NCBI RefSeq assembly: GCF_017565425.1
Contig: NZ_JAGEMK010000001.1
Span: 496,001 to 560,000 of the forward strand
Source: Actinotalea soli
GTDB taxonomy: Bacteria; Actinomycetota; Actinomycetes; Actinomycetales; Cellulomonadaceae
DNA: 64,000 nucleotides
Direction of reading: 5' to 3'
In this document: piece after piece, positions 1 through 64,000 of the stretch
How the letters are laid out: each line of letters starts with the position of its first letter
How positions within the stretch are numbered: the first letter of the stretch is position 1
Position numbers and translations under genes: made by a program
Notes under the pieces: generated by a model
The model's input: only the letters and a program-made list of their open reading frames with translations
Told to the model about the DNA's origin: nothing
Database searches by the model: none

Positions 1-1
1 C

Positions 2-433
2 GAGGCCGGGGTGCCGGTCGAGGTTGTCCCGGGCATCAGCAGCGCCCTCGCCGTGCCGGCGGCTGCCGGGATCCCTCTGACCCACCGCGGGACCGTCGCC
101 GCCGTGCACGTGGTCAACGGTCACGACGGGCTCGACGAGTCCGCGCGCGTCGCCATGCGGGAACGCTCCGCCACCGTCGTCGTCCTCATGGGTGTCTCGG
201 CCCTGGGGACGATGGCGGCCGAGGCCCTCGAGCACGGCACCGACCCGCAGACCCCGGTGGCCATCGTCGAACGGGGCACCACCCCCTCGCAGCGCGTGAC
301 CCGCGGCCCGCTGCAGGAGATCGCCGAGCTGGCACGGGAGGCCGGGGTGCGGGCGCCGGCGATCGTCGTGGTCGGAGACGTCGCCGCGCCGGGGCTGCTC
401 GATCCGCCGCCAGCGGCCATGCTGGTCTCGTGA
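2..433 (+). CDS. cobA: Uroporphyrinogen-III C-methyltransferase, C-terminal part (partial)
   Basis: The window opens inside this gene, so only about 143 C-terminal residues are visible. The enzyme transfers two methyl groups from S-adenosylmethionine to uroporphyrinogen III to give precorrin-2, the branch point to siroheme and cobalamin. The VVPGISSALAVPAAAGIPLTHRG region is the hallmark SUMT segment, and a VALMG-like strand and a VVGDV end follow as in the family. The gene is read through from base 2 in frame, and the GTG at 11 is an internal valine. Its stop overlaps the next start by GTGA, so it is the first visible member of a siroheme operon. Whether a CysG-type N-terminal domain is fused cannot be seen. 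Confidence 0.9.
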   Translation, partial: EAGVPVEVVPGISSALAVPAAAGIPLTHRGTVAAVHVVNGHDGLDESARVAMRERSATVVVLMGVSALGTMAAEALEHGTDPQTPVAIVERGTTPSQRVTRGPLQEIAELAREAGVRAPAIVVVGDVAAPGLLDPPPAAMLVS

Positions 434-1569
434 CGGAGCAGCTCGCGCAGACGATGGCCGGCTGTGTCGTGCTCGTGACCGCCGAGAGGCGGTCCGGCGA
501 GCTCGGCGCCGCCCTCGAGCGTCGGGGCGCCGTCATCCGGCACGCTCCCTCGTTGAGCATGGTCCCCCACCAGGACGACGCGGAGCTGGTCCGCGGGACC
601 CGCGATCTCCTGACCACCCCGCCCGACGTCGTCGTGGTCACCACCGGGATCGGTTTCCGTGGGTGGATCGAGGCCGCCGATGCCGCCGGGGTCGCGGACG
701 ACCTCGTCGCGGTGCTGGGGGGAGCCCGGATCGTGGCGCGTGGGCCCAAGGCCCGCGGAGCGATCCAGGCCGCCGGTCTCCAGGCCGACTGGGTCGCCGA
801 GTCCGAGACCTCGGCCGAGATCGTCGAGGCGCTCCTGGACGACGGCGTGGACGGCCTCCGGATCGCGGTGCAGCACCACGGCGCCGGCTCGACCGACCTC
901 GACGAGGCCTTCAGCGCCGCGGGGGCCGACGTCGTGAGCCTGGTCGTCTACCGGTGGGGCCCGCCGCGCGACCCCGAGGCCGTCGCGGCCTCCACGCGGG
1001 CCACGGCCGCCGGTGAGGTGGACGCCGTCGTCTTCACCTCGGCGCCCGGGGCCGCGGCCTGGCTCGACTCCGCACGCGAGACCGGCGTGCTGCCCGAGCT
1101 CGTCGAACGGTTCCGCACGGGTTGCGCGGTCGCCGCCGCCGTCGGGCCCGTGACCGCGCAACCCTTGCGCGACGTCGGGATCGAGCCGATCGTGCCCGAC
1201 CGCGGGCGCCTCGGATCCCTCGTGCGGACCCTCGTCGGGCACTTCGGCGGGACCCGGACCGTGGAGACGGTCGCGGGCTCCCTGGTCGTCCGCCGTGGCC
1301 ACGCGGTCCTGGGCGGCCGCGTGCTGCCGCTCTCGCCCTCGGGGCTCGAGGTGCTGCGCCTCCTCGCCGACCATCCCCGCGAGGTGCTGACCCGCGCCCG
1401 GGTCCTCGAGGCCCTCCCCGGCGAGTCGCGTGACCCGCACGCCGCCGAGGTCGCGGTCGCCCGACTCCGCGAGGCCGCAGGGCGCGGCCTCGTCCGCACC
1501 GTGGTCAAGCGCGGCTACCGCCTCGACCTCGCCGAACCCACCCCCACGCAGGAGAGCACCCATGCCTGA
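430..1569 (+). CDS. nnaR: HemD-like uroporphyrinogen-III synthase fused to a winged-helix DNA-binding domain (NnaR-like regulator)
   Basis: This protein has 379 residues. Residues about 10-260 form a HemD (uroporphyrinogen-III synthase) fold, with the TTGIGFRGW and FTSAPGAAAWLD segments typical of it. Residues about 275-370 form an OmpR/PhoB-type winged helix (PLSPSGLEVLRLLADHPREV to VVKRGYRLDL). In Streptomyces coelicolor this architecture is NnaR, a regulator of nitrite/nitrate assimilation, and related actinobacterial proteins lie beside nirBD. The GTG start overlaps the preceding stop (GTGA), and the stop overlaps the next gene by 8 bases, so the three genes are probably translated together. 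Whether the HemD part still makes uroporphyrinogen III or only senses a tetrapyrrole is not decided by sequence. Confidence 0.8.
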   Translation: MTEQLAQTMAGCVVLVTAERRSGELGAALERRGAVIRHAPSLSMVPHQDDAELVRGTRDLLTTPPDVVVVTTGIGFRGWIEAADAAGVADDLVAVLGGARIVARGPKARGAIQAAGLQADWVAESETSAEIVEALLDDGVDGLRIAVQHHGAGSTDLDEAFSAAGADVVSLVVYRWGPPRDPEAVAASTRATAAGEVDAVVFTSAPGAAAWLDSARETGVLPELVERFRTGCAVAAAVGPVTAQPLRDVGIEPIVPDRGRLGSLVRTLVGHFGGTRTVETVAGSLVVRRGHAVLGGRVLPLSPSGLEVLRLLADHPREVLTRARVLEALPGESRDPHAAEVAVARLREAAGRGLVRTVVKRGYRLDLAEPTPTQESTHA

Positions 1570-2335
1570 CCCGGTCCTCGTCGGCTGCTCGCACGGCACG
1601 GACGACCCGGACGGGCGGCTCGCGGTCGCCTCGATCCTGACCGAGGTCCGACGACGCCGCCCCGACCTGGACGTGCGCGAGGCGTTCGTCGACGTGCAGC
1701 GGCCCGAGGTCGCCGACGTCGTCGCCGACGCGATCACCGAGACCAGCAGGGCTGGTGCGCCCGGGACCGCCGTGGTCGTCCCCCTGCTGCTCTCTGCCGG
1801 GTTCCACGTGCACGTCGACATCGCCGCGGCGGTCGCCGGGCGCACCGCCACCGCCTCCGGGGCCCTCGGGCCAGACCCCCGACTGGTCGAGGTGCTGGTA
1901 GACCGCCTGCGCGAGGTCGGGGCGACCCGAGGGGACGCCGTCGTGCTCGCTGCGGCCGGCTCGAGCGACGGGCGTGCCTCGCTCGCCGTCGAGGACGTGG
2001 CCGGGCTGCTCCGGGAACGCTGGACCGAAGGCCCCGTGACGGTCGGCTACGGGTCCTCCGCGAGCCCCTCGGTCCCGGAGGCCGTCGCCGCGGCGAGAGC
2101 AGAGGGCCGCCGCGTGGTCGTGGCCGCCTACCTCCTCGCTCCGGGATTCTTCCACGACCGGCTCCGACGGGCCGGCGCGGACCTCCTCACCGACCCCCTC
2201 GCCCCCGACCCGCGGCTCGCCGACGTGGTCCTGGACCGGTACGCGTGCGCTGCACGCGCCGTAATCGGGCCTTGTCCGGGAGCGTGCCCCGCGCGCAGCG
2301 GCTGCGGCCGGGTCCGGGACCTGAGCGTCGTCTGA
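1562..2335 (+). CDS. CbiX/SirB-type sirohydrochlorin chelatase
   Basis: This 257-residue protein is probably the ferrochelatase that inserts iron into sirohydrochlorin to finish siroheme for nitrite or sulfite reductase. It has the two half-domains of the long CbiX form. The first carries the metal-binding histidines in GCSHGTDDP and SAGFHVHVD. The second ends in AYLLAPGFFHDRL. The ATG at 1562 lies inside the end of nnaR and is the start matching family N-termini (PVLVGCSHGT). The C-terminus is unusual, with cysteines closely spaced in CPGACPARSGC, which could bind a metal or cluster. It sits downstream of cobA and nnaR, so the operon holds two steps of siroheme synthesis plus its probable regulator. 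Confidence 0.85.
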   Translation: MPDPVLVGCSHGTDDPDGRLAVASILTEVRRRRPDLDVREAFVDVQRPEVADVVADAITETSRAGAPGTAVVVPLLLSAGFHVHVDIAAAVAGRTATASGALGPDPRLVEVLVDRLREVGATRGDAVVLAAAGSSDGRASLAVEDVAGLLRERWTEGPVTVGYGSSASPSVPEAVAAARAEGRRVVVAAYLLAPGFFHDRLRRAGADLLTDPLAPDPRLADVVLDRYACAARAVIGPCPGACPARSGCGRVRDLSVV

Positions 2336-2421
2336 GCGCGGGTCGACCGGGCCAGCACCGGTCGACCGATCCCACCCCATCGGAGCAGCCCCGAGATCAG
2401 CGCGGGCCCTAAGGTACTTCC

Positions 2422-4341
2422 GTGCACAAGGCCAGCGGACCTGTCGAGGCGACTGAGGACGACGGTTCCGCCGGCCCTCCCGACCCTGCTGGGGACGGGA
2501 TGTTCCAGGTCGACCTGCGGGGCATGGTCGACCTGCTGAGCCACCACCTCTACTCGGGGCCGCGCGTCTACCTGCGTGAGCTGCTGCAGAACGCGGTCGA
2601 CGCCGTGACCGTCCGCGGGACCTCCGACGACCGTCCCGCGCTCCGCCTCGTGCCGTGCGACGTCGCGGTCGACGGCCGCCTGCACGCCATGGACTCCGGC
2701 GTGGGGCTCGACGCGCACGACGTGCGGACGTTCCTCGCGACCATCGGCCGTTCGAGCAAGCGCGACGAGCTGGGGCTCGCGCGGTCCGACCTGCTCGGCC
2801 AGTTCGGCATCGGCCTGCTGAGCTGCTTCATGGTCACGGACGACATCGAGGTCGTGACACGACGCGCAGACGGCCCCTGGGTGCACTGGGTGGGCCGCGC
2901 GAACGGGTCCTACGACCTCACGGTCCTGGCCGACGGTCTGCCTGCCGAGGACGAGCGGGCAGCGTGGTTGGCCGACGGCCCGGGCACCTGCGTCACCCTG
3001 ACCCCTCGCCGAGGCACCGCAGAGCTGCTCGACACGAGAGCCGTCCTCGAGCTGGCACGGCACCACGGCACGTACCTCCCGCACCCCGTGGTCGTCCGCA
3101 CGGCCTCGGGAGAGGTCGAGACGAGCGGCAAGACCCCGCCGTGGCGCCTGACGGACCCTGAGCAGCGCCGCACGGCCTGCCGTGAGCTGGCTGAGGCCGA
3201 GCTCGGCGGCACGCCGTTCCACGTGCTGCCGATCCGGGTCCCCGAGGCCGGGCTCGACGGCGTCGCCGTCATCTCGGGCCAGCGCACGACCGCCGGGCGC
3301 GCCGGCCGGCACCGTGTCCACCTCAAGGGCATGCTCCTGTCGGACTCCGTGCCGGACCTCGTGCCCGAGTGGGCCTTCTTCGTGCGGTGCGCGCTCGACG
3401 CCCACGGGCTGCGACCGACCGCCAACCGCGAGGCGCTGTTCGAGGACGACCTGCTCGAGCACACCCGCGCCGCGATCGGCGACCAGGTCCGCACCTGGCT
3501 CGTCCGCATGGCGACGACGCAGCCGCAGCGGATGCAGCGCTTCCTCGACCTGCACCACGTCGCGGTCAAGACCATGGCGCTCGAGGACGACGAGCTGCTC
3601 CGGATCGTCCTGCCGCTCCTGCCCTTCCGCACCAACCAGGGCACGTCGACCCTTCCGGACCTGCTGGCCACGACCGACGTCGTCCGTGTCACGGCCGCAC
3701 GGGACGACTTCCGTCAGGTCGCGAGCGTGATGGCCGCGCAGGGCGTCGCGGTCGTCGACGGCGGCGCCTCCATCGATCTCGAGCTGGTGCGACGCCTGGC
3801 GGACGTCGATCCGGGGGCCCAGGTCGAGGTCATCACCGCCGCCGACGTCGAGGGGCACGTCCGGCTCGCCGCCGAGGACCGCCACCGGGAGGTGGCCCAC
3901 GCCCTCGCCGACGTCCGGGTTGTGCTCGACGGGGTCGGGGTGGACGTCGACCTGCGCGTCTTCGCTCCCCCGTCGGTCCCGGCGCTCCTCGTCGACGACG
4001 GGGCGGCCCGCGAACGACGCGAGGTCCGTGCGGTCGCCGCCGAGGTCGACGACGTGTGGGGGGCGCTGCTCGGGGCGTTCGACGACGGCGGCTCGGAGCG
4101 GCCCCGGCTGCTCCTCAACGACGCGAACCCCACCGTGCGCCGCGTGCTCGCCCTGTCCGACGTCCACGTGCGCCGTGTGGCTGCCGAGTCGCTCTACGGT
4201 CGAGCCCTGCTGTCGGGCAGCCACCGGCTGCGCCCGGTCGACACCGCCCTGCTCGAGCGCTCGTTCAACGCCCTCCTCGACCGCGCGGTCGGGACGGCGG
4301 GCGAGCCTGAGACCACGACGACCCCGAGGAGCACCCCGTGA
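2422..4341 (+). CDS. HSP90-family ATPase (HtpG-like, actinobacterial divergent form)
   Basis: This is a 639-residue GHKL ATPase of the HSP90 type. The nucleotide site is visible: ELLQNAVDAV (Glu53, Asn57, Asp60), MDSGVGL (Asp91-Gly95), and a glycine lid GQFGIGLLSCFMV. The middle domain has the KGMLLSDSVPDLVPEW and PTANREALF segments that match HtpG's FIRRVFI and NVSRE regions. Length is close to HtpG, but the C-terminal third is weakly conserved. The GTG start has AAGG upstream; Met27 (base 2500), just before the conserved FQVDLRGMVDLL, is an alternative. The stop overlaps the next gene's start by GTGA, so it is co-translated with the helical-repeat protein, a likely co-chaperone, adaptor or client. 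Annotating it as plain HtpG would overstate what is known. Confidence 0.85.
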   Translation: MHKASGPVEATEDDGSAGPPDPAGDGMFQVDLRGMVDLLSHHLYSGPRVYLRELLQNAVDAVTVRGTSDDRPALRLVPCDVAVDGRLHAMDSGVGLDAHDVRTFLATIGRSSKRDELGLARSDLLGQFGIGLLSCFMVTDDIEVVTRRADGPWVHWVGRANGSYDLTVLADGLPAEDERAAWLADGPGTCVTLTPRRGTAELLDTRAVLELARHHGTYLPHPVVVRTASGEVETSGKTPPWRLTDPEQRRTACRELAEAELGGTPFHVLPIRVPEAGLDGVAVISGQRTTAGRAGRHRVHLKGMLLSDSVPDLVPEWAFFVRCALDAHGLRPTANREALFEDDLLEHTRAAIGDQVRTWLVRMATTQPQRMQRFLDLHHVAVKTMALEDDELLRIVLPLLPFRTNQGTSTLPDLLATTDVVRVTAARDDFRQVASVMAAQGVAVVDGGASIDLELVRRLADVDPGAQVEVITAADVEGHVRLAAEDRHREVAHALADVRVVLDGVGVDVDLRVFAPPSVPALLVDDGAARERREVRAVAAEVDDVWGALLGAFDDGGSERPRLLLNDANPTVRRVLALSDVHVRRVAAESLYGRALLSGSHRLRPVDTALLERSFNALLDRAVGTAGEPETTTTPRSTP

Positions 4342-7271
4342 CCGTGACCCGAGCCGAGATCGACGAGCTCATGGAGGTCATGTCCGACCTCCCCGAGCTA
4401 GAACGGGCGGCACCGGGGGCAGAGCTCGTCCGGATGGCTGACGAGCTCGGTGACGTCGAGCTGCGCTTCCGGACGCGGCTCGAGCTCGTCGAGGCGTACC
4501 ACTACACGGCCGAGCGCCATCGGATGTTCGCGCCCTTCGTCTACGTGCTGCAGCAGTACGACGGCGCGCCCTCGTGGCTCACGCCCTCAGACAGGTTCCG
4601 TGTGCTCTGGGCGCACAAGTGGATGGTCACACTGCTGACCGACCACCCCCAGGTCCCGCTCGAGCAGCTCGAGACGACCCTCGAGGGGATGCGGCAGCGG
4701 TACGCCCTGGCCGGTGAGGACCTGGCCCCCGTGCTCGGTTGCGCGTTCGTCCTGCAGGCGCACCGGCACGGCGCGGCTGCGGCCGACCGCGAGTTCGATG
4801 CGTGGCGCCGCGCTCCCCGGACCAGCCTCTCGGACTGCGACGGGTGCGAGCCGACCACGCGGATCATGCACCACGCCGCGCTCGGGCGCCACGAGGAGGT
4901 GCGTGATGAGCTGATGCGCGTGATGCGGGGTGACATCGGGTGCTCCGAGCAGCCGCACAGCGCGATCAGCGAGTCCCTCGCATCCCTCGTCGAGCTCGGT
5001 GACGTGGAGGGCGCCGCCTCGCTCCACCGCAGCGCGTACCGCGCGTGCCGCCGCAACCCCGCCGCCACCGGCGAGGTCGCGCGCCACCTGCACGTGCTGG
5101 CCCGCACCGGCGCCGTGGCGCGAGGGCTCGAGGTGCTCGCTGAGCAGCTCGACGCCGTCGAACGCCCCTCGACGCCCGCCGCCGGCATGGAGCTCGCCGC
5201 AGCCGCCGCGCGCCTGCTCGAACCGGTCGTCGCGGAGGGCGACGGTGACCTGCCCGTCCGCGGTCCCGGGCGCACGCCCGAGCGTGTCGCCGACCTCCTG
5301 GTCCGTCTCCGCGAGCACGCGATCGCGACGGCGCGCCGCTTCGACCAGCGCAACGGCACGACGGCGGTGAGCGAGCGCGTGCACGCCATGCTGACCGCAC
5401 CCGCGCTCCCGCCCCTCCCCCTCGGCGTCGTCGGGGCTGCGCCCACCACGGCGGTGGCCCTGCCCGCCCTGCCCGACGAGCCCGAGCACCCTGAGCTGCG
5501 ACGCGACGCGGACCTCCAGGACGTGGACGTCCTCGGGCTCGCCGAGCGGGTCTCTCTCGCCCGGGCCACCGCCGGGAGGCCGACCTGCGAACGCCTGGCA
5601 GCGCACTGGGAGGCACGTCGGGAGGCGGTGCTCGTCGGCCTCGCCGTCCCCGCCACCGCGGAGGCCCTTCCCCCGGACACCGCCGCGCACCTGCGCGCCG
5701 TCGCCGACCTCGACGCCTTCGCCGCGTGGTCCTCGCCCGAGCCGCGGCCGGTCCTCACCGCGAGCGCCGCAGACCTGTACCGCCGGGTTGGCGACGGTGC
5801 CGAGGCGCTGCTGGCCGAGCTCCTCGACGGCCTGCGTGACGGACGGGCCGTCGACGCGCCTCGACTGCTCGGCCAGGTCGATGCGGTCGGGACGAGGGGG
5901 CAGCGCGCGCGTGCCAGGGCCCGGCTCGCGGAGGACGCCGAGCCGGGCCGCGCGAGGGAGCTGAACGACGAGGCCTCACGCATCCTGGCGGACGGCCCCC
6001 TCGCACCCGAGGACCTCCGCCTGGCGGCCCACCTCCGGTTGCACGCCGAGACCGGCGATGCCGGTCAGGACGTCCCAACCGAGGTGCTCACCCTCCTCGG
6101 TGACGCCGAGGCGCCGGACATCCGGGTGCAGCTCGAGCTCGAGCGGGCGAGCAGCGACGCCGCCGAGGGGGATCTGCTGGGTGCCCACGGACGTCTGGAC
6201 CGCGCCGTCGAGCTCGGCCAACGCGCGGGGTCGCCCGAGCTCGTGCTGCAGGTCGAGTCCTCCCGGTGCCGGCTGCTCGCCGACACCGGCGAGGCGCCGG
6301 GGGCCGAGGCTCGGGCACTCGCGGTCGCCTCCGCGGCGCTGACCCTGGACCTGCACGAGATCGTGGTCGACTGCCGGACCCTGGCGGCCTTCCTGATGGC
6401 TCGGCACGGCCGTGAGGTCGAGGCCATCGAGCTCGCCGAGGCGACCCTCGGCCTTCCGTTCCCGGCCCACGCCGTCACGGCCGGGCACCGGCGTTACCGT
6501 GCAGGCCAGCGGCTCCGGCTGCTCGACCTCGCCGCGGAGCTGTGCGCCGTCCTCGAGGAGTCGGACCGCGCGCTGGCCCTCGCGCGCGAGGCGGTCGACC
6601 TCGCGACGGGGCCGGACGGTGGTGACGCCGTCGCGGCCCCCGCCCTCGGCCGCCTCGCCGGCCTCCTGACCCAGGGCGACGCCGTCGAGGCGACCCGCCT
6701 CTACCAGCAGGCCCTCGAGGCAGCGGTCGCGTCGGGGCAGCACGGGCTCGCCCTCGTCGTCCGTCGTGAACGCGTGACGGCCCGTCTGCACGCCGACGGC
6801 CTGGACGCCGCGCTCCTCGACGTCCAGGACGCCCGCCGCGCCAACGAGGAGGCGATGGTGCGAGCGAGCGTCGACCCGGCCGTCGCGGCGGACCTCAGCG
6901 ACTGGGACGAGCCGCTCGAGCAGCTGACGCTCACGACGCTGTCGGCGCGACTCCACGCGTCGGCGGGGGACCACGAGCAGGCACTCACCGTGCTCGACGG
7001 GCTTGCGTCGCGCTGGACGGCGATCGGTGCGGACGGCAACGCGCTCGAGACCGAGCTGCTGCGTGGGAGCATGCTCCTCGACCTGGACCGCGAGGGCGAC
7101 GGTCTGCCGACCCTCGCCGAGGTGGCCGAGCGGGCGAGCGAGCTCGGTTGGCCCGCACTGGCTCAGGCGGCCGCGGGGACGGGCGCCGCGTGGCTCGACG
7201 AGGCTGGTCGTCCCGAGGAGGCCGAGGCCTTCTGGCTCCGGTGCACGGGGGCCGACGGCCAGGAGGACTGA
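4338..7271 (+). CDS. Large helical-repeat (TPR-like) protein coupled to the HSP90-family ATPase
   Basis: This 977-residue protein is almost entirely Ala/Leu/Glu/Arg-rich amphipathic helix, with no signal peptide and no transmembrane segment, so it is cytoplasmic. Degenerate TPR-like helix pairs are visible, for example HASAGDHEQALTVLDGLASR, GRPEEAEAFWLRC and ATRLYQQALEAAVASGQHG. A central stretch (about residues 330-390) is Pro/Ala-rich and linker-like. I recognise no enzymatic motif. The GTG start lies inside the stop of the HSP90 gene. TPR proteins are classical HSP90 co-chaperones in eukaryotes, so a partner role is a fair inference, but nothing in the sequence names a substrate or pathway. 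Confidence 0.7.
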   Translation: MTVTRAEIDELMEVMSDLPELERAAPGAELVRMADELGDVELRFRTRLELVEAYHYTAERHRMFAPFVYVLQQYDGAPSWLTPSDRFRVLWAHKWMVTLLTDHPQVPLEQLETTLEGMRQRYALAGEDLAPVLGCAFVLQAHRHGAAAADREFDAWRRAPRTSLSDCDGCEPTTRIMHHAALGRHEEVRDELMRVMRGDIGCSEQPHSAISESLASLVELGDVEGAASLHRSAYRACRRNPAATGEVARHLHVLARTGAVARGLEVLAEQLDAVERPSTPAAGMELAAAAARLLEPVVAEGDGDLPVRGPGRTPERVADLLVRLREHAIATARRFDQRNGTTAVSERVHAMLTAPALPPLPLGVVGAAPTTAVALPALPDEPEHPELRRDADLQDVDVLGLAERVSLARATAGRPTCERLAAHWEARREAVLVGLAVPATAEALPPDTAAHLRAVADLDAFAAWSSPEPRPVLTASAADLYRRVGDGAEALLAELLDGLRDGRAVDAPRLLGQVDAVGTRGQRARARARLAEDAEPGRARELNDEASRILADGPLAPEDLRLAAHLRLHAETGDAGQDVPTEVLTLLGDAEAPDIRVQLELERASSDAAEGDLLGAHGRLDRAVELGQRAGSPELVLQVESSRCRLLADTGEAPGAEARALAVASAALTLDLHEIVVDCRTLAAFLMARHGREVEAIELAEATLGLPFPAHAVTAGHRRYRAGQRLRLLDLAAELCAVLEESDRALALAREAVDLATGPDGGDAVAAPALGRLAGLLTQGDAVEATRLYQQALEAAVASGQHGLALVVRRERVTARLHADGLDAALLDVQDARRANEEAMVRASVDPAVAADLSDWDEPLEQLTLTTLSARLHASAGDHEQALTVLDGLASRWTAIGADGNALETELLRGSMLLDLDREGDGLPTLAEVAERASELGWPALAQAAAGTGAAWLDEAGRPEEAEAFWLRCTGADGQED

Positions 7272-7315
7272 CCGGGTCGAGGTGCTCTCCGTCCCCCCCA
7301 CGGCCCGACGAGACC

Positions 7316-7530
7316 TCAGCTCGCGGCGTCGTCAGCGATGCGCGAGTCGACGAACCGCCACGTGCTACCGATGCGCACCTTGTTCCATGCGTGCCCCTCG
7401 TTGGTGGCGGAGGCGACGCCGTTCACGTACACCGCGTCCAGCCCGGCGGCATCCGCCAGGACCTTGAACGCTGCCGCGTAGGACGCGCACCCCCCTGCCG
7501 TCGAGAGGCACCCCTGCGGGGCTCCACGCC
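7316..7530 (-). pseudogene. Remnant of a transglutaminase-like protein (C-terminal fragment)
   Basis: Read on the minus strand, about 60-70 residues match the end of a transglutaminase-like domain. They contain GGCASYAAAFKVLADAAGL, then GHAWNKV, then WRFVDSRI, which supply the family's Cys, His and Asp in order and spacing. The cysteine codon is near 7487. The homology stops abruptly near 7525. Upstream the frame runs on to an ATG at 7702, but those residues look nothing like the family and overlap the promoter and first codon of the opposing lipoprotein gene. Full-length relatives have a much longer N-terminal part. I read it as a decayed gene truncated at its 5' side. The rest of this gap (7531-7700) should hold the promoter of the plus-strand gene. 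Confidence 0.6.
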
Positions 7531-7700
7531 CGCGGGACGCGCGCGGTGGCAGGAACCCGTTCGGGATCGTTCGGAAACTTCCGGATGGCCCGCAGAGGTG
7601 TTCCAAGCAGGGGACGTATCGGGCATCCTGGTCCAGCGCACAGCGCCGGGCCCGTCCCGTGCCGCTCTGCTTACCCCTCCCTACGGCACAGAGGACCTCC

Positions 7701-9707
7701 ATGCTCGGCCACCGCCCCAGTGCTCGGTGGGCGCTCGTCGCCACCACCGCGCTCCTTCTCGCCGGCTGCACCCCGTCCGCCGCTGACGACAGCGAGCGCG
7801 ACGACGTCCAGGAGGCCGAGGAGGAGCGCGCCACGAGCATCACGGTCCAGCCCCTCTTCGCGCGCTCGGACGGCAGCGGAGGAGGGGTCGCGTCCGAGAC
7901 GATCTCGCGCGAGCCCTCCCCGGACGGCTCGTTCAGGATCGACTTCTCCGAGGACGAGGTCGGCGGACTGGGTGAGGCGTCCCGTGCGGCCTCCTGGAAC
8001 GCGGCCATCGTCGCGACGCTGCTGACCGGTGAGCCCCTCGACGGCCGCTTCGGGTTCGAGATCTCGGGACGCATCGACGGACCGAGCGCCGGAGCGCTGA
8101 AGACCGCAGCGCTCGTCGCGCTCCACCACGGCCACGAGATCGCCGACGACGTCACGATGACCGGGACGATCAACGCCACCGGCACCATCGGTCCGGTCGG
8201 CGGCATCCCCGAGAAGCTCCAGGGTGCGGCCGACGAGGAGATCACGACCGTGCTGGTCCCCCTCGGCCAACGGAACTCCCCGGACGCGGAGGGGAACGAC
8301 GTGGACCTCGTGCGTGAGGGTGACCGGCTCGGCGTCGAGGTGATCGAGGTCGGGGACATCTACGAGGCGTACCCCTACCTGACCGGCGAAGAGATCCCGC
8401 AGCCCTCCCAGGCCGGGGAGCCCCGCCTGGACAACCGCTCGTACGACAAGGTCAACGCTCAGGTCGACGCCGCGACCAGCAGGTTCCAGACCGCGGCGAA
8501 CCAGTTCACCGGCCTCCAGCACGACGTGCAGATCGCCCTGGCGGAGACCCTCCTGCTCCTGGAGGCGGAGGAGCTCATGGCCGAGAGCGCCGACCTCCAG
8601 CGGCAGGGCCTGGTCGCCGGTGCCTTCGTCAAGGCGCAGCAGGGCGCCGCGCTGATGGAGACGCTGCACGCGACGGGGAACGTGCTCAACCCGCTGTACA
8701 CGCAGGGCGAGCAGGGCCTGACGGTCATGCTCAACAACGCCACCGACCTGGGCCCGGCCTCGCAGCGCTTCATGGCCTTCCTCGACCAGCTCTCCACCTA
8801 CCAGGTCAGCACGCTCACCGACGCGGAGGCGCTGACCCAGGCCTATGCCGGCGCGTTCGACGCGTGGTCCCTCCTCGCCTTCGCGCAGCGTGAGATCGAC
8901 ACCATGAGCTCGAGGTGGGAGGCCGGGCAGTACGCCTCGCTGCAGGAGTTCTTCAACCATCTCGCCCTGCCCCTCGTCTACGCCGAGCTCGCGAAGGCGC
9001 AGCTGACCAACACGCAGGCGGTCTTCGAGGTCGGTCGCGACAACGTCGGCGCCCCTGTCATGGAGGACGTCGACCTGGCCCAGGTCGGTGACTTCTTCCG
9101 GCGCGGCGCGGAGGCCAACTTCGCGGCCTTCACGACCTCGGGTGAGGTGGCTGCCCTGAGCCGGTCCACGGGGATGTCGGCGGACGTCGTGGTCGGGCAC
9201 CTGGCTCGCTACGACATGAGCATCGCGCTCTCGGTCGAGCAGGCCGCGGTCGTGACCGCGTTCGCCGACTACATCGGCGAGGGCAAGCCGAACGCGGACT
9301 ACGCGGTGATGGGCTACGGGCTGAGCAACTACGTCCGCAACCAGATGCTCGTCGAGAAGTACCACAACAACGCGATCGTCGACGAGAACTACGAGGTGAC
9401 GGGGCTGCGCTTCCAGGGAGCGCTCGACAACGCCCTCGATCTGGGCCGTGCCCAGCTGTCCACCGGCATCGCCGACCTCCAGGAGGAGGAGACCTCCCCG
9501 GTGGTCGCCGTCGCCCAGTACGAGGCCGGCGGCGTCTACCGCACCGGGACCCCTGCCGAGCGGTTCGACGCCCTCAGCTACTACAACGGGGGCTTCATCA
9601 TGACGCAGCTGCTCGCCCGTCTGGGGGGCGTGGGAGAGCCGACCACGGCCGAGGACTCGGAGAGCGACGAGGCCGGCTCCTCCGCCCCCGAGGAGTCGCA
9701 GGACTGA
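7701..9707 (+). CDS. Lipoprotein with a Lon-type (S16) protease domain
   Basis: This protein has 668 residues. The ATG at 7701 follows a GAGG and gives a lipoprotein signal (residues 1-23, lipobox LLAGC, Cys23), so it should be anchored outside the membrane. Residues about 85-210 are a Lon proteolytic domain: DGPSAG carries the catalytic Ser129, and GPVGGIPEKLQGA the catalytic Lys172. The 43-residue gap equals that of the Ser-Lys dyad in E. coli Lon. No AAA+ ATPase or PDZ domain is present, unlike Lon or the YlbL-type S16 proteins. Residues about 240-600 are a long helical region of unknown function with many Gln/Glu, and the C-terminus is acidic. Substrate unknown. It converges on the beta-helix gene with 13 bases between them. 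Confidence 0.75.
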   Translation: MLGHRPSARWALVATTALLLAGCTPSAADDSERDDVQEAEEERATSITVQPLFARSDGSGGGVASETISREPSPDGSFRIDFSEDEVGGLGEASRAASWNAAIVATLLTGEPLDGRFGFEISGRIDGPSAGALKTAALVALHHGHEIADDVTMTGTINATGTIGPVGGIPEKLQGAADEEITTVLVPLGQRNSPDAEGNDVDLVREGDRLGVEVIEVGDIYEAYPYLTGEEIPQPSQAGEPRLDNRSYDKVNAQVDAATSRFQTAANQFTGLQHDVQIALAETLLLLEAEELMAESADLQRQGLVAGAFVKAQQGAALMETLHATGNVLNPLYTQGEQGLTVMLNNATDLGPASQRFMAFLDQLSTYQVSTLTDAEALTQAYAGAFDAWSLLAFAQREIDTMSSRWEAGQYASLQEFFNHLALPLVYAELAKAQLTNTQAVFEVGRDNVGAPVMEDVDLAQVGDFFRRGAEANFAAFTTSGEVAALSRSTGMSADVVVGHLARYDMSIALSVEQAAVVTAFADYIGEGKPNADYAVMGYGLSNYVRNQMLVEKYHNNAIVDENYEVTGLRFQGALDNALDLGRAQLSTGIADLQEEETSPVVAVAQYEAGGVYRTGTPAERFDALSYYNGGFIMTQLLARLGGVGEPTTAEDSESDEAGSSAPEESQD

Positions 9708-9720
9708 GCGGAGGTCGGGC

Positions 9721-11565
9721 TCAGCCGACCGTGACCACCCCGTCCACCGTGATGCCGGGACGCCCGCTGGTCCCCTCGACCTCGACCCGGATGGTGCGTT
9801 CGGCGGAGCTCGGCCAGCTGCGGTTCCACACGACCTGCTGGGAGGCCTCGGGCCCGTTCAGGTCCAGGGCCGTGATGCGGGCCCCGTCCACGTAGATCAC
9901 CGCACGCCCCGCATCGGGGCGGCGCTGGGCGACGAGGGCGACCGCGCGACCGGTGAAGGTGTGGGTGAGCGCGGACCCTGGCGTCTCCGAGCGCAGGGCG
10001 GCACCTCCGTGGTGGGCGGTGCCGCTGACGGTCGACCAGGTGCCTGTGCGCTGCATCGAGGTGTCCCGGACCACCGACACGGTCCGCGTGGTCGACGCGC
10101 TCCGGGTGTTCCCGGCCTCGTCCTCGGCGACCGCGGTCCACGTGCCCAGCCCTGCAGCGCTGCCGTAGGCGACGGTGCGGGCCGGCTCGAAGGTCCCCTG
10201 GGTCGTTCCGGCGAGGGACACGTGGCGCAGACGCACGTCGTCCTGAGCCTCCCACTGCACGGTGATCGGCGCGGTGCCGGAGGCGGAGAGCGCGCCGGTG
10301 CGCAGCGTGACCTCGGGGGCCCTGGTGACGGTCGGGGCGACGGTGTCCCGCACCACGGTGACGACCGGGGACGTCGTGGTCTGCCCCGAGGCGGACCGCG
10401 CCCGGACGGTCAGGTCGTTGGAGCCGGCGACCACCGGCACACGGGTACGGGTCGCCGGTGCTGCGGCCGTGGCGACGACCGTGCCGCCGCGCAGGATCTC
10501 GTACCCGGTGACGGCGGGGCCCGCATGGGCCCAGGTGAGCTCGACCGAGGAGTCCCGGGTGTAGTGCGTGCCGCCGGCGGCACGGGCACCGGTCACCATG
10601 CCGACCACCGGGCTGCGGAGCGGGGAGGGCGTCGTCGTGTACCCCGGGGAGACGTACCCGGTCCCGGCAAGCCCGGAGGGCACGAACTGGCCGCCGGGCG
10701 GGACGCCGACCGCAACCGAGGGCCAGGCCTGCGTGCCCGCCCCGGAGCCCCGCGGCCACAGATAGGTGTCCGGCGAACCCGTGCTGCTGGGCTGCACCCA
10801 GACGTCGGACAGGGTCAACGGCCACGACAGGCTGTCGCGCCAGACCATGTACCCGCTCGCGCTCGTGCCCCGCAGGTCCACCCGGCGCAGGTCCATGCGC
10901 TGCGGCTGGACCGCACCGTGCTGCTGGGGCAGGAGGAAGAGGCCCTGGTACGTCGTGGCCCCGCTCAGACCGTCGACGCGGAGCTCACGGGGGCCGTTCC
11001 ACGTCTGGATCACGTCGGCGTGGTGCCCTGCCTGGCTGCCGTGCACGGTCTCGACGCGGATGTTCTGCAGCTGCACGACGGCGCCGTGCGGTTGGCTGAG
11101 GTTGATCCCCTCCCCCAGTCCCGCGCCCGAGATGCGCAGGCCCTCGACATGGACGGTGCCGGTCTGGTCCCGCAGGTAGAGCCCCCGGTTGGCGCCCTCG
11201 ACCGTGCCGACGCCGGAGGGGATGGTGATCTCGCCGCCGATGAGGACGACGTCGTCGCCGCCGTTGACGATGAGCCCCCCGGCGCCGCTGAGGGGCGTGG
11301 AGGGCATCCGCAGGACGTAGTCCTGGCCGGGTGCGAGCCGCAGGTCACGGTTCGCCGACGTGACGTCGATGGTGATCGGGTCGGTCAAGGTGGGGGGCGC
11401 CCAGCTCAGACGGGGGCTCGAGGCGACAGCGGGGGGCGCCGTGGCGATCCCGAGCGCCGGGGTGGCGGCGAGGAGCGTCCCGCCGAGGACGAGAGCGAGC
11501 AGGGTCCGAGCCGGACGCGGCGCGCGCGAGCGGCGGACGGCCAGTGCTGGGCGGTTCGATGTCAT
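9721..11565 (-). CDS. Secreted right-handed beta-helix protein with Ig-like and C-terminal beta-sandwich modules
   Basis: This exported protein has 614 residues. The ATG at 11565 follows GGGGGACC and gives an Arg-rich then hydrophobic signal peptide (RTLLALVLGGTLLAATPALG). Residues about 60-300 look like a parallel beta-helix of the pectate-lyase type, with short Gly/Val strands such as GGLIVNGGDDVVLIGGEITI and GLYLRDQTGTVHVEGLRI. Residues about 335-400 resemble a fibronectin/Ig-like domain, followed by an Ig-like repeat ending in WTAVAEDEAGNTRS. The last roughly 100 residues (FTGRAVALVAQRRPD, IYVDGARI) match a beta-sandwich common at the end of actinobacterial secreted proteins. I see no clear catalytic triad. 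A surface polysaccharide-binding or degrading role is likely, but the substrate is unknown. Confidence 0.7.
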   Translation of the reverse strand: MTSNRPALAVRRSRAPRPARTLLALVLGGTLLAATPALGIATAPPAVASSPRLSWAPPTLTDPITIDVTSANRDLRLAPGQDYVLRMPSTPLSGAGGLIVNGGDDVVLIGGEITIPSGVGTVEGANRGLYLRDQTGTVHVEGLRISGAGLGEGINLSQPHGAVVQLQNIRVETVHGSQAGHHADVIQTWNGPRELRVDGLSGATTYQGLFLLPQQHGAVQPQRMDLRRVDLRGTSASGYMVWRDSLSWPLTLSDVWVQPSSTGSPDTYLWPRGSGAGTQAWPSVAVGVPPGGQFVPSGLAGTGYVSPGYTTTPSPLRSPVVGMVTGARAAGGTHYTRDSSVELTWAHAGPAVTGYEILRGGTVVATAAAPATRTRVPVVAGSNDLTVRARSASGQTTTSPVVTVVRDTVAPTVTRAPEVTLRTGALSASGTAPITVQWEAQDDVRLRHVSLAGTTQGTFEPARTVAYGSAAGLGTWTAVAEDEAGNTRSASTTRTVSVVRDTSMQRTGTWSTVSGTAHHGGAALRSETPGSALTHTFTGRAVALVAQRRPDAGRAVIYVDGARITALDLNGPEASQQVVWNRSWPSSAERTIRVEVEGTSGRPGITVDGVVTVG

Positions 11566-11640
11566 GCGTGCTGGTCCCCCTGGGTGAACGTCCCGGGCAC
11601 GGCGCCCGGCTGACCAGTGCATCGACAACTTCACCCGCTC
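11566..11640 (-). promoter_or_regulatory. Structured 5' leader of the beta-helix gene (candidate)
   Basis: On the minus strand this leader can fold with an outer stem (11582-11588 with 11630-11636, GGGTGAA/TTCACCC) around an inner hairpin (11593-11598 with 11604-11609). It lies directly before the ribosome site of the secreted beta-helix protein. I do not recognise a named riboswitch. It could be cis-regulatory or chance pairing in GC-rich DNA. Confidence 0.25.
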
Positions 11641-11833
11641 CTTGAGTGGCGCGAGGCCCCGTGGATCGCCTAGGGCGTGACGAACCGGACACCACCCCTT
11701 CAAGAACTCCGGCATCCGATGGCGAACCAGGACGATTGGGCAGGTGTGGCGTGCGTCACATTCGGTCCTGCCCCGAGGTGCGGGACGCGCCGTCACCGGG
11801 GATGGTCGGTGGACGACCCGACGGAGGCACCCG

Positions 11834-12148
11834 ATGAACGTTCCCGACCCGACGCGGAGATCGGCCGACCCGACCCCCGCCGCCAGGGCAGGCCGTCACC
11901 CCGCGGGCCGTCCGGACCACCACGACCCCACGGCCGGCCTCGGTGGTGCTCCACCCGCCCACAGCGCGCTGACCTTGCGCCTCGTCCTGGCGAGCTTCGG
12001 CCTCGTGGTGTGCACCGTCGGCGCCGTCCTGGCCGCGGGCGCCCCTGAGCTGCGAGGCATGATGATCCTGATGATCGTGCTGGCCGTCGTCGCAGCGGTC
12101 GACATCGTCGTCATCATCAGACGCAAGAGGCGGGGCGAGCCCGGTTGA
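11834..12148 (+). CDS. Small two-helix membrane protein (DUF6343-like)
   Basis: This protein has 104 residues. The ATG at 11834 is set by a good GGAGG six bases upstream. The first half is hydrophilic and rich in Pro, His, Arg and Asp. The second half has two transmembrane helices (LRLVLASFGLVVCTVGAVLA and MMILMIVLAVVAAVDIVVII) and ends in basic residues RRKRRGEPG, so the C-terminus should stay in the cytoplasm. The layout, including LTLRLVLASFG before the first helix, resembles the actinobacterial DUF6343 family, whose function is unknown. The next gene starts 25 bases downstream on the same strand. Confidence 0.6.
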   Translation: MNVPDPTRRSADPTPAARAGRHPAGRPDHHDPTAGLGGAPPAHSALTLRLVLASFGLVVCTVGAVLAAGAPELRGMMILMIVLAVVAAVDIVVIIRRKRRGEPG

Positions 12149-12173
12149 TCCTCACCACGAAAGAGAGCACCAC

Positions 12174-12488
12174 GTGATCGGCATCGTCGTCCGCTTCGAC
12201 CTCGTCGACCCGACCGCCGCCCGTCGGTTCGACGAGCTCACCGACGACGTGGTGCCCGCGATCACCGCGGGCGAGCCCGGAACCCTCGTCTACGCCACCC
12301 AGGCCGTGGTCGGGGATCCCCTCGCCCGGGTCTTCTACGAGGTCTACGCGGACGACGACGCTCTCCAGGCCCATGAAGACGCCCCGCACGTGCAGCAGTT
12401 CCACGCGCTCAAGGCACCGCTCCTGCGCGTCCCGCCCCGTGTCGAGCACGTGGTCCTCGGAGCTGCGACAGGGCTCCCGCCGGGCTGA
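12174..12488 (+). CDS. Antibiotic-biosynthesis monooxygenase (ABM) domain protein, putative quinol monooxygenase
   Basis: This 104-residue single-domain protein with a ferredoxin-like alpha/beta fold resembles YgiN. The segments IGIVVRFDLVD, GTLVYATQAV, FYEVYADDDALQAHEDAPH and VQQFHALKAPLL follow the ABM pattern, including the His-rich helix. Such proteins act as cofactor-free oxygenases on quinols or polyketides, or as heme-handling or purely regulatory dimers, so no substrate is assigned. The GTG start follows AAAGAGAG. It may be co-transcribed with the small membrane protein before it and converges on the PHP gene. Confidence 0.75.
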   Translation: MIGIVVRFDLVDPTAARRFDELTDDVVPAITAGEPGTLVYATQAVVGDPLARVFYEVYADDDALQAHEDAPHVQQFHALKAPLLRVPPRVEHVVLGAATGLPPG

Positions 12489-12518
12489 CGGCCACGGATC
12501 AGGAGCAGCCGGCCGAGG

Positions 12519-13574
12519 TCAGCGCCGCCCCGTCCACGCGAGCAGGCGGTCGACCGGCCAGGTGGTCACCACCCTGTCGGCATCGACCCCGTGGGCGGCG
12601 AGTCGGTCGCACCCGTCGACGAGCCAGTCGAGCTGACCCGGGGCGTGGGCGTCGGAGTCCACGGTGAACAGGCACCCCACCTCGACCGCGATCGCGATGA
12701 GCTCCTCGGGCGGGTCCCGACGATCAGGACGGCTGTTGACCTCGACGGCCACCTGGTGCTCGGCGCACGCCTCGAAGACGGCCCTCGCGTCGAAGTCGCT
12801 CGGGGGCCGCTCGCGCCCCAGCACGCGACGCCCGGTGCAGTGCCCGAGCACGTCGACCGACGGGCCCGTCACCGCGGCGACCATCCGCCGGGTCATCGCA
12901 GCACGGTCCATCCTCAGCTTCGAGTGGACCGAGGCGACCACCACGTCGAGCTCGTCGAGCAGGGCTGGTTCCTGGTCCAGCCCACCGTCGTCGAGCACGT
13001 CCACCTCGATGCCGCGCAGCAGCCGGAACGGCGCGAGGACCTCGTTCGCCTGGGCGATCCGGGCCATCTGACGGCGCAGGCGGGCCGGGGTGAGACCGTG
13101 GGCCACCGTCAGCCGGGGCGAGTGGTCGGTCACGGCCAGGTACTCGTGCCCGATCTGCACACCGGCCAGGGCCATGTCCTCGAGGGGTGCGCTGCCGTCG
13201 CTCGCCTCGGTGTGGGAGTGCAGGTCTCCGCGGATGGCCTCGCGCAGGTGACGGCCTGCCGCGGTGCTCCGCCCCTCACGCTCGAGCAGGTCGGCCTCGA
13301 GCTCGGCGAGGACGGTCGGGGTGGAGCCCGCGAGGACCTCGCGGACCACGTCCGCGGTCTTGGAGCCGACCCCCGAGATCTGCTGCCAGCTGTCCGCGCG
13401 GCGGTGCTGGTCCCAGTCGGCCTCGTCGAGCTCGCGCAACCGGTCCCCTGCCCCGCGGTAGGCGGCGCACCGGTAGGAGGAGGCCTGCTGACGCTCCAGG
13501 AGGAAGGCCACCCGGTGCAGGGTCGCGACCACCTCGTCCTGATCGACCTCGTCCCGACCGCGCTGGGGCGCCAC
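12519..13574 (-). CDS. HhH-PHP phosphoesterase (PolX-like without polymerase domain), downstream of ku
   Basis: This protein has 351 residues. Residues 10-100 resemble the N-terminal helical region of PolX (VATLHRVAFLLERQQASSYR, then ISGVGSKTADVVREVL with a helix-hairpin-helix). Residues about 116-340 are a PHP domain with the full set of metal-binding motifs: GDLHSHTEASDG, AVTDHS, RGIEVDVL, VVASVHSKL, DVLGHCTGR, VEVNSR and DSDAHAPG. No polymerase palm is present. PHP domains of PolX and related proteins are metal-dependent nucleases or phosphatases. The GTG start lies four bases after the stop of ku on the same strand, so the two should share a transcript. A DNA end-processing role is inferred from that context. 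A histidinol-phosphatase-like role is less likely given the HhH region. Confidence 0.8.
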   Translation of the reverse strand: MAPQRGRDEVDQDEVVATLHRVAFLLERQQASSYRCAAYRGAGDRLRELDEADWDQHRRADSWQQISGVGSKTADVVREVLAGSTPTVLAELEADLLEREGRSTAAGRHLREAIRGDLHSHTEASDGSAPLEDMALAGVQIGHEYLAVTDHSPRLTVAHGLTPARLRRQMARIAQANEVLAPFRLLRGIEVDVLDDGGLDQEPALLDELDVVVASVHSKLRMDRAAMTRRMVAAVTGPSVDVLGHCTGRRVLGRERPPSDFDARAVFEACAEHQVAVEVNSRPDRRDPPEELIAIAVEVGCLFTVDSDAHAPGQLDWLVDGCDRLAAHGVDADRVVTTWPVDRLLAWTGRR

Positions 13575-13577
13575 GGG

Positions 13578-14633
13578 TCAGGAGGCCTTGCGGGGAGAGG
13601 CCTTCTTGGCCCTGGTCGCCTTCGCAGTGCTGGGCTTGGTACTGCCGGACGTGGCACTGCTGGACGTGGCACTGCTGGGCTTGGCGCTGCTGCCCTTGGC
13701 GCTGCCGGACTTCGCGGCAGCCGTCTTGGCAGGGCCGCTCGTGGTGGCGGAGCTCTTCTTCGCGGTGCCGCCCTTCGCGGTGGTGCTCCTGGAGGCGCCG
13801 CCGCCCCGCGCAGGGGCCTTCCCCCCGGAGGACCCCGCTCCGCCCCGCGTCCCGCGGGCCTTCTCGACGCTGCGCTGCAGGGCCGAGAGCAGGTCGACCA
13901 CCTCGGCTCCCTCCGAGCTGTCCTGCTCCTCGGCCTTCTCGGGCACGACGGTCGTCCCCGAGCTGACCTTGGCCTCGATCAGCTGCTCGAGGGCCACGCG
14001 GTAGCTGTCCTCGAACTCCGAGGGGTCGAAGTCCGCCGCGAGGGACTCGACCAGCGAGGACGCCATGGTGAGCTCCTGGGGCCGGAGCTTGACGTCCGCG
14101 TCGAGGACCGGGAAGTCGGCCTCGCGCACCTCGTCGGGCCAGAGCAGGGTCTGCAGGCAGATGACGTCGTCGCGCACCCGCAGCACGGCCATCGACTCCC
14201 GCTGGCGCAGCGCGACCTTGACCACGGCCATCCGGTCGGTCTGGCGCAGGGCCTCGCGCAGCAGGGCGTAGGGCTTGGCCGCGGTCTTGTCCGGCTCGAG
14301 GTAGTACGTCTTGGCGAGCATGATGGGGTCGACCTGGTCCGCCGGGACGAACTCCTCGACGGCGATCTCGCGCTCGGTGGTCAGCGGCAGCTCGTCGAGG
14401 TCCTCGTCGGTGAGCACCACCATCTGCCCGTCGTCGGTCTCGTAGCCCTTGACGATGTCGTCGGGCCTGACCTCCTCGCCGTCGACGCTGCAGACCTTGC
14501 GGTACCGGATGCGCCCGCCGTCCTCGCGGTGCACCTGGTGCAGGGCCACGCTGTGCTCACCGGTCGCGGCATAGAGCTTGACCGGCACGTTGACGAGCCC
14601 GAAGGCCACGGCCCCCTTCCAGATCGCGCGCAT
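13578..14633 (-). CDS. ku: Non-homologous end joining protein Ku
   Basis: This 351-residue bacterial Ku binds double-strand DNA ends as a homodimer ring and recruits LigD. It begins MRAIWKGAVAFGLVNVPVKL, the standard Ku start, and AGGAGG sits upstream, so the ATG at 14633 is preferred to the one 15 bases earlier. The core runs to about residue 255 and includes YYLEPDK, PYALLREAL and LRPQELTMASSLV. The rest is a low-complexity Ser/Ala/Lys/Thr/Gly tail (AKSGSAK, SSAKPSSATSSS) ending in RAKKASPRKAS. The tail is encoded by imperfect tandem repeats around 13640-13790. Lysine-rich Ku tails bind DNA in mycobacteria. It is divergent from the LigD polymerase gene and followed by the PHP gene. Confidence 0.95.
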   Translation of the reverse strand: MRAIWKGAVAFGLVNVPVKLYAATGEHSVALHQVHREDGGRIRYRKVCSVDGEEVRPDDIVKGYETDDGQMVVLTDEDLDELPLTTEREIAVEEFVPADQVDPIMLAKTYYLEPDKTAAKPYALLREALRQTDRMAVVKVALRQRESMAVLRVRDDVICLQTLLWPDEVREADFPVLDADVKLRPQELTMASSLVESLAADFDPSEFEDSYRVALEQLIEAKVSSGTTVVPEKAEEQDSSEGAEVVDLLSALQRSVEKARGTRGGAGSSGGKAPARGGGASRSTTAKGGTAKKSSATTSGPAKTAAAKSGSAKGSSAKPSSATSSSATSGSTKPSTAKATRAKKASPRKAS

Positions 14634-14840
14634 CTCGCCCCTCCTCATCCGGTGCAGGGTCCCCCGGCGAGACCGCCGGCCCCCGCGACCCGACGCCCAG
14701 GGGCGCACCAGAGCCGGGGTGCCGGTCAGCACCTTCCTGGGCAGGATGGACCCGCACACCCCTGGTCCGCTACCCGAGAACGCAGGTCGGGCTCGGCGAA
14801 CCGATCGAGCACGACGACGGCGCGAGGCGCGGGAGGACCG

Positions 14841-15725
14841 ATGGGCGACCAGCCGCAGTGGGTCGAGGTCGAGGGCAGACGCGTCAAGCTGACCCACCTG
14901 GACCGGGTTCTGTATCCCGCCACGGGGTTCACCAAGGCCGAGATGATCCACTACTACACGCAGGCCGCCCCGGCGATCCTCGGGCAGCTGCGCGACCGGC
15001 CGGTCACGCGCATCCGCTTCCCCGAGGGAGTCGACGGCGAGCGCTTCTTCGAGAAGAACACCCCTCGTGGCGCCCCCGACTGGCTGAGGCACCACGAGCT
15101 GCGGGCCAGCCCCGGGTCGCAGGACGAGGGCACGATCGTGGACCTCCCCGTCCTGGACGACCTCCCCTCCCTGGTGTGGGCGGCCAACGCGGGCGCGGTC
15201 GAGCTGCACACCCCGCAGTGGCGGGTCGGGCCCCGCGGCGGGGTGCGAGCCCCCGACCGGCTCGTCGTCGACCTCGACCCGGGCGAGGGTGCGGGCCTGG
15301 AGGAGTGCGCCGAGGTGGCCCACCTGGTGGCCGAGCGGCTGGGCGACGCGGGGTTGGACGACGTCGTCCCCGTCACCAGTGGCAGCAAGGGGCTCCAGCT
15401 CTACGCCGTCCTCGACGGCCGTCGCACCGCGACGCAGGTCCGCGAGCAGGCCCATGACCTCGCGCTCGGGCTCGCGGAGGACCACCCGCAGCTGGTCGTG
15501 GCCTCGATGAAGCGCGCGCTGCGGCCCGGCAAGGTGCTCCTCGACTGGTCGCAGAACCATCCCGCCAAGACGACCGTGACCCCGTACTCCCTGCGCGGGC
15601 GTGAACGACCCCAGGTCGCCGCGCCGCGCCGCTGGGAGGAGCTCGGGCCAGGGCTCGCGCAGCTCGACCCCGGCACGGTCCTCGACCGGCTCGAGCAGGA
15701 CGGCGACCTGCTCGCCCCCGACTGA
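14841..15725 (+). CDS. ligD: LigD-type polymerase (primase-like NHEJ polymerase), stand-alone
   Basis: This 294-residue archaeo-eukaryotic primase-type polymerase fills or extends broken ends, preferring ribonucleotides, during end joining. It has the LigD-Pol start (VKLTHLDRVLYPATGFTKAE), the metal-binding DLD at Asp144/Asp146 (LVVDLDPGEG), TSGSKGLQLY, and LLDWSQNHPAKTT near the end. A strong GGGAGGACCG precedes the ATG. Ligase and phosphoesterase domains are absent, so an ATP-dependent ligase must be encoded elsewhere. The gene is divergent from ku across 207 bases that should hold both promoters. The symbol refers to the polymerase domain only. Confidence 0.92.
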   Translation: MGDQPQWVEVEGRRVKLTHLDRVLYPATGFTKAEMIHYYTQAAPAILGQLRDRPVTRIRFPEGVDGERFFEKNTPRGAPDWLRHHELRASPGSQDEGTIVDLPVLDDLPSLVWAANAGAVELHTPQWRVGPRGGVRAPDRLVVDLDPGEGAGLEECAEVAHLVAERLGDAGLDDVVPVTSGSKGLQLYAVLDGRRTATQVREQAHDLALGLAEDHPQLVVASMKRALRPGKVLLDWSQNHPAKTTVTPYSLRGRERPQVAAPRRWEELGPGLAQLDPGTVLDRLEQDGDLLAPD

Positions 15726-15813
15726 CCACCCGGCCCCTGACCGCGCCGGCCGGGCGGTCGGTCCGGGACCGAGCACCCAGGCACGAGCAGACCAGCTGTG
15801 GTTCCCTGGCCCA

Positions 15814-16245
15814 GTGCTGACCCCTGAGCCAGACCCCAGCCACGACGCCGACGCCCTCGCCGACCTGCTGCGCACCCCAGCGCGGTGGGCCGTCGTCGGG
15901 CTCTCGACCAACGCCGCCCGAGCGGCCTTCGGGGTCGCGGCCTATCTCCGGCGGCTGGGGCACGAGGTCGTCCCTGTCCATCCCCGTGCCGAGACGGTGC
16001 ACGGTGCCCGGGGGTACCGCAGCCTCGGGGAGGTGCCCGGGGCCGTGGACGTCGTCGACGTCTTCGTGAACTCGGCGCGCGCCGGCACGGTGATCGACGA
16101 GGCCGTCGCGATCGGGGCTCGCGCGGTGTGGTTGCAGCTCGGCGTGCACGACGTCGCAGCCGAGGCCCGTGCCCGCGAGGCGGGCCTCACCGTGGTCAGC
16201 GACACCTGCCCCAAGATCGAAGGGGCGCGGCTGGGCCTGGCCTGA
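15814..16245 (+). CDS. CoA-binding domain protein (YccU family)
   Basis: This 143-residue Rossmann-fold protein corresponds to the CoA-binding domain of succinyl-CoA ligase standing alone. Visible features are the nucleotide loop VVGLSTNAARAAFGVAAYL, VVPVHPRAE, VDVVDVFVN, AVWLQLGVHD and the C-terminal DTCPKIE, all as in YccU/YneT. The function of the family is not known; CoA binding is structural knowledge. The in-frame GTG at 15814 is the best start. It converges on glnE with only 11 bases between stops. Confidence 0.85.
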   Translation: MLTPEPDPSHDADALADLLRTPARWAVVGLSTNAARAAFGVAAYLRRLGHEVVPVHPRAETVHGARGYRSLGEVPGAVDVVDVFVNSARAGTVIDEAVAIGARAVWLQLGVHDVAAEARAREAGLTVVSDTCPKIEGARLGLA

Positions 16246-16256
16246 CCCCCGCCCGC

Positions 16257-19200
16257 CTACTCGTAGAAGAGGCGCTCGACGACGACCCGTGCCCGACGAC
16301 CGGTCCGCAGGTAGCTCTCCTCGAGCTCGGTGCCGGAGGCGGCCGGGTACCCGAGCAGACGCGCCAGCCCGCTGAGGGCACGCCTGTCGTGGGGCAGGAC
16401 GTCGGCCCCCGCTCCCCCGGCGCGGCCCGAGAGCAGCACGAGGGCGTCGCGCAGCCGTGAGCACAGCACCCATGCCTCGCGGAGGATCTCGGCGTCCTCC
16501 TCCTCGACCAGGCCCTCGGCGGCCGCCGCGGCCAGCGCGTCCAGGGTCGACGTGGTGCGCAGCCCCTCGATCTCGTACCCGTGCTGGAGCTGGAGGAGCT
16601 GGACGGTCCACTCGACGTCGCTCAACCCGCCGCGGCCGAGCTTGAGGTGACGCGTGGGCTCGACGCCGCGGGGCAGGCGCTCGGCCTCCATCCGGGCCTT
16701 GAGCCTCCGGACCTCGCGCAGCGTCGCGGGGTCGGCCCCACCGCGCGGGTAGCGCAGCGGGGCGACGAGCTCGAGGAAGCGCTCGCCCAGGTCGACGTCC
16801 CCCGCGACGGGCCGCGCCCGGAGCAGGGCCTGGCTCTCCCAGGGCGAGGACCAGCGCTGGTAGTACTCGCCGTAGGAGGCCAAGGTCCGCGCCAGCGGCC
16901 CGTTGCGCCCCTCGGGGCGCAGGTCCGCGTCGACCTCGAGGGCCGGCTCGGGTCCCATCTCGCCGAGCAGCCCGCGGACCCGCATCGCGATGGCCATGGC
17001 CTGGGCCTGCGCCGCGGCGGCCTCGACCCCGGGCAGCGGGTCGTGGACGAAGAGGACGTCCGCGTCGGACCCGTACCCGGCCTCCTGACCGCCGAGGCGC
17101 CCCATGGCGATGATGGCCGACCGCGTGAGGAGCCCGGCGGCGGACTGGCGGACCTCGAACTCCGCGATCCGCAGCGCCCCGGCCAGCGCGACGTCGGCGG
17201 CCGCGGTGAGCGACCGGGCCGCCGAGACCACCGAGCGGGTGCCCAGCACCTCTGCGACGGCCGTCCTGGCGAGCTCACGGCGGCGCACCGCACGCAGCAG
17301 GGTCGCCCCTGCGGTGGCCTCGCCGGCCCGCGTCAGGACCGCGTCGACCTCGCTCGCCAGGCGTGCGACGTCACGCGGAGCCAGCTCGGCGTCGTCCGCG
17401 AGCCAGGCGACCGACTCCGGGGAGCGAGCGAGGGCGTCCGCGACGTATCTCGAGCTGGACAGGACGCAGGCCAGGCGCTCGGCCGCGACCCCCGAGTCGC
17501 GGAGCAGCTTCAGGTACCAGTGCGTCGTGCCGAGCTCGTCCGAGAGCCGACGGAAGGCCAGCAGCCCGCCGTCAGGGTCGCTGCCCTCGGCGAACCAGCC
17601 CAGCAGGACGGGCAGCAGCTGTCGCTGGATCGCCGCGCGACGGCTGACCCCCTCGGTCAGGCTGGCGATGTGCCGGACCGCACCCGACGGGTCCCGGTAG
17701 CCGATGGCCGCGAGCCGCGCCCGGGCGGCCTCCGGAGCGAGGCTGGCCTCCTCGCGGGTCAGGCTCGCGGTCGCGGGCAGGAGCGGTCGGTAGAAGAGCT
17801 CCTCGTGCAGGTGGCGGACGTCACGCCGGACGGTGCGCCACCGTTGCATCACCGCCTCCTGGTCGGGGGGCTGCAGCCGCGAGGCCCGTGCCAACCGGCG
17901 CAGGTCCACCTCGGCCTCGGGGAGCAGGTGGGTCCGGCGCAGGCGGTGCAGCTGGACCCGGTGCTCGAGGGTGCGCAGCAGGCGGTAGCAGACGCCGAGC
18001 CGCGCCGCGTGGTCCCGTCCGACGTACCCCGCGGCGGCCAGGGCCGCCAGGGCCGTCAGCGTGTTGGGGCTGCGGATCGACTCGTCGGCCCGCCCGTGCA
18101 CCAGCTGCAGGAGCTGGACCGTGAACTCGACGTCGCGCAGGCCCCCCACCCCGAGCTTGAGCTGACGGTCGGCCTCGGCCGCCGGGACGTGGTCCTCGAC
18201 CCGGCGCCGCATGGCCTGGGAGTCCTCGACGAAGTGCTCGCGCTCGACCGCGGTCCACACCATCGGGCTCAGCGCAGCGGTGTACTCGGCCCCCAGCTCG
18301 AGGTCCCCCGCGACAGGACGGGCCTTGAGGAGGGCCTGGAACTCCCAGGTCTTGGCCCAGCGCTCGTAGTAGGCGACGTGACTCGCGACGGTCCGCACCA
18401 GCGGACCGTTCTTGCCCTCGGGGCGCAGCGCCGCATCCACGGGCCACAGCGCGGGCTCGCTCGACGGACCCGAGCACGCCCGCGCCAGGGCTGTCGCGAG
18501 CCGGGCACCGACCCCCAGCGCCTCGGACTCCTCGTGGCCCTCGTGCGGCTCGACGACGTAGATGACGTCGACGTCGCTCACGTAGTTGAGCTCACGTCCA
18601 CCGCACTTGCCCATGCCGAGCACGGCGATCCGGGCGGCCCCGTGGTCCTCCACCTCGGCCCGTGCGAGGGCCAGGGCGGCCTCGAGGGCCGCCGAGGCCA
18701 GGTCCGCCAGGGCCGCCCCGACCGCGGGCAGCAGCGAGAGCGGCTCGGTCGAGGCCAGGTCGACGCCGGCGATGCGCAGCAGGCGCCGGCGGTAGGCGCG
18801 CCGCATCGCGTCGACGCCCTCGGTCCCCGTCAGGCTCGCGACCGGGACGCCGTCGGGCTCGGCGCCGACGGCCGCGAGCAGCTCGGCGCGCACCAGGCGC
18901 GAGTCGGCGCCGATCGGGGTGGGCTCGGCCAGGGCGTCGAGGTCCTCGGGGTGGCGCACCAGGTGGTCGCCCAGGGCTGTCGAGGCCCCGAGCACCGCGA
19001 GCAGCCGCTCGCGTTCGGGGCTGGGCTGCTCGAGCAGGCTGCGCAGCGCTGCCCCGTCGTGCACCGCACCGGACAGCCGCGCGAGGCCGAGGAGAGCGTC
19101 GTCGGGCGAGGCCAGCCCGCCCAGCAGGTCGAGCAGAGGTGCGCTCTCGTCGACCGGCCCCAGGGCGCCCACGAGGTCGGGGTCCTCGACGAGGGTCGCT

Positions 19201-19298
19201 GCCCGGGCGGGGTCCACGAAGCCGAGGCGGGTCAGGCGCCCGTGCAGGCTCCGCGCGGGCCGCCGCGCGGAGCCTGAGCCGTCGGTGCCCGCGCTCAC
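16257..19298 (-). CDS. glnE: Bifunctional glutamine synthetase adenylyltransferase / adenylyl-removing enzyme
   Basis: This protein has 1013 residues. It attaches and removes AMP on a tyrosine of glutamine synthetase, so the cell can switch ammonia assimilation off and on. Two nucleotidyltransferase domains are visible, each with the G-x-G and DxD signature: GMGKCGGRELNYVSDVDVIY in the N-terminal half and AMGRLGGQEAGYGSDADVLF in the C-terminal half. Each is followed by a helical GlnD-UR domain (LKLGVGGLRDVEFTVQLLQL and LKLGRGGLSDVEWTVQLLQL). The GTG start at 19298 overlaps the stop of glnA2 (GTGA), so the two are translationally coupled. Its length fits the actinobacterial family. Confidence 0.95.
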   Translation of the reverse strand: MSAGTDGSGSARRPARSLHGRLTRLGFVDPARAATLVEDPDLVGALGPVDESAPLLDLLGGLASPDDALLGLARLSGAVHDGAALRSLLEQPSPERERLLAVLGASTALGDHLVRHPEDLDALAEPTPIGADSRLVRAELLAAVGAEPDGVPVASLTGTEGVDAMRRAYRRRLLRIAGVDLASTEPLSLLPAVGAALADLASAALEAALALARAEVEDHGAARIAVLGMGKCGGRELNYVSDVDVIYVVEPHEGHEESEALGVGARLATALARACSGPSSEPALWPVDAALRPEGKNGPLVRTVASHVAYYERWAKTWEFQALLKARPVAGDLELGAEYTAALSPMVWTAVEREHFVEDSQAMRRRVEDHVPAAEADRQLKLGVGGLRDVEFTVQLLQLVHGRADESIRSPNTLTALAALAAAGYVGRDHAARLGVCYRLLRTLEHRVQLHRLRRTHLLPEAEVDLRRLARASRLQPPDQEAVMQRWRTVRRDVRHLHEELFYRPLLPATASLTREEASLAPEAARARLAAIGYRDPSGAVRHIASLTEGVSRRAAIQRQLLPVLLGWFAEGSDPDGGLLAFRRLSDELGTTHWYLKLLRDSGVAAERLACVLSSSRYVADALARSPESVAWLADDAELAPRDVARLASEVDAVLTRAGEATAGATLLRAVRRRELARTAVAEVLGTRSVVSAARSLTAAADVALAGALRIAEFEVRQSAAGLLTRSAIIAMGRLGGQEAGYGSDADVLFVHDPLPGVEAAAAQAQAMAIAMRVRGLLGEMGPEPALEVDADLRPEGRNGPLARTLASYGEYYQRWSSPWESQALLRARPVAGDVDLGERFLELVAPLRYPRGGADPATLREVRRLKARMEAERLPRGVEPTRHLKLGRGGLSDVEWTVQLLQLQHGYEIEGLRTTSTLDALAAAAAEGLVEEEDAEILREAWVLCSRLRDALVLLSGRAGGAGADVLPHDRRALSGLARLLGYPAASGTELEESYLRTGRRARVVVERLFYE

Positions 19299-20632
19299 AG
19301 GACCGGGAGGAACCGCTTCAGCTCGAAGGGAGTGACCTGGGCACGGTAGGCGTTCCACTCCTCGCGCTTGTTGCGCAGGACGAAGTCGAAGACGTGCTCA
19401 CCCAGGGTCTCGGCCACGAGCTCGGAGCTCTCCATGACAGCGATCGCCTGGTCCAGGGAGGAGGGCAGCGGCTGGATGCCCATGGCACGGCGCTCACCGT
19501 CGGTCAGCTCCCAGACGTCGTCCTCGGCCCCCTCGGGCAGCTCGTAGTTCTCCTCGATGCCCTTGAGGCCCGCCGCGAGCAGCACCGCGTACGACAGGTA
19601 CGGGTTGGTGGCCGCGTCCACCCCGCGGTACTCCACGCGGCTCGAGTTGACCTTGCCCGGCTTGTACATCGGTACCCGGACCAGGGCCGAACGGTTGTTG
19701 TGGCCCCAGCAGATGTAGCTCGGGGCCTCGGCCCCGCCCCACATCCGCTTGTAGGAGTTCACGTACTGGTTGGTGATCGCGGTGATCTCCGCCGCGTGGT
19801 GCAGCAGCCCCGCGATGAACTTCCGCGCGGTCGAGGAGAGCTCGAACGGGGCCCCCGGCTCGTGGAAGGCGTTGCGGTCCCCCTCGAAGAGCGAGAGGTG
19901 GGAGTGCATGCCGGACCCGGGGTGGTCCGCGAGCGGCTTGGGCATGAAGGAGGCGTGCAGCCCCTGCTCGAGGGCGACCTCCTTGACCACGGTGCGGAAG
20001 GTCATGATGTTGTCCGCCGTGGTGAGGGCGTCGGCGTACCGCAGGTCGATCTCGTTCTGGCCCGGCCCGGCCTCGTGGTGCGAGAACTCGACCGAGATGC
20101 CCATCGACTCGAGCATCGTGATCGCGGCGCGACGGAAGTCGTGCCCCGTGCCGCGCGCGACGTGGTCGAAGTACCCGGCGGTGTCGACGGGGACCAGCGG
20201 CTTGTCGGGGTCGGCCGGGTTCTCGAAGAGGTAGAACTCGACCTCGGGGTGCGTGTAGAAGGTGAAGCCCTTGTCCCCGGCCCGCTGCAGGGCGCGCTTG
20301 AGCACGTGCCGTGAGTCCGCGAGCGAGGGCTCGCCGTCCGGGGTCTGGATGTCGCAGAACATGCGGGCGGTGCCGTGGCGCTCACCCCGCCAGGGCAGCA
20401 CCTGGAAGGTCGAGGGGTCGGGCTTGGCGAGCATGTCCGCCTCGTAGACCCGCGTGAGCCCCTCGATCGCGCTGCCGTCGAACCCGATGCCCTCCGAGAA
20501 GGCGTTCTCGAGCTCGGCGGGGGCCACCGCCACCGACTTGAGGATCCCGAGCACGTCGGTGAACCAGAGTCGGATGAAGCGGATGTCCCGTTCCTCGACC
20601 GTACGGAGCACGAACTCCTGCTGCCTGTCCAT
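19295..20632 (-). CDS. glnA2: Glutamine synthetase, type I (GlnA2-like)
   Basis: This protein has 445 residues, essentially the length of mycobacterial GlnA2, and starts MDRQQEFVLRTVEERDIRFI as that protein does. Glutamine synthetases make glutamine from glutamate and ammonia. Visible features are the catalytic-domain EVEFYLFE, HHEAGPGQNEIDLRYADAL, GSGMHSHLSL and NSYKRMWGG. The family includes gamma-glutamyl-polyamine synthetases in Streptomyces, so GlnA2 may not be the main assimilatory enzyme. I see no typical adenylylation tyrosine motif, but did not align it. It is divergent from nadE across 107 bases and directly coupled to glnE. Confidence 0.93.
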   Translation of the reverse strand: MDRQQEFVLRTVEERDIRFIRLWFTDVLGILKSVAVAPAELENAFSEGIGFDGSAIEGLTRVYEADMLAKPDPSTFQVLPWRGERHGTARMFCDIQTPDGEPSLADSRHVLKRALQRAGDKGFTFYTHPEVEFYLFENPADPDKPLVPVDTAGYFDHVARGTGHDFRRAAITMLESMGISVEFSHHEAGPGQNEIDLRYADALTTADNIMTFRTVVKEVALEQGLHASFMPKPLADHPGSGMHSHLSLFEGDRNAFHEPGAPFELSSTARKFIAGLLHHAAEITAITNQYVNSYKRMWGGAEAPSYICWGHNNRSALVRVPMYKPGKVNSSRVEYRGVDAATNPYLSYAVLLAAGLKGIEENYELPEGAEDDVWELTDGERRAMGIQPLPSSLDQAIAVMESSELVAETLGEHVFDFVLRNKREEWNAYRAQVTPFELKRFLPVL

Positions 20633-20739
20633 GACGCCCATCCTGCCCCACGCAGGTGTCCGCCGGGTGACATGTCCGGGGTCCGGCACGTCGCACCGCC
20701 CGCGAGGAGGTTCCTGCGGCGCGTCGATAGGCTGGCCCG

Positions 20740-22392
20740 ATGGCGCAGATCCGCATCGCACTGGCCCAGATCGACACCTGCGTCGGCGACCTCGCCGGCA
20801 ACGCGGACCAGGTCCTGACCTGGACCCGCAGCGCCGTCGAGGCAGGGGCCGACCTCGTCGCCTTCCCCGAGATGACCCTCACCGGCTACCCGATCGAGGA
20901 CCTCGCGCTGCGCGACTCCTTCGCCCGTGCGGCCGACCGCGCCCTGCACGACGTCGCCGAGCGGCTCGTGGCCGAGGGGCTCGGCGAGATCACGGTGGCC
21001 CTGGGCACGCTGGGCCGGGACAGCGACGACCGCGCGACCAACCAGGCCGTCGTGATCCGTGGCGGCACCGTGCTCGCCCGGTACGACAAGCACCACCTGC
21101 CGACCTACGGCGTCTTCGACGAGTTCCGCATCTTCTCCCCCGGTGACGAGGCCTGCGTGGTGCAGGTCGCTGGCCGCAGCGTCGGGTTGGCGATCTGCGA
21201 GGACATCTGGCAGGACGCCGGGCCGGTCGACAGCCTCGCGGGCGCCGGTCTCGACCTCCTGCTGGTGCTCAACGGCTCGCCCTACGAGGAGGGCAAGGGC
21301 CACGTGCGCTCCGAGCTCGCGGGGCGCCGGGCCCGCGAGGTCGGCGCCCCGGTGGCCTACGTGAACATGGTGGGCGGCCAGGACGACCTCGTCTTCGACG
21401 GGGGCTCCTTCGTGAGCGACGCCGACGGCCGGGTGGTCGCGAGCTCGCCGCAGTTCGTCGAGCACCTCCTGGTGGTCGACCTCGCCGAGGACGGCCGTCC
21501 CGGGGGCGGCATGGTCGCGGCTCCCCTGGACTCCGACGCCGAGGTCTACAGCGCCCTGGTCACGGGTCTGCGGGGCTACGCGACCAAGAACGGCTTCACC
21601 GGGGTGGTGCTCGGGCTCTCGGGCGGCATCGACTCGGCCCTCGCGGCCGCGATCGCGGCAGACGCCCTCGGCGGCCAGAACGTCGTCGGCGTGTCGATGC
21701 CCTCGCGGCACTCCTCGGACCACTCGCGGGACGACGCCGCAGACCTCGCGCGACGCATCGGGGCGGACTACCGCGTCCAGCCCGTCGCCCCCATGGTCGA
21801 CGCCTTCGAGGGCCAGATGGACCTGCCGGGCATCGCCGGGGAGAACCTCCAGGCCCGGGTCCGCGGCGTGATCCTCATGGCCGTGTCCAACGTCGAGGGG
21901 CAGCTCGTCCTGGCCACGGGCAACAAGTCCGAGCTGGCCGTCGGCTACTCCACGATCTACGGCGACGCCGTCGGCGGCTTCGCCCCGCTCAAGGACGTGG
22001 ACAAGTCCCGGGTGTGGGCGCTCGCGCGATGGCGCAACCAGTCGGCCCTGGATGCCGGGGAGCTCCCGCCCATCCCCGAGGCCTCGATCACCAAGCCGCC
22101 CTCGGCCGAGCTGCGCCCGGGACAGGTCGACACCGACTCGTTGCCCTCCTACGACCTGCTCGACGAGGTCCTCGACGCCTACGTCGAGCACGCCGAGGGG
22201 CGGGAGGAGCTGCTGGCCCGCGGCTTCGACCCCGAGGTCGTCGACAAGGTCCTGTCCCTCGTCGACCGGGCCGAGTGGAAGCGCCGGCAGTACCCCCCGG
22301 GGCCCAAGGTCACCGCCCTGGCCTTCGGACGGGACCGTAGGCTGCCCGTCACCAGCCGGTGGCGAGAGCCGCGCGGCCCCGTCGAGGAGTGA
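20740..22392 (+). CDS. nadE: Glutamine-dependent NAD+ synthetase
   Basis: This 550-residue enzyme converts nicotinate adenine dinucleotide, ATP and glutamine to NAD+. The N-terminal glutaminase domain (nitrilase superfamily) has the catalytic triad Glu44 (FPEMTLTGYP), Lys117 (YDKHHLPTYG) and Cys153 (LAICEDIWQD). The C-terminal ATP-pyrophosphatase domain has the P-loop VLGLSGGIDSAL near residue 295 and LATGNKSELAVGYSTIYGD. The length fits the shorter glutamine-dependent class, not the roughly 680-residue mycobacterial form. panB starts 9 bases after the stop, so the two NAD/CoA cofactor genes form an operon. Confidence 0.96.
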   Translation: MAQIRIALAQIDTCVGDLAGNADQVLTWTRSAVEAGADLVAFPEMTLTGYPIEDLALRDSFARAADRALHDVAERLVAEGLGEITVALGTLGRDSDDRATNQAVVIRGGTVLARYDKHHLPTYGVFDEFRIFSPGDEACVVQVAGRSVGLAICEDIWQDAGPVDSLAGAGLDLLLVLNGSPYEEGKGHVRSELAGRRAREVGAPVAYVNMVGGQDDLVFDGGSFVSDADGRVVASSPQFVEHLLVVDLAEDGRPGGGMVAAPLDSDAEVYSALVTGLRGYATKNGFTGVVLGLSGGIDSALAAAIAADALGGQNVVGVSMPSRHSSDHSRDDAADLARRIGADYRVQPVAPMVDAFEGQMDLPGIAGENLQARVRGVILMAVSNVEGQLVLATGNKSELAVGYSTIYGDAVGGFAPLKDVDKSRVWALARWRNQSALDAGELPPIPEASITKPPSAELRPGQVDTDSLPSYDLLDEVLDAYVEHAEGREELLARGFDPEVVDKVLSLVDRAEWKRRQYPPGPKVTALAFGRDRRLPVTSRWREPRGPVEE

Positions 22393-22401
22393 GGCAGCAC
22401 G

Positions 22402-23232
22402 ATGAGTGAGCCGACGTCGGCCACGCCGGCCCCCAAGCGCGTCCGCGTGCACCACCTGCGCGAGGCCAAGGAGCGTGGCGAGCGCATCACCATGCTCACC
22501 GCCTACGACGCGCCGACCGCGCAGATCTTCGACGAGGCGGGCACCGAGGTGCTGCTGGTCGGGGACTCGATGGGCAACGCCCTCTACGGGCACGCGACGA
22601 CCCTCCCGGTCACGGTCGAGGACGTGCTGCGGCACGCCCGGGCCGTCGTGAGCGCCACGCGACGTGCCCTGGTCGTCGCCGACCTGCCCTTCGGGTCCTA
22701 CGAGGCCTCCCCCGCGCAGGCTCACGCCGCCGGGGTGCGGATGCTCAAGGAGGCCGGGGCGCACGCGGTCAAGCTCGAGGGCGGGCGGCACGTCGCCGAG
22801 CACGTGCGGCTCCTCACCTCGACGGGCATCCCGGTGATGGGCCACCTGGGCTTCACCCCGCAGTCCGAGAACACCCTGGGGGGCAAGCGGGTCCAGGGAC
22901 GCGGCCAGGACGCGGCCGAGCGTCTCACCGAGGACGCCCTCGCCCTCCAGGAGGCGGGGGCCTTCGCGATCGTCCTGGAGATGGTCCCGGCCCCGCTCGC
23001 CGCGCAGGTCACCGAGGTGCTCGCCGTCCCGACCATCGGCATCGGTGCCGGGCCGGACTGCGACGGGCAGGTGCTCGTCTGGATGGACATGGCCGGTCTG
23101 GGCGTGTGGTCCCCCCGCTTCGCGAAGAAGTACGCGGACGTCGGTGCGGTGCTGTCCGCCGCGGCACGGGCCTACAACGACGAGGTGCGGTCGGGAGCCT
23201 TTCCGACCGCCGAGCACAGCTTCACGGACTGA
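22402..23232 (+). CDS. panB: 3-methyl-2-oxobutanoate hydroxymethyltransferase (ketopantoate hydroxymethyltransferase)
   Basis: This 276-residue enzyme is the first committed step of pantothenate (vitamin B5) and CoA synthesis. It transfers a hydroxymethyl group from methylene-tetrahydrofolate to alpha-ketoisovalerate. Visible family motifs are [61 protein letters not shown] and [16 protein letters not shown], containing the Mg-binding aspartates. It lies 9 bases after nadE with its own GAGG-like ribosome site. It converges on a small SPOR-like gene. Confidence 0.97.
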
Positions 23233-23262
23233 GCAGGCCGCGGCGGCCGCGGCCGCACCTCC

Positions 23263-23493
23263 TCAGGCGGGGTCCACTCCCCAGCTGTCGTCCTCCTGCC
23301 GCCGACGTCGGTCCTCCTCCTCCCACGCCTCGTTGCGGCGCCGGGCCTTCTCGAGGGCCTGCGTCGCCTCCTCACGGCTCTGGTAGGGCCCCATCCGGCC
23401 CTGCCAGGAGCTCTGCCTGCCCTGCTCGACCTCCCCGGTCGACGGGTCGTAGAACCACCGCGCTGCCTGGGTGGGGTCCTGGTCCTCGCTCAT
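23263..23493 (-). CDS. Small SPOR-like protein
   Basis: This 76-residue hydrophilic protein has an ATG at 23493 fixed by GGAGGGAGC upstream. It contains [20 protein letters not shown] and [20 protein letters not shown], which resemble a short SPOR-type repeat (peptidoglycan-binding fold). It ends in a charged [15 protein letters not shown] helix. No signal peptide or membrane segment is present. Small proteins of this kind are annotated in many actinobacteria, with no function assigned. It is divergent from map. Confidence 0.65.
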
Positions 23494-23595
23494 CGTCGCT
23501 CCCTCCGGTCCGTCGGGCTGGCTGCCCGTCCTGCTCACCCTGGCGACGATCCGGGTGCGACGCACGCCGGCCCGCCCGTCCGTAGACTGCCAGGC

Positions 23596-24486
23596 ATGCC
23601 GACCGCCCATGCGCCGACGGGCACGCTCGTGCCCGGGACCCTCAGCCCGATCCGCACCGTCCCGAGCCACATCTCCCGCCCCGAGTACGTGGGCAAGGAC
23701 CGTGAGCTGCCGTTCACGGGATCCGAGGTCAAGGACGCCGAGACCCTCGAGCGCATCCGTGTGGCCTCACGCATCGCGGCGCAGGCCCTCGCCGAGGTCG
23801 GTCGCCATGCGGCTCCCGGGGTGACCACCGACGAGCTCGACCGCATCGGCCACGAGTTCCTGTGCGACCACGGCGCCTACCCCTCGACCCTGCACTACCA
23901 GCCGCACCCTCAGCAGGTGCCCTTCCTCAAGTCGCTGTGCACCTCGGTCAACGAGGTGATCTGCCACGGTGTGCCCGACTCGACGGTGCTGCAGGACGGC
24001 GACATCGTGAACGTCGACATCACCGCGTACCTCGACGGGGTGCACGGCGACAACAACGCGACCTTCCTGGTGGGCGACGTCGACGAGGAGTCGCGCCTTC
24101 TGGTCGAGCGCACCCACGAGGCCATGATGCGCGGCATCAAGGCCGTGGCCCCCGGGCGCGAGGTCAACGTGATCGGCCGCGTGATCGAGAAGTACGCCTC
24201 ACGCTTCGGCTACGGGGTGGTGCGCGACTTCACCGGCCACGGCGTCGGTGAGACCTTCCACTCGGGGCTGATCGTGCCCCACTACGACTCGGCCCCCCAC
24301 CACGCCGACGTCATCCAGCCCGGCATGGTGTTCACCATCGAGCCGATGATCAACCTCGGCACCCACGAGTGGGACATGTGGGAGGACGGCTGGACGGTCG
24401 TGACCAAGGACCGACGACGCAGTGCGCAGTTCGAGCAGACCCTCGTGGTGACCGAGACCGGAGCGGAGATCCTGACCCTGCCATGA
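23596..24486 (+). CDS. map: Methionine aminopeptidase, type I
   Basis: This 296-residue enzyme removes the initiator methionine from new proteins. The metal ligands of the pita-bread fold are visible: [17 protein letters not shown] (two Asp), [11 protein letters not shown] (His), FTIEPMI (Glu) and FEQTLVVTE (Glu). The extended N-terminus with [20 protein letters not shown] matches the type 1c actinobacterial form, whose extra segment carries a PxxP motif. The gene overlaps ppgK by ATGA. Confidence 0.96.
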
Positions 24487-25268
24487 GCGATCAGACCCAT
24501 CCTCAGCGGCACCCCTCGGGTGCCTTCGGCATCGACATCGGCGGGTCCGGCATCAAGGGCGCCCCGGTCGACCTCGTGGTCGGCGAGCTCAGCGCCGACC
24601 GGGTGCGCATCCCGACCCCGCAGCCCGCCACCCCGGACACCGTGGCCGCGACGGTCGCCGAGCTCGTGAACTCCTTCGACCTGCCCCGCGACGTCCCCGT
24701 CGGCGTGACGTTCCCCGCCGTCATCCAGCACGGCGTGGCGCGGTCGGCGGCCAACGTCGACGACTCGTGGATCGGCACCGACGTGAGCAAGGTCGTCGCC
24801 AGGGCCACGGGACGCCACGTGCTGGCGGTCAACGACGCCGACGCCGCTGGCTACGCCGAGACCCTGTTCGGGGCGGCGCGCGGTCGCGAGGGCACGGTCC
24901 TGGTCGTGACCCTGGGCACCGGCATCGGTTCCTGCCTCGTGGTCGACGGCACCCTCGTGCCCAACACCGAGCTGGGCCACCTCGAGATCGACGGGCACGA
25001 TGCCGAGAGCCGCGCCGCGGACTCTGCGCGCGAGCGCGAGGACCTGAGCTGGGACCAGTGGGCCGAACGCCTGCAGCGGTACTTCCGCGTGGTCGAGGAC
25101 CTCCTCTGGCCCGACCTCATCGTCGTGGGCGGCGGCGTGTCCAAGAAGCACGAGAAGTTCCTCCCGTTGCTGGACCTACGCACCCCGATCGTCCCTGCGG
25201 GCCTGCGCAACGCCGCGGGCATCGTGGGTGCGGCTGCGCTCGCCGCGCACGGCACCGTCCTGGACTGA
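24483..25268 (+). CDS. ppgK: Polyphosphate glucokinase
   Basis: This 261-residue ROK-family kinase phosphorylates glucose using polyphosphate (and often ATP). Visible are the phosphate loop [17 protein letters not shown], the catalytic region [11 protein letters not shown], the adenosine/polyphosphate loop [14 protein letters not shown], and [12 protein letters not shown]. The ATG overlaps the stop of map (ATGA), so it is co-translated with it. The enzyme is typical of actinobacteria and would process glucose released by the maltodextrin locus at 48-57 kb. Confidence 0.95.
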
Positions 25269-25316
25269 GCGGAGGTCGGGCGGTCCGGTCGAGGTCTGCC
25301 GGCTGCCCTGGCTGCC

Positions 25317-25688
25317 TCAGGCGTCGATCTGCGTGTCGCGGCTCGACGCGGTCCGGTCGGCGGGCTCGGCGTCGAACATGTGGGTGAGGCCGAGCAGGTC
25401 CAGGACCTCGGTCACGACCGCGGGCGGATCGACCAGCGTGACGGCCAGCCCCTCCTCGCGCCCGATGGTGCAGAACTGGATGAGGAAGGCGATGCCCGTC
25501 GAGTCGATGAAGGTGACCTCGCGGGTGTCGATCACCACCGGAAAGCCGCGGTCCAGCGTGCGCGAGAGAGCGGCTCCGGCCTCGTGGCGCAGGGCCTCGT
25601 CGATCTCGCCCCACAGCCGGGCGATGGTGCTCTCCGGCGTCTCGCGCACGGTGATGCCACCGACGGGAGGCTTGCTGGTGTCACTCAT
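25317..25688 (-). CDS. STAS-domain protein (anti-sigma factor antagonist)
   Basis: This 123-residue protein resembles SpoIIAA. A beta strand-rich N-terminus is followed by VVIDTREVTFIDSTGIAFLI, with Ser63 at the conserved phosphorylation position, and a final helix GLTHMFDAE. Such proteins bind an anti-sigma kinase when unphosphorylated and so free a sigma factor. No kinase or sigma gene lies nearby, so it is an orphan. A tail of about 14 charged residues follows the domain. It converges on ppgK. Confidence 0.85.
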   Translation of the reverse strand: MSDTSKPPVGGITVRETPESTIARLWGEIDEALRHEAGAALSRTLDRGFPVVIDTREVTFIDSTGIAFLIQFCTIGREEGLAVTLVDPPAVVTEVLDLLGLTHMFDAEPADRTASSRDTQIDA

Positions 25689-25870
25689 GGGGTCGCCTTC
25701 GTCTCTCGATGAGCGTCGTCCACGCGGAGCTAGCCATCGCATCGTCTGGGGCGCCTCACCAGAGCAGGGTCCGGGCACGGGAGAAGGCGACCACCACGCT
25801 ATCGCACGCAGGTCGGCGACGCACACATCCTCAGGATGCGGGAGACCGCGGGCGGTGTCACCGTGGGTCG

Positions 25871-26005
25871 ATGAGTGACACGCTGCCCGAGTCCTTCGAC
25901 CCCGCCCAGCCAGACCTGCCCACCAAGGCGGTCGACCCGGACCCCGTCCCGGAGAAGGACGAGTCCGCCGAGCACGAGCCCAAGCGGACCGCCGAGACCT
26001 CGTAG
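25871..26005 (+). CDS. Possible small acidic protein of unknown function
   Basis: This 44-codon frame has strongly polar, Pro/Asp/Glu-rich composition (AVDPDPVPEKDESAEHEPKR) and no hydrophobic core. It starts at an ATG divergent from the STAS gene and ends 41 bases before the 3' end of RNase P RNA. I find no clear ribosome site. It may be real, as disordered acidic peptides are common in actinobacteria, or an open frame by chance. Confidence 0.3.
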   Translation: MSDTLPESFDPAQPDLPTKAVDPDPVPEKDESAEHEPKRTAETS

Positions 26006-26045
26006 GTCGGTCCCCGCGGGCCCCTGACGCCGGTGTGCCCGGAGG

Positions 26046-26449
26046 GCGGATGAGTCGGCCGGTACGCCGGGTTCTGTCCCCGCGCGGGGTCTCCCCTGCG
26101 CGGGTGGCGGCCATCCCTCTACGACGTACGTTGCCGCACGCCTCCAGCGGCCTACCCGGGAGCTCGGGCGAGCAGCCCTCGAACGCTCCCTGTCTGGCCT
26201 TGCTCCAGGTGGGGTTTACCTAGCCGCACCGGTCACCCGGCACGCTGGTGGTCTCTTACACCACCGTTTCACCCTTACCGCTCGGGCCCGGCCGAGGCCG
26301 GACCGTCACGGCGGTCTGTTCTCTGTGGCACTGTCCCGCGGGTCACCCCGGGTGGGCGTTACCCACCACCTCGCTCTACGGAGCCCGGACGTTCCTCGGC
26401 AGGTGCGGCGGACCGCACCTGACGCGACCGCCTGGCCGACTCATCCGCA
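26046..26449 (-). ncRNA. rnpB: RNase P RNA (bacterial type A)
   Basis: The catalytic RNA of RNase P, which trims the 5' end of tRNAs, lies on the minus strand. The terminal P1 helix is visible: GGATGAGTCGGCC at the 5' end (26434-26447) pairs with GGCCGACTCATCC at the 3' end (26048-26060). The minus strand also has the conserved GAGGAACGTCCGGGCTCC followed by the AGAGCGAGG region (about 26370-26405), and the TTTCACCCTTACC complement around 26268-26281. The roughly 400-base length fits. Exact ends are within a few bases. Confidence 0.93.
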
Positions 26450-26540
26450 TCACCAGGCTACCGCCCCTCGGGCGTGACGGCGGTCACCGACCCCGTGGGC
26501 GGCGTCCTGGCAGCTCTCCGTCGGGCCATAGCCTTCGACG

Positions 26541-27341
26541 GTGCTCGTGCTCCTCCCGCCCTCCGAGGGCAAGACCGCGCCCCGCCGCGGCAAGCCCGTC
26601 GACCTCAGCTCACTCAGCGCCCCGGGTCTCACCGAGCCGCGGACCCGCGTCCTCGAGGCCCTGCTCGAGGCGAGCGCCCGGCCCGACGCCGTCGACCTGC
26701 TGGGCGTCGGGCCCTCCCTGGCGGCCGAGGTCGAGCGCAACCTCGATCTCCGCGCGGCGCCGACCGCCGCGGCGCGGTCGGTCTACACCGGGGTGCTGTA
26801 CGGCGCGGCCCGCCTGGACGACCTGCCCGCCGCGGCACGTCGTCGGGCACGGGCCTCGGTGCGCACGGTCTCCGCCCTGTGGGGTCTGGTCTCCCCCGAG
26901 GACCGCATCCCCGCGTACCGGCTCTCGATGGGCACCGACCTGCCCGGGATCGGCCGGCTCGCCCAGCACTGGCGCCCCGCGCTCCGCGCCGAGCTCGACC
27001 CCGAGGCCAGCCACCGCCTCGTCGTGGACTGCCGCTCGGCGGCCTACGCGGCGGCCTGGCCGGTCCCCGCGGGAGGCCCGGGCCACGTGAGCGTCGTGGT
27101 GCACCGCGAGGCCGAGGGGCGCCGGACGGTGGTCTCTCACTGGGCCAAGCACACCCGCGGGGTGCTGACCCGGCACCTGGTCACGCGGGAGGGCACCGCG
27201 CCCCGTTCCCCCGAGGAGCTGCTCGACGCGGCCGGGGAGCTGGTCGGCGGCGCGCTGCTCGACGCCGGGCTCACCGAGGGACCGCGCGGGTCGAGCACCC
27301 TGGCCCTCGTCGTGGCTGACCCGACCGGGGCCCCGGTCTGA
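26541..27341 (+). CDS. yaaA: Peroxide stress protein YaaA (UPF0246)
   Basis: This 266-residue protein begins LVLLPPSEGKTAPRRG, the family signature. It continues with SVYTGVLYGAARL, WGLVSPEDRIPAYRLSM and VVSHWAKHTRGVLTRHL, all conserved in YaaA. In E. coli YaaA limits free iron and DNA damage during peroxide stress; the fold has a DNA-binding cleft. The GTG at 26541 places the family start correctly. It converges tightly on the phosphatase gene. Confidence 0.88.
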   Translation: MLVLLPPSEGKTAPRRGKPVDLSSLSAPGLTEPRTRVLEALLEASARPDAVDLLGVGPSLAAEVERNLDLRAAPTAAARSVYTGVLYGAARLDDLPAAARRRARASVRTVSALWGLVSPEDRIPAYRLSMGTDLPGIGRLAQHWRPALRAELDPEASHRLVVDCRSAAYAAAWPVPAGGPGHVSVVVHREAEGRRTVVSHWAKHTRGVLTRHLVTREGTAPRSPEELLDAAGELVGGALLDAGLTEGPRGSSTLALVVADPTGAPV

Positions 27342-27344
27342 GGC

Positions 27345-28100
27345 TCAGCGCGAGGTGACCGCGGGGCTCGCGCGACGCGCGTGCCAGGCGTCGCTGGGCA
27401 TCCCGAGGGCGACGAGCTCCCTGCTGCCGTCGGGCCACCACCGCAGCACCGTCGCCGAGGCCGGCAGCACGCGCAGCCACGACCACGCCTCCCCCGGCAT
27501 GCCGAGGGTCCGCCCGACCGCCGCTCGGATCGCCATCGCGTGGCTCACGACGACGACGGTCCGGCCGACCCCGCCGTCGAGCAGACCCTGCAGACCGGCC
27601 CCGACGCGCTCACCGACGTCGTCGAGCGACTCTCCCCCCGGGGCCCGCACCGCGGTGTCCTCGTACCAACGGCGCAGCTCCCCGGGCCGCCCGTTCTCGA
27701 CCTCGGCGACGGGCAGGCCCTCCCAGTCGCCGAAGTGGCACTCGGCGAAGGCTGCATCGGTCTGCACCGGGAGCCCGAGACGCCGACCGACCGCCGTCGC
27801 GGTCTCCTGCGTGCGGACCATCGGCGAGGCGACGAGGGCGCTCGGATGGGGCAGGTCGGGCCACAGCTCACGACCCACCCGGAAGACGAGGTCGGCGGCC
27901 TGGGCAGCCTGCACGCGCCCGGCCGGGGCGAGGGGCGGGCCCGGCACCGAGGAGCCTGACATCGCCTTGCCGCGCGTCAGCGTGGTCTCCCCGTGCCGCA
28001 CCAGCACCACGCTGACGGGCTCGGCGTCGTCGAACCGCATCGCGGCCCCCGAGGGCCTCCGCTCGCGCGCCCCCGCCGGGGTCGAGGCCCCAGCCGTCAT
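27345..28100 (-). CDS. Histidine phosphatase family protein (CobC/phosphoglycerate mutase-like)
   Basis: This 251-residue protein has the RHG motif VLVRHGETTLTRGKAMSG near residue 33, the acid motif ECHFGDWEGLP, and the second catalytic histidine in VVVSHAMAIRAAV. The reaction is phosphomonoester hydrolysis via a phosphohistidine; the natural substrate is unknown. The ATG at 28100 overlaps the stop of the zinc-ribbon gene (ATGA). In mycobacteria the protein at this place (Rv2228c) is a fusion of RNase HI with this phosphatase. Here only about 20 residues precede the phosphatase, so the RNase H part is absent. Confidence 0.85.
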   Translation of the reverse strand: MTAGASTPAGARERRPSGAAMRFDDAEPVSVVLVRHGETTLTRGKAMSGSSVPGPPLAPAGRVQAAQAADLVFRVGRELWPDLPHPSALVASPMVRTQETATAVGRRLGLPVQTDAAFAECHFGDWEGLPVAEVENGRPGELRRWYEDTAVRAPGGESLDDVGERVGAGLQGLLDGGVGRTVVVVSHAMAIRAAVGRTLGMPGEAWSWLRVLPASATVLRWWPDGSRELVALGMPSDAWHARRASPAVTSR

Positions 28101-28837
28101 CGAGGAGCGTCCGCCCCGCGGACCAGGATGCGGCTGCACTCCTCGCACCGCACGACCTGCTCCTCGGGGGCGGCCTTGATGTGCTCGACATCGCTCGGGT
28201 TGAGCTCGAGGCGGCAGCCCTCGCAGCGACGACCCCGCAGCGCCGCGACACCGACCCCGCCCTGCTGGGCTCGCACCCTGTCGTAGAGGGCGACCAGCCC
28301 CGCGTCGAGCCCTGCGGCACGCTGCTCCCGCTCGGCGGCCACCTGCGCGGCCTGCTCGTCGAGGTCGGCCAGGACCTTCTCGAGCTCGGCCGCGGCGGCC
28401 TGCTGCTGCTCGAGGATGTCGTCCCGGGCGCTCGTGAGGTCCGCCAGGGCGGTCTCGTGGGCCTCGAGCCGCTCCATGACCTCGAGCTCGACCTCCTCGA
28501 GGGCCGCCTGGCGCCGGGCCAGGGCCTCGAGCTCGCTGGTCAGGGCCTGGGCGTCCTTGGCGTTGGCCCCGGCGTCGAGTCGAGCCTGGTCCCGGTTCGC
28601 GCGGCTGCGCACCTGCTCGACGTCCTGCTCGGCCTTGGTGAGCTCGCGGCGCAGGTCGCTCACCGCGGTCCGTGAGGTGACGACCGCGCTCTCGACGTCC
28701 GCCAGGCGCGAGGAGAGCTCGGTCACGGTCTGGTGCGCGGGGTGCTTGGCGCGCTGGTGGGCGATCTGGGCCGCGCGGGTGTCGAGGGCCTGGACCTCGA
28801 GGAGCCGGTGCTGGTCGGCGACGGGGGCGGTGCTCAC
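28097..28837 (-). CDS. Coiled-coil zinc-ribbon protein (CT398-like)
   Basis: This protein has 246 residues. Residues about 15-190 form a long antiparallel coiled coil (heptads rich in Ala, Glu, Leu and Arg). The C-terminus is a C4 zinc ribbon with GRRCEGCRLEL and VVRCEECSRILV. The family (C. trachomatis CT398, H. pylori HP0958, M. tuberculosis Rv2229c) acts as an adaptor. HP0958 binds RNA and a sigma factor, but no general function is agreed. The GTG start overlaps the Nif3 stop, and the stop overlaps the phosphatase start, so three genes form one coupled operon. Confidence 0.87.
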   Translation of the reverse strand: MSTAPVADQHRLLEVQALDTRAAQIAHQRAKHPAHQTVTELSSRLADVESAVVTSRTAVSDLRRELTKAEQDVEQVRSRANRDQARLDAGANAKDAQALTSELEALARRQAALEEVELEVMERLEAHETALADLTSARDDILEQQQAAAAELEKVLADLDEQAAQVAAEREQRAAGLDAGLVALYDRVRAQQGGVGVAALRGRRCEGCRLELNPSDVEHIKAAPEEQVVRCEECSRILVRGADAPR

Positions 28838-30060
28838 GGCTGGGATCCTCCAACGGACGGGTCGGCGGGTGAGGCGAGGCGCGCGGTCCACGGGTCGGTG
28901 CGGCGGGTGCTCACCCGGGTCTCCACCGTAGTGCCCGCCCCGTGGGCCACGTGCAGGTCTGCGGTGAGCCGCCGAGCGGCGTGCTCGAGCCAGGGCCACT
29001 CGCTCGCGAAGTGGGCCACGTCGACCAGGAACGGCCGCCCGTCCGCGGCCGGTCGCCCCTCGCGGAGGGCCTCGATCTCGGCCCGCTCGCGCAGCTCGGA
29101 GGCCGGGTGGTGCCGCAGGTCAGCGGTGAGGTACACGTCTGCCCCGCTGGCACGGACGGCGTCGAAGAGCGAGTCCCCCGACCCACCGACCACCGCGACC
29201 CGCTCCACCGGCGCGTCGAGGTCACCCGCGACACGCACCCCCTGGGCCGTGCCGGGCAGGGCCTCGGCCACGACGCGGGCGAAGGCGCCGAGGGTGGCGG
29301 GGCTCGCGAGGCGCCCGACCCGGCCCAGCCCGGTCTCCCCCGGCAGCGCTGCCGGCTCCAGGACGTCGAAGGCCGGCTCCTCGTACGGGTGTGCCGCACG
29401 GAGCGCGGCGAGGACCGCGGTGCGCCGCCGGCGCGGGGCGAACATCTCGACACGGGTCTCCGCGACCTGGGCCCGGACCCCGACCTCGCCGATCGCCGGC
29501 TCGGCGCCGGGACCGGGCACGAAGGTGCCAGCACCCGTCGTCGTCCAGGCGCACCGGCTGTAGTCCCCGAGGGCACCGGCGCCCGCCTCAGCCAACGCGT
29601 CCACGAGGGCCTCGGCGTCCTCGGCGGGCACCAGCACCACGTGCTTGTCGACCGGCGCGCCCGGGATCGGGACCAGGGGCTCGAGGTCCACCAGGCCGAC
29701 GGCCAGCGCCAGGGCCTCGGCGACCCCGCCCGGGGCGGAGTCGGCGTTGGTGTGCGCGACGTGCAACGCGCACCCGGCCTGGATCAGGCGGTGCACCAGC
29801 CGACCCTTGAAGGTCGTCGCGGCGACCGAGTGGACGGGACGCAGCAGCAGCGGGTGGTGGGTCAGGAGAAGGTCGGCCCCCCAGGCGATCGCCTCGTCGA
29901 CCACCTCGGCGGTCGGATCGACCGCGAGCAGCACCTTGGTCACCGGCTGGTCGGGGTCGCCGCACACGGTCCCGACGGCATCCCAGGACTCCGCCGTGCT
30001 GGGGGGGTAGCGGTGGTCGAGGATCGCGACGACGTCGGCGAGGGTCAGGTGCTCAGTCAC
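28834..30060 (-). CDS. Nif3-like dinuclear metal center protein
   Basis: This 408-residue protein is a hexameric Nif3/YbgI/YqfO-type metal-binding protein of uncertain activity, sometimes described as a GTP cyclohydrolase-like hydrolase. Metal-ligand motifs are visible: LLLTHHPLLLRP in the N-terminal half and VAHTNADSAPGGV. DLRHHPASE and VDVAHFASEWPWLE follow in the C-terminal half. At this length it must carry the PII-like insertion between the two halves, as in YqfO. The GTG start at 30060 gives MTEHLTLADVVAILD. It heads the Nif3, zinc-ribbon and phosphatase operon, an order also found in mycobacteria. Confidence 0.88.
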   Translation of the reverse strand: MTEHLTLADVVAILDHRYPPSTAESWDAVGTVCGDPDQPVTKVLLAVDPTAEVVDEAIAWGADLLLTHHPLLLRPVHSVAATTFKGRLVHRLIQAGCALHVAHTNADSAPGGVAEALALAVGLVDLEPLVPIPGAPVDKHVVLVPAEDAEALVDALAEAGAGALGDYSRCAWTTTGAGTFVPGPGAEPAIGEVGVRAQVAETRVEMFAPRRRRTAVLAALRAAHPYEEPAFDVLEPAALPGETGLGRVGRLASPATLGAFARVVAEALPGTAQGVRVAGDLDAPVERVAVVGGSGDSLFDAVRASGADVYLTADLRHHPASELRERAEIEALREGRPAADGRPFLVDVAHFASEWPWLEHAARRLTADLHVAHGAGTTVETRVSTRRTDPWTARLASPADPSVGGSQP

Positions 30061-30135
30061 GTGACCGACGCTACCGGGAGCGTCGCCAGCGCAGAGGCAC
30101 CAGGAGCGAGCCGCGATGCGGCGGGGAGGTGCGGG

Positions 30136-30209
30136 TGGGCCCGGCCGGTCTCGAACCGACGACCTCCGCGGTGTAAGCGCGGCGCTCTGACCAACTGAGC
30201 TACAGGCCC
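30136..30209 (-). tRNA. tRNA-Val (anticodon TAC)
   Basis: A full cloverleaf is visible on the minus strand. The acceptor GGGCCTG pairs with CGGGCCC, the D-arm is AGCTCAGTTGGTCAGAGC, the anticodon loop is CTTACAC in a CCGCG/CGCGG stem, and the T-loop is TTCGAGA. The anticodon TAC reads GUA/GUG valine codons. The gene is 74 bases, with A as discriminator. Confidence 0.96.
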
Positions 30210-30226
30210 GACGACGATCGCACAGC

Positions 30227-30736
30227 CTACCGGTGGGTCAGGGCTTCGCGGGTGCGCGCCTCGAGCCGCGCCTCGTTCCAGATGGTCCACGGCTCGTGCT
30301 CCGCCGCCGCGGTGGCGCTGACGGGCGCGCTCGCCCCGGAACCGCCGTGCCAGAGCCGCAGGTCGTCGTCAGCACCCATGACGAGGCGTACCTCGGACAG
30401 GCGCGAGTCCCTCTCGGCGTCGTACGCCGGGGACACGCCCATCAACGGCCAGCGCCTCTTGGAGATCCCGAGCCCGGAGAGGGCCACGGGGTCGAAGAGC
30501 CTCGGGGCCGCGGTCACCGCGGCGAGGTCGGTGGCCAGCGTCCCCACCAGGTCGAAGACCTCGACGAGGAACCCCGCTCCGCCGAGGTCGACGATCACCC
30601 TGCTGAAGGCGAACTCAGAGCCGCGTCCGGCGAAGGTCGCCGGGGCAAGACGTCGCGTGATCGGCTCGTCGGCCAGGAACAGCGGCACGGCGAAGACCGA
30701 TCCCGGCTCGATCTCGACGAGGCGCCTGCGGCTCAT
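30227..30736 (-). CDS. Imm26-like protein (orphan immunity-type fold)
   Basis: This protein has 169 residues. The order [42 protein letters not shown] and [14 protein letters not shown] follows the Imm26 family, which usually protects against contact-dependent or polymorphic toxins. It has no signal peptide. The start overlaps the peroxiredoxin stop by ATGA, and no toxin gene lies nearby, so here it looks like a housekeeping or domesticated member. The assignment rests on my reading of motif order and should be checked by profile search. Confidence 0.55.
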
Positions 30737-31203
30737 GCGAGTCCGGCGAGGGCCGCCCGGTACGCCCCCAGCTCACGGGCGCGCCCCGGCGGGTTGACGA
30801 CGCTCCAGCGGACGATCCCGTCGGCGTCGACGAGGAACGACCCGCGCCGAGCGAGCCCTCGGTCCCCGTCGAAGACCCCGAAGGCGCTCGCCGCCTCGCC
30901 GTGCGGCCAGAAGTCCGAGAGCAGGTCGAAGGTGAACCCCTGCTGCTCGGACCACGCCCTGAGGGTGTGCACCGGGTCGCACGAGACGGCGAGGAGCCGC
31001 ACCCGTGCCTGCTCGAAGTCCTCGAGGTTGTCGCGCAGCTCGCACAGCTCCTGGGTGCAGGTCCCCGAGAAGGCGAACGGGAAGAAGACGACGGCGACCG
31101 CGCCCCCGCGCAACCCGGTGAGGCGCAGCGGTGTGCCGTGCGTGTCGAGCAGCTCGACGTCAGGGGCGACGTCCCCCGGACGCAGAGGCGTGGAGGACGT
31201 CAT
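30733..31203 (-). CDS. ahpE: Peroxiredoxin, AhpE-like
   Basis: This 156-residue thiol peroxidase of the AhpC/TSA fold reduces hydrogen peroxide, organic peroxides and peroxynitrite. The active site is [19 protein letters not shown], with peroxidatic Cys49; Cys54 is also present. The resolving partner is usually mycothiol or mycoredoxin in actinobacteria. Rv2238c (AhpE) has the same active-site context and the same neighbours (DUF3052, aceE). It overlaps the Imm26-like gene by ATGA. Confidence 0.9.
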
Positions 31204-31222
31204 CGACGAAGGGCCTCAGACC

Positions 31223-31681
31223 TCAGCGCCCGCGGCCGCGGGTACCCAGGCGCGTGGCCGACCAGTCCGCGGCGATGGTCAGGGTGCTGGTCGCGTGCAG
31301 GCCCGCGGTCGTCGCGGCCTCCTCGATGTCGCTGTGCCCGACGGTGCCTGCACGCCCGGGCTTGAGCGTGAGGAGCCAGATCGAGCCGCCCTCGTCCAGG
31401 ACGGTCCGGGCGTCGACGAGGGCGTCGGTGAGGTCGCCGTCGTCCTCACGCCACCAGATGACCACGACGTCGGTGACGTCGTCGTAGTCCTCGTCGACCA
31501 TCTCGGACCCGGTGATCTCCTCGATCCCCAGGCGAAGGTCCTGATCCACGTCGTCGTCGTAGCCGAACTCCTGGACCACCTGGCCGGACGAGAGGTTGAG
31601 CCGGGCTGCGCCCGCTCCGCTCTGGCCGCCCGCAGGCTCCGCGGTCGATCCCACTGGTGTGCCGTTCCCTTCGTCCGTCAT
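31223..31681 (-). CDS. DUF3052 family protein
   Basis: This 152-residue cytoplasmic protein has a Gly/Ala-rich leader of about 25 residues. It then has [39 protein letters not shown] and [20 protein letters not shown], the DUF3052 signature. The function is unknown; the family is almost confined to actinobacteria and lies divergently beside aceE in mycobacteria as it does here. The ATG at 31681 is chosen. An upstream in-frame start at 31774 would add an implausible leader. The peroxiredoxin gene starts 19 bases downstream. Confidence 0.85.
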
Positions 31682-31746
31682 CTCGTTCCGCCGTGCCCGC
31701 ACCCGGTGCTGGGTGGGCTGCGGCTGCCACACGGTAGCCCACAGCA

Positions 31747-31780
31747 TCCCGCACGCGTGTGGCAAGCGCCACATGCGGGA
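31747..31780. repeat. Inverted repeat in the DUF3052-aceE divergent promoter region
   Basis: TCCCGCA at 31747-31753 and TGTGGC at 31758-31763 are the inverted complement of GCCACA (31768-31773) and TGCGGGA (31774-31780), with a 4-base AAGC spacer and a 4-base interruption on one side. It sits between the divergent genes, about 65 bases upstream of DUF3052 and 190 upstream of aceE, as expected for an operator. I do not recognise the regulator. Confidence 0.4.
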
Positions 31781-31972
31781 CGGGTGTCGCGGACGTCACG
31801 TCCCAATTGTCGGATCACCAGGGCCCTCGGTGTGACTTTCCCCCGTCCGACGGCAGAGAATGGTCGGACGACCGCGAACCACCGGTGCCTACGCACGCCC
31901 GGAGGCCGCGGGCCGACCCGAGCACCGAGCCGACGGCGTCCGACCGGACCCGGCGCAGGTGCGGACGACGAG

Positions 31973-34726
31973 GTGAGGTTGCTGGTGGCTGCACGTGACA
32001 CGACGGGCCCGCTGATCAACGGTCTGCTCAGCCAGGTCCCGGACATCGATCCGGACGAGACCGGTGAGTGGATCGAGTCCTTCGACGGCCTGGTGGACGA
32101 GCGTGGTGGGCCCCGGGCCCGGTACGTCCTGCTCAACCTGCTCAAGAGGGCCCGGGAGCGCAACGTCGCCGTCCCGACCTCGATCAACACGCCGTACGTC
32201 AACACGATCGGCGTGCACGAGGAGCCCTACTTCCCCGGTGACGAGGTCGTCGAGCGCCGGTACCGGAGCTGGCTGCGCTGGAACGCGGCGGTCATGGTGA
32301 CCCGCGCCCAGCGCCCCGAGATCAGCGTGGGCGGGCACATCTCCTCCTACGCCTCGGTCGCGACCCTGTACGAGGTCGGCCTCAACCACTTCTTCCGTGG
32401 CAAGGACCACCCGGGCGGCGGCGACCAGATCTACTTCCAGGGCCACGCGGCCCCCGGCGTCTACGCCCGCGCCTTCCTCGAGGGCCGGATGAGCGCCGAG
32501 CAGCTCGACGGCTTCCGCCAGGAGGTCTCCGCCGAGAGCGGCGGGCTGTCCTCCTACCCGCACCCGCGCCTCATGCCGGACTTCTGGGAGTTCCCCACCG
32601 TCTCGATGGGCCTGGGCCCCGCGTCGGCGATCTACCAGGCGTGGGTCAACAAGTACACGCACAACCGTGGCATCAAGGACACCGGCGAGCAGAATGTCTG
32701 GGCCTTCCTCGGCGACGGCGAGATGGACGAGCCCGAGAGCCGCGGCATGCTCCAGCAGGCCGCCCAGCAGGGCCTGGACAACCTGACCTTCGTCGTCAAC
32801 TGCAACCTGCAGCGCCTCGACGGCCCGGTCCGCGGCAACGGCAAGATCATCCAGGAGCTCGAGGCCTTCTTCCGCGGGGCCGGCTGGAACGTCATCAAGG
32901 TCGTGTGGGGCCGTGAGTGGGACTCCCTGCTCAACGCCGACAAGGACCGCGCGCTGGTGAACCTGATGAACACCACGCCCGACGGCGACTTCCAGACCTA
33001 CCGTGCCGAGAACGGCGCCTTCATCCGGGAGCACTTCTTCGGTCGGGACCCGCGCACCAAGCAGCTCGTCGAGAAGATGACCGACGACGAGATCTGGGCC
33101 CTCAAGCGCGGTGGCCACGACTACCGGAAGATCTACGCCGCCTACGCCGCCGCGCAGGCCCACACGGGCCAGCCGACGGTCATCCTCGCGCACACCATCA
33201 AGGGCTACGGCCTGGGCACCAACTTCGCCGGCCGCAACTCGACGCACCAGATGAAGAAGCTCAAGGCCGACGACCTCAAGACGCTGCGCGACTCGCTGCG
33301 CATCCCGCTGACCGACGAGCAGCTCGAGGCCGACCCCTACGCCCCGCCGTACTACCACCCGGGCGAGGACGCCCCCGAGATCCAGTACATGATCGAGCGC
33401 CGCAAGGCCCTCGGCGGGTTCGTCCCCGAGCGGCGCAGCCGGTACACCCCGGTGACCCTGCCCCCCGAGAAGTCCTACGAGGTGCTCGCCAAGGGCTCGG
33501 GCCAGCAGCAGGTGGCCACGACCATGGCCTTCGTCCGGCTCCTCAAGGACCTGATGAAGGACAAGGAGTTCGGCCACCGCATCGTGCCGATCATCCCGGA
33601 CGAGGCCCGGACCTTCGGCCTGGACTCGATCTTCCCGAGCGCGAAGATCTTCAACACCCAGGGGCAGAACTACCTGGCTGTCGACCGAGAGCTGATGCTC
33701 TCGTACAAGGAGTCCGAGACCGGGCAGATCCTGCACACGGGCATCAACGAGGCCGGCTCGGCCGCGGCCTTCCAGTCGGTCGGCACGTCGTACGCGACCC
33801 AGGGCGAAGCCCTGGTGCCGGTCTACATCTTCTACTCGATGTTCGGCTTCCAGCGGACCGGGGACCAGTTCTGGGCCGCGGGCGACCAGATGACCCGCGG
33901 GTTCATCATCGGCGCGACCGCCGGGCGCACCACCCTGACCGGTGAGGGACTGCAGCACGCCGACGGCCACTCGCCGATCCTCGCCGCGACCAACCCCGCC
34001 GTGATCCACTACGACCCCGCCTACGGGTACGAGATCCGCCACATCGTGCGCGACGGACTGCAGCGCATGTACGGCGAGGACTCCCGCGACCAGAACGTCA
34101 TGTACTACCTGACGGTCTACAACGAGCCGATGACCCAGCCGGCCGAGCCGGAGGACGTCGACGTGGACGGGATCCTGCGGGGCATCCACCGGGTGCACAC
34201 CACCGAGGGCGAGGGCCCGCGGGCTCAGATCCTCGCCTCGGGCGTCGGGGTGCCGTGGGGCCTGGAGGCCGCCGAGCTCCTCGCCGAGGACTGGGGCGTG
34301 CGGGCCGACGTCTGGTCGGTCACGAGCTGGAACGAGCTGCGCCGCGACGGCATCGCCGCCGAGGAGCACAACTTCCTGCACCCGGGCGAGGAGCCGCGCA
34401 CCGCCTACCTCACCGAGAAGCTGGCCGACGCGCAGGGCCCCTTCGTCGCGACGACCGACTTCGACCACATGGTGCCCGACCAGGTCCGGCAGTGGATCCC
34501 GGGCGAGTACGCCACCCTGGGCGCGGACGGCTTCGGCTTCTCCGACACGCGCCAGGCCGCGCGCCGTCACTTCAAGATCGACGGGCCCTCGACCGTGGTC
34601 AAGGTGCTGCAGCTCCTCGCGCGCCGTGGCGAGGTCCCGGCCGACGCCCCGGCGCAGGCCATCGAGAAGTACCGCATCCACGACGTGCGTGCCGGCTCCT
34701 CGGGGGTCGCCGGCGGCGACGCCTGA
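31973..34726 (+). CDS. aceE: Pyruvate dehydrogenase E1 component, homodimeric
   Basis: This 917-residue thiamine-diphosphate enzyme decarboxylates pyruvate and passes the acetyl group to the E2 lipoyl domain, feeding acetyl-CoA to the citric acid cycle and to the fatty-acid genes downstream. The TPP motif begins [12 protein letters not shown] and ends near [28 protein letters not shown] and [16 protein letters not shown] are typical of AceE. Two GTG starts are possible. The one at 31973 is in frame, and the one at 31985 has GGTGAGG just upstream and may be the true start. The reading frame is also open upstream, but that part is not conserved. Confidence 0.95.
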
Positions 34727-34733
34727 GCCCCTC

Positions 34734-34764
34734 GGGCCGGACAGGACGACCTCCTGTCCGGCCC
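34734..34764 (+). terminator. Terminator hairpin after aceE (first)
   Basis: GGGCCGGACAGG at 34734-34745 pairs with CCTGTCCGGCCC at 34753-34764, with a 7-base loop, starting 8 bases after the aceE stop. There is no T-run, as is common for actinobacterial terminators. Confidence 0.75.
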
Positions 34765-34783
34765 GGGGCCGCGCACGGCACGC

Positions 34784-34827
34784 ACGACGACGCCCGGTGC
34801 ACCTGAGGGTGCACCGGGCGTCGTCGT
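34784..34827. terminator. Perfect 20-bp hairpin between convergent genes
   Basis: Bases 34784-34803 and 34808-34827 are exact inverted complements with a TGAG loop. The hairpin sits between aceE and the minus-strand gene ending at 34864, so it can act as a bidirectional terminator. It is the second of two hairpins in this gap. Confidence 0.8.
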
Positions 34828-34863
34828 GGCTGCGGGGTCAGCCCCCGTGACGGCCGAGGGGGA

Positions 34864-35547
34864 TCAGGTGCCCGTGAGGTGCTGCTCGGCCTCGGCCACC
34901 GTCTGGGCGAGCTCGGCCTTGAGGTCCGCGACCTCGCGCTGGTCGGGGTAGAGGTCCAGGGCCTGCAGGTGCTGCTTGGCCTCGAGCGGACGATCCGCCT
35001 CGATCGCAGCGAGCACCAGGTGCCGGGCGATCTCGGGGGTCTGCTCGCGTACCCGCCAGTGGCCGACGCCGAGCCCGAGGGCGTCGACCGGCGCACCGGC
35101 CTCGCGCAGGACGGCGAGGCCCTCGGCCAGGCCGTGGCCCGAGGAGTCCCGCTCGGCGGCGGTGGCGAGCCGCCGGATCGCGCCCTCGTGGTCGTCGTGG
35201 ATCGACAGCCGTGCGAGCTCGACCAAGGGGTACCAGGCGCGCGGGTGGCCGGCGAGCTCCTCAGCGAGGGCCCAGACCGCCAGGTCGGCCGCCCGCTGCT
35301 TCTCGACCTCGTCCTGCGGAGCGGTCAGCGGGTCGCCGTCGGGCCCGACCTCTGCCGCACGTCGACGCACGATCTCGGCGAGGGCCTGGAAGGCACGGAC
35401 GTCGTTCGGGTCCTCCCCCAGCATCGCGCGCACGGCGTCCTCGTGGACGGTGTCGCGGCGTCGGACGGAGGTCGGGCGTCGTACGCCGACCCGCGACGCC
35501 GACACCGGTCGGCGGATGAGGCGACGGAGCCGTGGGAGCAATGCCAT
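34864..35547 (-). CDS. Helical-repeat protein of unknown function (TPR-like)
   Basis: This 227-residue protein starts MALLPRLRRLIRRP, a basic amphipathic start without a clear signal peptide. It is then helical: VRAFQALAEIVRRRAAEV, ADLAVWALAEELAGHPRAWY, AIRRLATAAERDSSGHGLA, PIARHLVLAAIEAD-like, and KAELAQTVAEAEQHL. The repeating pairs of helices suggest TPR-like packing. I do not recognise a family by name; actinobacteria often have such a gene beside aceE or fasR. It converges on aceE and is divergent from fasR. Confidence 0.6.
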   Translation of the reverse strand: MALLPRLRRLIRRPVSASRVGVRRPTSVRRRDTVHEDAVRAMLGEDPNDVRAFQALAEIVRRRAAEVGPDGDPLTAPQDEVEKQRAADLAVWALAEELAGHPRAWYPLVELARLSIHDDHEGAIRRLATAAERDSSGHGLAEGLAVLREAGAPVDALGLGVGHWRVREQTPEIARHLVLAAIEADRPLEAKQHLQALDLYPDQREVADLKAELAQTVAEAEQHLTGT

Positions 35548-35695
35548 GACCCGACGATAGCCGCACTCGCCCCGCGGCACCGGTCGACGGGCACCCGGGT
35601 CCTGCTGATCTCCAGGACCCGGCACCGGGGCACCTTGTGCGCTCCCTACAACGGGGCGGCCCCGGGGCAGCCGTGCGGGCCCTATGCTCGCTGCC

Positions 35696-36895
35696 ATGTC
35701 AGGGACGGCCTCGCGCGATCAGGCGCACACGCTGCGCCGGCTCCATGACGGCAGCGGCCTCCTCTCGGCGGCCGCCCTGCGCAAGCTCGACGAGACCCTG
35801 CCCTGGTACCGCGCCCTCCCGGCCGAGGACCGCTCCTGGGTCGGCCTGGTCGTCCAGGCCGGCATCTCGAGCTTCATCTCGTGGTTCTCCGACCCGAGCA
35901 CCCCCCCGCACGGGGCGAGCGACATCTTCGCCGCCGCCCCCCCGGAGCTGACCCGCTCCATCTCTCTCCAGCACACGTTGCAGCTCGTGCGGCTCATCGT
36001 CGAGGTGGTCGAAGACCACAGCGACCGCCTGGCAGCCCCCGGTGGCGAACGGGACCTGCGCGAGGCGGTCCTGCGCTACTCCCGCGAGGTGGCCTTCTCC
36101 GCGGCCGAGGTCTACGCCCGGGCCGCCGAGGTACGAGGGGCGTGGGACGCCCGCCTCGAGGCCCTCGTGGTGGACGCCCTGGTCCGTGGGGACGCCGACG
36201 ACGCCCTGCGCTCCCGGGTCGCTGCCCTCGGGTGGAGCGGGCACGGCAGCGCGATCGTCATGGTGGGCACCACCTCCTCCCCGCTCGACGAGGTCCGCGC
36301 GGCCGAGCTGCGCCGGGCGACCCGTCGCGCCGCGGACGACGCCCTGGTCGGGATCCAGGGTGAGCGTCTCGTCGTCGTGCTCGGCGGGGACGGGGACCTG
36401 CGCGCCGCGGCTGCCTCATTGCTGGGGCGCTTCGGCCCCGGACCCGTCGTGCTAGGACCTGCGGTGGCGAGCCTCGCCGAGGCCGGCCGGTCCGCCGCTG
36501 CGGCCCTCGCCGGCCTCGCCGCAGCGCCCGCCTGGCCTACCGCACCCCGGCCCGTCGCAGCCGACGACCTGCTCCCCGAACGCGTGCTGGTCGGGGACCT
36601 CGTCGCCCGGCGCACCTTGGTCGAGCAGGCCTACGAACCGCTCGTCGCCGCAGGCGGGGCGCTCCTCGACACCCTCGCCGCCCACGTCGAGCACGGCCGG
36701 TCCCTCGAGGCAGCCGCCCGCGTCCTCTACGTGCACCCCAACACGGTGCGCTACCGGCTGCGCAAGGTCGCCGAGGTCACGGGGTGGGACCCGCTCGACG
36801 CGCGCGAGGCCTACGTGCTGCAGACCGCCCTGGCCCTCGGGCGGCTCGACTCCCCCCGCCCTCCGGCGGCCCCCGCCGACCGGACGCGCCCGTGA
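35696..36895 (+). CDS. fasR: PucR/CdaR-type transcriptional regulator, probable FasR
   Basis: This 399-residue regulator has an N-terminal ligand/GGDEF-like region. Its C-terminal PucR helix-turn-helix (residues about 330-390) contains LLDTLAAHVEHGRSLEAAAR, VHPNTVRYRLRKVAEVTGWD and AREAYVLQTALALGRL. In Streptomyces the gene just before fabD-fabH-acpP-fabF encodes FasR, the activator of that operon, and M. tuberculosis has Rv2242 in the same place. The same order here supports that role. The ATG at 35696 is preferred to 35684. It ends 123 bases before fabD, a gap with a candidate operator. Confidence 0.82.
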   Translation: MSGTASRDQAHTLRRLHDGSGLLSAAALRKLDETLPWYRALPAEDRSWVGLVVQAGISSFISWFSDPSTPPHGASDIFAAAPPELTRSISLQHTLQLVRLIVEVVEDHSDRLAAPGGERDLREAVLRYSREVAFSAAEVYARAAEVRGAWDARLEALVVDALVRGDADDALRSRVAALGWSGHGSAIVMVGTTSSPLDEVRAAELRRATRRAADDALVGIQGERLVVVLGGDGDLRAAAASLLGRFGPGPVVLGPAVASLAEAGRSAAAALAGLAAAPAWPTAPRPVAADDLLPERVLVGDLVARRTLVEQAYEPLVAAGGALLDTLAAHVEHGRSLEAAARVLYVHPNTVRYRLRKVAEVTGWDPLDAREAYVLQTALALGRLDSPRPPAAPADRTRP

Positions 36896-36933
36896 CCGCC
36901 GTCGTGAGCCGTGGCGGGCCGAGCCCGCACGAC

Positions 36934-36950
36934 TTGTAGGTATCGGACAA
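36934..36950. promoter_or_regulatory. Candidate FasR operator before fabD
   Basis: TTGT and ACAA flank nine bases, forming a 17-base inverted repeat, 69 bases upstream of the fabD start in the only gap between the regulator and the operon. It could be the FasR site, but I cannot confirm the motif from memory. Confidence 0.35.
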
Positions 36951-37018
36951 CACCACCGGGTGAGGTTGGTACCCGTCGTGGCCGGGGGGCGCCGCCGGGC
37001 CTGGGGCACAGTGGTCCC

Positions 37019-38002
37019 GTGCTCGCCGTCCTCTGCCCTGGTCAGGGCTCCCAGACCCCCGGCTTCCTCTCCCCGTGGCTCGAGCTCGAGGGGGTCGAGG
37101 ACCGCCTCGCGACCTTCTCCGAGGCTGCGGGGACCGATCTGCGTACCCACGGCACCGTCTCGGACGCCGAGACGATCCGGGACACCGCCGTGGCGCAGCC
37201 CCTCATCGTCGCGGCCTCCCTGGTCGCCCTGCGCGCCCTCCTCGACGACCGCCCGGCCGTCGGGACCGTCGACGTGACCGCCGGCCACTCGGTGGGCGAG
37301 CTCTCGGCCGCAGCCGTCGCCGGGGTGCTGACGGACCGTGACGCGGTGTCTCTCGTCACCCGGCGCGCCCAGGCCATGGCCGAGGCCGCAGCCCTCGGAC
37401 CGAGCGGGATGAGCGCCGTCGTCGGCGGTGACCCCGAAGAGGTCCTCGCCGCGATCGAGGCCGCTGGCCTGCACCCGGCCAACGTCAACGGCGGCGGCCA
37501 GGTCGTCGCGGCCGGGGACCTCGAGAGCCTGGCCCGCCTCGCCCAGGACCCACCTCCCCGAGCACGGGTGATCCCGCTGCAGGTGGCCGGGGCGTTCCAC
37601 ACCCCCTACATGCAGCCGGCCCACGCGGCCTTCGCCCCGGTGGCCGCCTCCTGGACGGCCTCGGCCCCCACCCTCGCCCTGCTCTCGGACGCCGACGGCA
37701 CCGTGTACGGGTCCGGCGGCACGAGCGCCCCCGCGACCGGCCCGGCCGTGCTGACCCGGTTGGCCGACCAGGTGGTCGCCCCCGTGCGCTGGGACCTGTG
37801 CCAGACCACCCTCCTCGAGCTCGGGGTGACCGGTGTGGTCGAGCTCGCCCCGGCAGGGGTGCTCACGGGACTGGCGCGCCGTACGCTGCCTGGCGTGGAG
37901 ACCGTGGCCGTGAAGACCCCGGCAGACCTCGAGGCCGCCCGCGACCTCGTCCAGCGGCACAGCACCGGCGTCGCCGGCACCGACCAGGAGGTCCAGGCGT
38001 GA
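37019..38002 (+). CDS. fabD: Malonyl-CoA:acyl-carrier-protein transacylase
   Basis: This 327-residue enzyme loads malonate from CoA onto acyl carrier protein, providing the extender for fatty-acid elongation. The PGQGSQTPGFL loop, the nucleophile in GHSVGELSA (Ser91) and the catalytic His194 in VAGAFHTPYM are all present. The GTG at 37019 gives the family start VLAVLCPGQGSQ. Its stop overlaps fabH by GTGA. Confidence 0.96.
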   Translation: MLAVLCPGQGSQTPGFLSPWLELEGVEDRLATFSEAAGTDLRTHGTVSDAETIRDTAVAQPLIVAASLVALRALLDDRPAVGTVDVTAGHSVGELSAAAVAGVLTDRDAVSLVTRRAQAMAEAAALGPSGMSAVVGGDPEEVLAAIEAAGLHPANVNGGGQVVAAGDLESLARLAQDPPPRARVIPLQVAGAFHTPYMQPAHAAFAPVAASWTASAPTLALLSDADGTVYGSGGTSAPATGPAVLTRLADQVVAPVRWDLCQTTLLELGVTGVVELAPAGVLTGLARRTLPGVETVAVKTPADLEAARDLVQRHSTGVAGTDQEVQA

Positions 38003-39003
38003 CCCGACCGACCCTGACCCAGGCCAGCGGCCCGGCCTTCTCCCGCATCCTCGGCCTCGGGGCCGTGCGCGGCGAGCACACCGTCACCAACGACGACGTC
38101 GCAGGCCCGATCGACTCCTCGGACGAGTGGATCCGCCAGCGCACCGGCATCGTGACCCGTCGCCGCGCCTCTGAGGGCAGCGACGTCCTCGACCTCGCCG
38201 AGGTGGCCGCCCGCGCGGCCATCGAGGACGCCGGGCTCACCGGGGCGGACATCGACGCCGTCATCCTCTCGACGGTGACCTACTTCCACCAGACCCCCGC
38301 CGGGGCCGCCGTGCTCGCCGACCGGCTCGGGGCGACCCCCGCGGCGGCCTTCGACATCTCCGCCGCGTGCGCGGGGTACGCCTACGGAGTGGGCCAGGCC
38401 GACGCCCTGGTCCGGTCAGGCAACGCCCGGCACGTGCTGGTGATCGGCGCGGAGAAGATGAGCGACTTCATCGACCCGAGCGACCGGTCGATCTCCTTCC
38501 TGCTGGGCGACGGCGCGGGGGCGGTCGTCATCGGCCCGTCGGACACCCCCGGCATCGGCCCGACCGTCTGGGGCTCGGACGGTTCGATGGCCCACACCAT
38601 CCGCCAGACGCAGTCCTGGAAGGAGGCCTTCGCCCAGGACGGCACCTGGCCGACCCTGCGCCAGGAGGGTCAGTCTGTCTTCAAGTGGGCCGTGTGGCAG
38701 ATGGCCCCGGTCGCCGAGAAGGCCATGGCCGCAGCCGGCGTGAGCGCCCACGACATCGACGCCTTCATCCCCCACCAGGCCAACATGCGGATCATCGACC
38801 AGATGATCAAGCAGCTCAAGCTGCCGGAGACCGTCGTCGTCGGGCGGGACATCGCGGACACCGGGAACACCTCGGCAGCCTCGATCCCGCTGGCCACGGA
38901 GCGGCTGCTCCGCGAGGGTCAGGTCGAGAGCGGGGCCCTGGCCCTGCAGATCGGCTTCGGGGCAGGGCTGGTCTACGCGGCCCAGGTCGTCGTCCTGCCC
39001 TGA
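37999..39003 (+). CDS. fabH: 3-oxoacyl-ACP synthase III
   Basis: This 334-residue enzyme starts fatty-acid chains by condensing an acyl-CoA with malonyl-ACP. In actinobacteria it often uses branched starters, giving iso/anteiso fatty acids. The catalytic triad is clear: Cys124 (SAACAGYAYG), His259 (FIPHQANMRI) and Asn290 (TGNTSAAS). The GTG start at 37999 overlaps the fabD stop. The acpP gene follows after 97 bases. Confidence 0.96.
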   Translation: MTRPTLTQASGPAFSRILGLGAVRGEHTVTNDDVAGPIDSSDEWIRQRTGIVTRRRASEGSDVLDLAEVAARAAIEDAGLTGADIDAVILSTVTYFHQTPAGAAVLADRLGATPAAAFDISAACAGYAYGVGQADALVRSGNARHVLVIGAEKMSDFIDPSDRSISFLLGDGAGAVVIGPSDTPGIGPTVWGSDGSMAHTIRQTQSWKEAFAQDGTWPTLRQEGQSVFKWAVWQMAPVAEKAMAAAGVSAHDIDAFIPHQANMRIIDQMIKQLKLPETVVVGRDIADTGNTSAASIPLATERLLREGQVESGALALQIGFGAGLVYAAQVVVLP

Positions 39004-39100
39004 GCCTCACGGCGAGCCCTGCGGGCGCGTCGCGACACGTCCGAGCACAATCGTCAGCGCCCGACCGGGCACCGACAGCCACCACAAGGAGACACACACC

Positions 39101-39349
39101 ATGGCGTACAGCGAGCAGGAGATCCTGACCGGCCTGGCCGAGATCGTGAGCGAGGAGACGGGCCTGCCCACGGACTCGGTCTCGCCCGAGAAGTCCTTCA
39201 CCGACGACCTCGACATCGACTCGCTGTCGATGATGACCATCGTCACCCTCGCCGAGGAGAAGTTCTCGGTCCGCATCCCCGACGACGAGGTCAAGAACCT
39301 CACCACCGTCGGTGACGCCGTCAGCTACATCAACGGGGCCCAGGGCTGA
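39101..39349 (+). CDS. acpP: Acyl carrier protein
   Basis: This 82-residue acidic helical protein carries the growing acyl chain on a phosphopantetheine attached to Ser41 in DDLDIDSLSMM. An AAGGAG ribosome site precedes the ATG by ten bases. The gene has unusually wide gaps on both sides (97 and 88 bases), and a hairpin follows it. This probably lets ACP be made in excess of the enzymes. Confidence 0.96.
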   Translation: MAYSEQEILTGLAEIVSEETGLPTDSVSPEKSFTDDLDIDSLSMMTIVTLAEEKFSVRIPDDEVKNLTTVGDAVSYINGAQG

Positions 39350-39363
39350 CCCTGCCCCTCGAC

Positions 39364-39399
39364 CGGGTCGGGGTCCGTCACCGCGTGGACCCCGACCCG
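39364..39399 (+). terminator. Intercistronic hairpin between acpP and fabF (attenuator)
   Basis: CGGGTCGGGGTCC at 39364-39376 pairs exactly with GGACCCCGACCCG at 39387-39399, with a 10-base loop. It lies 14 bases after the acpP stop and 38 bases before fabF. It looks like a partial terminator or an mRNA 3' end stabiliser lowering fabF relative to acpP. Confidence 0.7.
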
Positions 39400-39437
39400 T
39401 CGCCCCGCCCCGCAGCCAGCACCGCCCAGGAGGAACG

Positions 39438-40682
39438 TTGACCACCGCACGCGATGTCGTCATCACCGGACTCGGCGCGACCACGCCCCTGGGCGGGGAC
39501 GTGGCGAGCACCTGGGCCGCAGCCCTCGCCGGCACGTCCGGGGCCCGCACGCTGGAGAACGACTGGGCGGATAAGTACCAGATCCCCGTCTCCTTCGCCG
39601 CGCAGCTCGCGGTCACCCCCGACCAGGTGATGCCACGTCCCGAGATCAAGCGCATGGATCCCTCGGCCCAGTACGCGGTGATCGCCACCCGTGAGGCCTG
39701 GGCCGACGCGGGTGCCCCCGAGGTCGCCCCCGAGCGGCTGGGTGCCGTGGTCTCCTCGGGCATCGGCGGGATCTGGACCACCCTGGATGCCTGGGACACC
39801 CTGCAGGAGAAGGGCGCACGCCGCGTGCTGCCCATGACCGTGCCCATGCTCATGCCCAACTCGCCCGCCGCCTACGTCGAGCTCGAGCTCGGCGCCCGCG
39901 CGGGGGCCCACGCCCTGGTCTCGGCCTGCGCTTCCGGAGCCGAGGCGATCGGCTACGCGGTCGAGATGATCCGCAGCGGCCGGGCCGACGTCGTCGTCGC
40001 TGGAGGTACCGAGGCGGCCATCCACCCGATGCCGATCGCGGCCTTCGCAGCCTCGCGCACCCTGTCCTTGCGGAACGACGACCCGCAGGGCGCCTCGCGA
40101 CCCTACGACGTCAAGCGCGACGGCTTCGTGCTCGGGGAGGGCGCGGGGATCGTCGTGCTCGAGAGCGCCGAGCACGCCGCGGCCCGGGGAGCCACGGTGC
40201 ACGCGCGCATCCCCGGGGTCGGGCTGAGCTCGGACGGCTACCACATGACCTCCCCCGAGCCCGAGGGTCGGGGGCAGATCGCCGCGATGACCGCGGCCCT
40301 GGCCGAGGCCGACGTCGCCGCCAAGGACGTCGTGCACGTCAACGCGCACGCGACCTCGACGGTCGTCGGTGACCTGATCGAGGCACGCAGCGTGCGCGGG
40401 GTGCTCGGCGCTGACGCGGACCACGTCGCCCTCTCGGCCACCAAGTCGATGACCGGCCACCTGCTGGGTGGGGCCGGCGCCCTCGAGACGATCTTCACGG
40501 TGCTCGCCCTGCGTGACCGCAAGGCACCCCCGACCATCAACGTCGACGAGCCCGACCCCGAGCTGGTGCTGGACCTGGTGCGCTCGACGCCGCGCGATCT
40601 CCCTGCGGGGCAGATCGCCGCCGTGAACAACTCCTTCGGCTTCGGCGGGCACAACGTGGCCCTGGTCGTCACCAGCGCCTGA
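39438..40682 (+). CDS. fabF: 3-oxoacyl-ACP synthase II
   Basis: This 414-residue enzyme elongates acyl-ACP with malonyl-ACP. The Cys-His-His triad is present: Cys164 (SACASGAEAIG), His304 (VNAHATSTVVGD) and His341 (KSMTGHLLGGAGALE). The TTG at 39438 has AGGAGG six bases before it and matches the family start (VVITGLGATTPLGGD), so TTG is the most plausible initiation codon. It is the last gene of the fatty-acid operon. Confidence 0.95.
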   Translation: MTTARDVVITGLGATTPLGGDVASTWAAALAGTSGARTLENDWADKYQIPVSFAAQLAVTPDQVMPRPEIKRMDPSAQYAVIATREAWADAGAPEVAPERLGAVVSSGIGGIWTTLDAWDTLQEKGARRVLPMTVPMLMPNSPAAYVELELGARAGAHALVSACASGAEAIGYAVEMIRSGRADVVVAGGTEAAIHPMPIAAFAASRTLSLRNDDPQGASRPYDVKRDGFVLGEGAGIVVLESAEHAAARGATVHARIPGVGLSSDGYHMTSPEPEGRGQIAAMTAALAEADVAAKDVVHVNAHATSTVVGDLIEARSVRGVLGADADHVALSATKSMTGHLLGGAGALETIFTVLALRDRKAPPTINVDEPDPELVLDLVRSTPRDLPAGQIAAVNNSFGFGGHNVALVVTSA

Positions 40683-40713
40683 AGACCTCCGCCCGTCCCC
40701 GACGGGTCGCGCG

Positions 40714-40740
40714 CGGCTGACGGGCTCCGCGAGTCAGCCG
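40714..40740 (+). terminator. Hairpin at the fabF-DUF3145 convergence
   Basis: CGGCTGAC at 40714-40721 pairs with GTCAGCCG at 40733-40740. The second arm overlaps the stop codon of the opposing gene. It would end fabF transcription, possibly also the minus-strand transcript. Confidence 0.45.
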
Positions 40741-41234
40741 ACGCGGTGGAGCCAGCGCACCGGCGCTCCGGCCCCCGCGTAGCGGAAGGGCTCGAGCTCG
40801 TCGTCCCAGGCCTGGCCGAGGGCCAGATCGAGCTCGCGACGCATCCGCTGGGGACTCGTCACGTGCTCGAGCGCGGCTCGGATGCGGTCCTCGGGGACCA
40901 TCGTGTTGCCGTGCACGTCGGTCACGGCGTGGAAGATGCCGAGCTCGGGCGTGTGGCTCCACCGGGCACCGTCAGAACCGTGGCTGGCCTCTTCAGTCAC
41001 CTCGTAGCGGAGGTGGGTCCAGCCACGCAGTGCCGAGGTCAGTCGCGCGCCGGTCCCCTGGGCGCCCTGCCACGAGTGCTCGGCCCGGTACATGCCCGGG
41101 GCAGCAGGCTGCTCGGTCCAGTCCAGGCTCAGGCGCGCGCCGAATATGCCCCCTGCCGCCCACTCGATGTGGGGGCACAGAGCTCGTGGTGCTGAGTGCA
41201 CAAAAAGTACACCGCGGGTGATGGCACCGGCCAT
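40734..41234 (-). CDS. DUF3145 family protein
   Basis: This 166-residue cytoplasmic protein has an ATG at 41234 preceded by a strong AGGAGG. Visible are RGVLFVHSAPRALCPHIEWA, LDWTEQPAAPGMYRAEHSW, LRYEVTEEAS and LGIFHAVTDVHGNTMVPEDR, the DUF3145 pattern. The family is confined to actinobacteria and tends to lie near the fatty-acid genes. The function is unknown. Confidence 0.85.
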   Translation of the reverse strand: MAGAITRGVLFVHSAPRALCPHIEWAAGGIFGARLSLDWTEQPAAPGMYRAEHSWQGAQGTGARLTSALRGWTHLRYEVTEEASHGSDGARWSHTPELGIFHAVTDVHGNTMVPEDRIRAALEHVTSPQRMRRELDLALGQAWDDELEPFRYAGAGAPVRWLHRVG

Positions 41235-41296
41235 GACAGCCCTCCTGACGGGTCGAGGTTCGTCTTCCCCAACGACCTCATCCCGTTCCGGGAGAG

Positions 41297-41337
41297 TGCA
41301 CGATCTTCGCGGCGTGCTCCGACAAGCATGCACGATC
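41297..41337. repeat. Direct repeats upstream of the DUF3145 gene
   Basis: TGCACGATC occurs at 41297-41305 and again at 41329-41337, 32 bases apart, about three helical turns. Both lie upstream of the DUF3145 start and may bind a regulator of that gene. Confidence 0.35.
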
Positions 41338-41372
41338 ATGGGCGCCGGGCGCCACCCCGACCCGCCGTGGAG

Positions 41373-41864
41373 TCAGGCGAGCTGTTCGCGCATGTCCCGC
41401 ATGGCCTTCTTGCGGACGGACCGCTCGAGGCGATCGAGGTAGAGCATCCCGTCGAGGTGGTCGACCTCGTGCTGAAGGCACCTCGCCATCAGCTCGGTGC
41501 CCTCGACCACGACCTCCTTGCCGTCGAGGTCCTCCCCCACGACCCGGGCGTACCAGGCCCTCTTGGTGGGGTACCACAGGCCCGGGACCGAGAGGCAGCC
41601 CTCGTCGCCGTCCTGGTACTCCTCCTCGGAGACCTCGACCAGCCGTGGGTTGAGCACGTACCCGAGGTCGTCGTCGATGTTCCAGGAGAAGGCCCGCAGG
41701 TTCACGCCGATCTGGTTGGCGGCCAGTCCGGCACGCCCTTCGGTGTCCACCGTCTCGAGCAGGTCCTCGACCAGCGAGCGCACGCGGGCGTCCACCTCGG
41801 TGATCGGCTCGCAGCGCGTGCGCAGGACGGGGTCTCCGACGGTACGGATCTCTCGCATGGCCAT
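41373..41864 (-). CDS. def: Peptide deformylase
   Basis: This 163-residue metalloenzyme removes the formyl group from the N-terminus of new proteins. The three motifs are present: [17 protein letters not shown] (Cys90) and QHEVDHLDG (His132, Glu133, His136). Starts at 41858, 41864 and 41873 are close together; I chose the middle one. The window also holds map, the next enzyme in N-terminal processing. Confidence 0.95.
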
Positions 41865-41957
41865 GGCGCCCATGATCCCACGGACCAGCAGCAGCCCGCC
41901 CACCGCCACGGCGTCCTCGCAGGAGGAGCCGTCAGGCCGAGGCCGCCCCGGGACGGC

Positions 41958-42068
41958 TCATCGCCGTGGCGGCGCGCCGCTCGAGCCGGTCCCCGAGGTA
42001 CCCCGGCGACGTTGCCACCAGCGCCAGCCGGCAAGGACGAGAGGCAGCATGCGCAGAAGTCTTCCCAT
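41958..42068 (-). CDS. Possible 36-residue basic/hydrophobic peptide
   Basis: The frame begins MGRLLRMLPLVLAGWRWWQR and continues into a Gly/Ser/Arg-rich tail. Short proteins with a Leu-rich helix followed by WRWW and arginines are common and unannotated in actinobacteria. I see no good ribosome site, so this is tentative. Confidence 0.35.
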   Translation of the reverse strand: MGRLLRMLPLVLAGWRWWQRRRGTSGTGSSGAPPRR

Positions 42069-42262
42069 GCGGCCACTGTGCGGTCACGGCCCGGCTCGCG
42101 CCACCTGAGGAGCCGCTCGGTCGCCCTCGGTGCCCCCTCGGCACCGCGGGCCCTCGACGTGGGCCAGGTCGACGCGCGGGCTGGCGCCGGGAGTCCTAGT
42201 CTCGCAAGGAGAAGGCGCCGGACCAGCAGGCCGGTCGCCCCACCGGACGAAGGAGGCGCACC

Positions 42263-42574
42263 ATGCGCATGAAGGCAGCATTCCTCGTCGGCGGAGCCGT
42301 GGGCTACGTGCTCGGGACCCGCGCCGGCCGGCAGCAGTTCGACAAGATCCGCAGCAAGGCCCAGGAACTGTGGGAGGACCCGCGCGTCCAGGACGGCATC
42401 TCGGACGTCGAGCACCGCGCGAGCGACCTCGTCCGTGAGAAGGGCCCCGAGATCAAGGAGAAGGTCACCGGCGCCGTGAAGTCGGCCTCCGAGCAGGTCC
42501 GCGGCGGCAAGGACCAGGACAGCGGCACCAACGGCACCGCGTCGAGCTCGACGACGGGTTCCGGCACCGTCTGA
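42263..42574 (+). CDS. YtxH-like small membrane protein
   Basis: This 103-residue protein has a strong AAGGAGG before the ATG. One membrane segment near the N-terminus (AAFLVGGAVGYVLGTRAGRQ, the YtxH signature) is followed by a helical region FDKIRSKAQELWEDPRV and a coiled stretch. The end is low in complexity and Ser/Thr/Gly-rich. Such proteins are stress- or envelope-associated, with no known activity. A terminator follows. Confidence 0.75.
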   Translation: MRMKAAFLVGGAVGYVLGTRAGRQQFDKIRSKAQELWEDPRVQDGISDVEHRASDLVREKGPEIKEKVTGAVKSASEQVRGGKDQDSGTNGTASSSTTGSGTV

Positions 42575-42586
42575 GCCGGACATCCT

Positions 42587-42627
42587 GAGGGCGGGGTCGC
42601 GCGCACCAGCGTGGTGACCCCGCCCTC
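42587..42627 (+). terminator. Terminator after the YtxH-like gene
   Basis: GAGGGCGGGGTC at 42587-42598 pairs exactly with GACCCCGCCCTC at 42616-42627, with a 17-base loop, starting 12 bases after the stop. Confidence 0.75.
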
Positions 42628-42673
42628 GGCATGTGCCACGCCCGGTGACAGATCCGCACGGCACACTGGGCGC

Positions 42674-42865
42674 ATGCTGCAGACCGCGACCCTGGCCCTC
42701 GGGGGCCTGCTGACCATCTCCGGCGCGGCCCTGCTCGTCCTCGCGTTCAGGCACGGGCAGGCGCGGCGCACCGACGAGGAGCGTCGTGTCTTTCGCTACG
42801 CCGTCGGCTGCCTCGCAGCGGGGTCGGCACTGTTCCTGGTGACGACCGTGACCAGCGGGCCCTGA
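42674..42865 (+). CDS. Small two-helix membrane protein of unknown function
   Basis: This 63-residue protein has two hydrophobic helices (ATLALGGLLTISGAALLVLA and FRYAVGCLAAGSALFLVTTV) separated by a charged turn HGQARRTDEERRV, giving an in-out-in arrangement. Its weak initiation context makes the start uncertain. No family is recognised. Confidence 0.5.
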   Translation: MLQTATLALGGLLTISGAALLVLAFRHGQARRTDEERRVFRYAVGCLAAGSALFLVTTVTSGP

Positions 42866-42904
42866 GGACTGGTCGTCGGAGGATGAGCCGTGATCGGCGC
42901 GGGG

Positions 42905-42978
42905 TGGGCCAGGTGGGGCTTGAACCCACGACCGACGGATTATGAGTCCGCTGCTCTGACCGGCTGAGCTACTGGCCC
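42905..42978 (-). tRNA. tRNA with anticodon CAT, probably tRNA-Ile2
   Basis: A cloverleaf is visible on the minus strand: acceptor GGGCCAG/CTGGCCC, anticodon loop CTCATAA and T-loop TTCAAGC. The CAT anticodon could be elongator Met or the isoleucine tRNA read after lysidine modification of C34. The C4-G69 and C5-G68 pairs in the acceptor are determinants used by TilS for tRNA-Ile2, which favours Ile2. The gene is 74 bases. Confidence 0.85.
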
Positions 42979-43090
42979 TCGGGCGTACAGGCTATCGGCA
43001 CCCCGGCTCGACCGGGAGGCGCCGGGTCCCGTGCGGGCGCCGGGGGCCTGCGCCGGTGGGCCGCCGCCACCCGCGGGTTAGGTTGGACTC

Positions 43091-43591
43091 ATGGCAGCCC
43101 TCAGACGCCGCACGCGGCTCCCCGCCGAGATCCGCTCCGAGATCGGCCTGCCCCGGGACGAGCCGGTGCTCGCCGCAGCCCCCTGCTCGGGCGGGTGGGC
43201 GGTCGCGACCAGGTCCCGGCTGGTGGTGAGCGGCGGGGTGCTCGAGCACCCGTGGCACGAGGTCGACGGGGCCCGGCTCGACCCCGAGACGCGCACCCTC
43301 ACCATCACATGGGTCGACGGCTCCCCGAAGGCCGAGGTCGTGCTCGAGGAGGAGGGGGCGCAACGGTTCGTCCGCGTGCTGCACGAGCGCGTCCAGGCCT
43401 CCGTGGTGCATCGCGAGCAGGTGTCCCTGCCGCGTGGGGCGACCGTCCGCGTGGCCCTACGACGGGGAGCCGACGGCGGCCTGCTGACCCAGGTGATCGG
43501 CGACGGGCGGGTGGACCTGTCCGACCCCGCGACGGCCGCCGCGGTCGACGCTGCCGAGGCACGGGTGCGCGAGGCGGCAGGTCTGCACTGA
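43091..43591 (+). CDS. Conserved hypothetical actinobacterial protein
   Basis: This 166-residue cytoplasmic protein starts MAALRRRTRLPAEIRSEI and contains VLAAAPCSGGWAVATRSRLV and DPETRTLTITWVDG. These beta-strand pairs suggest a PH-like or beta-barrel fold. A helical C-terminus ends VDAAEARVREAAG. No motif of known function is seen. It lies upstream of tRNA-Asn, and nothing nearby explains it. Confidence 0.6.
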   Translation: MAALRRRTRLPAEIRSEIGLPRDEPVLAAAPCSGGWAVATRSRLVVSGGVLEHPWHEVDGARLDPETRTLTITWVDGSPKAEVVLEEEGAQRFVRVLHERVQASVVHREQVSLPRGATVRVALRRGADGGLLTQVIGDGRVDLSDPATAAAVDAAEARVREAAGLH

Positions 43592-43704
43592 TCCGACCGC
43601 CCTGGCGCACGCGGCAGGACGCGCCCGGCACAGCGCCCCGCGCCACGCGCGCCAGCCCGGTGTTCGAGGCACCCGGGGTCATCGGGTAGCATTGCGACCC
43701 GCGA

Positions 43705-43777
<73 letters not shown>

Positions 43778-43789
43778 CACAGGATCACC

Positions 43790-43825
43790 AGCAGAGGGGC
43801 CCCGCACGTGCGGGGCCCCTCTGCT
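43790..43825 (+). terminator. Perfect 36-base palindrome after tRNA-Asn
   Basis: Bases 43790-43807 are the exact inverted complement of 43808-43825, giving a 16-18 bp stem 12 bases after the tRNA. This is a strong terminator without a T-run. Confidence 0.85.
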
Positions 43826-43920
43826 GTTCGTGGTCGATGGGTCGGGTCGGCGTCAGACGAGCCCTCGCCCCCAGGGCGGCCCGGAATGCACCTCCCGCCC
43901 GCGCGAGGCAGACTTGCTCG

Positions 43921-44907
43921 GTGGTTGATCACTGCACGACGTCGGCGCCGCTGATCTCGATCGGCGTTCCCGTCTACAACGGTGCGGCCTTCCTCGTCCC
44001 GGCACTCGAGAGCCTGCTGGCCCAGACGGTGAGCGACCTGGAGATCGTCATCTCGGACAACGGGTCCACGGACGCCACCGAGCAGCTCTGCCGGGAGGTC
44101 GCCGCCCGGGACCCACGCGTCCTGTACGTCCGCCAGCCGACCAACTACGGAGGCGCGGCGAACTTCAACGCCGTGTTCGCCCTGCGGCACCCCGGTGCGC
44201 GCTACTTCAAGTGGGCTGCCGCCGACGACGTCCACGAGCCCGGCTACCTCGCAGCCGTCCTGCAGCTGCTGGAGTCTGACCCGACCGTCTCCGTGGCGCA
44301 CAGCCGCACCGACGACGTCGACGAGCACGGGGGGCACGTGCGCGCGTGGGGTGATCAGTCGCTCGAGGCCGACCACCCCGACGTCGCGGTCCGGTTCGCC
44401 AGCCTGTCCCAGCGCAACTACCAGTGCTTCAGCATCTTCGGGCTCATGCGTGCCGAGGTGCTCGCGAGCACGCGGGGCCTCGGGCTGTACTCCGAGTCCG
44501 ACCGGGTGCTGCTGGCTGAGCTGTCCCTGCGGGGGCGACTGGTGGACGTCCCTGAGGTCCTCTTCCACCGGCGCCAGCACGCTGGCCGTTCGGTGCGGCA
44601 GTACCGCACGGCGCGGGAGCGCATCGCCTGGTTCAACCCTCGGCTCGTCGGCCGCCCCGTGTTCCCGGAGTGGCGGTTGGGCCGGGGCTACCTCGAGGCG
44701 GTCCTCCGCGCACCGCTGTCGACGGTGGACCGGACCCGGTGCATGGCGCAGATGCTGCGCTGGACCCGCCTCCGCACGCCGCACCTCGTGCGCAACGTCC
44801 TGCGCAGCGCGCTGGACCTCGCCGCAGGACGGGTGGCCTGGAGAGGGACCCGTCCCCGCCCGGGCACCCCTGCAGGGCACCCGCCGACGCGCGCACTCCT
44901 GCCGTGA
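43921..44907 (+). CDS. Glycosyltransferase, family 2 (GT-A fold)
   Basis: This 328-residue cytoplasmic enzyme has a family 2 N-terminus: ISIGVPVYNGAAFLVPALES, DLEIVISDNGSTDAT, then RYFKWAAADDVHEPGYL, whose DD is the metal-binding DXD-like element. It would transfer a sugar from a nucleotide donor to a lipid or polysaccharide acceptor; the specificity is not predictable. A GTG start at 43921 gives VVDHCTTSAPLISIGV. It is a single gene after tRNA-Asn with no other glycan gene beside it. Confidence 0.85.
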   Translation: MVDHCTTSAPLISIGVPVYNGAAFLVPALESLLAQTVSDLEIVISDNGSTDATEQLCREVAARDPRVLYVRQPTNYGGAANFNAVFALRHPGARYFKWAAADDVHEPGYLAAVLQLLESDPTVSVAHSRTDDVDEHGGHVRAWGDQSLEADHPDVAVRFASLSQRNYQCFSIFGLMRAEVLASTRGLGLYSESDRVLLAELSLRGRLVDVPEVLFHRRQHAGRSVRQYRTARERIAWFNPRLVGRPVFPEWRLGRGYLEAVLRAPLSTVDRTRCMAQMLRWTRLRTPHLVRNVLRSALDLAAGRVAWRGTRPRPGTPAGHPPTRALLP

Positions 44908-44944
44908 GCCCCCGCGCCGTGGGCGGCTCGTCGCCAGCCAGCGA

Positions 44945-46909
44945 CTACTCGCGCGTGGCCTCGCGCAGCGCCCGCCGCGTCTTCTCGAGCTCGACCAGCT
45001 CGGCGAAGGCCGCCTGGTACTCCTCGGCCTGGGCCACGGCGTCCATCCGCTGGAGCCGCCCGCGGGCGTCGGCGATCTGGCGGGTCAGGCCCAGGTCCAC
45101 CAAGGCGCCCACGACCCCGCGGACGTAGTCCTCGACGGCCTCGGGGCGGTCCTCGGGCAGGGGGGTCACGGCGAGCTCGGTCACCAGCGCGCCGATGGTC
45201 TCCCCCGCCTCGTCACGCACCCGCTCGACCCACGCGCCGTCGTCGGCCACCGCGGTCCCCAGACCACCCGCGGCGCGGATCGCCTCGTGCACCGCGCGGA
45301 AGGCCGGCACCGTGAAGGCGTCACCGGCCAGCGCGTCGAAGGAGCCCACGTCGACGGCGCGCGGGTGCTGCAGCACCACCTCGAGGGCGTTGCGCTCGAG
45401 CTTGGCCACGGGGTCCGTCCGGTCCGGGGCCAGCGGTCGGCTGCGCGACTCCTGCCCCGGGTCGGGCCGCTCCCCCGGGCCCGGCATGGTCGGGTGGCTG
45501 CCGCGCTGCCCCGCCCCCCCTGGGCCCCCGGAGCCGCCGCGGGGGCCCTGGCGCTCCGCGGCCGAGACCGCACGGCGCACCGTCTCGAACTCCATGCCGA
45601 GCCAGCCGGAGAGCATCCGCGCGTACTCCGGACGCAGCGCTGCGTCGCGGATCCCCGCGACGACGGGGGCCGAGGCGCGCAGCGCGGCGACCCTCCCCTC
45701 GACGGTCTCGAGGTCGTGCGCACGGATGGTGGACCGGATCACGAACTCGAACAGCGGCTGCCGTCCGGCGACCAGCGCGCGCACCGCGTCGGGACCGCGC
45801 TCCTGACGCAGCTCGCAGGGATCCATGCCGCTGGGCTCGACGGCGACGAACGTCTGGGCGTAGAACCGCTGGTCCTCGCCGAAGGCCCGGAGGGCTGCCT
45901 TCTGGCCGGCGGCATCCCCGTCGAAGGTGAAGATGATCTCGCCGCCGACCGAGGTCCCCGAGGCGAGCTGGACCCCCGCGCCGGCCGAGGAGTCCCCGAC
46001 CAGCCGCCGCACGATGCGTGCGTGGTCCGAGCCGAAGGCCGTGCCGCAGGTCGCGACGGCCGTCGGCACCCCGGACAGGTGGGCCGCCATCACGTCGGTG
46101 TAGCCCTCGACCACCACGACCTGCTTGTTCCGGGCGATCTCCCGCTTGGCGAGGTCGATCCCGTAGAGCACGTGGGTCTTCTTGTAGAGCACGGTGTCGG
46201 GGCTGTTGAGGTACTTGGGCCCAGGGTCGTCCTCGTAGAGCTTGCGAGCCCCGAACCCCACGACGTCCCCCGTGACGTCCCGGATCGGCCACACCAGACG
46301 GCCGCGGAAGCGGTCGTAGGGCCCGCGGTTGCCCTGACTCATGAGCCCGGAGGCCGTGAGCTCGGCCTCGGTGAAACCACGCCCTCGCAGGTGCCGCAGC
46401 AGGTTGTCCCAGCCCTGGGGCGCGTACCCCACACCGAAGTGCTCGGCGGCCGACCGGTCGAAGCCCCGCTCGGCGAGGAAGGTGCGACCGACCGCCGCGC
46501 CGGGCGTCAGGAGCTGCTCGGCGTAGTAGGCCGCTGCGCTGCGATGGGCCTCGAGCAGCCGCTGCCGGCGACCTGGCTCTTCCCCGGGACGGGCTGCGCC
46601 GCCCTCCTCGTAGCGCAGCTGCACCCCCACCCGACCGGCGAGATGCTCGACGGCCTCGGTGAAGGCCATGCCGTCGATCTTCTGCAGGAAGGAGATGACG
46701 TCCCCGCCCTCGCCGCAGCCGAAGCAGTGCCACAGACCCACCTGGGGGCGCACGTGGAAGGAGGGGGATCGCTCGTCGTGGAAGGGGCAGAGTCCCTTCA
46801 TCGAGCCCACGCCCGCCGGCTTGAGCGTCACGTGCTCGCCGACGATCTCGTCGATGGCCGCGCGCTCGCGGACGAGGGCCACGTCCTCGCGTCGGATCCG
46901 GCCTGCCAC
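44945..46909 (-). CDS. dnaG: DNA primase
   Basis: This 654-residue enzyme makes RNA primers for replication. The N-terminal CHC2 zinc ribbon is visible (LCPFHDERSPSFHV, then HCFGCGEGGDVISFL). The TOPRIM catalytic core includes VVVEGYTDVMAAH and FTFDGDAAGQKAALRA. The C-terminal part contains the helicase-binding region, after a Pro/Gly/Arg-rich linker near residues 450-495. A GTG start gives MAGRIRREDVALVRERAAID. dgt lies 83 bases upstream on the same strand. Confidence 0.96.
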   Translation of the reverse strand: MAGRIRREDVALVRERAAIDEIVGEHVTLKPAGVGSMKGLCPFHDERSPSFHVRPQVGLWHCFGCGEGGDVISFLQKIDGMAFTEAVEHLAGRVGVQLRYEEGGAARPGEEPGRRQRLLEAHRSAAAYYAEQLLTPGAAVGRTFLAERGFDRSAAEHFGVGYAPQGWDNLLRHLRGRGFTEAELTASGLMSQGNRGPYDRFRGRLVWPIRDVTGDVVGFGARKLYEDDPGPKYLNSPDTVLYKKTHVLYGIDLAKREIARNKQVVVVEGYTDVMAAHLSGVPTAVATCGTAFGSDHARIVRRLVGDSSAGAGVQLASGTSVGGEIIFTFDGDAAGQKAALRAFGEDQRFYAQTFVAVEPSGMDPCELRQERGPDAVRALVAGRQPLFEFVIRSTIRAHDLETVEGRVAALRASAPVVAGIRDAALRPEYARMLSGWLGMEFETVRRAVSAAERQGPRGGSGGPGGAGQRGSHPTMPGPGERPDPGQESRSRPLAPDRTDPVAKLERNALEVVLQHPRAVDVGSFDALAGDAFTVPAFRAVHEAIRAAGGLGTAVADDGAWVERVRDEAGETIGALVTELAVTPLPEDRPEAVEDYVRGVVGALVDLGLTRQIADARGRLQRMDAVAQAEEYQAAFAELVELEKTRRALREATRE

Positions 46910-46992
46910 GCGCCGAGTCTAGGGCGTCGGCCCGGTCCCGCCGTCCGCCCGACCGCCCTGGCCGGAGCGGTCGAGGCCGACGGCCCAGCCGC

Positions 46993-48276
46993 TCACCGGC
47001 GGGGCGGGTGCACCAGACGGGCGTGCCACTCGGCTGCGCTCACGTCGGTCAGGGAGGCCACCTGGTCCACGACCACGCGCAGCCGGGCGGCGTCGTCCGC
47101 GGCCTGGGACCAGTCCTCGGCGAAGGGCTGCTCGAGGGAGACCGGGGCGCGGTCCGCCAGCACCTCGACGAGGTCGGTGATGATCTCGCGCTGGCGACCG
47201 TAGAGCGGCTCGTGCTCGCGCGGGGCCATGACGTAGGTGACCGCGAGGCCCTTGAGCACCAGCACCTCGGCGAGGGTCTCCTGGGGCACCACGAGCTCGG
47301 CCTCGTAACGGACGAGCGGACCGGGGCCGTAGCGCTCCCGGGTCGCGGCGATGGCCGCTCCGCAGAAGCGCCCGATGAGCTGGCTGGTCATGTCCTTGAG
47401 ACCCGCGAGGGCCGGGCGCGAGCCGTCGTAGCCCCGCACCCATGGCTCGAGACCGAGGAGCCGGTCCATCGCGGCCTCGAGCTCGGCGGGGGCCACGGCG
47501 CGGCCGTACCAGTCCCCGACCTCTTCCACGACCCTGCGGCGGGCCTCGGCCCGGTCGAGGACCTCGAGCTCGAGGCGCCCACCCACCACGGCGTCCTCGA
47601 CGTCGTGCACCGAGTAGGAGATGTCGTCGGCGAGGTCCATGACCTGGGCCTCGAGGCAGCGCACCCTGTCCGCAGCGCCGTCACGCAGCCAGGTGAAGAC
47701 CTCGCCGTCGTCCTCGTAGACGCCGAACTTGGTCGCGGGGCGCGCCTCAGGGCCGGCCGAGGCCTCCCGCGCGCGCCACGGGTACTTGACCGAGGCGTCG
47801 AGGCTCGCGCGGGTGAGGTTGAGACCGACGGCGCGCCCGGTCACCAGGTCGGTGACCTTGGGCTCCAGGCGGGTCAGCAGCCTCAGGGTCTGGGCGTTGC
47901 CCTCGAAGCCGCCGATCGCGGCGCTCACCTCGGCCAGGGCGCGCTCCCCGTTGTGGCCGAAGGGCGGGTGGCCGAGGTCGTGCGCGAGACAGGCCGTGTC
48001 GACGACGTCGGGGTCGCAGCCCAGGGCCTTGCCGAGCTCACGACCGACCTGGGCGACCTCGAGGGTGTGGGTGAGGCGGGTGCGGACGAAGTCGTCGCTC
48101 GCGGGGCCGAGGACCTGGGTCTTCGCGCCGAGCCGGCGCAGGGCGGCCGAGTGGACGATCCGCGCCCGGTCGCGCTCGAAGGAGGTGCGCTGCTTGCTCT
48201 TGGGCTCCTCGCGCGCCCAGCGCTCACGATCAGCCTCGGTGTAGTCGCCGACCGGGCGGGAGGGGGCTCCTGGCAC
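46993..48276 (-). CDS. dgt: Deoxyguanosinetriphosphate triphosphohydrolase-like protein
   Basis: This 427-residue HD-domain dNTP triphosphohydrolase cleaves dNTPs to the nucleoside and tripolyphosphate, so it lowers dNTP pools. HD metal ligands are visible in TRLTHTLEVAQVGREL and CLAHDLGHPPFGHNGE, and a later Asp lies in MDLADDISYSVHDVEDA. Actinobacteria usually encode it beside dnaG, as here. The GTG at 48276 is chosen. Enzymes of this family can also act in phage defence, but this is the housekeeping position. Confidence 0.92.
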   Translation of the reverse strand: MPGAPSRPVGDYTEADRERWAREEPKSKQRTSFERDRARIVHSAALRRLGAKTQVLGPASDDFVRTRLTHTLEVAQVGRELGKALGCDPDVVDTACLAHDLGHPPFGHNGERALAEVSAAIGGFEGNAQTLRLLTRLEPKVTDLVTGRAVGLNLTRASLDASVKYPWRAREASAGPEARPATKFGVYEDDGEVFTWLRDGAADRVRCLEAQVMDLADDISYSVHDVEDAVVGGRLELEVLDRAEARRRVVEEVGDWYGRAVAPAELEAAMDRLLGLEPWVRGYDGSRPALAGLKDMTSQLIGRFCGAAIAATRERYGPGPLVRYEAELVVPQETLAEVLVLKGLAVTYVMAPREHEPLYGRQREIITDLVEVLADRAPVSLEQPFAEDWSQAADDAARLRVVVDQVASLTDVSAAEWHARLVHPPRR

Positions 48277-48334
48277 GGACCAACCCTAGTGGGCGACCGG
48301 GTGTGCAGGCCGATCGTCCTCAGGGACGGTGCCC

Positions 48335-50233
48335 TCAGGGCCCCGTGAGCCGCCAGACGCCGAGGACCGGACCCTCTGCGGGCAGGTGCAGGCCTGCCTC
48401 GTCCACGAGGAGGTCGGGGCCGTGCAGGGTCTGTGCGGTACCGGCAGGGAGGTGACGCGGGAGCAGGCCGCGCGGGAGCACCGCGCCGCGCCACGGGGCG
48501 CGCGAGGCGAGGACGAGGACGCGCTCCTGCGGCGTCTCGCGGAGGTAGGCGACGGCGTCCTCGGCGACGACGGCCCATCGCAGGCCGCCCTCGCGCAGAG
48601 CCGGCGAGGAGCGGCGGACCGTGATCAGACGCCGGTAGAGCTCGAAGGTCGCTCCGTCCCAGCGCTCGGGCTCGTCCCAGGGCATGGTCGTGCGCGCGTG
48701 CTCTCCGTTGCGCCCCGTCGCCCCGACCTCGTCCCCGGCGAAGACCATCGGTGTGCCCGGGTACGTCATGAGGAGGCCGACAGCGACCTCGACGAGACGC
48801 GGGTCCCCGACCACCGTGCGCAGGCGCGGGGTGTCGTGCGAGCCCAGCAGGTTCCACTGGTGGCTGGTGACCGCCCAGGGCAGGGCCGAGTCGAAGTCGC
48901 GCATGGTCGCGACCATGTCCTGACCGGTTCGGCGGACCTGCGGGACGGGCAGGCCGTGAGCGGGGAGCGTGGACCGGGGGTCGGCGAGCCAGCTCCAGAC
49001 GGGTCGGCTGAACCCGTCGTAGTTCATGTTGGCGTGCCAGCCGTCGCCGAGCAGATCGGCCGAGGCGTCGTGGAAGTGCTCCGAGACGAGCAGCGCCTCG
49101 GGGTTCGCGGCCTGCATGGTCGCGCGGATGGTCCGGGCGACCTGGTGGGTCACGTCGACGTCGCGGTGTCGGCCGGTCATGTTGGCGACGTCGATGCGCC
49201 AGCCGTCGAGGGCGAAGGGCGGGGCGAGCCAGCGTGCGATGACCGAGCCGGGGCCGTCGACGAGCCGGCGGGCCAGCTCGGGGTCACGGTGGTCGAGCTT
49301 GGGCAACGAGGCGTGGCCGAGCCAGCTGACGTAGCCGGGGGGCGCCTCCTGCGCGAGGTAGAAGCGCGCCTCAGGGCTGCTCGGGTCCTGCTGCGCGCGC
49401 CGGAACCACTCGTGGGCGTCTCCGGTGTGGTTGGTGGTCAGGTCCCCCATGATCCGCATCCCCCGGGCGTGGACGGCTGCGGACAGGGAGGCCAGCGCGT
49501 GGTCGCCGCCGAGCACGGGGTCGACGTGGTCGAAGCTCGACGCGTCGTACCGGTGGTTGGACCGCGCCGGGAAGAAGGGGGTCAGGTAGAGCACGTCGAC
49601 CCCGAGGGTCGCGAGGTGGTCGAGCCTCTCCTCGATCCCCGCGAGGTCCCCGCCGTAGAGCTGGCGCGGCGTGCTGGGCCCGGAGCCGACGGGCTCGTCC
49701 GACCACTGCGCAGGCTCGGCCCAGGCGGGCACCTCAGCGTGCTCCGCGGGCCCGCGCCCCGCCCGGGCGAAGCGGTCGGGGAACACCTGGTAGACCACCG
49801 CGTGCCGGGCCCAGGAGGGGGCCGGGGCGTGCACGGTGAGCCGGAAGTCCGCGGCGTCGGGCACGTGCCGCAGGTGCACCCCGCGGCCGGTGAGCCAGGC
49901 GTGACCGTCCGCGGTCTGGAGCAGGAAGCGGTAGGTCGTGACCGGGTTGTGCACCTCGACCTCGCCGACGTACCAGGCCTCCGACGGAGGCTGGCCCGCA
50001 GCCGGCGGCTCCTCACGTGCCATGGGCCCCACCCGCGGCTCGCCGTCGTGCACCACGCGCAGGTGGACGGCGGTCACCCCCGCCGCGGCGGGCACCCGGA
50101 CGCGGACCCGCACCCGGTCCCCCAGGGCGTACGGGCCGGGCGCCACGTGCAGGGCGCTGCCGTCGTGGTGCGGCAGGTCGAGCAGGTGGGCACCCGGCTC
50201 CGGTTCCGCCTCGTGCCGTCCCGCCACGCTCAC
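48335..50233 (-). CDS. GH13 alpha-amylase-family enzyme (cyclomaltodextrinase/neopullulanase-like)
   Basis: This 632-residue protein has no signal peptide, so it is cytoplasmic. An N-terminal beta-sandwich of about 130 residues (TYRFLLQTADGHAWLTGRGV) precedes the GH13 barrel starting VVYQVFPDRFARAGRG. Catalytic residues are visible: Asp in DGWRIDVANMTGRHRD, Glu in LLVSEHFHDASADL and Asp in LLGSHDTPRLRTV. The N-terminal domain and length fit cyclomaltodextrinase or neopullulanase, which cut imported maltodextrins. The GTG start overlaps the stop of malG (GTGA), so it belongs to the malEFG operon. Confidence 0.88.
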   Translation of the reverse strand: MSVAGRHEAEPEPGAHLLDLPHHDGSALHVAPGPYALGDRVRVRVRVPAAAGVTAVHLRVVHDGEPRVGPMAREEPPAAGQPPSEAWYVGEVEVHNPVTTYRFLLQTADGHAWLTGRGVHLRHVPDAADFRLTVHAPAPSWARHAVVYQVFPDRFARAGRGPAEHAEVPAWAEPAQWSDEPVGSGPSTPRQLYGGDLAGIEERLDHLATLGVDVLYLTPFFPARSNHRYDASSFDHVDPVLGGDHALASLSAAVHARGMRIMGDLTTNHTGDAHEWFRRAQQDPSSPEARFYLAQEAPPGYVSWLGHASLPKLDHRDPELARRLVDGPGSVIARWLAPPFALDGWRIDVANMTGRHRDVDVTHQVARTIRATMQAANPEALLVSEHFHDASADLLGDGWHANMNYDGFSRPVWSWLADPRSTLPAHGLPVPQVRRTGQDMVATMRDFDSALPWAVTSHQWNLLGSHDTPRLRTVVGDPRLVEVAVGLLMTYPGTPMVFAGDEVGATGRNGEHARTTMPWDEPERWDGATFELYRRLITVRRSSPALREGGLRWAVVAEDAVAYLRETPQERVLVLASRAPWRGAVLPRGLLPRHLPAGTAQTLHGPDLLVDEAGLHLPAEGPVLGVWRLTGP

Positions 50234-51117
50234 CCCTTGACCGATCCGGCCGTGAGGCCGCCGACGATGTACTTCTGCAGGAAGAGGAACAGGGCGAGGA
50301 CCGGCAGGGCCGAGATCACCGCCCCGGCCGCGAACAGGCCCCAGTTGGCCTCGAGCAGGGCCGAGACCCAACCGTAGAGCCCGACCGCGAGGGTCCAGTT
50401 CGCCTCCGACTGGAGCACCACCCTGGCGATGATGAACTCCCCGAAGGTCGCGATGAAGGAGAGCAGCCCGACGACCGCGAGGATCGGCGAGACGAGGCGC
50501 AGGATGATCGTCCAGTAGATCTGGCCGTGGGTCGCACCGTCGATCTTGGCGGCCTCGTCGAGCTCGCGGGGCACGGTGTTGAAGAACCCGTACATGAGGA
50601 AGGTGTTGACCCCCAGCGCCCCGCCCAGGTAGACGCAGATCAGGGCGAGCTTGCTGTTGAGGCCCAGCTCGGGGACCACGTTGCCGATGCCGAGGAGCAG
50701 CAGGAAGATCGCGACGAAGGCCAGCATCTGGGGGAACATCTGGATGATGAGCAGGGCGGTGAGACCGGCCCGTCGCCCCGAGAAGCGGAACCGCGAGAAG
50801 GCGTAGGCCGCTGCCGCTCCCATGAGCACCGTCCCCACCCCGGTGACGACCGCGATGATGAGGGTGTTGGCGACCCAGGTCCAGAAGTACGTGTCACCCA
50901 GTGCCTCGTAGTTGGCCGTGCTGACCTGCGCGAACAGCTGGTTGGACCCGGTCAGGGTGCCGCGTTCGCTCAGGGATGCGGAGATCACGTAGACCAGGGG
51001 GAACCCCGCGTAGACGACCGCGACCACGCCCACGAGGTGACGCCAGCCGAGCTCGGACATGTAGCGCCGAGGGGTCATCCGACGACGGGCCGCGACGGCC
51101 GGTGCTGAGGTGGCCAT
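50230..51117 (-). CDS. malG: Maltose/maltodextrin ABC transporter permease MalG
   Basis: This 295-residue inner-membrane permease has six predicted helices. The MalG-type EAA loop, which contacts the ATPase, is present as ELDEAAKIDGATHGQIYWTI. It forms the channel with MalF. One base separates its start from the stop of malF, and its stop overlaps the amylase gene by GTGA. No malK ATPase lies in the operon, so a shared MsiK-type ATPase elsewhere is likely. Confidence 0.93.
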   Translation of the reverse strand: MATSAPAVAARRRMTPRRYMSELGWRHLVGVVAVVYAGFPLVYVISASLSERGTLTGSNQLFAQVSTANYEALGDTYFWTWVANTLIIAVVTGVGTVLMGAAAAYAFSRFRFSGRRAGLTALLIIQMFPQMLAFVAIFLLLLGIGNVVPELGLNSKLALICVYLGGALGVNTFLMYGFFNTVPRELDEAAKIDGATHGQIYWTIILRLVSPILAVVGLLSFIATFGEFIIARVVLQSEANWTLAVGLYGWVSALLEANWGLFAAGAVISALPVLALFLFLQKYIVGGLTAGSVKG

Positions 51118-51118
51118 G

Positions 51119-52732
51119 TCAGTTGATCTCCTCGAGAGAGCGGGTGCGCTTGAAGGCGATCGCCGAGACCGTCGCGACGATGAGGAACACCACGATCGAC
51201 AGGGCGCTGGCCAGGCCGTAGTTCTTCGGGGCACTGCCGTCGACCCCCGAGACGGCGTAGACCATCGAGATGAGGATGTCGGTGTGCCCCAGCGGGACCG
51301 AGGCGTCCTGGAACCGTGGACCGCCCCCGGTGAGCATGTAGATCAGCGTGAAGTTGTTGAAGTTGAACGCGAACGAGGAGATCAGCAGCGGCGTCGTCGA
51401 GACCAGGAGGAGAGGCAGCGTGATGGACCGCCAGGTGCGCCAGCGGCCGGCGCCGTCGATCCGCGCAGCCTCCATCACGTCCCCCGGGATGGACTGCAGC
51501 GCGCCGGTGCAGATGAGGAACATGTACGGGAAGCCCAGCCAGAGGTTGACCCCGAGCACCGAGAGCTTGGCCAGCGTCGGGTCCGTGAGCCAGCCGATCT
51601 CCGCGCCGCCGAGGAGCACGTCGTTGATGAATCCGAACCGTCGGTTGAGGAGTCCGGACCACAGCAGGGCCGCGAGGAACCCGGGGATCGCGTAGGGAAG
51701 GATCAGCAGGGTCCGGTAGATCCGCCGTCCGTGCAGCCGCGGGTCGTTGAACGTGATCGCCAGGAACAGGCCGAGAAGGAAGGTCGTGATCACGGACAGC
51801 ACCGCGAAGGCGACCGTCCAGGCGAGGATCTTGAGGAAGGGCGTCGCGTAGCGCGCGTCGGCGAAGGCGGTGACGAAGTTGTCGACCCCGACGAAGACCC
51901 GCCACCCGACGCCCAGGGTGCTGCCGTCCTCGGCCTCGAACTGACCGTCGTCGTTGGGACGGTAGACCGTGCCGGTGGCGACGTCGGTCATCGTGTCGGC
52001 CGCCTCGTCGTACTCGAGGGCCGAGAGGTAGACGTAGCCGCTGCGGGCGTCCTGGGTCCGGATCGAGCCGTCCTCGGGGTCCTGCGAGACGGGGACGCGC
52101 AGGGTCGTGACCTCGGCCTGCCGCTCGATGACCGTCGGACGAGGCAGCACCTCGAACCCCGGCACGGCCGTGACGACCCCGTCGGAGACCTCGGCCTCGG
52201 GGGCGTCCTCGAGGGGCTGCTCGGCCGTGCCGACCCGCACCTGCCCCCCGTCGGTGAGGATCGCGAAGCCGAGCTCCTCGCCGTCGGCGATCACCGTCAG
52301 GGGGTAGGCCGGCGAGTCCTCGACACGCCGCTCGTTCTGCACCAGCAGGGCCTCGACCGCCTGGCCCTTGGGTGAGTTGTGCCCGTCTCCGTAGTTGGTG
52401 AAGGCCACCCAGCCCGTGTACAGCACGACGAAGATCTGGAAGACCAGCAGGAAGATCAGCCCGGGCAGGATGTACTTGAGCGGCAGCGCCCGGCGGGAGA
52501 AGTACACCCAGTTCGCGACCACGAGGAGCACGACCAGCACCGCCAGGAGTCCGTGGGACTCGGCGCTCCACGCCGCGAGCACCCCGTACACACCGAGGGC
52601 GTCGACGGCGGCGAGCAGGGCGAGCTTGACGAGGAAGCCACGGCCCCAGGTGCTCGCGTGCGAGGTGCGGGGCTGGGTTACCGCCGACGGACGCTCGGGG
52701 GTGGTGAGCGTCGGCGGTTGGTGGGAGCTCAT
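51119..52732 (-). CDS. malF: Maltose/maltodextrin ABC transporter permease MalF
   Basis: This 537-residue membrane permease has N-terminal helices (FLVKLALLAAVDALGVYGVL, then LAVLVVLLVVANWVYFS) followed by a roughly 150-residue extracytoplasmic loop (about residues 110-260). The loop is rich in Asp, Glu and Thr and corresponds to MalF's P2 loop, which contacts the binding protein. The EAA loop (VMEAARIDGAGRWRTWRSIT) marks the MalK contact. It is the second gene of the operon, 178 bases after malE. That gap contains a hairpin. Confidence 0.93.
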   Translation of the reverse strand: MSSHQPPTLTTPERPSAVTQPRTSHASTWGRGFLVKLALLAAVDALGVYGVLAAWSAESHGLLAVLVVLLVVANWVYFSRRALPLKYILPGLIFLLVFQIFVVLYTGWVAFTNYGDGHNSPKGQAVEALLVQNERRVEDSPAYPLTVIADGEELGFAILTDGGQVRVGTAEQPLEDAPEAEVSDGVVTAVPGFEVLPRPTVIERQAEVTTLRVPVSQDPEDGSIRTQDARSGYVYLSALEYDEAADTMTDVATGTVYRPNDDGQFEAEDGSTLGVGWRVFVGVDNFVTAFADARYATPFLKILAWTVAFAVLSVITTFLLGLFLAITFNDPRLHGRRIYRTLLILPYAIPGFLAALLWSGLLNRRFGFINDVLLGGAEIGWLTDPTLAKLSVLGVNLWLGFPYMFLICTGALQSIPGDVMEAARIDGAGRWRTWRSITLPLLLVSTTPLLISSFAFNFNNFTLIYMLTGGGPRFQDASVPLGHTDILISMVYAVSGVDGSAPKNYGLASALSIVVFLIVATVSAIAFKRTRSLEEIN

Positions 52733-52867
52733 CGGGTGGCCCTCCAGGGGTCACGGGACCGCAGCAGTGCGGTCGGGCGAGGGGGTGTGCGGCAGCCCGC
52801 AGGGGGCGCGGCGCACAGAGGGAGCTGCGCAGGACGACGGCGCTGCGCAGCCGGGGGGCACGGCACA

Positions 52868-52902
52868 GGTCGGTGCGGGTCCGGTCAAGACCCGCACCGA
52901 CC
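52868..52902 (-). terminator. Hairpin between malE and malF (attenuator)
   Basis: GGTCGGTGCGGGT at 52868-52880 pairs exactly with ACCCGCACCGACC at 52890-52902, with a 9-base loop. It lies 8 bases after the malE stop on the minus strand. It would make the binding protein more abundant than the permeases. Confidence 0.75.
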
Positions 52903-52910
52903 CGTCGCGC

Positions 52911-54158
52911 TCAGGACGCGTCGAGGGCGCCCTGGATGTCGCTGACCATCTTCTCCCAGCCGGCCACCGGCTCGAGAGAGCCACTGACGATGCCTGCCTC
53001 GGTCACGCCCCAGAACTCCCAGACCGATCCCATCTCGGGGATCGAGGGCATCGGCACGGCGTCGGCGCCCACCTCGCGGAACCCGGCGGTGATCGGGTCG
53101 GAGGAGGCCGAGTCGGCCGCGGCGACCAGGGCCGGCGGACGCGCCCCTGCCTCGTACAGGGCGAGCTGGGCCTCCTCGGTGGCCATGTAGTTCACGAGGA
53201 AGTCATTGGCGAGCAGGGTGTTCTCGCTCTGGCCGCTCACGTAGAAGCCCGCGACCCCGACGAACGGCTGCGCGGGCTCGGAGCCCGGCGCCGGGATCGG
53301 GTCGATCGCGAGGTCGAGGTCAGCGAAGCTGTCGAGCATCCACGGTCCCCCGATGATGAACGGGGACTGGCCGTTGGCGAAGGCCTCGACCGCGACGTCG
53401 TAGGTGATCGCGGTGTCGAGGGTTCCAGCAGCCCCCTGCTCGGCGAGCCACTCGGCGAAGGCCGTGCCGTTCTCCCCGCCCAGGGCGAGCTCGGGCGAGT
53501 AGGAGCCGTCCTCGTTCTGCTCGAAGACCGGGGCCCCGAAGGAGGTCTGCAGCGGGTAGGCGGTGTACGGGTCGCCGGTCTCGTCCATCTGCAGCAGGAT
53601 CGGGTACTCGGTGCCAGCCGCTTCCCCGGCCGCGACGGCCTCGTCCCAGGTGGCGGGGGCCTCCTCCGCAAGAGCAGTGTTACGGATCAGGGCGATGTTC
53701 TCGACCGCGTAGGGCAGGCCGTAGACCTGGCCGTCCTGGGTGAAGGCCTCGACCGCGACGGTCTCGAACTCGCCGGCCTTCTCACCCAGCTCGATCGGGG
53801 CGACCACGCCGTTGGAGGTCAGCTCGCCGAGCCAGTCGTGAGCACCCACGGTGATGTCGGGCCCCTCCCCGGTGGGCACCTGGGCGTTGAAGTCCGCCCG
53901 GATGTCCTCGAAGTTCTTCAGCACGGTCTCGACCGTGCTGCCGGTCTCGGCCTCGAAGTCGGCCGCCGCGGCCTCGACCGCGGCCTGACGGGTCTCGTCG
54001 ACCCAGATGGTGAGCGTGCCGCCGTCGCCGGTGGCCTCGCCCTCCGTCTCGGCGGGGGTCTCGACCTCCTCGCCGTTCTCTTCGGCCGAGCCGCCGCAGG
54101 CGGTCAGGGTCAGCGCGGTGCCCAGGGCAAGCGCGACCAGGGGGATGCTCCGTCGCAT
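52911..54158 (-). CDS. malE: Maltose/maltodextrin-binding lipoprotein MalE
   Basis: This 415-residue lipoprotein has a signal peptide with lipobox LTAC (Cys21). A Glu/Thr-rich linker of about 25 residues then precedes a family 1 sugar-binding protein: GGTLTIWVDETRQAAVEAAA, GPDITVGAHDWLGELTSNGV, VYGLPYAVENIALIRNTAL and FIIGGPWML. It captures maltodextrins outside the cell and delivers them to MalFG. It is the first gene of the operon, divergent from lacI, with candidate operators upstream. Confidence 0.93.
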   Translation of the reverse strand: MRRSIPLVALALGTALTLTACGGSAEENGEEVETPAETEGEATGDGGTLTIWVDETRQAAVEAAAADFEAETGSTVETVLKNFEDIRADFNAQVPTGEGPDITVGAHDWLGELTSNGVVAPIELGEKAGEFETVAVEAFTQDGQVYGLPYAVENIALIRNTALAEEAPATWDEAVAAGEAAGTEYPILLQMDETGDPYTAYPLQTSFGAPVFEQNEDGSYSPELALGGENGTAFAEWLAEQGAAGTLDTAITYDVAVEAFANGQSPFIIGGPWMLDSFADLDLAIDPIPAPGSEPAQPFVGVAGFYVSGQSENTLLANDFLVNYMATEEAQLALYEAGARPPALVAAADSASSDPITAGFREVGADAVPMPSIPEMGSVWEFWGVTEAGIVSGSLEPVAGWEKMVSDIQGALDAS

Positions 54159-54254
54159 CGTCGGTCTCCCTACAGAGTCGTCCGTTCGGCCGCCGTCGGT
54201 CCGGCCGACGGCGGCCCTGATGGCGAGGACCGTAACCGCGCGGTTCGCCTCCGT

Positions 54255-54290
54255 GCAAGCCGTTGCGGTAACTTTCAGGCAACGCTTTCG
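54255..54290. promoter_or_regulatory. Two LacI-type operator candidates between malE and lacI
   Basis: GCAAGCCGTTGC (54255-54266) and GCAACGCTTTCG (54279-54290) both follow the pattern GCAA-N4-TTGC expected for LacI-family operators; the second has TTCG on one side. Centres are 24 bases apart. They lie in the divergent region controlling malE and lacI, where repression by the LacI-family protein would be expected. Confidence 0.6.
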
Positions 54291-54333
54291 TGAGACCGTC
54301 GCGGATGTCGGATCCCATCCCCAGGGAGGTGTC

Positions 54334-55368
54334 GTGTCCTCTACGCTGCCGCACGTGCGCACTCGTCTGAAGGACCTGGCCGAGCAGGCCGGGGTCAGCA
54401 CCGCGACCGTCTCGCGCGTGCTTAACGGCAAGGCCGGGGTCGCCACCCAGACGCGCACCGCGGTGCTCGCGGCCCTCGACGTCCTGGGCTACGACCGGCC
54501 CGAGAAGCTGCGCACCCGCTCCGAGGGCCTGGTCGGCCTGATCGTCCCCGAGCTCGACAACCCGGTGTTCCCGGCCCTGGCCCAGGCTGTCGAGTCGACC
54601 CTCTCCGAGCGTGGCTACACCCCGCTCCTGTGCACCCAGTCCCCCGGGGGCACCACCGAGGACGAGTACGTGGAGATGCTCATCGAGCACGGGGTCGACG
54701 GCATCGTCTTCGTCTCGGGCCGCCATGCCGACACCGCCGCGAGCCACGACCGCTACCACCGCCTGCACAGCCGCGGCCTGCCGATCGTGCTGGTGAACGG
54801 CTTCGCCGAGGGGGTCGACGCCCCCTCGGTCTCGACCGACGACGCGGTCGCCGTCGACCTCGCCGTCCGGCACCTCAGCTCCCTGGGGCACTCCAGCATC
54901 GGTCTCGCGATCGGCCCGGACCGCTACATCCCGGCGCGCCGCAAGCTCAGCGCCTTCACCGCAGCCCTCGAGCGGCTGGGCCAGGCCGACCCCGCCTCTC
55001 ACGTCGTGACCACCCTGTTCACGGTCGAGGGCGGGCAGGCCGCCGGGGGCGAGCTCGTCGACTCGGGGCACACCGCGATCATCTGCGGCTCGGACCTCAT
55101 GGCCCTCGGTGCGATCCGGGCGGCACGGTCCCGCGGCCTGCGGGTCCCCGAGGACCTCTCCGTGGTCGGCTTCGACGACTCCCCCCTCATCGCCTTCACC
55201 GACCCGCCGCTGACCACCGTGCGGCAGCCGGTGGCCCCGATGGGTCGCGCCGCCGTCAGCGCCCTCGTCTCGGAGATCAACGGCGCGAAGGTCCCCCGCA
55301 CCGAGCTCCTCTTCCACCCCGAGCTCATCGTCCGCGGCTCGACCGGGCCTGCCCCGGTCGTACGCTGA
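54334..55368 (+). CDS. LacI-family transcriptional regulator (maltodextrin utilisation)
   Basis: This 344-residue repressor has an N-terminal helix-turn-helix at residues 11-31 ([20 protein letters not shown]). A periplasmic-binding-protein-like ligand domain follows ([61 protein letters not shown]). The GTG at 54334 has GGGAGG just upstream. It is divergent from malE and directly upstream of the alpha-glucosidase gene, so it very probably controls both using a maltodextrin or a breakdown product as inducer. Confidence 0.9.
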
Positions 55369-55435
55369 TCGACGAGCAGCCCAGGCCCGTCCCCACCTGC
55401 CCGACCACCACCCGCCCCCGACCGACTGGAGCGTC

Positions 55436-57208
55436 GTGCCCTCCGCCCTGCCCGTGAGCCCCGCCGACACCTCGACGACGACCACCCTCGTCCACACCCC
55501 ATCGGCCCGGACGTCCGAGTGGTGGCGCAGCGCCGTCATCTACCAGATCTACCCGCGCTCCTTCGCCGATGCGAGCGGCGACGGCATCGGCGACCTGCCC
55601 GGCATCACGGGACGGCTCAAGCACCTGGCGCGGCTCGGTGTCGACGCGGTCTGGCTCTCGCCGTTCTACCGGTCCCCCCAGCACGACGCGGGCTACGACG
55701 TGGCCGACTACCGCGACGTCGACCCGCTCTTCGGCACCCTCGACGACTTCGACGAGATGCTCACCAAGGCTCATGCCCTGGACATCCGGGTGATCGTGGA
55801 CCTCGTCCCCAACCACACCTCGACCGAGCACGTGTGGTTCGGCCAGGCCCTGGCGGCCGACCCGGGCAGCCCCGAGCGCGCCCGGTACGTCTTCCGTGAC
55901 GGTACCGGCCCCGAGGGCGCCGAGCCCCCCAACAACTGGACCTCGGTCTTCGGCGGGCCGGCATGGAGCCGGGTCACCGAGCCCGACGGCACCCCCGGGC
56001 AGTGGTACCTGCACCTGTTCGACGAGACCCAGCCCGACCTCGACTGGGACAACCCCGAGGTGCGCACCGAGTTCGAGCAGGTGCTGCGCTTCTGGCTGGA
56101 CCGCGGCGTGGACGGTTTCCGGGTGGACGTCGCGCACGGGATGGTCAAGGCCGAGGGGCTGCCCGACTGGACCGGCACCTCCTCGATGATCGACGGCGCC
56201 CACGAGGGCACCGCCGGCTCGGAGGACGGCTCGACCGGAGCGGGGAACCAGGGTCCGATGTGGGACCAGGAGGGTGTCCACGAGATCTACCGCGCGTGGA
56301 ACCAGGTCCTCGCCGAGTACGAGGGCGACCGTTGCCTGGTCGCCGAGGCTTGGGTCGAGCCCCTCGCGCGGCTCGCGCGCTACGTGCGCCCCGACGAGAT
56401 GCACCAGGCCTTCAACTTCTCCTTCCTCACCACGCTCTGGGACGCCCGTGCGCTGCGCTCGGTGGTCAACGCCTCCCTCGAGGCCAACGACGAGGTCGGT
56501 GCGCCGACCACCTGGGTGCTCTCGAACCACGACGTCGTGCGGCACGCCTCCCGGCTCGGCCTGGAGATCCCGGGGTCCAAGCCCAACGGCATCGGCGCGG
56601 GAGATCCGCAGCCCGACGAGGAGCTCGGCCTGCGCCGCGCGCGGGCCGCGTCCCTGATGATGCTGGGACTGCCCGGCTCGGCCTACCTCTACCAGGGTGA
56701 GGAGCTCGGCCTGCCCGAGCACACCACCCTCGCCGACGAGGAGCGCCAGGACCCGACCTGGTGGCGCTCGGAGCACACCGAGCGGGGACGTGACGGCTGC
56801 CGTGTCCCGCTGCCCTGGGCCGCCGAGGAGCCCGGTTACGGCTTCTCGCCGACGGGCTCGACCTGGCTGAGCCAGCCCGACTCCTTCGCCCGCTACGCCC
56901 TCGACGTCCAGCGCGGCACCCCGGGCTCGACCTACGAGGTGTACCGCTCGGCCCTCAGGCTGCGCCGGGAGTTCTCGCTGGGCACCGGCTCCCTCGCGTG
57001 GGTCGACGGCCTGCCCGCGGACGCCGAGAGCACGGTGCTGGCCTTCGTCAACCGTGAGGTGCTCGTGGTGACGAACTTCGGCCCCGGGGCTCTGCGGCTC
57101 CCGGCCGACCTCGAGCTGCTGCACGCCTCGCAGGACCTGCCCCTGGCCGAGGACGACGCCGTGCTGGTGCCCGCCGACACGACCGTGTGGGCGCGGTTGC
57201 GCGGCTGA
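55436..57208 (+). CDS. Alpha-glucosidase, GH13 (oligo-1,6-glucosidase/AglA type)
   Basis: This 590-residue cytoplasmic enzyme lacks a signal peptide. Barrel motifs are visible: [34 protein letters not shown], the nucleophile Asp in [15 protein letters not shown], the acid Glu in [13 protein letters not shown], and Asp in [14 protein letters not shown]. It releases glucose from maltose and maltodextrins taken up by MalEFG, and the glucose could go to PpgK. A GGAG precedes the GTG start. The lacI gene is 67 bases upstream. Confidence 0.92.
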
Positions 57209-57248
57209 CCCGGCCCGAGACCCGGGAGGTCGGCGCGGCAGCGGCCCG

Positions 57249-58688
57249 TCAGCCGAGACCGACGAGCCCGTCGTCGGTCCGCACGACGACGGCCTCCCCC
57301 ACCGTGCTGATCCACCCCTGGCCCGAGGGGAGCGGGATGCTCCACGCCTCGGAGCCGTCCGCCACCGAGAGCGCGGTCACCCGCGGGCCACCACCCGAGG
57401 GCACGACCAGGACCCGTCGTCCGTCGGTGACCGTGGAGACCCTGGCGCCGACCTCCCAGAGGACCTCCCCGGTGCGCAGATCGATCGCGGAGGTGATGTC
57501 CTGACCGTGCGCGTCGAGACCTGCGGCCACGACCTTCCCGTCGATCCGCGCCAGCACCCAGCGGGAGCCCGGGGCCTCCCAGAGGTGCTCACCCGTGGCG
57601 GCGTCCACGCCGAGGAGGCTGCCGTCCTGCACGGCGTGCACCGCGAGGACCGCGGGGGCGCTGCCGTCGTCGACGGCAGGGGCGTCAACCGTCCCCGGGA
57701 CCGTGTAGAGCTCCGTGCCGTCGGCAGCCGTCACGACCCCTTCGGCCCCCGACCCGTCCTGCGCGCTGGACTCGCGCCACAGGAAGGTCCGCCCCTCGGG
57801 AAGGGGCACCTCGTAGGCCATGCCGGCACCGGCACCCAGGTCCAGCTCACGGGCCTCGACCTCCTCACCGGTCTCCAGCGAGATCGTCACGGTACGGCTC
57901 CCGCGGATCTCGAGGTGCTCGAGGTCGCTGGTGACAGACCTGACGCTCGACGCCGCAGGGCCCAGGACGGGGCTCTCGCTCCGGTAGGACCACGTCACCT
58001 CGCCGGTGAGCGGCTGCCACCGCCGGACCTCGAGGTACCCGTCCTCGGTCCCGGTGGCGACCACGACGTCCTCGTCGACCGGCTGGAGCACGATGCGCTC
58101 GCCGTCGAGCACGGTCTCCTGGAGGGTCTCGCCGGTCTCGAGGTCGAGCGCGACCAGACGTACCGCCTTCGCCTCGCCGTCCACGCGGAGGTCCCCGTCG
58201 GCCCCGCGATCCCCCGGCAGCACGAAGCGCACGCAGACCAGAACGGGGTCGGCGGTGTCCCGGGTCGGGGCGCAGTCGGTCCGCCACGGCTCACCGGGGC
58301 CCTCGTCGTGCCAGCGCTCACCACCGCTGTGCGGGTCGAGGGCACTCAGGCGACCCGTCGCCTCGTCGAGGAGCACCAGGGAGTCGGCGGTCTCGGTGAT
58401 GACCCACCCCTGTGCCTGCCAGACCTCGCGCAACGGCTCGTCGAGCCCCGCGTGGACCCCCGGCATCTCACGCAGGGCGTCGAGCCGCGCCTCGGCCCGA
58501 CGGGCGTCCACCACGTTGACCGTGCCGACCGCGAGCGCGAGCGCTGCGACCGCGCCCGCGGTGATCCATCGCCGCCGTCGGGCTCCCGGCGACGCCGGTC
58601 GGCCGGGCTCGAGGGCGGCCTCCTCGGCGTCGACGTCGAGCACCACCTCGACCTCGTCGTCGCGTCCTCTGCGGCGCCGTGGGGTCAT
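57249..58688 (-). CDS. Membrane-anchored PQQ-type beta-propeller protein
   Basis: This protein has 479 residues. A cytoplasmic charged N-terminus is followed by one transmembrane segment ([20 protein letters not shown]). A beta-propeller with PQQ-like repeats follows: [53 protein letters not shown] and [13 protein letters not shown]. Such proteins resemble BamB and bind ligands or partners outside the membrane; the role in actinobacteria is unclear. ATG at 58688, or a GTG six bases earlier. Confidence 0.8.
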
Positions 58689-58725
58689 GCTCACGAGGCT
58701 AGCGGCGGGCCCGCACCACGGCGCC

Positions 58726-59889
58726 TCAGCCCCCCGAGACGCTCAGCTCGGCCTCACGGAGCTTGCGCTCGAAGGCCTCGCTCAGCTCGCGGGAGTCGAG
58801 CCAGCCCTCGGGCAGGGACGGCCGCTTGGGCGACCCCGCCCGCCCGCGCTGCCCCTCGGCGCCAGCCCCGGGGTAGGGCTGGTCGAGGTCGAGCTCGGCG
58901 AGCAGGTCGTCGAGGTGGCCGAGGCTCTCCACGAGGCCGAACCGGGCCCGGAGCTCCCCCCCGACCACGTAGCCCTTGAAGTACCAGGCCATGTGCTTGC
59001 GCAGCTCACGCAGGGCCTTGGACTCGTCGTCGAACTCCTCGACCATGAGCTCGGCGTGCCGACGCACCGCCGAGGCGACCTCGCGCATCCCGGGGCGCAC
59101 CCGGACGTCCGAACCGTGGAAGGCCGCGGCCAGGTCGGCGAAGAGCCACGGCCGCCCCTGGCAGCCACGCCCGACGACGACGCCGTCGCACCCCGTCTGC
59201 TCGACCATCGCGAGGGCGTCCTCGGCGGACCAGATGTCGCCGTTGCCGAGCACGGGGATGTCGGTGACGGTCTCCTTGAGACGTGCGATGGCCTCCCAGT
59301 CGGCGGTGCCCGAGTAGTAGTCGGCGGCCGTCCGGGCGTGCAGGGCCACGGCGGCGACCCCTGCGTCCTGGGCCCTGAGCCCCGCCTCGAGGTACGTCAG
59401 GTGGTCCTCGTCGATCCCCTTGCGCATCTTGACGGTGACCGGCACCCCGTGGGGCGCGGCCGCGTCCACAGCCGCTCCGACGATCGCGGCGAAGAGGTCC
59501 CGCTTCCAGGGCAGCACGGCGCCACCGCCCTTGCGGGTCACCTTGGGGACCGGGCACCCGAAGTTGAGGTCGACGTGGTCGGCGCGGTCTTCCTCGGCCA
59601 GCACCCGCACCGCGGCACCCACGGTGGCGGGGTCCACGCCGTAGACCTGGACCGACCGCGGCCGCTCGTCCTCGTCGTGGCGGATGATGCGCATCGACTC
59701 GGGCGTCCGCTCGACCAGGGCCCGGGAGGTGACCATCTCGGCGACGTAGAGGCCCGCTCCGTGCTCGCGGCACAGCCGGCGGAAGGCCCGGTTGGTCACC
59801 CCGGCCATGGGCGCGAGGACCACGGGGGTCTGGACGGTCAACGGCCCGATGCGCAGCGCAGGCAGCACGGAGGAGGTCGTCGGTGTCAT
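58726..59889 (-). CDS. dusB: tRNA-dihydrouridine synthase B
   Basis: This 387-residue FMN enzyme reduces a uridine in tRNA to dihydrouridine. Visible are APMAGVTNRAFRRLCREHGA, the active-site Cys in VDLNFGCPVPKVTRKGGG, VKMRKGID, DYYSGTADWEAIARLK and PVLGNGDIWSAEDAL. A C-terminal helical tRNA-binding region follows. The ATG at 59889 fits the family start. It is divergent from the first YibE/F gene across 46 bases, so the two promoters overlap. Confidence 0.94.
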   Translation of the reverse strand: MTPTTSSVLPALRIGPLTVQTPVVLAPMAGVTNRAFRRLCREHGAGLYVAEMVTSRALVERTPESMRIIRHDEDERPRSVQVYGVDPATVGAAVRVLAEEDRADHVDLNFGCPVPKVTRKGGGAVLPWKRDLFAAIVGAAVDAAAPHGVPVTVKMRKGIDEDHLTYLEAGLRAQDAGVAAVALHARTAADYYSGTADWEAIARLKETVTDIPVLGNGDIWSAEDALAMVEQTGCDGVVVGRGCQGRPWLFADLAAAFHGSDVRVRPGMREVASAVRRHAELMVEEFDDESKALRELRKHMAWYFKGYVVGGELRARFGLVESLGHLDDLLAELDLDQPYPGAGAEGQRGRAGSPKRPSLPEGWLDSRELSEAFERKLREAELSVSGG

Positions 59890-59935
59890 CCGAGGATCAT
59901 CCCACCCTCGCTGGACCCGCACGGTCGCGGCGGGG

Positions 59936-61186
59936 ATGATCCTCGACGTGCACCTGCCCCCCGCCGACCGCTCCCGCCGCACGTCCGTCGTCCTCGCCGC
60001 GATCCTGGTGCCGCTCGCCGTCGCGACCGTGGTCGGCCTCGGGCTGCTGTGGCCCTCAGGGTCCGCGCCGCAGACCGGCGTCGTCGCCGTCGACACCGAG
60101 TACCCGACCGCTCGCGTCCAGCAGGCCGAGGACACCGCCTGCGCGGGTGAGAACGAGGACCGCCTGCCCGACGGCTCGATCCCGCGCGAGGTGACCTGCA
60201 CGCTCGTCACGGCGGTGGTCACCTCCTCCGAGGCCGAGGGGGAGGTCGTCGAGGTGTGGTCCCCGGCGACCGTGCGCGCCGACGAGGTCCCGGCAGGGAC
60301 GACGGTCGTCCTGGCCCGGTACCTCGAGACCGCGACCGAGCCCGAGGTCTGGGCCTGGCACGACTACGCGCGCACCCTGCCCCTGACGACCCTGGCCGGG
60401 GCCTTCGCGATCGTCGTGGTCCTCGTCGCCGGGATGCGCGGGTTCCGCGCCCTGGTCGGCCTGGCGATCGCCTTCGGCCTCATCGCGACCTTCATGCTCC
60501 CCGCGCTGCTCGAGGGCGGTGACCCGCTCGTCGTCGGCCTGGTGGGCTCCTCAGCCATCATGTTCGTCGTGCTCTACCTCGCGCACGGCTTCTCCCGCAG
60601 GACGACGACGGCGCTGCTCGGCACCATGGCGGGGCTCGCGGTGACCGCGCTGCTCGGCGCGGTCGCAGCGCGGGCCGCACACCTCACCGGCATCTCGACC
60701 GAGGAGAGCTACCGGCTCGCGATGCTGACCGGGCAGCTCGACGGGACCGCCCTGCGCGGCCTCTTCCTGTGCGGCGTCGTGCTCGCGGGGCTCGGGGTGC
60801 TCAACGACGTGACGATCACCCAGGCCTCGGCCGTGTGGGAGCTGCGAGCGGCAGACCCGACGTCCTCCCGGCGCGAGCTCTTCGCCGGCGGCATGCGGAT
60901 CGGTCGGGACCACATCGCCTCGACCGTCTACACCATCGCCTTCGCCTACGCGGGGGCCGCCCTGCCGATCCTTCTGCTGCTGCAGGTGTACCAGATGCCC
61001 CTGGCGCAGACCCTCGGCAGCGGAGAGTTCGCCGAGGAGATCGCCCGCACCCTCGTCGGGTCGATCGGCCTGGTCCTGGCGATCCCGCTGACGACGGCCA
61101 TCGCGGCCCTCGTCGTCACGACCCAGGCAGCGCTGGCTCCTGGCGAGCAGGGTGGTCATCGGCACGTGGCGCCGGCCCCGCAGTGA
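59936..61186 (+). CDS. YibE/F-like multi-pass membrane protein (copy 1)
   Basis: This protein has 416 residues. An N-terminal helix (VVLAAILVPLAVATVVGLGL) and an extracytoplasmic region of about 100 residues with two Cys precede six or so membrane helices. The signature LGVLNDVTITQASAVWELR and GGMRIGRDHIASTVYTIAFA identifies the YibE/F family. These proteins are thought to act as transporters but have no assigned substrate. The last 71 bases overlap the end of the opposing paralog. Its C-terminus is short and hydrophilic (GGHRHVAPAPQ). Confidence 0.85.
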   Translation: MILDVHLPPADRSRRTSVVLAAILVPLAVATVVGLGLLWPSGSAPQTGVVAVDTEYPTARVQQAEDTACAGENEDRLPDGSIPREVTCTLVTAVVTSSEAEGEVVEVWSPATVRADEVPAGTTVVLARYLETATEPEVWAWHDYARTLPLTTLAGAFAIVVVLVAGMRGFRALVGLAIAFGLIATFMLPALLEGGDPLVVGLVGSSAIMFVVLYLAHGFSRRTTTALLGTMAGLAVTALLGAVAARAAHLTGISTEESYRLAMLTGQLDGTALRGLFLCGVVLAGLGVLNDVTITQASAVWELRAADPTSSRRELFAGGMRIGRDHIASTVYTIAFAYAGAALPILLLLQVYQMPLAQTLGSGEFAEEIARTLVGSIGLVLAIPLTTAIAALVVTTQAALAPGEQGGHRHVAPAPQ

Positions 61187-62288
61187 CCACCACCGCGGCG
61201 ATGGCCGTGGTGAGCGGGATCGCGGCCACCAGCCCGATCGACCCGACCAGGGTCCGTACCACCTCCTCGGCGATCTCCCCTGCGGTCAGGGTGGACGCGA
61301 GGGACTGGTCGTACAGGCTGACGAGGAGCATCACGGGAAGGGCAGCACCGACGTAGGCGAAGGCGATCGTGTAGACGGTCGAGGCGATGTGGTCCCGGCC
61401 GATGCGCATGCCGCGGCGGAACAGGTCGACCCGGCTCAGGTCCGGCGCCAGGGTGCGCAGCTCCCACACGGCCGAGGCCTGGGTGATGGTCACGTCGTTC
61501 AGGACGCCCAGCCCCGCGAGGATGATCCCGCAGAGGACCACGCCGCGCAGGTCCATGTCGGGGGCGTAGGAGGGCAGCACGAGGGAGTCCTCCCCCGTCA
61601 TGCCCGTGAGGTGGGCGGCCCCCGTGGCCCACCCGGCCAGCACCGCGGTGAGGGCGAGGCCGAGCAGGGTGCCCAGGAGGGCCGTCGTGGTCCGGGCGCT
61701 CAGCCCGTGGGCCAGGTAGAGAGTGACGAACAGGGCAGCCGAGGCCGTGACCAGCCCCACCGGCAGAGCGGGGTAGCCGGCCAGGAGCGCCGGCAGGGTG
61801 AAGCCCGCGATCAGGGCCAGGGACAGGCCCAGGCCCACGAGGGCCGCCAGGCCCCGCCACCGTGCGACGAGGACCACCATCCCGGCGTAGACCACGGCCA
61901 GGAGGCCCAGGGGCAGGTCCCGCACGTGGTCGACGTACACGTAGGGCACCCCGTCGCCCTGGGTGGCCTCGAGGGCCAGCAGCCGGACCTCGTCCCCGGC
62001 CGCGATCCCCCCGGCGATCGCCTCGGGCGGGACGTAGGCGAGCTCGAGGCCGTCGACCTCGACCTCGAGCAGCCCGGCCTCCGGCAGCACCCGCAGCACC
62101 TCGGTCTGCAGGTACGAGCCCTCCTCGTCGACCGTGGGCACCTTGTCGACTCGGTCCTGGGCACCGGGCCAGAGGAGGACCAGGCCCAGGACTGTGACGA
62201 GCAGGGCAGGGACCACCGCGAGGGTGAGCACGAGCCGCACCCGAGGGGTCGCCCGGGGAGCGGGTCCGTGCGTGTGGCCGTGGCTCAT
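61116..62288 (-). CDS. YibE/F-like multi-pass membrane protein (copy 2, His-rich N-terminus)
   Basis: This 390-residue paralog of the gene converging on it shares LGVLNDVTITQASAVWELR and RIGRDHIASTVYTIAFAY with it. It starts MSHGHTHGPAPRATP, which could bind metal, after a GAGGGGAC ribosome site. A signal-anchor helix (LTLAVVPALLVTVLGLVLLW), a beta-rich outside segment (residues about 45-130) and membrane helices follow. It lies 35 bases after glyS on the same strand, so it may be co-transcribed with glyS. Confidence 0.85.
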   Translation of the reverse strand: MSHGHTHGPAPRATPRVRLVLTLAVVPALLVTVLGLVLLWPGAQDRVDKVPTVDEEGSYLQTEVLRVLPEAGLLEVEVDGLELAYVPPEAIAGGIAAGDEVRLLALEATQGDGVPYVYVDHVRDLPLGLLAVVYAGMVVLVARWRGLAALVGLGLSLALIAGFTLPALLAGYPALPVGLVTASAALFVTLYLAHGLSARTTTALLGTLLGLALTAVLAGWATGAAHLTGMTGEDSLVLPSYAPDMDLRGVVLCGIILAGLGVLNDVTITQASAVWELRTLAPDLSRVDLFRRGMRIGRDHIASTVYTIAFAYVGAALPVMLLVSLYDQSLASTLTAGEIAEEVVRTLVGSIGLVAAIPLTTAIAAVVVTAGPAPRADDHPARQEPALPGS

Positions 62289-62323
62289 CGGCGTCCCCTC
62301 ACCCGGACCGGAACGTGCGGGGG

Positions 62324-63712
62324 TCAGGCGCCCAGCAGCCGAGCACCCAGGTAGGCCGCGACCTGGTCGAGGGCGACCCGCTCCTGGGACATGGTGTCCC
62401 GCGAACGGATCGTGACGGCCTGGTCCTCGAGGCTGACGAAGTCGACCGTCACGCAGAACGGCGTGCCGATCTCGTCCTGGCGCCGGTAGCGACGCCCGAT
62501 GGCTCCCGCGTCGTCGAAGTCGACGTTCCAGGCCTTGCGCAGCTCGGCCGCGAGGTTGCGGGCCACGGGCGACAGGTCCTCGTGGCGCGAGAGGGGCAGC
62601 ACCGCTGCCTTGACCGGCGCCAGGCGGGGGTCCAGCCGCAGCACGGTGCGCTTGTCCACCCCGCCCTTGGCGTTGGGCGCCTCGTCCTCGGCGTAGGCCT
62701 CGCACAGGAAGGCCATCAGCGAACGGGTCAGGCCGGCTGCCGGCTCGATGACGTAGGGGACCCAGCGCTCGTTCTTGGCCTGGTCGAAGTAGGACAGGTC
62801 CTGGCCAGAGTGCTCGCTGTGCGTCTTGAGGTCGAAGTCGGTGCGGTTCGCGATGCCCTCGAGCTCGCCCCACTCGCTGCCGGTGAAGCCGAAGCGGTAC
62901 TCGATGTCGACCGTGCGGGTCGAGTAGTGCGAGAGCTTCTCGGCCGGGTGCTCGTAGAGCCGCAGGTTGTCGCGGGACAGGCCGAGGTCGACGTACCAGT
63001 CCGTCCGCGCGTCGATCCAGTACTGGTGCCACTCCGCGTCGGTCCCGGGCTCGACGAAGAACTCCATCTCCATCTGCTCGAACTCGCGCGTGCGGAAGAT
63101 GAAGTTGCCCGGGGTGATCTCGTTCCGGAAGGACTTGCCGATCTGCCCGATGCCGAAGGGTGGCTTGCGGCGCGCGGTGGTCATCACGTTGGCGAAGTTC
63201 ACGAAGATGCCCTGGGCCGTCTCGGGGCGCAGGTAGTGCAGGCCCGACTCGTCCTCGACGGGTCCGAGGTGCGTCTTGAGCATCATGTTGAAGTCCCGGG
63301 GCTCGGTCCACTGCCCGCGGGTGCCGCAGTTGGGGCACGCGATGTCCCCCAGGCCGTTTTCAGGGGCGCGCCCCTTCTTCTCCTCGAACTCCTCGAGCAT
63401 CTGGTCCTCGCGGAACCGCTTGTGGCAGCTGAGGCACTCGGTGAGCGGGTCGGTGAACACGCCGACGTGGCCCGAGGCGACCCAGACCTGGCGCGGCAGG
63501 ATCACCGAGGAGTCCAGACCGACGATGTCATCACGGCTGGTCACCATCGAGCGCCACCACTGCCGCTTGATGTTCTCCTTGAGCTCGACGCCCAGGGGGC
63601 CGTAGTCCCATGCCGAGCGGGTTCCGCCGTAGATCTCCCCCGACGGGAACACGAACCCCCGGCGCTTGGCGAGGTTGGTCACGGCGTCGAGGCGGGACGA
63701 GCTGGCGGCCAC
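62324..63712 (-). CDS. glyS: Glycyl-tRNA synthetase (alpha2 type)
   Basis: This 462-residue class II synthetase charges tRNA-Gly. Class II motifs are visible ([46 protein letters not shown]). A zinc-binding insert carries CLSCHKRF and CPNCGTRG. An AGGAG precedes the GTG at 63712, giving [20 protein letters not shown], and the length fits. The same frame is open further upstream, but that part is not family-like. It is followed by the second YibE/F gene. Confidence 0.95.
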
Positions 63713-63825
63713 GGGATCACTCCTGGTGTCGGCGGGTCCGCACGTGGCTCGTGCGGACGGGACTCCTGGCGCGCCGGGGCGCGCAGGCATCAGGTCAGGC
63801 TACCTGCGTCCGGGCTACCAGCGTT

Positions 63826-63862
63826 TGACAACGGTTATCACGACTCCTGAGAATGATCCTCA
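63826..63862 (+). promoter_or_regulatory. Tandem Zur-like palindromes before the terminal lipoprotein gene
   Basis: TGACAACGGTTATCA (63826-63840) and TGAGAATGATCCTCA (63848-63862) are both 15-base sequences with TGA and TCA ends and imperfect dyad symmetry, like the Fur/Zur boxes of actinobacteria. The second overlaps the candidate starts at 63853 and 63862, so a bound repressor would block transcription or translation. Zinc (Zur) control of a zinc-uptake lipoprotein is the best reading; iron control is an alternative. Confidence 0.6.
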
Positions 63863-64000
63863 TGCCCCCCCAGCGTCGCTCCTCCCTGCCCCGATCCGTC
63901 CACGGCCGCCGCGCCGCCGTCGTCGGGGCCGCCGTGGCCGGGGCCCTCGCCCTCACCGCGTGCGGGGGCAGCACCGAGGCCCCCGCCGCGCAGGAGGAGA
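63862..64000 (+). CDS. Lipoprotein, probable metal-uptake substrate-binding protein (5' part)
   Basis: The gene runs off the window, and only about 46 residues are visible. A basic start (PPQRRSSLPRSVHGRRA), a hydrophobic core VVGAAVAGALALTACGGST with lipobox LTAC, and an Ala/Glu/Pro-rich linker give a lipoprotein. The tandem Zur-like boxes over its start and the neighbouring glyS (beside zur in mycobacteria) suggest a zinc-binding ZnuA-type protein, but the domain itself is not in view. ATG 63853 is an alternative start. Confidence 0.5.
   Translation, partial: MPPQRRSSLPRSVHGRRAAVVGAAVAGALALTACGGSTEAPAAQEE

Follow-up and report, generated by a model that had tools for sequence, protein, structure and literature searches.

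Two old paralogs that share long stretches of nearly identical DNA raise the question of whether sequence has been copied from one gene to the other or whether both genes have been held alike by selection. The question arises for a pair of YibE/F genes in a stretch of 64,000 nucleotides from the high-GC genome of Actinotalea soli (Cellulomonadaceae; contig NZ_JAGEMK010000001.1, positions 496,001 to 560,000), referred to here as the window. A sequence-only reading had described the two genes, A and B, as convergent paralogs that overlap tail to tail and share two nearly identical blocks in inverted orientation, and it had offered gene conversion or strong constraint as the cause. Our analysis favors constraint: the conserved core of the protein together with the codon bias of the genome probably accounts for the blocks, and copying between the genes is unnecessary.

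Table 1. Coordinates of the YibE/F gene pair, the shared blocks, and neighboring features in the window
Feature	Positions	Strand	Description
dus (tRNA dihydrouridine synthase)	58726..59889	-	PF01207, 299.3 bits; divergent from A
YibE/F gene A	59936..61186	+	416 aa; PF07907, 260.4 bits, domain positions 2-240 of 241
Block 1 in A (ITQASAVWELR)	60815..60846	+	32-nt exact inverse copy
Block 2 in A (GMRIGRDHIASTVYTIAFAY)	60890..60949	+	57 of 60 nt equal to the B copy
A/B tail-to-tail overlap	61116..61186	.	71 nt; codes for C-terminal tails past the YibE_F domain
YibE/F gene B	61116..62288	-	390 aa; PF07907, 249.8 bits, domain positions 3-240 of 241
Block 2 in B	61353..61412	-	3 mismatches against 60890-60949
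Block 1 in B	61456..61487	-	Exact inverse of 60815-60846
glyS (glycyl-tRNA synthetase)	62324..63790	-	PF03129 and PF00587; immediately upstream of B, same strand
Zur-like palindrome TGAGAATGATCCTCA	63848..63862	.	Between glyS and znuA; sole such site in the window

The basic description of the locus proved accurate. Both proteins score far above the curated cut-off of 27.2 bits for PF07907 (YibE_F) and cover this 241-position domain nearly from end to end, which identifies them as YibE/F paralogs, and they are the only two YibE_F matches in the genome. Their convergent orientation, the extent of their overlap, the exact 32-base inverted copy, and the 60-base copy with three mismatches were all recovered at the positions given in Table 1. 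Over the full alignment, the two proteins are identical at 200 of 388 aligned residues. On the other side of the pair, dus and A diverge from a 46-nt region containing a 20-nt inverted repeat (85%; 59891-59945) that reaches into the start of A and is a possible operator.

Both blocks are embedded in longer and weaker inverted homology (252 nt at 75% and 96 nt at 86%), and the two arms of the 252-nt homology lie 63 nt apart. Likeness of this degree would not be expected between two unrelated sequences; our null model was therefore that of two homologous proteins written in the genome's own codons, with codon usage taken from 16,000 codons of automatically chosen open reading frames of the window. 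In 5000 simulations with both proteins held fixed, an exact run of at least 32 nt arose with P = 0.048, and some 60-nt stretch with at most three mismatches with P = 0.028. Restricting the test to the two blocks, which had been picked post hoc from this very pair, gave P = 0.0014. By the homologous-protein null, the likeness of the blocks, which were chosen by eye, is thus mildly unusual.

Two properties of the genes bear directly on this result. The share of G or C at third codon positions (GC3) is 95% in A and 94% in B, and in the codon table of the window's open reading frames, a single codon serves isoleucine, tyrosine, and phenylalanine 99% of the time and glutamine, glutamate, aspartate, and histidine 93-97% of the time. 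In addition, an alignment of 46 A and B proteins contains 58 invariant columns, 20 of which fall within the 31 residues of the blocks, making the blocks the most conserved segment of YibE_F. Strong constraint on the shared segments, as the earlier reading had allowed, is therefore supported. The blocks, which cover the last part of one predicted helix and the beginning of the following one, appear to represent the conserved core of the membrane domain. In both copies, this core would be preserved by purifying selection at the protein level. As the conserved peptide contains many I, Q, E, D, H, Y, and F residues, a GC3 of about 95% would leave it scarcely any alternative DNA, with mostly two choices at the remaining codons. 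Because a conserved peptide meets strong codon bias here, long shared runs can be explained without copying. A special synonymous constraint on the blocks was also considered and rejected, since codon uniformity was 0.715 in the blocks and nearly as high in amino-acid-matched columns of the same genes (0.699 ± 0.011; P = 0.085).

For a comparison across the family, we assembled 61 loci, consisting of the window and 60 fetched regions. The first 20 of these regions were selected for a convergent pair, and the other 40 came from genomes with at least one YibE_F match among the matches listed, so that counts of gene arrangements describe selected loci and are not prevalences. Exactly one A and one B were present in the fetched locus of 38 genomes, which form the comparison set. 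Nearest-neighbor and excess tests used 37 of these 38 pairs, the pair of the sister genome G005 (locus L114) being left out.

Had conversion been at work across the family, paralogs should cluster by genome in the blocks and by copy elsewhere, and this pattern was not found. Among 74 block sequences, the nearest neighbor in block DNA was the same copy alone in 56 cases, the other copy of another genome in 6, a tie in 11, and the genome's own paralog alone in 1. With the sister locus L114 included, the same copy alone was nearest for 58 of 76 sequences and another genome's other copy for 8, and there were 10 ties, 2 of them between the own paralog and the same copy. Clustering by copy in all genomes, which the earlier reading had named as the mark of plain selection, thus describes most of the sequences (56/74) but not the cross-copy cases, the ties, or the one own-paralog case. 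The peptides show the same separation in part, as the last residues of block 2 read TIAFAY in 37 of 38 A proteins, whereas 27 of 38 B proteins have TVAFAY or TIVFAY there (manual count).

Codon identities told a similar story. At agreeing residues of the blocks, codon identity between genomes was 0.729 for A-A, 0.717 for B-B, and 0.716 for A-B comparisons, and it rose to 0.761 for A and B of the same genome; outside the blocks, A-B codon identity was likewise higher within genomes (60.2%) than between them (57.2%; 38 genomes throughout). In 37 genomes, each A was compared with its own B and with the other B copies of its clade; the excess of codons shared with its own B came to 0.024 in the blocks and 0.026 outside (permutation P = 0.49 for the difference). 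This equality points to a codon preference shared across the genome rather than to conversion confined to the blocks. Of the two causes originally proposed, constraint therefore stands, while conversion is neither needed nor demonstrated.

The one sequence of the 74 whose nearest block neighbor was its own paralog alone is A of the window, at a distance of 4 nt from its B. Recent conversion between the inverted copies, occurring after the split from the sister genome G005, would account for this observation, and the inverted homology close by (arms of 252 nt spaced 63 nt apart) and the small P value of the post hoc block test would both fit such an event. The sister genome argues otherwise. 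Its two copies are more alike in the blocks than those of the window (3 versus 4 nt, with a longest run of 45 versus 32 nt), which indicates that the window pair has been diverging. Since the split, A of the window has changed at 4 of its 31 block codons and B at 1. Two of the four changes in A, to CGA and CGG, are new as judged by the codons of relatives and lead away from B; the other two differences could have arisen in either direction. B of the window, in turn, lies 1 nt of 93 from B of Actinotalea ferrariae and 4 nt from its own A, and because it is equally near (4 nt) to A of G003, G013, and G012, its resemblance to A extends beyond its own genome.

Statistical tests on the pair gave a graded picture. 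Block matches amounted to 25 of 29 in the window pair, whereas other genomes would predict 20.6-21.3 (P = 0.03-0.05, post hoc), and to 26 of 29 in the sister pair (P = 0.008-0.015), for blocks that had been chosen for the likeness of the window pair. The contrast between blocks and the remaining sequence was reached by 2.0% (window) and 1.3% (sister) of between-genome pairs. A likelihood scan for runs of excess identity in the window pair placed the best run outside the blocks (P = 0.265). Taken for the window lineage alone, the test of clustering by genome is close to undecided. We reject recent conversion in the window genome, which we consider very improbable given the run scan, the evidence from the sister genome, and the comparison across the family.

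A different form of the idea is that rare, short, and older conversion tracts, for example in the common ancestor of the window and sister genomes or in Cellulomonas bogoriensis, have accumulated around the blocks in the Actinotalea-like clade on top of the constraint on the protein. We judge this unlikely for the clade, although a small and old conversion in the window lineage is possible and is the main rival to constraint. Both A of the window and A of its sister are nearest to a B in the blocks, the sister's A lying 2 nt from B of the window; if the sister is counted, A of the window is equally near to the sister's A and to its own B. The longest exact A/B run reaches 49 nt in G003. In C. 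bogoriensis (L115 / L034), an exact run of 60 nt surrounds block 1, and both copies contain the rare codon TCA; with a run scan value of P = 0.042, uncorrected for the 38 genomes scanned, this match may be a genuine short conversion tract. Longest exact runs were also longer within than between genomes, averaging 29.9 versus 24.6 nt over the 38 genomes and 37.9 versus 29.4 nt over eight Actinotalea-like genomes (permutation P = 0.0026). In a set of nine Actinotalea-like genomes, the within-genome excess was 0.070 in the blocks (P = 0.0025) and 0.040 outside (P = 0.0115), and the best sliding windows overlapped the blocks in part, where z reached 3.49 and the 95% limit was 3.34.

Against older tracts, the run scan reached P ≤ 0.05 in only 4 of the 38 genomes, and Fisher's combination of the values gave P = 0.079 for rows that are not independent. 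The difference in excess between the blocks and the outside gave P = 0.12 in the nine Actinotalea-like genomes and P = 0.49 over the whole sample. The distances being compared are moreover just 2 to 5 nt, and B of the window is as near to A of three other genomes as to its own. Shared codon bias explains part of the likeness within genomes, perhaps not all of it. A general caution follows for genomes with a GC3 of about 95%, in which conserved cores give long identical DNA between old paralogs and so mimic conversion.

We also considered whether the inverted blocks act as RNA or DNA, for instance through pairing of the two mRNAs, which had been raised as a possibility, or as a regulatory hairpin. 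A read-through transcript would carry self-complementary arms, and the 71-nt overlap gives the two mRNAs complementary 3' ends. The blocks themselves are in sense orientation in both mRNAs, and the longest complementary stretch between the A and B mRNAs outside the overlap is 11 nt, against a mean of 11.2 nt in shuffled sequences, which rules out pairing of the mRNAs through the blocks and leaves it conceivable only through the overlap or by read-through. A simple scan of positions 59700-63990 found no terminator between A and B, and its single site overall lay inside glyS. The overlap varies in length and 14 of 38 loci lack it, the peptides of the blocks are nearly unchanged in tandem and divergent pairs, and no clear extra synonymous constraint was detected in the blocks (P = 0.085). 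We therefore regard a role of the blocks as RNA or DNA as extremely unlikely, and the 71-nt overlap appears to have no regulatory role.

The arrangement of the genes is consistent with a long separate history of A and B. A first tree, built from 139 proteins, placed 53 A sequences in one fully supported group. A second tree of 85 proteins set A apart from B and joined it to 15 copies found in other families of the order (support 99/98). On this placement, we reject an origin of A by inverted duplication of B within the genus. Judging by these trees, whose root is not settled, either the A and B lineages predate the family or A arrived from outside. In Demequina, Georgenia, and many Arthrobacter-like loci, glyS, B, and dus lie in this order on one strand, in some cases with other genes intervening, and loci without A have dus downstream of B. 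In Actinotalea-like and several Cellulomonas loci, A is inserted in inverted orientation between B and dus. From this distribution, glyS-B-dus looks like the older gene order.

Among the 38 loci with both genes, 24 have a convergent overlapping pair (overlap of 13 to 134 nt), 7 a convergent pair whose members are 13 to 1719 nt apart, 6 a tandem pair, and 1 a divergent pair. The convergent overlap is thus a genuine arrangement common to the clade, with a drifting length. A and B would accordingly represent old separate lineages that were set convergently in one clade, where their C-terminal tails may have run into each other, allowing the length of the overlap to drift. In several loci, glyS or dus was not found within the fetched stretch and A and B were still adjacent, a hint that the two genes travel together. 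Neither gene is needed in every genome, because only A or only B was present at 23 of 61 loci and, among the matches listed, none belonged to 60 of the family's 221 genomes. The two proteins may perform related membrane-transport work. Three further genomes of the same order (G266, G307, and G372, family f15) contain three or four YibE/F copies, two of them in tandem on one contig. Two database entries were out of place: L083 (WNZI01000039.1), titled Vibrio cholerae strain 35D, has a glyS-YibE/F-dus locus of the Arthrobacter type and is most likely a contamination or a mislabeled assembly, and the YibE/F protein of L056 (QAPD01000111.1), titled Sphaerisporangium cinnabarinum, falls inside Cellulosimicrobium in the tree, through mislabeling of the strain, contamination, or transfer.

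Several features connect B with metals. B begins with the His-rich sequence MSHGHTHG and A has no such start, in keeping with the earlier remark that one copy carries a His-rich stretch. This is a trait of the B lineage, as an H.H motif was present in the leader of 76 of 85 B sequences and in 0 of 58 A sequences (a few genomes being represented twice). B was correctly described as the neighbor of glyS (Table 1). It had also been placed next to a Zur-type site; the palindrome is present, but it lies beyond glyS, about 1.5 kb from B. It was found by scanning the plus strand of the window with up to 3 mismatches to a consensus sequence, and it is oriented toward znuA and glyS. The palindrome overlaps the region of the znuA start codon (63853 or 63862), in a short divergent region with glyS, and a -35-like TTGACA is located beside it at 63825. 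Past glyS lie znuA, an ABC ATPase gene, an ABC-3 permease gene, and a FUR-family gene.

Upstream of glyS, 19 of 34 loci had a Zur-like site with up to 4 mismatches, compared with 0.3% in shuffled sequences (two genomes enter the count twice), and the 15 loci without one included the Arthrobacter-type loci tested. Any control of B by a putative Zur protein would be indirect, through a transcript covering glyS and B. For Mycobacterium smegmatis, a published table of Zur and SmtB motifs contains a predicted site upstream of glyS (PMC7174638).

AlphaFold2 models of B (mean pLDDT 89.5; m9db46d7bf987) and A (82.8; m1e166b1ce075) both show an N-terminal helix, a beta domain, and then a helical membrane domain with long helices, and A and B are accordingly predicted to be multi-helix membrane proteins. 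In structural alignments, the models matched RND proteins over approximately 160-200 residues, mostly TM2-TM6 of one half. Z scores were 9.0-11.6 overall, with 9.3-10.7 over the best 50 listed rows for A and up to 11.6 for B, and rmsd values were mostly 3.3-5.7; the tool asks for about 13 for helical bundles, and below about Z 13 such bundles may share their arrangement only. We take all 50 rows listed for A, and the leading 31 for B, to be RND proteins (AcrB-type pumps, MmpL, SecDF, and Dispatched), a few titles naming no protein, and many later rows for B are OB-fold ribosomal proteins that match the outer domain. At E ≤ 0.001, Foldseek used by itself matched nothing in the PDB, with OB-fold proteins aligned to the outer domain in many of its best rows, and a sequence profile search of the PDB returned one hit (E = 0.66). 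Comparison of YibE/F with SecF, SecD, and MMPL by hhalign, with ABC-3 as a control, gave probabilities of at most 2.8%, in a test that had no power, as SecF, SecD, and MMPL also missed one another. The models suggest that the YibE/F membrane domain resembles one half of an RND/SecDF membrane domain.

Just ahead of block 1, the predicted helix contains an invariant N-D pair (N290-D291 in A, N264-D265 in B). This helix would correspond to TM4 of RND proteins, which holds the aspartates of the proton relay. Judging by the aligned ranges and residue numbers, the N-D pair may be the equivalent of AcrB D407/D408; the most conserved YibE/F residues would then sit where RND proteins couple protons. 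Extended to the whole locus, this likeness would make YibE/F proteins RND/SecDF-like half-transporters, with A and B cooperating in the manner of SecD and SecF in Cellulomonadaceae, one of them linked to zinc through its His-rich start and the Zur-like operator between glyS and znuA, and with the N-D pair and the blocks forming an ion-coupling core. We hold this full proposal to be speculative and rather improbable. If true, an ion-coupling role of the N-D pair and the blocks would explain why these segments have been frozen in both copies. The RND-like model provides a testable first hypothesis for YibE/F, a membrane family without known function, and is the part of this analysis worth following.

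Like members of the RND superfamily (AcrB, MmpL3, SecDF, and Dispatched), the models of A and B align to a transmembrane half (Z 9.0-11.6); they differ in having one half per chain and a small OB-like outer domain, and the likeness lacks sequence support. The YibE/F family has been assigned the number TC 9.B.141, in a paper that mentions both YibE and RND (PMC3924187), and in the literature that we consulted, which was not a full search, we saw no link drawn between the two. In a study of Staphylococcus aureus, the YibE/F members SAUSA300_0442 and 0443, which have neighboring locus numbers, appear among the genes with decreased fitness in blood (PMC13227979). With the YibE/F family, A and B share the 241-position PF07907 domain over nearly its whole length and the predicted succession of N-terminal helix, beta domain, and helical membrane domain, while the window stands apart through its two convergent, overlapping lineages and the His-rich start of B. 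The gene order glyS / znuACB / FUR-family gene is common in actinobacteria. The window agrees with it in that glyS, znuA, the ABC ATPase gene, the ABC-3 permease gene, and the FUR-family gene adjoin B, and it differs in that its clade has A in inverted orientation between B and dus.
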